From: a virus
Virus record (IMG/VR): IMGVR_UViG_3300024350_000034
Coordinates: 1 to 23,182 of that record
Strand: one strand, 5' to 3'
Length of the DNA stretch: 23,182 nt
This document shows, piece after piece, positions 1-23,182 of this stretch (position 1 is the first letter of the stretch; every line of letters starts with the position of its first letter). A program made the position numbers and the translations under genes. A model generated the notes under the pieces. That model did no database searches. It was not told where the DNA came from and was given only the letters and a program-made list of their open reading frames with translations.

Positions 1-1
1 C

Positions 2-1003
2 TACGACGGTTCAGGAGAGCCTTATGGATTGATCAATAGAGCATTGATTCGTAAATTTGGTCGTTTAAATGAAAAAGTAAATGACAGTAAAGTCATTGGT
101 ACAAATCCATGTGGAGAAATTGGTTTAGAAGATGGCGAACCGTGCAACTTGGCTGAGATTTTCTTACCAAATATTTCTTCAAAAGAAGAGTTAATTGATA
201 TATCAATTCTTTTATATAAGACACAAAAAGCAATTACAACTCTTTCATATCCATATAAGAAAAGCCAAGACGTTATTTATAGAAATAGAAGGCTAGGTCA
301 GGGCATAACTGGCTGGCTGCAAGCGACTGAGGAGCAATTGTCTTGGGTTGATTCTTCATATGGTCATTTGAGAGAATTTGATATTGAATGGTCTAATCAC
401 CTTGGTATTAATCCATCTATTAAGCTTACAACTGTAAAGCCAAGTGGTACATTAAGCCTACTTGCTGGTGTTACTCCCGGTATTCACCCAGCATATGCAA
501 AATATTACATAAGAAGAATCAGAATGGGTAGCAATGATCCTCTTGTTAACTATTGTCGCAATAAGGGTTATGATGTTCAATTTGATATTGGTATAGATGG
601 AAAAGAAAATCATTCAATATGCGTTGTTTCTTTCCCTTGTGTTTCGCCAGATCATGCAACTTTGGCAGAAGAATTAACTGCTATTGAACAGCTTGAATGG
701 GTTGTAAAGGCCCAAACAATCTGGGCAGACAACAATGTTTCTGTAACTGTTTACTATAGAAAAGAAGAACTGCCAGAAATAAAAGAATGGATGAGCAAGA
801 ATTACAAAAATAATGTAAAGTCTGTTTCATTCTTATTACATAATGATCATGGCTTTGCAATGGCCCCCTATGAAAAGATTTCAGAAGCAGAGTATTTAAG
901 AATTAAGAATAAGATTAAATCTAATATAAACTTTATTGATAATATAAATACTCTTTCATTAGATAATCTTGAATGCGAAGGCGGCGCTTGTCCCATAAAG
1001 TAA
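2..1003 (+). CDS. nrdJ: Adenosylcobalamin-dependent (class II) ribonucleoside-triphosphate reductase, 3' part
   Basis: Reduces ribonucleotides to deoxyribonucleotides for phage DNA synthesis, using a B12-derived radical and no separate small subunit. The frame is open from base 2, so the 5' end lies outside the window; 333 residues are visible. The motif NPCGEI holds the expected thiyl-radical Cys (residue 37 of the visible part) and its Glu partner two residues later. Eleven residues after that Cys, in GEPCNL, is the partner redox Cys (residue 48), the spacing of C408 and C419 in Lactobacillus leichmannii reductase. TVKPSGTLSLLAGVTPGIHP is typical of the barrel core. The protein ends in CEGGACPIK, the shuttle-cysteine tail of the monomeric RTPR type. 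A TTG at 29 can be read as a start but falls inside conserved sequence and is not the true start. It ends just before a hairpin that separates it from the structural genes. Identification is confident; only the missing N-terminus is unseen. Confidence 0.95.
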   Translation, partial: YDGSGEPYGLINRALIRKFGRLNEKVNDSKVIGTNPCGEIGLEDGEPCNLAEIFLPNISSKEELIDISILLYKTQKAITTLSYPYKKSQDVIYRNRRLGQGITGWLQATEEQLSWVDSSYGHLREFDIEWSNHLGINPSIKLTTVKPSGTLSLLAGVTPGIHPAYAKYYIRRIRMGSNDPLVNYCRNKGYDVQFDIGIDGKENHSICVVSFPCVSPDHATLAEELTAIEQLEWVVKAQTIWADNNVSVTVYYRKEELPEIKEWMSKNYKNNVKSVSFLLHNDHGFAMAPYEKISEAEYLRIKNKIKSNINFIDNINTLSLDNLECEGGACPIK

Positions 1004-1036
1004 ACATATATAGTTCTATTAATATATGATAATCAT

Positions 1037-1066
1037 CAAAACCGTACCAAAAATGGTACGGTTTTG
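1037..1066 (+). terminator. Perfect 12-bp hairpin after the reductase gene
   Basis: CAAAACCGTACC (1037-1048), loop AAAAAT, then the exact complement GGTACGGTTTTG (1055-1066). It lies 33 bases after the stop codon. The following bases are T-rich (TGTTTATT) but not a clean U-tract, and the A-rich 5' side would allow bidirectional activity. It probably isolates the metabolic gene from the structural unit. Confidence 0.75.
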
Positions 1067-1099
1067 GTGTTTATTAGAAGTTTATAATGCAAAATCGTG

Positions 1100-1105
1100 T
1101 ATGAT
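1100..1105 (+). promoter_or_regulatory. Putative -10 element TATGAT for a leaderless start at 1113
   Basis: TATGAT preceded by TG, ending 7 nt before the ATG at 1113. Transcription from such an element would start at or within a base or two of the ATG. No Shine-Dalgarno sequence precedes that ATG and no clear -35 box is visible. It sits just after the terminator at 1037-1066, where a promoter for the portal-capsid unit is expected. Confidence 0.5.
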
Positions 1106-1112
1106 TATTTAG

Positions 1113-1448
1113 ATGACCAACGATATTATCAAGAACAAGAAACTCTGGCTACCAGAAAGGGCATATGGCATCTGTCTATGGATTATGCCAGATGGCCTTC
1201 CTCTTATGGACGCTGATAAAAATGTCCTTTGCGCAGAAGGATTTATAAATGATGAGAAAGTAGAGGCTCAAGTTCTTGAGGCTGTTAAGTATTGGACTGG
1301 TGATGATCAAGGCTATGCTGCTTGGATACCGGGGGCTAGAAAAGTTTCTGATTCCGAAAGAGAAGATCAGCAAGAGAGACTTAGCCTTGGGTATACCCCA
1401 GATCCATACGAAGATGTTTTAGATACTTATTTAAGGAGAAATAAATGA
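1113..1448 (+). CDS. Unknown 111-aa protein upstream of the portal
   Basis: I do not recognise this family. The protein is soluble-looking, with many Trp and aromatic residues near the N-terminus (KLWLPERAYGICLWIMPDG) and an acidic, Tyr/Pro-containing C-terminal half. It has no signal peptide or clear membrane segment. The ATG at 1113 has no Shine-Dalgarno sequence but a -10-like TATGAT lies 7 nt upstream, so it may be translated from a leaderless mRNA. Its 3' end overlaps the portal start by 4 bases (AAATGA), and the portal ribosome binding site AAGGAG lies inside its last codons, so the two are likely co-transcribed and translationally coupled. Position suggests a head-assembly or early packaging accessory role, but nothing in the sequence proves it. 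Confidence 0.8.
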   Translation: MTNDIIKNKKLWLPERAYGICLWIMPDGLPLMDADKNVLCAEGFINDEKVEAQVLEAVKYWTGDDQGYAAWIPGARKVSDSEREDQQERLSLGYTPDPYEDVLDTYLRRNK

Positions 1449-3061
1449 CTTTGACTCATATAGATGATCAAGATATTTCTGAAGGCGTTGAAATAGATGA
1501 ACTTACTTATCATCAAATAATTTCTAAATTAGAATCATCTGATCCATTTAGCAATATTAAATTGAATAGTCTTTCTCCCAAGATGAAGCGTAAATATTAT
1601 TCGCTTCAAAAGAAGATGACTGGAAATCCAGATAGTGTTGGAACTAAATATATAGATCCAGAGCAAATTGTTGGATATTCATTATTTGATGTTGTTTATC
1701 CGCCATACGATCAAGAGAATTTAGCTAGTCTTTTTGATCAAAGCGCAATTCAAAATGCCGCTGTTAATGCCAGAGTTATGAACACTGTTGGTCTTGGATT
1801 TGAATTTGTAGAAACTACAAAAGCCAGAAGAAAGATTGAGAAATCTCAAGATAATGAAGAAAAGCTGGCAAGAGTAAGAAAATCTCTTCATGATGAAAAA
1901 GATAGATTAGAAGATATATTTGAAAATCTAAATGATGAAGAGACTTTTATTGAAACAATGGTACGTGTTTGGCTAGATGTTCTATGCACAGGAAACGGAT
2001 ATCTTGAAATAGGTAGAACTGTATCTGGTGAAATTGGATATATCGGCCATGTTCCCTCAGTCCTTGTTCGTGTTCGCAGAAAGCGTGATGGATTTGTTCA
2101 AATGGCTAGAAGCAACAAGATCCAAGCTGTTTTCTTTAGGAACTTTCAGGATAAAGAAACTCCTGACCCAATCAATAATGATCCTAATCCTAATGAGATG
2201 ATACATTTCAAACTGTATTCACCAAATAATACATACTATGGTATATCTCCAGCAGTTTCTGCTGCTGCAGCAATTATTGGTGATAAGTTTGCAAAAGAAT
2301 ATAATATTGATTATTTTGAAAACAAAGCTATACCTAGATACGCAATAATTATTAAAGGCGCTAAGTTAAGTGCAAAATCAAAACAAGAGTTGATTAATTA
2401 TTTTAGAAATGAAGTTAAGGGAAGAAACCATGGAACACTGGTGATACCAGTTCCTGCTTCTATAGGTTCTGACGCTGATATTAAATTTGAAAAACTAGAA
2501 GCTGGGATTCAAGATGCTTCGTTTGATAAGTACAGAAAATCAAATAGGGATGAAATTCTAGTAGCAAACAGAGTACCGGCTCCAAAAGTTGGCGTTTATG
2601 ACAATGCTAATTTAGCTGTGTCTAGGGACGCAGATAAGACATTTAAGACTCAAGTAATTGGCCCAGATCAAGCCATTATAGAAAAAAGAATAAACAGAAT
2701 TGTTGCAGAATTTACTGATCTTTTATGTTTAAGATTTAAGAGAATTGATCTTGTTGATGAAGATATTCAGTCAAGAATATACGATAGATATTTGAGAACA
2801 GAAGTCGTAAGTCCTAATGAAGTCAGAAGTCATTTAGGATTCCCTGAAAGAACTGATGGCGACGATGTTTTGCCATTCCCAACAAAGATTAAGAAAGAAG
2901 GTGCTGGCGCTCCGTTTGGAAATTCTAATAATCAATCAGAATTTCCTCCGAAGGCGAGAGTAGACACACCAGCGGGGGCTTCTGACAATGTAGCAAATGG
3001 CGATCAAGCTGAAAGAGGCCAGAGTCAAGATTCTGGCCAGAACAATGGAGGCAATCAATGA
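1445..3061 (+). CDS. Phage portal protein (PBSX/HK97-like)
   Basis: The portal forms the dodecameric ring at one vertex of the procapsid through which DNA is packaged and to which the neck attaches. At 538 aa it has normal portal size. Family-typical features are the early IVGYSLFDVVYPPYD region, the NEMIHFKLYSP plus YYGISPAVSAAAAI block around residues 250-280, and a helix-rich C-terminal half containing the EVVSPNEVRSHLGFPERTDG segment that precedes the tail. The last 50 residues are Gly/Asn/Gln/Ser-rich and likely disordered. AAGGAG at 1433-1438 lies 6 nt before the ATG. The gene overlaps both neighbours by 4 bases (ATGA), which indicates translational coupling. Family assignment is by recognition of sequence pattern and of the portal-protease-capsid order. 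Confidence 0.92.
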   Translation: MTLTHIDDQDISEGVEIDELTYHQIISKLESSDPFSNIKLNSLSPKMKRKYYSLQKKMTGNPDSVGTKYIDPEQIVGYSLFDVVYPPYDQENLASLFDQSAIQNAAVNARVMNTVGLGFEFVETTKARRKIEKSQDNEEKLARVRKSLHDEKDRLEDIFENLNDEETFIETMVRVWLDVLCTGNGYLEIGRTVSGEIGYIGHVPSVLVRVRRKRDGFVQMARSNKIQAVFFRNFQDKETPDPINNDPNPNEMIHFKLYSPNNTYYGISPAVSAAAAIIGDKFAKEYNIDYFENKAIPRYAIIIKGAKLSAKSKQELINYFRNEVKGRNHGTLVIPVPASIGSDADIKFEKLEAGIQDASFDKYRKSNRDEILVANRVPAPKVGVYDNANLAVSRDADKTFKTQVIGPDQAIIEKRINRIVAEFTDLLCLRFKRIDLVDEDIQSRIYDRYLRTEVVSPNEVRSHLGFPERTDGDDVLPFPTKIKKEGAGAPFGNSNNQSEFPPKARVDTPAGASDNVANGDQAERGQSQDSGQNNGGNQ

Positions 3062-3318
3062 GCGAAAGCACTTTAGTGTATTCAAATCCAGCAGCGACTA
3101 GTGCTGATGGTGTGGTGAGTTTAAATCATCATACCGACTCAATATATTTTATGAGTCAATCACTAGATTTTGCTGATGTTAAATTAAATGGAAAATATAT
3201 TGTAAGAATAGGCCATGGTCAAGTTGAGGCTCATTTTTATAATGAAATACCCGGCGATTATACGACTTTTGAAATTCTTACTGCAGGCGTTACTCTTTCT
3301 GTGTTTGCAGTCGGATAA
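3058..3318 (+). CDS. Small beta-rich virion-associated protein, tandem copy 1
   Basis: An 86-aa protein with no helix-forming stretches and regular alternation of polar and hydrophobic residues, so probably a small beta-sandwich. It is a clear paralogue of the next gene: both share the patterns LVYSN.A.TS..GV, NHHT and IPGDYT followed by E.LTA and ending VFA.G. TGGAGG at 3046-3051 lies 6 nt before the ATG, and the ATG overlaps the portal stop. Its place between portal and maturation protease fits a minor structural or decoration protein. I do not recognise a named family. It lacks a signal peptide and membrane segment. Confidence 0.85.
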   Translation: MSESTLVYSNPAATSADGVVSLNHHTDSIYFMSQSLDFADVKLNGKYIVRIGHGQVEAHFYNEIPGDYTTFEILTAGVTLSVFAVG

Positions 3319-3326
3319 GGAGAAAA

Positions 3327-3590
3327 ATGAACGGATCTTTAGTATATTCAAATACTGCTATAACTAGTTTAAATGGTGTGATTAATTTTAATCATCATAC
3401 ATCATGTGTTTATATTTTAAATACTGATGTAACATTAGATGCTACGATTAAATTAAATAATATTTATAGTATAAATATTCCTCATACGCCTAATCAAGCT
3501 ACGCGTGCATATGTAAAAATACCCGGTGATTATACGCAAATGGAAGTGCTCACAGCGAACATCACCGTGTCAGTCTTTGCAATAGGATAA
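3327..3590 (+). CDS. Small beta-rich virion-associated protein, tandem copy 2
   Basis: An 87-aa paralogue of the gene just upstream. The best conserved parts are the N-terminal LVYSN and NHHT block and the C-terminal IPGDYT...VSVFAIG block; the middle has diverged. At DNA level an 18-base stretch (3247-3264 and 3519-3536) differs at one base, which supports a local tandem duplication. AAGGAG at 3317-3322, overlapping the previous stop codon region, lies 4 nt before the ATG. The role is unknown; decoration or minor capsid protein is a guess from position. Confidence 0.85.
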   Translation: MNGSLVYSNTAITSLNGVINFNHHTSCVYILNTDVTLDATIKLNNIYSINIPHTPNQATRAYVKIPGDYTQMEVLTANITVSVFAIG

Positions 3591-3630
3591 TTTGTTTTTT
3601 TATTGCAATTAGATTATTATGGAGTGTATA

Positions 3631-5865
3631 ATGAATAATTTCACATTGGATTTTCCAATATCTTTTATAAAAAAAGAAGAAAGAATTGTTGTTGGTATTG
3701 CAACAGCAGACAATATTGATAAAACAGGTGATGTTGTAGATTTTGAGGCTTCTCTTGAAGCTTTTGAAAACTGGGCTGGCAACATTAGAGAAATGCATAG
3801 CCCAATTGCTGTTGGCAAAGCTATTAAATATGAGCCAATAAGAGTGAAGAGCGAAGATGGCGAAGAATATAATGCTATTAAAGTAGAGGCTTATATTTCA
3901 AAAGGCGCTCAAGATACTTGGGAAAAAGTTCTAGATGGCACACTTCGTGCCTTTTCTATTGGTGGGTCTATTGTTGAAAAGAAGATGGACTCTACTCGTA
4001 TGTTCAGAGGCAAGCCTGTTAACATTATTAAGAAATATAGACTTGGCGAGCTTAGTTTGGTAGATAATCCAGCTAATGCTCTTGCTACAGTAGATATTAT
4101 TAAAATGGATACACTTGGCAATCTAGAATATGCTCTAGAAGAAGTATTGAAAGCAGCGAAGCAGCCTTTGAAAGATCCAAAAGGAGGCCTTACTGCCGCT
4201 GGTAGGAGACACTTCAAGCAAACAGAAGGCGCAAACCTTAAGCCCGGTGTTAAAGGCCCAGCCAATACTCCTGAAAAAATGAGAAGAAAAGGATCTTTCT
4301 TAACAAGATTCTTTACTAATCCATCTGGGCCTATGAAAGATGAAAAGGGTAGACCAACTAGATTGGCATTGTCTGCCGCCGCTTGGGGCGAGCCAGTCCC
4401 TCAGAATGCTCAGGATGCCGCTGCACTTGCGGCTAAAGGCAGAAGGCTTCTAGAGAGATATGCCAAGTTAAAAGAAAAAGATGCAAATAAAATTCTTGAA
4501 GAAGATGAAGATATCTTAATGCAAGATATGAATTATTTTATCAACGAGGACTATTCAAAAATATTGGAAGAATTCAATATTTCTAAAGAGGGTGAAGTAG
4601 CTACTTCAAACATGGATGCTGGGTTAAAATACCCAGCCCAAGGTTATCCAAAGAATAGAAAAAAGAAAGTTAAGAAAACAAAAAAGGAGTCATCAATGAG
4701 AAAAGACTATACTGAATATACGACTCTAAATGATGTTCTTAAATGTACCCTATCTAATGCTGTCGTTTTTTACTTTGCAGCACACAGGGCACATTGGAAT
4801 GTTGAAGGGCCTGATTTCTTTGAGTACCATTCTTTGTTCAAAGATATTTATGAAGATGTTTATGATTCTATAGATTCTTTTGCAGAGAATATTAGAAAAC
4901 TGAATGACTTTCCCCCGCCTATTGGCGACATGGAAGATCACTCAGAATACGAAGACGATTCAGCCTCTTCTGACGCTAAAGATCTATCATTAGATTTGTA
5001 TATGAAGAATAAAACTTTAGTAGATGTATTGAAATACGCTTTCAATATAGCTAGTTCATCAAATGAACAGGGTATTGCAAACTTCATTGCAGATAGAATT
5101 GATAAGCATCAGAAGTGGGGCTGGCAACTCAAATCTTCATTGCTTGCTGGCGGTGTAGAAATTCCAATTCCAGAAGAAGATATGGATGATCCAGCGGAAG
5201 AAGAGAATGATACAGAAGAATCAGATTTAATAGATATTATGAATCTTTTAAACATGGCTTTTGGCATAACTGAAAAGTCAGAGGTTGAAAAGTTTGATTC
5301 AGATGAAAATATAAAACTTATTAAAATGCAAGATGAATCATTGCAAAATCATGTACAATATGATACAGTTGAAACTATGAACGAGCAAGAGGTCAATAAG
5401 CTCTCTTTAATTAAGAGAATGATAAACTGGCTGGTTCCAGATGTTCAAGAAAATACTTCAACCATTTCAATAGTTGAAGAGTCTATCACTACACAGGAGG
5501 ATGAAATGGATATCGAAGTCCTTAAGGACGCTCTTGGTGCCGTTGTAGATCAGAAGCTAACTGCTTTTGCTTCTTCGATTAAAGAAGAAGTTGAAGTAGC
5601 AATGCAAGAAAAGATCGACAATCTCACAAAGAGTTTTGAAGCCAACAGCGTTGAGCTTCAAGAGAAGTTAGAAGCTACTGAAAAGGCTCTCGCTGAACAA
5701 GAAGAGCAAGTAAAGGCTTTTGGCAAATCAGGCGCTATCAAAAAGAGCGTCGATCCAGAAGATGATGATGAGAATGAGCAGATCGTTAAGTCTCATCCAG
5801 CTTCAGTTTGGAATAATGTGTACCTGCCTCAGGGTATTATAAGTGCTCTAGGCTATAAGTCATAA
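3631..5865 (+). CDS. Maturation protease - DUF6321-like - Dps-like - scaffold multidomain protein
   Basis: Four modules share one 744-aa frame. Residues 1-165 are a XkdF/U35-like prohead serine protease, with a likely catalytic His56 (EMHSPIAVG), Ser109 (LRAFSIGG) and the GELSLVDNPAN block at 139-149. Residues about 181-285 match, from memory, the DUF6321 module (KGGLTAAGRRHF, NLKPGVKG, RPTRLALSAAAWGEPVP). Residues 356-508 resemble Dps/ferritin-like proteins (HWNVEGPDFFEYHSLF, then NFIADRIDKHQKWGW). After an acidic linker, residues 626-744 are Glu/Lys/Gln-rich coiled coil, as expected of a capsid scaffold. ATG 3631 is chosen because GGAG at 3621-3624 lies 6 nt upstream; the earlier ATG at 3619 overlaps that GGAG. 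It directly precedes the capsid gene. Protease-scaffold fusion recalls lambda C/Nu3 and P2 O; the Dps-like insert is unusual. Confidence 0.88.
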   Translation: MNNFTLDFPISFIKKEERIVVGIATADNIDKTGDVVDFEASLEAFENWAGNIREMHSPIAVGKAIKYEPIRVKSEDGEEYNAIKVEAYISKGAQDTWEKVLDGTLRAFSIGGSIVEKKMDSTRMFRGKPVNIIKKYRLGELSLVDNPANALATVDIIKMDTLGNLEYALEEVLKAAKQPLKDPKGGLTAAGRRHFKQTEGANLKPGVKGPANTPEKMRRKGSFLTRFFTNPSGPMKDEKGRPTRLALSAAAWGEPVPQNAQDAAALAAKGRRLLERYAKLKEKDANKILEEDEDILMQDMNYFINEDYSKILEEFNISKEGEVATSNMDAGLKYPAQGYPKNRKKKVKKTKKESSMRKDYTEYTTLNDVLKCTLSNAVVFYFAAHRAHWNVEGPDFFEYHSLFKDIYEDVYDSIDSFAENIRKLNDFPPPIGDMEDHSEYEDDSASSDAKDLSLDLYMKNKTLVDVLKYAFNIASSSNEQGIANFIADRIDKHQKWGWQLKSSLLAGGVEIPIPEEDMDDPAEEENDTEESDLIDIMNLLNMAFGITEKSEVEKFDSDENIKLIKMQDESLQNHVQYDTVETMNEQEVNKLSLIKRMINWLVPDVQENTSTISIVEESITTQEDEMDIEVLKDALGAVVDQKLTAFASSIKEEVEVAMQEKIDNLTKSFEANSVELQEKLEATEKALAEQEEQVKAFGKSGAIKKSVDPEDDDENEQIVKSHPASVWNNVYLPQGIISALGYKS
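4696..5865 (+). CDS. Possible nested product starting at the Dps-like domain
   Basis: In the protease frame, ATG 4696 is preceded by AAGGAG (4684-4689) with a 6-nt spacer, which is as good as the sites used by neighbouring genes. Initiation here would give a 389-aa protein consisting of the Dps-like domain, acidic linker and scaffold. The upstream residues are a Lys-rich linker (NRKKKVKKTKKES), a natural domain boundary. Within the Dps-like domain, His388, His400, Asp415 and Glu419 (numbered from 3631) occupy positions equivalent to E. coli Dps H51, H63, D78 and E82, while the D67 position reads Lys404 with Asp405 next to it. Whether this start is used is unproven: the AAGGAG also encodes Lys-Glu residues of the linker. 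Confidence 0.45.
   Translation: MRKDYTEYTTLNDVLKCTLSNAVVFYFAAHRAHWNVEGPDFFEYHSLFKDIYEDVYDSIDSFAENIRKLNDFPPPIGDMEDHSEYEDDSASSDAKDLSLDLYMKNKTLVDVLKYAFNIASSSNEQGIANFIADRIDKHQKWGWQLKSSLLAGGVEIPIPEEDMDDPAEEENDTEESDLIDIMNLLNMAFGITEKSEVEKFDSDENIKLIKMQDESLQNHVQYDTVETMNEQEVNKLSLIKRMINWLVPDVQENTSTISIVEESITTQEDEMDIEVLKDALGAVVDQKLTAFASSIKEEVEVAMQEKIDNLTKSFEANSVELQEKLEATEKALAEQEEQVKAFGKSGAIKKSVDPEDDDENEQIVKSHPASVWNNVYLPQGIISALGYKS
5506..5865 (+). CDS. Nested capsid scaffold protein
   Basis: In-frame ATG 5506 is preceded by a full AGGAGG (5495-5500) with a 5-nt spacer. The product would be 119 aa, acidic and coiled-coil-like (heptads of Glu, Lys, Gln, Leu and Ala), ending in a short basic and hydrophobic segment just before the capsid gene. 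This is the arrangement of lambda Nu3 inside C, where the scaffold is both the C-terminus of the protease and a separate, more abundant product. The major capsid protein here lacks an obvious N-terminal delta domain, so a separate scaffold is expected. It would be degraded or released by the protease during maturation. The start site is supported by sequence; product abundance is inference. Confidence 0.65.
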   Translation: MDIEVLKDALGAVVDQKLTAFASSIKEEVEVAMQEKIDNLTKSFEANSVELQEKLEATEKALAEQEEQVKAFGKSGAIKKSVDPEDDDENEQIVKSHPASVWNNVYLPQGIISALGYKS

Positions 5866-5883
5866 CTAGGAGGATATAAAAAA

Positions 5884-6915
5884 ATGGCAACACAAGAAGA
5901 AATTCTTTCAAAAGCTAATGAAGTTACAACGAGTGTTGTTGGCAATGACTCCGGTGGTTTATTAAAGCCCGAGCAGTCCAACAGATTCCTTGATTTCGTT
6001 ATTGATCAATCAGTGCTTATGCAGAACGCAAGAGTCGTTCGTATGCGCACTCCACAAATGGAAATCGACAAGCTTTCGGTCGGCACTCGTTTGCTGGCTA
6101 AGGCTACTGAGGCAACCGACACCAGCACTAACGCTGCTGTCACCTTCAGCAAGGTTTCAATTAGCACAGTTAAGCTTCGTCTTGACTGGGCACTCAGCAC
6201 CGAGTCGCTAGAGGATAACATCGAAGGCAACTCGCTTGAGGATCACATTGCTCAGGCAATGGCTCGTCAGACTGCTAACGACATGGATGACTTGTTCATC
6301 AATGGCGACACTACCTCTGGCAACGCACTACTCAAGGCCCTTGATGGTTTCGTAAAGCTTGCGAAGGCATCGGGTGTGGTTGTTGACGAAGGCGGTAATA
6401 ACGTGTCAAGAGCTACTTTCGACCGTGTTCTCCGTAACCTTCCCACAAAGTATCTGCAAAGAAGAAGCGATCTTCGTTTCTTCTCAGGTTCTGGTGTGGT
6501 TCAGGATGCTATCTATAGCCTTGGTAACCCCAACAGCGCAACCGCTGCTACTGCAGGCGCTCCCTCGCCAGCCTCAACCGCTGGTGACGCTGCTTATCTG
6601 CAGGGTGCAATGTATGCAAATGGTGGCCCCGGTTCAACTGGCCTCGCTCCATTCGGTATTCCACTGGTTGAGATTCCTCTCATGCCAGAGACTGTTTCGG
6701 GCGACTACTCTGGCGCTGCTGGTTCACATGGTTATGTGGAACTTACCTTCCCCAATAACAAGGTGATCGGTATCCACAGAGATATCACTCTCTACCGTCA
6801 GTTCAAGCCCAAGACTGACACTATTGAGTATACTCAATTCATGAGAGTCGGCTGCAACATTGAAAATGCTGCTTCCTACGTCATTGCAAAGAACGTCAAG
6901 CTTCGTACTCTGTGA
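5884..6915 (+). CDS. Major capsid protein, HK97 fold
   Basis: Builds the icosahedral shell. At 343 aa it fits capsid proteins that rely on a separate scaffold. Family-like features are the N-terminal GGLLKPEQSNRFLDFVIDQS, the RLLAKATEATDT and RLDWALSTESLEDNIEG regions (E-loop and spine-helix area), the AMARQTANDMDDLFINGD block, and the C-terminal NKVIGIHRDITLYRQFKP typical of the P-domain strand. AGGAGG at 5868-5873 lies 10 nt upstream of the ATG. Codon choice differs from the AT-rich neighbours: many AAC, TTC, ATC, CGT, GGC and CTC codons, as in the tail tube gene, which fits selection for high expression. A strong terminator follows 23 bases after the stop. Confidence 0.93.
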   Translation: MATQEEILSKANEVTTSVVGNDSGGLLKPEQSNRFLDFVIDQSVLMQNARVVRMRTPQMEIDKLSVGTRLLAKATEATDTSTNAAVTFSKVSISTVKLRLDWALSTESLEDNIEGNSLEDHIAQAMARQTANDMDDLFINGDTTSGNALLKALDGFVKLAKASGVVVDEGGNNVSRATFDRVLRNLPTKYLQRRSDLRFFSGSGVVQDAIYSLGNPNSATAATAGAPSPASTAGDAAYLQGAMYANGGPGSTGLAPFGIPLVEIPLMPETVSGDYSGAAGSHGYVELTFPNNKVIGIHRDITLYRQFKPKTDTIEYTQFMRVGCNIENAASYVIAKNVKLRTL

Positions 6916-6938
6916 TAATGTAGTCCAATTAAGTGGAG

Positions 6939-6958
6939 GCCCCAGCGAAAGCTGGGGC
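6939..6958 (+). terminator. GNRA-loop terminator after the capsid gene
   Basis: GCCCCAGC (6939-6946), tetraloop GAAA, exact complement GCTGGGGC (6951-6958), followed by TTTTGCTTT. The GC-rich 8-bp stem with a GNRA loop and T-rich tail is a classic intrinsic terminator. It closes the portal-to-capsid unit. An open frame beginning GTG at 6933 runs through it and is not a credible start. Confidence 0.85.
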
Positions 6959-6987
6959 TTTTGCTTTATATAGAACTTTTTCTATGA

Positions 6988-6993
6988 TACAAT
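6988..6993 (+). promoter_or_regulatory. Putative extended -10 (TGATACAAT) for a leaderless start at 7002
   Basis: TACAAT preceded by TGA gives an extended -10. It ends 8 nt before ATG 7002, which has no Shine-Dalgarno sequence. It lies 29 bases after the capsid terminator, so a new promoter is expected here to drive the fibre-gene unit. No convincing -35 is visible. Confidence 0.5.
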
Positions 6994-7001
6994 TTGTAGT
7001 T

Positions 7002-7322
7002 ATGGAAGACAATATTGTTAAATCATCGGATGTTAATCCAAAAGAAGAAAAGACAGATCAGCCTGTTAAAAAGTCGCCAGCGAAGCCAAAGAAGGTCGTT
7101 TCTGAGCGCAATCCTAATGAAGAAGTAGCTTCTGCTCCTGATGGACATAAGTTTGTTTATTATGCATCTGGTGCTGGCTATGTAACATCTTCTGGATTTA
7201 GATTCTCTGAAGATAAAAGAATTCATCTATTAAAAAATGAAGAAGCAGATCACCTTCTTCAGTTCCCAAACTTTAGACTGCCTGATCAACTAGAACTTAT
7301 TGAATATTCAAAGGAGATTTAA
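7002..7322 (+). CDS. Unknown 106-aa protein with charged N-terminal tail
   Basis: I do not recognise the family. The first 45 residues are rich in Lys, Glu, Asp, Pro and Ser and probably disordered. The rest looks like a small folded domain with many aromatic residues (HKFVYYASGAGY, SGFRFSEDKRIHLL, FPNFRLPDQLELIEY). The ATG at 7002 is chosen over an upstream GTG (6933) because the longer frame would be translated through the capsid terminator, while 7002 sits 8 nt after a -10-like element and begins a normal soluble protein. No ribosome binding site precedes it, in keeping with a leaderless transcript. It is followed 3 bases later by the next gene, whose AAGGAG lies inside its last codons. 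Position between capsid and fibre genes suggests a head or neck accessory role. Confidence 0.75.
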   Translation: MEDNIVKSSDVNPKEEKTDQPVKKSPAKPKKVVSERNPNEEVASAPDGHKFVYYASGAGYVTSSGFRFSEDKRIHLLKNEEADHLLQFPNFRLPDQLELIEYSKEI

Positions 7323-7325
7323 TAA

Positions 7326-7709
7326 ATGCCGGGTTCAGCTACTGACTATTTAGAAAATAAACTTATAGATCACACGATTGGTCCGACTGCGTATACAAGA
7401 CCTGCTGCAGTGTATATTTCTTTATATACGGTAGCCCCATCAGACGCTACGGCGGGGACAGAGGTTACTGGTGGTAGTTATGCAAGGCAGGTAGCTACAT
7501 TTGCAGCAGCCGCTGCTGGTGCAACTACCAATAACACTATTATCGACTTTACTTCGATGCCAGCGGCTACAGTGGTAGCTATCGGTATAAACGATGCATT
7601 AACCGCTGGTAACTTACTATTTTGGTCTACATTGACTACATCTAGAACTACAGTAGCCGGAGATACTATACGAATAAACTCCGGTGCTTTATCGGTTTCA
7701 TTGGATTAA
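7326..7709 (+). CDS. Small phage virion protein, gp80-like/tail-fibre-associated family
   Basis: A 127-aa protein of a kind common in siphoviruses: N-terminal SATDYLENKLIDHTIG, then TAYTRPAAVYISLYTV, GGSYARQVATFAAA, and a C-terminal RINSGALSVSLD. Such proteins are usually annotated as tail fibre or minor structural proteins and are predicted to be beta-rich. The composition (Ala, Thr, Ile, Gly, almost no Lys or Glu) fits a compact beta fold. AAGGAG at 7311-7316 lies 9 nt before the ATG. The next ATG starts one base after this stop. Family recognition is from pattern memory, so the exact name is uncertain, but membership of a recurrent virion protein family is likely. Confidence 0.8.
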   Translation: MPGSATDYLENKLIDHTIGPTAYTRPAAVYISLYTVAPSDATAGTEVTGGSYARQVATFAAAAAGATTNNTIIDFTSMPAATVVAIGINDALTAGNLLFWSTLTTSRTTVAGDTIRINSGALSVSLD

Positions 7710-7710
7710 T

Positions 7711-8052
7711 ATGCTTAGAAGAGAAATACTTGGTAATGTTGTATCGACAACAATAAACGTAGCTCTTACAAACGTAGGTACATCAATATCATTATTGAAT
7801 GGAACTACATTTCCCACAGGGGCAACAGCCCCTTTTGTCATAGTAATCGACAGAGGAACGATTAATGAAGAAAAAATATTAGTAGCCTCTAGAAGTGCAA
7901 ACACTTTAACTGTAAGCTCAAGAGGATATGATGGCACACCTGCTGTAGCTCATGCAAACGCTGCAACTGTGGATCACGTTTTAGATGCTACTACTATTCA
8001 GGATATGAACACTACTGTATATGATACAGAATTATTATTGTGGGTGAACTAA
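7711..8052 (+). CDS. Virion structural protein, fibre-associated
   Basis: A 113-aa beta-rich protein. The segment EKILVASRSANTLTVSSRGYDGT followed by AHANAATVDHVLDATTIQDMN resembles a repeated motif of tail-fibre and baseplate proteins, in which a beta-hairpin with SRGYDGT is followed by a His-containing turn. I chose ATG 7711, one base after the previous stop, over an in-frame ATG at 7684 inside the preceding gene. No strong Shine-Dalgarno sequence is present, so translation probably depends on termination-reinitiation from the upstream gene. The next gene's ATG follows directly after its stop. Function is inferred from motif and neighbours. Confidence 0.8.
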   Translation: MLRREILGNVVSTTINVALTNVGTSISLLNGTTFPTGATAPFVIVIDRGTINEEKILVASRSANTLTVSSRGYDGTPAVAHANAATVDHVLDATTIQDMNTTVYDTELLLWVN

Positions 8053-8391
8053 ATGCCAGCTTTAACTCCTAAAACTCTTTATATAGGCCAAGGCAATGGT
8101 GCAACAGCTAATACTATTTATACTGCTAACACCACTTCTGGAAACTATACAATTATTAAAAGTATAAATGTTTGTAATGCAAACACTTCTACTACAAAAA
8201 CTATCAATTTAAATATAGTTCCACCAGCAGGTTCTCCTGCTGAGACTAATTTATATCTTAGCAACTTATCAATTCCTGCGAACACTTCTGTGCAAATTGA
8301 TACTACTTTAATATTGAGTAACTCATATTTTGTATCAATTAACCATACTGGTAATGTAACTGTTGTAATGACAGGAGTTGAATACGTCTAA
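8053..8391 (+). CDS. Small beta-rich virion protein
   Basis: A 112-aa protein rich in Thr, Asn, Ile and Ser with alternating hydrophobic residues (INLNIVPPAG, LYLSNLSIPANTSVQIDTTL). This pattern is typical of small beta-sandwich phage structural proteins of the kind with an IPANTSVQID-like edge. No catalytic motif, signal peptide or membrane segment is visible. The ATG abuts the previous stop with zero spacing, and only a weak GGGTGA precedes it, so coupled translation is likely. A minor tail, fibre or decoration protein is the best reading from context. Confidence 0.8.
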   Translation: MPALTPKTLYIGQGNGATANTIYTANTTSGNYTIIKSINVCNANTSTTKTINLNIVPPAGSPAETNLYLSNLSIPANTSVQIDTTLILSNSYFVSINHTGNVTVVMTGVEYV

Positions 8392-8402
8392 AAGAGGTGC
8401 CA

Positions 8403-8741
8403 ATGGCTGCTGAACGTAATATAAAAATTTATCAAGGCGATACTTATGTACATGAGGTTAGGGTTAAGGACAACTCTAATGTTGCAATAAATATTACTTC
8501 TAGAACATATGCAGGCCAAATAAGAAAAACAAAAACCTCTAATGTGATCATAGCTACATTCACTACTGCTATAACAAATGCAGCTAATGGAACTTTCAAT
8601 TTTTCTTTATCTTCTAATACAACTTCAAATATTCAAAGTGGAGTTTATTATTATGATATTCAGGAAACAAATGGTATTGTTGTAACAACATTGCTAAGCG
8701 GAAGAGCGGAGGTGGAGGGGGAGGTTACGCGTGCCGGGTGA
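8403..8741 (+). CDS. Baseplate/fibre Ig-like protein
   Basis: A 112-aa protein. IKIYQGDTYVHEVRVKDNSN, then TSRTYAGQIRKTKTS and GVYYYDIQET, match the layout of BppU N-terminal-like and related Ig-like phage baseplate domains, where a QGDT strand opens the fold and a YYYDIQ strand lies near its end. ATG 8403 is preferred over GTG 8397 because AGAGG at 8393-8397 lies 5 nt upstream of the ATG. The last codons are G-rich and hold the ribosome binding site of the next gene, with which it overlaps by 11 bases. Role: connector or adsorption-apparatus structural domain. Identification is by pattern and is moderately sure. Confidence 0.78.
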   Translation: MAAERNIKIYQGDTYVHEVRVKDNSNVAINITSRTYAGQIRKTKTSNVIIATFTTAITNAANGTFNFSLSSNTTSNIQSGVYYYDIQETNGIVVTTLLSGRAEVEGEVTRAG

Positions 8742-9018
8742 TATCACTATCGTACAAGTTCAATCCCCTGTTTACAGTGAATCAACTAATTTAACATTGA
8801 GTGATTCAGATGTAACAGCAGTAACAGTTACATCTTCAGATGTAACAATACTAAATACATCTGCAGCAACTATTTCACTTCCAACTTCAACAAATTTATC
8901 TAATTCTATACCAATGGAATTGGCTGAAGTCGGGGATGCTGGTGTATCTGTTCTAGCCTCTAGATCAGATCATGTGCATCCAGTGATTAATTTAGTATTA
9001 AATGGAGGAAATTTTTAA
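8731..9018 (+). CDS. Short tail-fibre-related protein with SRSDHVHP motif
   Basis: A 95-aa protein starting at GTG 8731. GGGGGAGG at 8717-8724, an unusually strong ribosome binding site, lies 6 nt upstream, which decides the start. The N-terminal half is Thr/Ser/Val-rich with repeated SDVT units (SDSDVTAVTV, SSDVTIL). The C-terminal half carries AEVGDAGVSVLASRSDHVHP, a motif found near shaft or tip segments of many tail fibres. It ends 0 bases before the ATG of the large fibre gene, so it may assemble with that protein or represent a split-off part of a longer fibre. No membrane or signal segment is visible. Confidence 0.78.
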   Translation: MPGDITIVQVQSPVYSESTNLTLSDSDVTAVTVTSSDVTILNTSAATISLPTSTNLSNSIPMELAEVGDAGVSVLASRSDHVHPVINLVLNGGNF

Positions 9019-10005
9019 ATGGCTAATACGCTAAGAATTAAAAGAAGGGCAACAGGGGCCACAGGCGCTCCCTCTAGCCTAAAAAATGCTGAACTTGCAT
9101 TTAATGAAGTTGATAAAGTTCTTTACTACGGTCTGGGTACTGATGGCAATGGTGATGCTACTACTATAATAGGAATTGGTGGTGAAGGATCTTTTGTTAC
9201 ATTAACAAGTGCTCAAACACTATCTGGCAATAAAACATTTACTGGCAACGTAGCTCTGGGTAGCTTGGCAACTGCTACTACACAAACCCCCGGCTCAAAT
9301 ACAACAGCAGTAGCGACTACAGCGTTCGTTACTGCTGCTGTGTCTGCTGCAACATCTGGCGTGTCATCTGTTGCTGGTACTGCCAATGAGGTTCTTGTTA
9401 ATGGTGGAACCACCGCAGCAACAGGTGCAGTAACATTAAGTTTGCCTTCTAATGTTACAATTAATAATGATTTATTAGTAAGTAATAACTTAACTATAAC
9501 TGGTAACTTAACTGTTAATGGTACGACTACAACAGTTAACTCAACAACATTAAATGTTGATGATAAAAATATCATTATCGGTAACGTAGCTACTCCAACA
9601 GATACTACTGCTGACGGAGGCGGTATCACACTTCAAGGCACTACCGACAAAACAATTAGTTGGTCGAATACTACAAAAGCTTGGACTCTTTCTGAAGATC
9701 TAGATATTGTATCTGGCAAAGTATTTAAGATAAATAATACATCTGTTCTTTCAAATACAACTCTTGGGTCTGGTGTTGTCAACTCTTCGCTGACGAGTGT
9801 GGGCACTATCGGCACAGGTGTATGGCAAGGCACCGCTGTTGCCGTTCTCTATGGCGGTACTGGCGCTACTACCCAATCTGGGGCTAGAACAAACTTAGGC
9901 CTTGGAACAATTGCTACACAGAATGCAAACAGCGTTTCAATAACTGGTGGTAGTATAAGTTCTATAACTCTTGATCTCGTAACGGTTGATGGAGGAAGTT
10001 TCTAG
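9019..10005 (+). CDS. Tail fibre protein
   Basis: A 328-aa fibre. The N-terminus (NTLRIKRRATGATGAPSSL, then NAELAFNEVDKVLYYG) is the virion-attachment domain seen on many phage fibres from aquatic habitats. The rest is Thr/Asn/Val/Gly-rich repetitive shaft: SGNKTFTGNVALGS, TTAVATTAFV, NLTITGNLTVNGTTTTVNS, VGTIGTGVWQGTAVAVLYGG, then TGATTQSGARTNLGLGT, a collar-type motif. It likely trimerises and takes part in host recognition. GGAGG at 9004-9008 lies 10 nt before the ATG, which abuts the previous stop. There is no obvious chaperone or receptor-binding enzyme domain at the C-terminus; the receptor-binding tip may be on a neighbouring protein. Confidence 0.85.
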   Translation: MANTLRIKRRATGATGAPSSLKNAELAFNEVDKVLYYGLGTDGNGDATTIIGIGGEGSFVTLTSAQTLSGNKTFTGNVALGSLATATTQTPGSNTTAVATTAFVTAAVSAATSGVSSVAGTANEVLVNGGTTAATGAVTLSLPSNVTINNDLLVSNNLTITGNLTVNGTTTTVNSTTLNVDDKNIIIGNVATPTDTTADGGGITLQGTTDKTISWSNTTKAWTLSEDLDIVSGKVFKINNTSVLSNTTLGSGVVNSSLTSVGTIGTGVWQGTAVAVLYGGTGATTQSGARTNLGLGTIATQNANSVSITGGSISSITLDLVTVDGGSF

Positions 10006-10020
10006 AATTAAGGAGCTTTC

Positions 10021-10509
10021 ATGGCTAATACTATTAAAATAAAAAATTCTAATATAAGTGGAAATGTGCCATCAACTCTAGAGTATGGTGAATTAGCAAT
10101 TAATTATAACGATAGTTCTCTTTTCCACAAAGATAATAGCAATGTTATTATTAAAACAGATTTAGCATTTAATTTAGTTTCTACATTCACATATCCCGGA
10201 ACCTTATCGGTTTCAACTGGATCGGCCAGATTCTATATGCATAAATCTGGAACAATAAAAAATGTAATTGCTTCAGTTGGAATATCTCCAGCAGGCTCAT
10301 CGGTTGAAGTAGATATATTAAAAAATGGAACTACAATATTTACTGGTGGAACAAATAGACCAATAATAACAGCAGGTAACTATGTAGATACTAGTTCGAT
10401 TCCAGCAGTAACATCTTTTTCTGCGGGAGATTATTTTACTGTAAATATAGTATCAATAGGATCTTCAACTGCTGGATCAAACTTAGTGGTAGAATTGATC
10501 TATAACTGA
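10021..10509 (+). CDS. Second, shorter fibre-like protein with the same anchor domain
   Basis: A 162-aa protein whose first 40 residues (ANTIKIKNSN, then VPSTLEYGELAINYNDSSLF) follow the same plan as the upstream fibre: MANT..IK, PS.L...ELA.N..D..L. The remaining 120 residues form a different, beta-rich domain (FYMHKSGTIKNVIASVGIS, FSAGDYFTVNIVSIGSS) resembling small jelly-roll or Ig-like tip domains. It may be an alternative receptor-binding tip or a decoration protein using the same docking site. AAGGAG at 10010-10015 lies 5 nt before the ATG. No catalytic motif is visible. Confidence 0.8.
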   Translation: MANTIKIKNSNISGNVPSTLEYGELAINYNDSSLFHKDNSNVIIKTDLAFNLVSTFTYPGTLSVSTGSARFYMHKSGTIKNVIASVGISPAGSSVEVDILKNGTTIFTGGTNRPIITAGNYVDTSSIPAVTSFSAGDYFTVNIVSIGSSTAGSNLVVELIYN

Positions 10510-10523
10510 TATAAAGAGGGAAA

Positions 10524-11336
10524 ATGGCAGATTCGGATATTCAAATAACAGCGGGTTCTGGAACAAAGGTAGATACTAGAACTGTAGGAACAGGTTCTGA
10601 TGAACATAGACAGGTCATAGTAATCGGAGATCCAACAACAGCGGCCAACGTAGCGCCAGTTGATGGAACTTATGGTCTTGAAGTTGATGTAAGCAGAGTA
10701 GTCCCCGGTACAGGGGCGACAAATCTAGGCAAGGCTGAAGATACAGCTCACGTTGACGGGGATGTTGGCGTGATGATGCTTGGAGTGCGTAATCACTTTA
10801 CTGGCAGTAATACAGATGGTGATTATGCTGCTTTATCTGTTGGTAGTTATGGCGATTTAAATACTTTAAGAAGAGCAGATTTAGTTAAATTAAGTAATAC
10901 ATCTGCAGGATTAACAACTGCAACAACAACCTATGCAATAGGAGATCAAACTGGAACAATATTTACATTACCTAATGCTGCTAGATTATCTAATGGTGGT
11001 GGAACTGTCGTTGGTATTACATTGATTGATTCATCGGATGTTATTGGAGCAATGGATGTTGTTCTTTTTGATTCCAGCGTAACTTTAGCAGCAGATAATG
11101 CTGCCTTTTCTATATCAGACTCAGACGCAAACAAAATTATTGCTTTAGTACCTCTTGCAGGCGCAACAGATATCGGAAACAACAGGATAGCTCAATCATT
11201 TAACTTAGCTGTACCATATATTTGCTCTGGTGGTAATACATTATATGCTGCCTTAATAACAAGAAGCAACAATGCTGTATATTCTAATTCTGGAGTTACA
11301 AGTTTATTGTTGAATGTTTATGTGGAAAAGAACTAA
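10524..11336 (+). CDS. Virion structural protein, fibre cluster
   Basis: A 270-aa protein with an N-terminal region of charged beta turns (KVDTRTVGTGSDEHRQVIVI, then DVGVMMLGVRN and TDGDYAALSVGSYGDL) and a C-terminal beta-rich domain with many Asn, Ser and Ala (VVGITLIDSSDVIGAMDVVL, SDSDANKIIALVPLAG). The layout resembles structural proteins often found in the fibre clusters of aquatic siphoviruses, where the C-terminal part forms a jelly-roll-like domain. I cannot name the family. AGAGGG lies just upstream of the ATG. The stop overlaps the next start by one base. Likely a tail, baseplate or capsid-surface component. Confidence 0.8.
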   Translation: MADSDIQITAGSGTKVDTRTVGTGSDEHRQVIVIGDPTTAANVAPVDGTYGLEVDVSRVVPGTGATNLGKAEDTAHVDGDVGVMMLGVRNHFTGSNTDGDYAALSVGSYGDLNTLRRADLVKLSNTSAGLTTATTTYAIGDQTGTIFTLPNAARLSNGGGTVVGITLIDSSDVIGAMDVVLFDSSVTLAADNAAFSISDSDANKIIALVPLAGATDIGNNRIAQSFNLAVPYICSGGNTLYAALITRSNNAVYSNSGVTSLLLNVYVEKN

Positions 11337-12196
11337 TGCCATATCTGTTTGGAGCAGCTAATAATGATACAATAAACCTGCTCACAACTCAAGCAAATAT
11401 TTTTAATCCAGATTCTGGTAATTTAGTTAATATTTGGTTTTATCCAACATCTTTAACAGCCGGTAGATATCTATGGCATTTTAATGATACAAACTTAGCT
11501 ACTGGCAATGGTGTATCAATAGATACAACAACAACTAGATTAAGATATCAAAATGCAGCTGGCGGTCTTTATATTTTGACTGGAGTTGAAAATATCACAG
11601 TAGATAGATGGTGGTTTTTGTCTATTTTTGTATTAAGAGATAATACGAACAGCAGGGATGTTGTTAGAGCTTGGCTTGGAAATGAATCTACTGCCCCTCT
11701 GGAAATGACAGTATCAATAACTACAAATGCTGCTTCCGTAACTGCCTCTGCTTTAACTATAGGGAATGGCGGCGGTGGTTCTTTGGCATTTAATGGGCTT
11801 ATAGGTCAAACTTCATTTTTACATCAAAGGCAGGTCGGATTAGATCTTGGATCTGCTGGTGGTATATTCCCCCTCAATACACGAACAGCCATAAGTCAGG
11901 CAGAGGCTGATCTAATATATGAAAGATGGACTAAATATTTTTGGCTGGGAAATCCAAGATTTAGTTATATATCCACAGGTAGCAAAACTGTGACAAATAA
12001 CTTGGATATTACAAGATTTTTTTATACCCCGATGAATGGAAATCTATATTATAGATTCCACTCAGATCTTTTGCCATCCTATTTAGCTACTGGGTTTACA
12101 ACACTGACAGGCGCTACATTATCGGCAAGTAGAGAGCCAAATCCATTAGTATATAATTGGTTAATGAATGATAAACTGACACCACGAAGAAGATAA
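11336..12196 (+). CDS. Concanavalin A/LamG-like lectin domain virion protein
   Basis: A 286-aa protein. The first 200 residues have the features of the LamG/concanavalin A-like fold: NLVNIWFYPTSLTAGRYLWH, then RWWFLSIFVLRDN, VRAWLGNESTAPLEM, and ALTIGNGGGGSLAFNGLIGQ, a typical strand-turn pattern with a Trp-rich core. Such domains on phage particles bind sugars or other surface ligands. The C-terminal 80 residues are rich in Tyr, Phe and Asn and end in a basic DKLTPRRR. The start ATG overlaps the previous stop by one base. It probably helps adsorption. The fold assignment is from pattern and is moderately sure. Confidence 0.78.
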   Translation: MPYLFGAANNDTINLLTTQANIFNPDSGNLVNIWFYPTSLTAGRYLWHFNDTNLATGNGVSIDTTTTRLRYQNAAGGLYILTGVENITVDRWWFLSIFVLRDNTNSRDVVRAWLGNESTAPLEMTVSITTNAASVTASALTIGNGGGGSLAFNGLIGQTSFLHQRQVGLDLGSAGGIFPLNTRTAISQAEADLIYERWTKYFWLGNPRFSYISTGSKTVTNNLDITRFFYTPMNGNLYYRFHSDLLPSYLATGFTTLTGATLSASREPNPLVYNWLMNDKLTPRRR

Positions 12197-12198
12197 TC

Positions 12199-12390
12199 AT
12201 GAGTCTACTACTATTGTTCAATCAACAAACGGGCGCTCCAGTAACTTATGGTTATTGGGGGATATCTATGAATATAGATCCATACAATGAAAAATTTTTA
12301 TTTTCATCTTCAATGACCCCAAATTATAAATTGAAAACTAAAATGGATTCTGTTGTCTATAATTCATTTATTTCACCATCTTATATGTAA
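12199..12390 (+). CDS. Short 63-aa protein with hydrophobic MSLLLLFNQ start
   Basis: Small protein whose N-terminus (MSLLLLFNQQTGAP) resembles the start seen on many small phage fibre-cluster proteins. The rest is Tyr, Ser, Met and Asn-rich (YGYWGISMNIDPYNEKFLF). The hydrophobic start is too short (six residues) for a transmembrane helix or normal signal peptide. It begins two bases after the previous stop and is the last gene before a small promoter-like gap. It may be a truncated member of a longer family or a genuine mini-protein. Function unknown. Confidence 0.65.
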   Translation: MSLLLLFNQQTGAPVTYGYWGISMNIDPYNEKFLFSSSMTPNYKLKTKMDSVVYNSFISPSYM

Positions 12391-12414
12391 AAAGACTTTA
12401 TTCTTTGAATGGTG

Positions 12415-12420
12415 TATAAT
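12415..12420 (+). promoter_or_regulatory. Consensus -10 TATAAT 6 nt before ATG 12427
   Basis: Perfect TATAAT directly preceded by TG (GGTGTATAAT), ending 6 nt before ATG 12427, which has no Shine-Dalgarno sequence. It lies in the 36-base gap after the fibre cluster. No -35 box matches at the usual distance. It could drive the 49-aa gene as a leaderless transcript and the endolysin behind it. Confidence 0.55.
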
Positions 12421-12426
12421 TTGAAT

Positions 12427-12576
12427 ATGTCAGATATCAATGTCAATCCGGAAATTCTAATAAATGATCTTTTGGATCAAATAAAAAAATTAACTCTTGA
12501 TAATGCAATTTTAAGATGTTATATTGTAAATCTAGAGAGCGATAAGAAGGTTGAAACAAAAACAACCTCTAAATAA
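12427..12576 (+). CDS. 49-aa protein with predicted coiled coil
   Basis: ATG 12427 opens 49 codons that end with TAA at 12574-12576. The protein is acidic in the first half with a heptad-like Ile/Leu pattern (ILINDLLDQIKKLTLDNAIL) that suggests a short coiled coil, and has a Lys/Thr-rich tail. It has one Cys. A consensus -10 lies 6 nt upstream and no ribosome binding site is present. It is followed 14 bases later by the endolysin, which has its own GGAG. No membrane segment is visible, so it is not an obvious holin. Function unknown; coding status is supported by promoter position, codon composition and spacing between neighbours. Confidence 0.65.
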   Translation: MSDINVNPEILINDLLDQIKKLTLDNAILRCYIVNLESDKKVETKTTSK

Positions 12577-12590
12577 TTAATGGAGATTTT

Positions 12591-13433
12591 ATGTCAAGAA
12601 TGTATATGGCGGGCTACAATGGCTCAACTCTAACAGAGGCCGCTTTAAATGTTTGGAATCCTTGGGTCAGAATAGATCCAGAATTTAGAAGAAGGTTGAA
12701 GCTTCTCATGGACGCATCAATTGATGCTGGGAAGCAGGTCGGTATTGGCGGATCTTGGAGATCCTCTAGTAGTCAATTAAATCTATTTCTATCAAGGTAT
12801 ACCCCTGAAGACGATGGCGATCTAACAGGTGATACATATTGGCCATATACATTAAATGGTAAATTAGTTGATTATTGGGAGAAGAAACCTAATGTAGCGC
12901 CAGCAGCACCTCCCGGTCTTTCTTATCATGAAAGCACCACAAAGGCTGGTCATTGCTTAGCTGTTGATATGGTTGGGGATCTCTCTTTTGTACATCAGAA
13001 TGTAGGAAAATTTGGGCTTATTCATTTTGGAAATATAAATGGAGAACCTTGGCATATACAGCCATATGAAATACCTCATTCAAGAAGATCATATAATTCA
13101 ACAATACATGAACCTCTCAAAGTATTCCAGAGCACAGCGCCAGTTCCTCAACCACCCAAGCCAGCTAAGCCTGTTGTTGTGGTCCCAGTTCCAACATTAA
13201 GACTTACATCGCCCATTACAGCAAATAAAGAAGTTTTAAAGCTACAGCAGATATGCACATTCTGGGGCTGGTATACGAGCAAGTGTGATGGATGGTTTGG
13301 TGTTCAAACTGAATATGCTGTTAAGAAGATGCAAACTGCATTAAAGATAACAGCAGACGGCGTGTATGGCCCAGTGACTGCGGCGGCTTATAAAAAATTT
13401 GCTGAGACTATTACGGCTATTGCAGTTAACTAG
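12591..13433 (+). CDS. Endolysin: M15-type D,D-/L,D-peptidase with peptidoglycan-binding domain
   Basis: Cuts the peptide part of the cell wall for host lysis. The N-terminal 160 residues show the M15 pattern: GSWRSSSSQLNLF at 54-66, SYHE (His113), HCLAVDMVGD (Asp126) and GEPWHIQP (Glu152, His155), the last giving the catalytic base and third zinc ligand. The spacing from His113 to Asp126 is 13 residues, longer than the classic H-x6-D; His121 lies between. A Pro-rich linker (VPQPPKPAKPVVVVPVP) joins a PG_binding_1-type domain at about 210-275, with GWFGVQTEYAVKKMQ and DGVYGPVTAAAYKKF as its repeat halves. No signal peptide is present, so export would need a holin, which I do not see. GGAG at 12582-12585 lies 5 nt before the ATG. 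Confidence 0.88.
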   Translation: MSRMYMAGYNGSTLTEAALNVWNPWVRIDPEFRRRLKLLMDASIDAGKQVGIGGSWRSSSSQLNLFLSRYTPEDDGDLTGDTYWPYTLNGKLVDYWEKKPNVAPAAPPGLSYHESTTKAGHCLAVDMVGDLSFVHQNVGKFGLIHFGNINGEPWHIQPYEIPHSRRSYNSTIHEPLKVFQSTAPVPQPPKPAKPVVVVPVPTLRLTSPITANKEVLKLQQICTFWGWYTSKCDGWFGVQTEYAVKKMQTALKITADGVYGPVTAAAYKKFAETITAIAVN

Positions 13434-13459
13434 TTCTATCCATCAAAACCCTTGTATTG

Positions 13460-13465
13460 TATAAT
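13460..13465 (+). promoter_or_regulatory. Consensus -10 TATAAT upstream of the Cys-rich mini-gene
   Basis: TATAAT preceded by TG in the 71-base gap after the endolysin. The start site would fall near 13472, giving a leader of about 30 nt with AGGAGGG before the ATG at 13505. The same spacing places ATG 13474 at the expected transcript start, which opens only 13 codons and overlaps the real gene. This promoter would feed the mini-gene and the connector genes. Confidence 0.5.
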
Positions 13466-13504
13466 CTATATAGATGAACTACATCAAAGATTTAGGAGGG
13501 TTTT

Positions 13505-13582
13505 ATGAGAAATAAAACTTGTGATTGCGGCTGCGAGTGCGTTGAACATTGTGATTGCGGTTGCGAAGAATGTGACTGCTAG
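13505..13582 (+). CDS. 25-aa cysteine-rich mini-protein
   Basis: ATG 13505 opens 25 codons ending with TAG at 13580-13582. A full AGGAGGG at 13494-13500 lies 4 nt upstream. Nine of 25 residues are Cys, arranged as TCDCGCECVEH then CDCGCEECDC, plus one His: two near copies of a CDCGCE unit 10 codons apart, mirrored by a 17-base near-perfect DNA repeat (13520-13536 and 13550-13566). The density of closely spaced Cys with Asp and Glu suggests metal binding in the manner of a metallothionein, or a redox or cross-linking peptide; this is inference. Its stop overlaps the ribosome binding site of the connector gene (AGGTG). No signal peptide is visible. It is too small for usual gene callers. Confidence 0.7.
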   Translation: MRNKTCDCGCECVEHCDCGCEECDC

Positions 13583-13589
13583 GTGAAAA

Positions 13590-14537
13590 ATGGACAACGT
13601 TAAAATAAATACTTCCAAGACATTGACGCTAACAATACCATCTGATCCAGATTCAAATCAGGTGCTTGTTACGCTTATTCATGATCTTGGAAATGATGTT
13701 ATTGTTTCTAATACGGCAGCAACAAGAGTATCGACAGGGGTGTATCAAATAACATTTGGCCAAGCCGCCTCTGGTATATATGTTTTAAATTCTTCTGGAA
13801 TATATAAAGCAAAATTTACTTATTCAAAGTCGGGTACTGAATATAATCAGTATCAGGTCTTTAGCGTATATGCCCCATATATAGATTCTGATACCTTCTT
13901 TGAATCATATCCAGAATACATAAATAAATTTGAAGACGTTTTTGATAAATTTGAATTAAAAGCTAGAAATATTATTAATACATATTGTGGTCAATCTTTT
14001 GATTTCTTCCCAGCAAAAACAATATATGTAGATGGAAACAATCATGATATTTTACATCTCCCATTACCAATATCTACTCTAACAAAGGTTACTGTAAATC
14101 CAGATATGTCTGGGCAAGAAGTTATACATGACTCTTCAAATTCTTCTATAAATAAGATAGAGAAGCCAAGACAATCAGGTAATTTTGAGGCTTCTTATTA
14201 TATAAGATATAAATCATCTTCTTCTGAATATTCATCTGCATTTACTGGCGAATCTACTGGTGTAAATAATAAATTTTCTTCCAAGAGCACATTCAAAATA
14301 GAAGGAGACTTCGGTTGGAGATATGTTCCTAGCTCTGTTGAGCAAGCCGCAGGTCTTCTTGTAGCTGATTTTATGAATGATGACTCTGAATTTAGAAGGC
14401 ATGGAATCATAGAGGTGGATATAGATAGATTTACCACCTTTAAGTTCAAAGGTAATTTCTATGAGACTACTGGCAATATTGATGCTGATGTTCTTTTAAT
14501 GGATTACACATTATTTGTGATGGATTATATAATTTAA
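13590..14537 (+). CDS. Head-tail connector protein with N-terminal Ig-like extension
   Basis: A 315-aa protein. The C-terminal 210 residues resemble gp6/YqbG-type head-tail connectors that form a ring under the portal: an acidic helical start (SDTFFESYPEYINKFEDVF), then helices (ARNIINTYCGQSFDFF), a beta region (VDGNNHDILHLPLPI) and a helix SSVEQAAGLLVADFMNDDSE near the end. The first 95 residues are an extra beta-rich domain (LTLTIPSDPDSNQVLVTLIH, GVYQITFGQAASGIYVLN), Ig-like in style and unusual for this family. AGGTG lies 4 nt before the ATG. The stop overlaps the next start by one base. Family recognition is by pattern and by gene order before closure and terminator genes. Confidence 0.8.
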   Translation: MDNVKINTSKTLTLTIPSDPDSNQVLVTLIHDLGNDVIVSNTAATRVSTGVYQITFGQAASGIYVLNSSGIYKAKFTYSKSGTEYNQYQVFSVYAPYIDSDTFFESYPEYINKFEDVFDKFELKARNIINTYCGQSFDFFPAKTIYVDGNNHDILHLPLPISTLTKVTVNPDMSGQEVIHDSSNSSINKIEKPRQSGNFEASYYIRYKSSSSEYSSAFTGESTGVNNKFSSKSTFKIEGDFGWRYVPSSVEQAAGLLVADFMNDDSEFRRHGIIEVDIDRFTTFKFKGNFYETTGNIDADVLLMDYTLFVMDYII

Positions 14538-14914
14538 TGGCATATGGAACTTTCTCTAAATTTCATCATACAATAGAACTCTTCTCAAAAGAAGAGACAG
14601 TTAGTGCTGCCGGTCAGAGAAAACATTCTTTTGTATATAAAGATACCATTCCAGCCCATGCTCAATGGGATTTTGGTGAAAATATGAATAGTCCATATAT
14701 TGCAAACTTTGAAGAATTAAATATTTTTGTTCCAAAAGATTATTTAAGCATAATAAATTATAATTTTAGAGTTAAAAATATAAAAGATAGATTTGGGAAT
14801 ATTATAGATAGTTCATATTTTGATATATTATCTATTCAAAAGGCTATGCAATATAATGGCAAGATTCATCATGTTGTATTAGTAATTAGAAAGGTAATAG
14901 AAAATGGCGATTAA
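14537..14914 (+). CDS. Head closure (stopper) protein
   Basis: A 125-aa protein of the size and layout of phage head-tail adaptor or stopper proteins: FHHTIELFSKEETVSAAGQR at the start, an AHAQWDFGEN region, LNIFVPKDY, a DRFGNIIDSSYFDIL segment and a C-terminal strand HHVVLVIRKVIENG. These proteins plug the portal-connector channel after packaging. The ATG overlaps the connector stop by one base and has no strong Shine-Dalgarno sequence, so it is probably translated by reinitiation. It overlaps the next gene by 11 bases. Order after the connector supports the call. Confidence 0.75.
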   Translation: MAYGTFSKFHHTIELFSKEETVSAAGQRKHSFVYKDTIPAHAQWDFGENMNSPYIANFEELNIFVPKDYLSIINYNFRVKNIKDRFGNIIDSSYFDILSIQKAMQYNGKIHHVVLVIRKVIENGD

Positions 14915-15512
14915 AATAACAACATCAATAAACTCAGGCACAAAAGGGGCTGGCGGTAAAAGTGCTATAGATTCATTTTATGAATTAGCAGAAATGTTTG
15001 ACCATATGCCTGAAAGAATAGAATCAGTTATAACAAGAGCAGCCCTTTTATCTAAAGATCAAATTCAAGCAAATATGATTAAAAGAGGATCTGCTGGTAA
15101 ATATTTTCAAGTGACTGTAAGAAAGCACGGACCTTTCGGTCTTAAAGTAGTAATAGAGCAAACAGTAACATCAGAAAGTTCATCAATAAATTCTAGTTCT
15201 GGACACAATCCATTTATAGGATCAAAAATATTTTTTCAATCTGAAATGGGGTATCAGGGTAGGAGATCATATACATCACCAAGATCTGAGGAAACAAAGG
15301 TGATGAAATTTCAGAGATGGGGGGCTAGCTCAGATACTAATTTTTTTAGTCATGTGAATATTCCTTCAATTGGCAAGTATTACTTCAGTAAAAAAAGTGG
15401 AGTTAAACAAATTCCAATTAAAAAAATGGCTTTTGATACAATTTCTGAAAATTTAAATAGAAACTTTAGAACAATAACTTCAAGAAATTCAAGAGTAAAC
15501 AGAGGCATATAA
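14904..15512 (+). CDS. Tail completion/neck protein, HK97 gp10-like
   Basis: A 202-aa basic protein in the slot normally held by the HK97 gp10-like tail completion protein, between head closure and tail terminator. It starts with a helical region (IDSFYELAEMFDHMPERIES, then VITRAALLSKDQIQANMIK), followed by a beta-rich middle (KYFQVTVRKHGPFGLKVVIE) and a basic C-terminus that ends with many Arg and Asn residues. The helix-then-beta plan and a later hydrophobic-aromatic stretch fit the family. It overlaps the upstream gene by 11 bases and the next gene follows after 4. Assignment rests on position and general plan more than on a diagnostic motif. Confidence 0.7.
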   Translation: MAIKITTSINSGTKGAGGKSAIDSFYELAEMFDHMPERIESVITRAALLSKDQIQANMIKRGSAGKYFQVTVRKHGPFGLKVVIEQTVTSESSSINSSSGHNPFIGSKIFFQSEMGYQGRRSYTSPRSEETKVMKFQRWGASSDTNFFSHVNIPSIGKYYFSKKSGVKQIPIKKMAFDTISENLNRNFRTITSRNSRVNRGI

Positions 15513-15516
15513 AAAA

Positions 15517-15936
15517 ATGACAACTATAAGCGTTTATGATGTTAATTCGTATATTTCTAATCATTCGATGATTACATCATTGTTGGGACGCAGTATCAAA
15601 ATATATCCAACTATTGGCTATGGAGATACAAATGGCCCTTTTATTGTCTATGACTTTTTACCATCCATTCCAAATGTTGAAGCTTATTGGATGAGAAAAG
15701 ATTACATTCTTTATACAATATATGACACTGATATTGACAGAGCTTTCCAGCTAATGGAAATTCTATTTTACCTGCTAGGAAGGGGCGATGAAGTCGCTCA
15801 ACCGGGTGGGATAGATGGAACTGATGTTAGAATTCTTTCTTCAATTATAGAAGGAACATCTGTTGAACCACCAGAGGAAAGAGATGGTTGGTATAAGATG
15901 AGAATAGAGTTCTGTATCCTGCACGTTAAGAAATAA
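15517..15936 (+). CDS. Tail terminator protein
   Basis: A 139-aa protein of the size of lambda U and related terminators that cap the tail tube and bind the neck. Features are an N-terminal helix (YDVNSYISNHSMITSLLG), strand NGPFIVYDFLP, the strand RKDYILYTIYDTD followed by helix RAFQLMEILFYLLGRGDE, and a final strand YKMRIEFCILHVKK. The pattern of aromatic strands and a long helix is typical. It lies between the tail completion gene and the tail tube, as expected. Only a weak ribosome binding sequence (GAGG about 11 nt upstream) precedes the ATG. Confidence 0.78.
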   Translation: MTTISVYDVNSYISNHSMITSLLGRSIKIYPTIGYGDTNGPFIVYDFLPSIPNVEAYWMRKDYILYTIYDTDIDRAFQLMEILFYLLGRGDEVAQPGGIDGTDVRILSSIIEGTSVEPPEERDGWYKMRIEFCILHVKK

Positions 15937-15942
15937 ATCTGC

Positions 15943-15948
15943 TATTAT
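15943..15948 (+). promoter_or_regulatory. Putative extended -10 (TGCTATTAT) for a leaderless start at 15956
   Basis: TATTAT preceded by TGC gives an extended -10, ending 7 nt before ATG 15956. A second TATAAT (15950-15955) abuts the ATG and is too close to serve that start. No Shine-Dalgarno sequence is present. It lies in the 19-base gap after the tail terminator gene and could also supply extra transcript for the tail tube. Confidence 0.5.
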
Positions 15949-15955
15949 ATATAAT

Positions 15956-16150
15956 ATGAATTATGTTACAATTACATATGTAGGCAAAAATTCAGGTTTC
16001 ATAGCCAGAGTTGATTCTAGGGTTTATGAGTTTGAATGGAACAAAGGTCTAGGGATCGGTAACCGAAGCGATGAAGTTAGGCCCGATCACGTAAAAAAAA
16101 TTGCCAAATGGCGAGATAAAAGAGGCAAAAGAATTTTTGTCTGTGAATAG
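15956..16150 (+). CDS. Unknown 64-aa basic protein between terminator and tail tube
   Basis: Small basic protein with an N-terminal beta pattern (YVTITYVGKNSGFIARVDSR, then VYEFEWNKGLG) and a Lys/Arg-rich C-terminal part (DHVKKIAKWRDKRGKRIFVC). It has the look of a small SH3-like or OB-like barrel, but I do not recognise a family. ATG 15956 has a -10-like element 7 nt upstream and no ribosome binding site. Insertion between tail terminator and tail tube, two genes normally adjacent, together with its own promoter, suggests an independently acquired accessory gene. Its last bases contain AGGAGG for the tail tube gene. Confidence 0.75.
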   Translation: MNYVTITYVGKNSGFIARVDSRVYEFEWNKGLGIGNRSDEVRPDHVKKIAKWRDKRGKRIFVCE

Positions 16151-16161
16151 GAGGATACAAA

Positions 16162-16764
16162 ATGCCCGGTGCAGCTAACGTAACTGTAGCAAGTATTGTA
16201 GTCGGTGAGGCCGAAATTAGAATCGCAAACTCTAACCTTACCGCAAACGTAACTGAGTTTAACTCAGCAAACCTGAAGTCTGTCGGCGGAACTCAGGGTG
16301 GTGTAGAAATCTCTTGGGAGCCAGATATGGTTGACATTGAAGTCGATCAGTTTGGCGATGCAGCAATGGTGATTCAGTCAAAGGTTAAAGTGATGTTGAA
16401 GACCACAATGGCAGAAGCAAGCCTTAAGAACCTTGCTCTTGCTTGGAACTTTGACAATACTGACCCCGGTACTGACGTTGTTGCTAACAATGAACCCGGT
16501 TTCGCAAACACCAAGACTTTCCTTTTTGGTGTGCAATCGGTATATCCATTTGAGAAGATGATTCAAGTGGTCGGCACTGCCCCCGGCACTACCGCTACTA
16601 CCACTAAGACTCGTAAGTTCAACACCAAGCGAGCCATTTCGATGGAATCTTCAAGCCTAAGCTTCAAGAGAGCAGAGGCTTCGACCTTCGCGGTCGGCTT
16701 TAGAATCCTGCCAGTTGCAGCCGATACCGGCTATGAATATGGCAAGATTATTGATGAAGTCTGA
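16162..16764 (+). CDS. Major tail tube protein
   Basis: A 200-aa protein that would polymerise into the tail tube. The order (after terminator, before chaperone and tape measure) and sequence features support the call: NVTVASIVVGEAEIRIANSN, the LKSVGGTQGGVEISWEPDMV segment with acidic DIEVDQFGDA, and a C-terminal RAEASTFAVGFRILP strand. AGGAGG at 16149-16154 lies 7 nt before the ATG, among the best sites in the window. Codon choice resembles that of the capsid gene (many AAC, TTC, ATC and GGC), as expected for a protein made in many copies. A terminator-like hairpin follows 25 bases after the stop. Confidence 0.88.
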   Translation: MPGAANVTVASIVVGEAEIRIANSNLTANVTEFNSANLKSVGGTQGGVEISWEPDMVDIEVDQFGDAAMVIQSKVKVMLKTTMAEASLKNLALAWNFDNTDPGTDVVANNEPGFANTKTFLFGVQSVYPFEKMIQVVGTAPGTTATTTKTRKFNTKRAISMESSSLSFKRAEASTFAVGFRILPVAADTGYEYGKIIDEV

Positions 16765-16789
16765 TTTCTTCTAAATAATTCGGTCAGGA

Positions 16790-16819
16790 GCCTCAGATGT
16801 GCTATAATACATCTGAGGC
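16790..16819 (+). terminator. Terminator hairpin after the tail tube, with TATAAT in its loop
   Basis: GCCTCAGATGT (16790-16800), loop GCTATAAT (16801-16808), exact complement ACATCTGAGGC (16809-16819), followed by TTTTGCCGTTT. The 11-bp stem and T-run are those of an intrinsic terminator. Flanking A-G bases can extend the stem by weak pairs with the T-run. The loop contains a perfect -10 sequence, described separately. Confidence 0.8.
16803..16808 (+). promoter_or_regulatory. Extended -10 (TGCTATAAT) inside the terminator loop
   Basis: TATAAT preceded by TGC sits in the loop of the hairpin at 16790-16819. A transcript starting about 7 nt downstream would begin within the descending arm and so could not form the terminator. 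It would give a leader of about 35 nt carrying AAGGA before the TTG start at 16850. No -35 box is clear. This would reset transcription for the chaperone and tape measure genes. Confidence 0.5.
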
Positions 16820-16849
16820 TTTTGCCGTTTATACAAGGATGGTTATAAA

Positions 16850-17149
16850 TTGAATAACAAAGATTTACATGCTGGCACTGAAATTACTTTCGCTGATGGT
16901 ACGGTCAGAAAGATTCGTCCTCTGACAATCCGTCAGCTTCGTAAGTTCATGAAGATAGCAAATAATATGCGCACTGATGAAGGCTCAATGACTGATGAGG
17001 ATATCGACAATATGATTGAGTCTGCATCAATTGTTATTGGAGCAACAGATCCTCAATTGGCTTCAGATAAAGAAAAGCTTGAGGATATTCTTGATCTAAA
17101 AACTTATAGCGCATTAATGGCTGCTGCCATGGGTAACGACCCAAACTAG
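16850..17149 (+). CDS. Tail assembly chaperone, short form (G-like)
   Basis: A 99-aa acidic protein that helps the tape measure fold during tail assembly. VRKIRPLTIRQLRKFMKIAN is a typical N-terminal segment of actinophage-style chaperones. The start must be TTG 16850: an in-frame TGA lies at 16814-16816, there is no other start codon between, and the next in-frame ATG is well inside the protein. AAGGA at 16835-16839 lies 10 nt upstream. The gene ends with CCA AAC TAG, and the overlapping heptamer CCCAAAC allows a -1 shift into the longer form. Position between tail tube and tape measure matches lambda G. Confidence 0.85.
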   Translation: MNNKDLHAGTEITFADGTVRKIRPLTIRQLRKFMKIANNMRTDEGSMTDEDIDNMIESASIVIGATDPQLASDKEKLEDILDLKTYSALMAAAMGNDPN

Positions 17150-17466
17150 TAAGTAGTGATGGTGAAACCGAAACAATAGTTTGGGATGATTTACCATTAC
17201 TAAAATATGAAGCTGAATTATTTATGTATGCAGGGGCTTGGAAAAGTCTGCTAGAGTTAGAAGAATCTTTAACTCTAGCAGAGCTTTTCATATTATATGG
17301 TGCATACAATAATGAATTTACAAAACAAATTAAAGTATCAGCTTTGGCAGCCGGTGCTGAAGTTGATTTTTATGATGATTGGTATGATCCTATACCAGAA
17401 GAAAAACATGTCATAGACGCTTATAACTATCATTCATTACCTATAGGTATAGGTTATGAAGGGTAA
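16850..17466 (+). CDS. Tail assembly chaperone, long frameshifted form (GT-like)
   Basis: Made by joining 16850-17146 with 17146-17466 (base 17146 read twice), giving 205 aa. The downstream part, 106 codons, is open in the -1 frame from 17137 to TAA at 17464-17466, and its own only ATG (17224) lacks a ribosome binding site. It encodes ETIVWDDLPLLKYEAELFMY, then an acidic helical region and a Tyr-rich end (DAYNYHSLPIGIGYEG). The -1 frame is closed by TAA at 17134, just before the slip site, so the overlap is minimal and fixes the shift to within a few codons. In lambda, GT binds the tape measure while G binds tube subunits; the same role is inferred. Confidence 0.82.
17140..17146 (+). promoter_or_regulatory. 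-1 ribosomal frameshift site C CCA AAC
   Basis: The heptamer matches X XXY YYZ in the zero frame (C CCA AAC) and is followed at once by TAG. Slippage re-pairs CCA to CCC and AAC to AAA, then reads CTA GTA AGT onward in the frame of the downstream ORF. The exact complement GTTTGGG occurs at 17179-17185 and may form a structure. Position between chaperone halves is the classic place for this signal in tailed phages. Confidence 0.85.
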
Positions 17467-17515
17467 TTATTGCTTTATTTATTAAAGAATGACATAATTG
17501 TTACTGGATGGCAGT

Positions 17516-20500
17516 ATGACAATAGACAAGTATACGATTGACATTCAGGTTGGAGGCATTAATAATTTAACTGCGCTAAGCAGCGCAATGTTAAATTTAA
17601 ATGCCGCTGTTAAAGGCAATGTAAAGATTGCCAAAGATTTCGATGCTACCCAGAGTGCGTTAAGTACGGCTCTGGGTAGAACCGATAAAGGCGTTCAAAA
17701 TCACGCAAAAAATTTAGGACAACTTGTAGCAAATCAATCTGTTCTAGGTAATGAATATAGAAGAGTAAAGCGTGATATAAATGAATATAGAACTGGTCTA
17801 GCATCGGCTACAGTCCAGCAAGCAAAGAATCTACCTCAATTAGAATCATATGCAAAGGCTTTAAAAGGAATTAAAGCAAGAGCTTTTGCTGATGATTTGA
17901 AATCAATGACTGTTGAAATGAAGCGTCTTGGTAAAGATGCTCAATTCACTGGTAGATCAATGATTATCGGTCTTACAACGCCTATTTTAGCATTTGGTAA
18001 AACAGGTCTTGCTACTTTTGAAAAAGTAGACTCTGAATTAATTAGACTAAATAAATTAATTGAGGGTATGGCATCCAGTATGGATAATGCGTTCCAAAAA
18101 ATGGGAACGTCTGCCGGAGAGGCATCTCAAGCTGCTATTCAGCAAGCAGAAGAGATGGTTAAAACTTATAAAAAAGTAGATCAAGCTCTTATTGATATAT
18201 CTTTAAGATATGGTGATGCTAGAGAATTAATTATAAGTATTGCCGGTGATTTTGCTGAATTTGGTTTTATTGCCGAAGACAATATTGTTGCATTAACTGA
18301 GCTAGCGGCTCAAGCAGAAAAATTGGGGTCTATGGATATTGGGCCTTCAAAAGATTTGCTTACATCAATGTATGCTCAAGCTAGCTTATTAATACAAGAA
18401 AATGAATTAGCTCATAATAGAGTAACTGATGCTTTAGAAATAGAAACAAAAGCAGTAAATGTTGCTAGAGGGCAACTATACATGTTTAATGCTGTTGAAA
18501 ACGCAACAGCTCTCTCTCTAAGAGATCTCGCTTCTGCATTCCCTGAAGTAGCGGCATCTGCCACCACATTCGGTCTTACAATGACTGAATCTGCCGCTCT
18601 ATTAGCGCCGATGAAGGCCGCTGGTTTCGATATTGGTGCAGCAGCAAATGCAATTAAAGTATCTCTTCAGAGATTAAATGATCCTACTATAAAGAGCACT
18701 GAGCTTATTGGTCAATTAAGTCAAGTAACAGGGTTTGACTTTAAACAATCCACTCACATCGGTTTAACTGCAATAGACGCATTGACTAAAGGATATGATC
18801 ATTTACAAGCATCTACAAACTATGGCAGAGAGGGTGCTCTAGAATTTTTTGATGAAGTATTTGGTGTTCGTCAAGGGCCTAGAATGCAAAGGGCAATCGC
18901 TGATCTTAATATATTTAATCAAGCGATGATTCGTAGTGGAACTACTGAACAGAAAATAATTGGCATGGCCAGTAAACAGCTTCAGATTGGGGACAGTGCT
19001 CTTAAAGCCATCAGATCTTTTAGCGATATAGGCGCTGTTGTCAGAATGGCAAATGCTGAAATTGGTGATCAAGTTAAAATTCTTGATGAATTCGGCAAAG
19101 AAGCTACGATAGTAGTTAGTAGAAGAGATATAGACGCAGCAAAGAAAGCTAGAAAAGTAGTTGGCGATTATATTGACCAGCAAGCCAAGGAAGGCAAAGA
19201 TATTTTAGCTCAAGTAACTTCGCAAGCTGGTCGTGCATTAGTTGTTGAACTAGGCGGCGTTGGTGAAGCTCAGAATAGAGCAACTTCTGAACTTAAAACG
19301 GCACTAGATTCAGTTAAAGTATTTATTGAACAAATAAGAACTAACTTTAAGATTTTTGCTGCTGATTTCATAGAGTCTTTCAAGCCAACTATTGAAACAA
19401 TAGCCAATACTGTCAAATCTCTAGCAGAAAAATTTAGAGAATTAGATCCTACTACTAAGAAAATAATCGCTGGGTTTGCTGGCATCGTTGCACTAGCTGG
19501 CCCACTTGTTTTTGCTTTCGGTCAGGCTAGACTGCTTCTAGCTACAATCTCTAATGTTGCTTTAAAACTTCTTCCCGGTCTTGCTAACCTAACAGTAGAA
19601 AGCTTTGCCGCTGGCGATGCTTTATTAAGATTAAAAAAACCAGTAATTCTTGTTGGCGATAGTTTTGAAACTGCTGCGTCTAGAAGTTCTCTATTTATAG
19701 CAAAACTTGCAAATATGAATGGCCCAATAGGGGCTTTAGCTAGAAAATTTGGTGTCTTAACTGGTGCATTAAAAACAACTAGGACTGCGGGTGATGATGT
19801 TGTTGCTAGATTGGCTGCAATAAATAGTCCAGCTCAGACGGCTAGATTAGGTGGGGCTGCTCAATTAAGATCTCTTGGAAATTTCCCTCCTAATCAACTA
19901 CCTCCCCCTGTAGTGCCCCCAAATACTCTAACCAATGCTGCGACTCAAGCAGCTAGTGCTACAACACAAGCAGCCAATACGGCCGCTACAGCTACTACTA
20001 CTGCAGCAACAACCGCTGCAACCACTACAACCGCTGCTGCAACAGCAGCAGCCTCTAGCGCAACATCCGCGGCTGCTGGTGCTGCTGCATCAACAACTAC
20101 CGCAGCGGCTGCTGCTTCCACCACTGCAGGCGCTGCAACCGCTGGAGTAATATCATCTTCAACTGCCGCTGTTGCTTCGATGAATGCTGCTACAACCACT
20201 GCTGCTACAGCAGTTACTGCAGGAGCCACGCAGGCATCTACAGCCATTGCTGCTCAACAGGTGGATTCTGAAAGATGGATTGCAGGATCGGCTCAGAGAA
20301 GGATAGCCAGAGAACAAGCCAATCTTGCTCGCACAGAGGCTACTTTTAGCAGTTTAAATCTTGGATTTGACGCTGCTCTTCAAGAGGCAAATGCAATTTT
20401 TGCAACTAATACTACCCAATTAACAACAGCGGCAACTACTGTCGCTGAACAATCGGTTTTTGGACTAGTTGCTGCTCTTGAAGAATCTGCTGCTGGATTT

Positions 20501-23182
20501 ATTGCTGCTCTTGAAGCAGAAGCAGCAACTGTAACGGGCATGGCTGCCTCTATTGAGGGGGCTGCTGGCCTTTTGTCTGCTGCAGGAGTGGAATTAAATA
20601 CTGCTGCGGCTAGCCTTGTAGCCGCTAGTGCAGCTATGCCAGCCGCAATGGCTCAATCTTTCGCAGCAATGATGGCTACTCCCGCTCTTGGTGCTGGCCC
20701 AATGGCTATGGGCGCTTTGCCTGCCGCTGGTGCATCCAGTTTTGCAAATGAATTTGGATATATGCGCAGCCCTAGTGCTATGAATCCTAAAATAAGTATG
20801 AATCGTAAAATAATTGAAGCTACGATTGCTAATCCTCAACCTCTGGCGGCATTACCTGCTGCTGGTCAAACAAGCGTAGCTTCAAAACACCTACCTGTTC
20901 GCGGCCCCGGCGGAAGAATGATGCCAAGATACACAGCGACTCTGGCAGGCCCCGCTGGTGGATACTTTCCAGCGACTGGCGGTGTTGCTGCAGGCATAGC
21001 CGCCGATGTTGAAAGAGCCATGATGCCTCCACAATTAGCTCTTCCTGCTGCTGGCCAGACTGTTAAGGCTACAAAATGGGCAGCGACTCCTGCTTTTCAG
21101 GCATTCCCTGAAAGGGAGTTTGCAAATGCATTTGAGGCGAATAGGTTAACGCCCAGAATTACACAAGCAATTCCAATGGGGCCTGTTCCTGAAATTCCAT
21201 CAACCGCAATCCCCATGGGGCCGGGGCCTTTCCCGATGCCAGCAGTTCCTGCCGCTACACCTGACTATTCAAATATGCCAAGAAAAGCTAAAAAGGCAGC
21301 AAAGGCTGCTGCTGCAAAGAAGGCACAAGAAGCATCTGCTGCAGCAAAAGCAGTAACTACTCAAGCGACAACTGCTGCTGCCGTTACTGCACAAGAAACC
21401 GCTGCAGCAGCAAAAGCCGCAGAGCAAGCCGCAGCAGCAGAAGCTCAAAGGGAATTGAGAGCAGCAAAAAGAGTTGCCGCTGAAACTTTGAAGAAAGAGA
21501 CTGCAGCAATAGAGACTGCAGCAGCCACTGCTATTCCAAGATCAGCTCCCACCCCGTTCAATCCAAAGAGTGGATCTTATGTAAGTCAATTATTTAAAGC
21601 AGCAGAAGGCGATATACCGGGTGCTCCTGCGGGTAGTGGTGCTGCATTCGCACAAAATGCAGTAGCTATGGAAAAAGCCAAGACTTCTACTAAATCAAGA
21701 AGATTTTTTAGGAACGTTCTAAGAAAGGGTCCGGTTGCTAATGTAACGCCCATGTCTTTAAGACCAGCTATAGAGAATGCTCTTCCATTTGAAGATGAAA
21801 TAAATCAAAGATTTCTTCAAACTAAATATACTGGCGACAGATTAGGCGATAAGGCTAGGCGTAGCGGTGGTTTAGCCAAAAAGAGACTTGGATTATTTGC
21901 TGGTTCTGCGAAAAGAAAGGCTTTAGCTGCTGGTGAATTAATTTCTTCTGGGGCTTCTAAAACAGGTGAACTAATTGGATCAGGCGCTGCTGCTGCAAAA
22001 GGCCTTGGCACTGAAGCTCTCCAAAAAGCCAATAAAGCTGCTATATCTTCAATGGCTGCTTTAGAAACAGCCTCCACAAGAAGTATGAATGCAACTGCTA
22101 AGGCCGTTGCAGTAGGTTCTGATAAGGCTGCCTCTGGTTTTAGACTATTTGGTAGAAGTGCTAAAGATGCAGCTAATAAGCTTGGTGCTTTTAATGATAA
22201 ACAAATTGACAAATTAAAAGCCAGAGTTGTTCCAAGAGCAAGACAATTTGCAACAGATTTTTCAGATGGTCGTATAGCCAATGCTGGTAGGGGCGGACTT
22301 GGGGTTGTTAAAAAAGTTACTGGTTTCAATGCAATATCTGGCGGTGTATCTGGAACTAAGAATGCCATAAATCAACTACCTGCTGGTGCTGGAGTATTTA
22401 AAAAACTCACGGCAGGCGTTTCTGGCTTTGCTGGTGGATTAAAGGGCACTATTGGGATAATGAAAGTATTTAAGATGGCCTTCCTTGGGCTTGGCATCAC
22501 TGCAATCATTATCGGTATAGTTGCAGCAGTTAAAATTTTGATTGATATATTCAAGAGCGGTGGAAACACCATGAGTAAAGTTGGAGAAAATTTCTCCAAA
22601 GCTTGGGGATATATAAAGTCAGCTGTTACTGCAGTAATCAAGCCAATTAAAGATGCAATATTTACTCTCGTAAGCATGGCTGGAAACGGCGGTGGTGTCA
22701 AGGGTGGATTCCAGAAAATATCTGAATTCATAATGAATATGGCTAAAACAATTAGTGATTTCGTTAAGAAATACATTGTACCTGCCATTAAGTTTGTAAT
22801 GACTCAAGTTGTAAACCTTATAAAAGGTATTGTGAAGATTGTTCAAGGAGTTATTGCCCTATTCAAGGGTGATACAGATAATGCTTGGAAGAGAATCAAG
22901 GAAGGCCTTGTCTCTCTAGCTAGAGTGATTCTAAAGATTGTATTAAAGATTGTAACTGGATGGATAAGCCTATGGGCTTGGATGGTTAAGTCAATAATTA
23001 AATTGGTTGCAAAAATAATTTCTTATATTATAAAAGGAATTGGCGGAGCCATACAATGGGTCGGTGAAAAATTTGCAAGCTTTGTAGAGGGAATACCATT
23101 TATAGGTGAAGGCCTTGCTGACGGAATCAGAGGGACTGTCAATACAATAAGCGATGCATTAGATTTGGCTGGCGAGGGCGTT
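17516..23182 (+). CDS. Tail tape measure protein, TP901 type, 5' part
   Basis: Sets tail length and helps DNA delivery. The frame is open for 1889 codons to the window edge with no stop. Residues about 150-480 look like the TP901 tape measure core (MIIGLTTPILAFGKTGLATF, then LASAFPEVAASATTFGLTMT and FDIGAAANAIKVSLQRLNDP). Residues 807-915 are almost only Ala, Thr and Ser. Residues about 1020-1250 are Pro/Met/Ala-rich with three LPAAG units. Residues about 1254-1345 are an Ala/Lys/Glu-rich probable coiled coil. A membrane-like helix (FLGLGITAIIIGIVAAVKIL) starts near 1656 and more hydrophobic, amphipathic stretches follow to the edge. ATG 17516 is chosen by homology-like start and weak GGATGG upstream; TTG 17498 is also in frame. 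No lysozyme or peptidase motif was seen in the visible part. Confidence 0.92.
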   Translation, partial: MTIDKYTIDIQVGGINNLTALSSAMLNLNAAVKGNVKIAKDFDATQSALSTALGRTDKGVQNHAKNLGQLVANQSVLGNEYRRVKRDINEYRTGLASATVQQAKNLPQLESYAKALKGIKARAFADDLKSMTVEMKRLGKDAQFTGRSMIIGLTTPILAFGKTGLATFEKVDSELIRLNKLIEGMASSMDNAFQKMGTSAGEASQAAIQQAEEMVKTYKKVDQALIDISLRYGDARELIISIAGDFAEFGFIAEDNIVALTELAAQAEKLGSMDIGPSKDLLTSMYAQASLLIQENELAHNRVTDALEIETKAVNVARGQLYMFNAVENATALSLRDLASAFPEVAASATTFGLTMTESAALLAPMKAAGFDIGAAANAIKVSLQRLNDPTIKSTELIGQLSQVTGFDFKQSTHIGLTAIDALTKGYDHLQASTNYGREGALEFFDEVFGVRQGPRMQRAIADLNIFNQAMIRSGTTEQKIIGMASKQLQIGDSALKAIRSFSDIGAVVRMANAEIGDQVKILDEFGKEATIVVSRRDIDAAKKARKVVGDYIDQQAKEGKDILAQVTSQAGRALVVELGGVGEAQNRATSELKTALDSVKVFIEQIRTNFKIFAADFIESFKPTIETIANTVKSLAEKFRELDPTTKKIIAGFAGIVALAGPLVFAFGQARLLLATISNVALKLLPGLANLTVESFAAGDALLRLKKPVILVGDSFETAASRSSLFIAKLANMNGPIGALARKFGVLTGALKTTRTAGDDVVARLAAINSPAQTARLGGAAQLRSLGNFPPNQLPPPVVPPNTLTNAATQAASATTQAANTAATATTTAATTAATTTTAAATAAASSATSAAAGAAASTTTAAAAASTTAGAATAGVISSSTAAVASMNAATTTAATAVTAGATQASTAIAAQQVDSERWIAGSAQRRIAREQANLARTEATFSSLNLGFDAALQEANAIFATNTTQLTTAATTVAEQSVFGLVAALEESAAGFIAALEAEAATVTGMAASIEGAAGLLSAAGVELNTAAASLVAASAAMPAAMAQSFAAMMATPALGAGPMAMGALPAAGASSFANEFGYMRSPSAMNPKISMNRKIIEATIANPQPLAALPAAGQTSVASKHLPVRGPGGRMMPRYTATLAGPAGGYFPATGGVAAGIAADVERAMMPPQLALPAAGQTVKATKWAATPAFQAFPEREFANAFEANRLTPRITQAIPMGPVPEIPSTAIPMGPGPFPMPAVPAATPDYSNMPRKAKKAAKAAAAKKAQEASAAAKAVTTQATTAAAVTAQETAAAAKAAEQAAAAEAQRELRAAKRVAAETLKKETAAIETAAATAIPRSAPTPFNPKSGSYVSQLFKAAEGDIPGAPAGSGAAFAQNAVAMEKAKTSTKSRRFFRNVLRKGPVANVTPMSLRPAIENALPFEDEINQRFLQTKYTGDRLGDKARRSGGLAKKRLGLFAGSAKRKALAAGELISSGASKTGELIGSGAAAAKGLGTEALQKANKAAISSMAALETASTRSMNATAKAVAVGSDKAASGFRLFGRSAKDAANKLGAFNDKQIDKLKARVVPRARQFATDFSDGRIANAGRGGLGVVKKVTGFNAISGGVSGTKNAINQLPAGAGVFKKLTAGVSGFAGGLKGTIGIMKVFKMAFLGLGITAIIIGIVAAVKILIDIFKSGGNTMSKVGENFSKAWGYIKSAVTAVIKPIKDAIFTLVSMAGNGGGVKGGFQKISEFIMNMAKTISDFVKKYIVPAIKFVMTQVVNLIKGIVKIVQGVIALFKGDTDNAWKRIKEGLVSLARVILKIVLKIVTGWISLWAWMVKSIIKLVAKIISYIIKGIGGAIQWVGEKFASFVEGIPFIGEGLADGIRGTVNTISDALDLAGEGV

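Follow-up and report, generated by a model that had tools for sequence, protein, structure and literature searches.

The locus described here raises the question of why a Dps protein should be built into a capsid-assembly gene of a phage and what it would do there. The window, i.e. the whole stretch of 23,182 nucleotides from IMG/VR virus record IMGVR_UViG_3300024350_000034, contains on its plus strand (3631-5865) a single uninterrupted frame of 744 residues in which a prohead protease, a DUF6321 domain, a Dps domain and a scaffold follow one another. The frame ends just upstream of the capsid gene. An earlier note had claimed such a frame with these domains in this order. The frame is present, and the identities and order of the domains proved right when compared with Pfam, PHROG and PDB matches and with the predicted fold.

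The protease domain, delimited by profile matches and an alignment of homologues, occupies residues 1-160 (3631-4110; this and all features below are on the plus strand). Pfam Peptidase_S78 matched residues 93-158 (E-value 4e-5), a match that passes the curated cut-off, and the 744-residue protein matched the PHROG head maturation protease at 2e-52. Residues H56, S109 and E140 are invariant in 33 aligned homologues and, from their position, H56 and S109 are presumably catalytic; the profile match and the conserved His and Ser are those of an S78 prohead protease. The basic DUF6321 domain lies at residues 181-252 (4171-4386; Pfam, 1e-29). A model of the full-length protein was of low confidence (pLDDT 61, pTM 0.31) and was used solely for domain boundaries and disorder. 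It showed disorder at residues 315-358, the Dps bundle at 366-506, mostly disorder at 515-627 and a single long helix at 628-700. Among the matches listed when this model was used in a structure search, all fell on the Dps part and the protease fold was unconfirmed. The model and a comparison of loci define a disordered Lys-rich linker at residues 315-355 (4573-4695), which forms the 5' edge of the cassette slot discussed below. The Dps domain, placed by its Pfam and PDB matches and its fold, covers residues 356-512 (4696-5166), the first of which is encoded by an internal ATG. It is followed by an acidic linker at residues 513-625 (5167-5505), mostly disordered in the full-length model and of net charge -25 by composition, and then by residues 626-744 (5506-5862), where the model and the homologue alignment show the long helix 628-700 and a conserved C-terminal tail. 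This last region is probably the scaffold, judging from its position, its helix and a neighbouring capsid protein without a delta domain.

The identity of the Dps domain was examined by sequence and by structure. Pfam Ferritin (PF00210) matched residues 373-502 at 3e-10, the PHROG Dps family matched residues 363-504 at 1e-24 and all strong matches in a PDB sequence search were to the Dps family, the best being MrgA (8e-14) and HP-NAP (6e-13). Residues 356-514 were modelled with AlphaFold2 from 39 window and locus sequences; the model had a mean pLDDT of 93, and its best matches among solved structures were Dps proteins with TM-scores of about 0.82-0.93 for the top chains. Both sequence and predicted fold thus give a Dps-family four-helix bundle with a short BC helix, and the suggestion that residues 356-508 would fold as a ferritin-like bundle withstood this test. 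Alignment of fused and free phage Dps proteins showed H388, H400, D415 and E419, which we take to be the known ferroxidase ligands of the dimer interface by assignment via Listeria Dps, and all four are kept in the intact fused copies. The domain is probably cage-forming and iron-oxidising. The bacterial proteins MrgA and HP-NAP share the four-helix fold, the short helix between B and C and the ferroxidase ligands at ~24-28% identity; they are free-standing, whereas the window's Dps is fused at both ends to capsid-assembly modules. Pairwise dN/dS values for the fused Dps were 0.01-0.15, similar to those of the protease, some of the estimates being near dS saturation. Because the ferroxidase ligands are kept and dN/dS is at this level, the comparison indicates that the fused Dps is under purifying selection and is being maintained.

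A fusion of this kind could be produced by an assembly or sequencing error that joined separate genes, and one observation points in that direction. The window's gene was found in two further samples at 99.8-99.95% nucleotide identity and one of these, L082 (99.95%), carries a single additional A in the A-tract immediately before the Dps start. The other, L083 (99.8%), comes from another metagenome and has the same uninterrupted frame, 750 residues from stop to stop. IMG/VR was scanned with the whole protein and with its scaffold, protease and Dps parts as queries, which answered the earlier suggestion to look for the same architecture in other phage genomes: the Dps-scaffold fusion occurs in ~18 non-redundant loci of uncultivated phages belonging to two protease clades. 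Clade 1, the window type, includes 14 such loci and clade 2 comprises L230, L315, L316 and L317, whose proteins are of 1006-1086 residues and lack a confident DUF6321 match. Protease, Dps and scaffold are all in one frame in ~15 of the ~18 loci; among the remainder, L153 and L159 are cut by contig ends and L084 has a frame break upstream of Dps. The frame in L083 and those in ~15 non-redundant contigs of two clades rule out an error, to which we attach a negligible probability. The architecture is real and recurrent. No isolated phage with the fusion was found, no phage-collection record covering 80% of either the window's protein or that of L184, and a protease-profile search of GTDB genome contigs revealed no relatives in bacterial genomes. 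The A-rich run at 4666-4695, where L082 has its extra A, contains A_AAA_AAG heptamers and is a possible site of slippage or frameshifting.

The gene has head genes on both sides. A portal gene lies at 1445-3061 and the HK97-fold major capsid gene at 5884-6915, both recognised by profile matches. As the capsid protein aligns with the HK97 capsid model from position 101 only, it has no delta domain and would require a separate scaffold. Between portal and protease (3058-3590) are two tandem paralogous genes of 86-87 residues without a useful family match. In phage lambda, protease C and scaffold Nu3 are encoded in one frame adjoining the capsid gene, and translation of the scaffold begins within the protease frame from a ribosome site of its own. 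The earlier note had drawn this parallel and it holds, since the window's protease and scaffold likewise share a frame that precedes the gene of a capsid protein lacking the delta domain and, as known here from sequence, the scaffold has a conserved internal start. Unlike C/Nu3, the window's gene adds DUF6321 and Dps between protease and scaffold and has a further internal start where Dps begins. The window also shares head genes and their order with the Stanwilliamsviridae, where Streptomyces phage LilMartin has the order portal, small gene, protease, capsid. The LilMartin protease, gp46, is ~53% identical to that of the window, the capsid protein of relatives is ~49% identical, and in this isolate, too, an internal Met of the protease is preceded by a GGGAGG site; its protease differs in having 423 residues and neither DUF6321 nor Dps. 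By these comparisons the phage is related to the Stanwilliamsviridae, family membership not being claimed for a 23-kb virus record.

The evidence for internal starts is strongest at the scaffold. An AGGAGG site conserved in homologues (5495-5500) precedes ATG 5506 and appears as strong as the ribosome site of the window's own capsid gene. In all 66 non-redundant homologues with a locatable scaffold start, this start is an in-frame Met with a Shine-Dalgarno sequence of at least 5 matching bases, compared with 66 of the 976 remaining internal Met codons (6.8%) (Fisher p about 1e-67, a 95% identity filter being the only control for kinship). The codon at -4 from the start ends in G in 53/53 sequences, regardless of which residue (Gln, Met, Glu, Leu or Ala) it specifies, and the codon at -3 is GAG in 46/53, against a GAG share of 33% among Glu codons overall. 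M626 does not vary among 33 aligned sequences, and the scaffold helix begins two residues later, at 628. The conserved Shine-Dalgarno sequence and start codon thus correspond to a putative in-frame scaffold start of the C/Nu3 type. The second site, AAAAAAGGAG (4680-4689), lies before ATG 4696 at the beginning of Dps. An AAGGAG-type site with ATG or GTG is present at this point in 11 of the 14 clade 1 fusions, GTG replacing ATG in L182, and L001, which has no Dps, still carries such a site; one member of the L085/L090 pair has lost it. No internal Dps start was evident in L141, L157, L197 or clade 2; these would produce Dps solely as part of the full fusion or via an unrecognised start. In L082, L084 and the L003 family the frame is broken after the protease part but before the Dps/scaffold part, upstream of the internal starts, so these would still work. 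Nested starts are therefore well supported by the nucleotide sequence. Since the internal ribosome sites are conserved, the 744-residue fusion is probably accompanied by a separate Dps-scaffold protein and by the scaffold on its own.

Comparison of related loci indicates that Dps is an optional, exchangeable cassette, swapped between related phages. Mapped onto a tree of 64 protease sequences, the presence of Dps in its 12 carriers requires 12 changes, whereas 13 of the 14 fused Dps domains fall together in a well-supported clade and the more distant L230 lies next to it. Between L139 and L133 the protease and scaffold are nearly identical, the difference being the Dps block. The proteases of L139 and L149 are 98% identical and their Dps domains 88%, whereas for L115 and L149 the values are 81% and 95%; this conflict argues for exchange and not for loss alone. 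Further modules, Hva1_TUDOR and DUF5824, were found in the same slot. Possible remnants of Dps occur in relatives without an intact domain: an AGVEIPS tail read by eye in L188 (6986-8998) and the last helix in L003 (5995-7797). The patchy presence of Dps and the degraded copy in the L003 family, which keeps only the last Dps helix and DUF5872-like sequence, would suit a transient passenger of little function spread by recombination. Such a passenger would hardly keep its active site intact and its dN/dS at 0.01-0.15 across divergent copies, and we regard this explanation as very improbable. As the majority of relatives lack Dps, it can be of benefit only under certain conditions.

The same behaviour bears on a structural role, in which Dps would oligomerise the scaffold during procapsid assembly and iron chemistry would be irrelevant. 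Dps family proteins form 12-mers and the domain sits directly on the scaffold. However, near-identical phages without Dps indicate that assembly does not need it, and a purely structural core gives no reason for the ferroxidase ligands to be kept. The earlier note had included a simple oligomerising core among its proposals; because the cassette is optional and exchangeable an essential role of this kind is unlikely, and we consider the structural explanation as a whole improbable, though less so than that of a passenger.

The reading that we favour, with somewhat more confidence than doubt, is a nested gene of the C/Nu3 type in which the long form of the scaffold would take Dps along into the procapsid, where it would be retained and serve in iron or DNA protection. 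One mRNA would give the full 744-residue protease-DUF6321-Dps-scaffold protein, a 389-residue Dps-scaffold protein from the start at 4696 and a 119-residue scaffold from that at 5506. The scaffold tail would take Dps as cargo into the procapsid alongside the protease, which would then cut the disordered linkers. The Dps cage would be too large to exit and would stay inside the capsid, where its intact ferroxidase centre could remove Fe(II) and peroxide; DNA binding is possible. Carriage into the procapsid is likely and is made more so by the scaffold, which tethers Dps.

The infected cell is an equally possible site of action for a Dps product. Fusion would then be a matter of polyprotein expression only, Dps being expressed together with the late head genes, released by the protease or translated from its own start, and acting against iron or peroxide stress, while the scaffold tail had no packaging role. 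The internal start would yield a Dps product independent of the protease part, and free-standing phage Dps genes exist, for which a role in helping infected gut bacteria withstand oxidative damage has been proposed (PMC8008677). These genes (PHROG 3636) belong to the same family, those nearest to the window's Dps being up to 53% identical to it and some adjoining a DUF6321 gene, but they are separate genes without a scaffold tether. Their neighbours are mixed and give no single pattern, terminase and portal being among the commonest families. Although free-standing phage Dps is common, no intact fusion has a stop codon between Dps and scaffold, and the fused Dps domains make up a lineage of their own. 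Six carrier contigs of 34-100 kb have no Dps besides the fused copy, and no Dps at all was seen in 11 contigs of 39-106 kb from fusion-less relatives, though contigs in either set may be incomplete. A role confined to the infected cell is, in our estimation, unlikely, albeit the most serious of the alternatives to carriage by the scaffold.

No publication describing a Dps insertion in a protease/scaffold gene was found in the open-access literature, in agreement with the earlier remark that the arrangement was not known to be described. Polyvalent proteins are phage proteins of several domains that are presumed to be carried inside the head, and the main text of the survey describing them leaves Dps, ferritin and scaffold unmentioned (PMC5512222); here, by contrast, the carrier would be the protease/scaffold protein itself. 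In a Vi01-like phage, a ferritin-like protein identified by fold prediction was detected by mass spectrometry of phage preparations and was tied by the authors to the ferrojan-horse entry idea (PMC10892097). It is encoded by a separate gene near the tail genes, and the authors did not connect it with scaffold or protease.

DUF6321 and Dps look like recurrent partners elsewhere. A DUF6321 gene adjoins a free-standing Dps gene in L236, L238, L239, L240, L247 and L248; in several of these it is downstream of Dps, the reverse of the order in L025-L039. DUF6321 genes with a leader resembling the T4 capsid-targeting sequence (MLSFKQYIAEE, MKTLKDFISE) were noted in L026, L028, L029, L033, L034, L038, L039 and L299. 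These are 8 of 90 DUF6321 ORFs, clustered in contigs with a separate Dps gene as well, and as a lead only, DUF6321 may be an internal head protein in the leader-bearing contigs too. A separate protease lineage (L007-L010, L013, L024) has an S78 protease-DUF6321 fusion without Dps, some members carrying a CWxGY...VPNCVP module between the two. In a different phage, L235, a 360-residue ORF with a C-terminal Dps domain (3147-4226) lies just upstream of the major head protein gene.

The nested protease/scaffold gene was already known, and what is new here is the unexpected exchangeable cargo domain within it. If the favoured reading is true, the phage makes a natural cage-in-cage by placing Dps inside its capsid via the scaffold, a form of cargo loading that nanotechnologists build by hand with scaffold fusions, e.g. 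of P22, which would suggest that phage DNA, once packaged, can be shielded from iron and peroxide chemistry. More tentatively, with doubt slightly outweighing belief, the protease/scaffold gene may be a general cargo slot behind an internal ribosome site, its exchangeable modules being made as scaffold isoforms and its virions, where the module is Dps, containing an iron-oxidising cage that protects the packaged DNA. The near-identical phages with and without the cassette provide a ready natural comparison.
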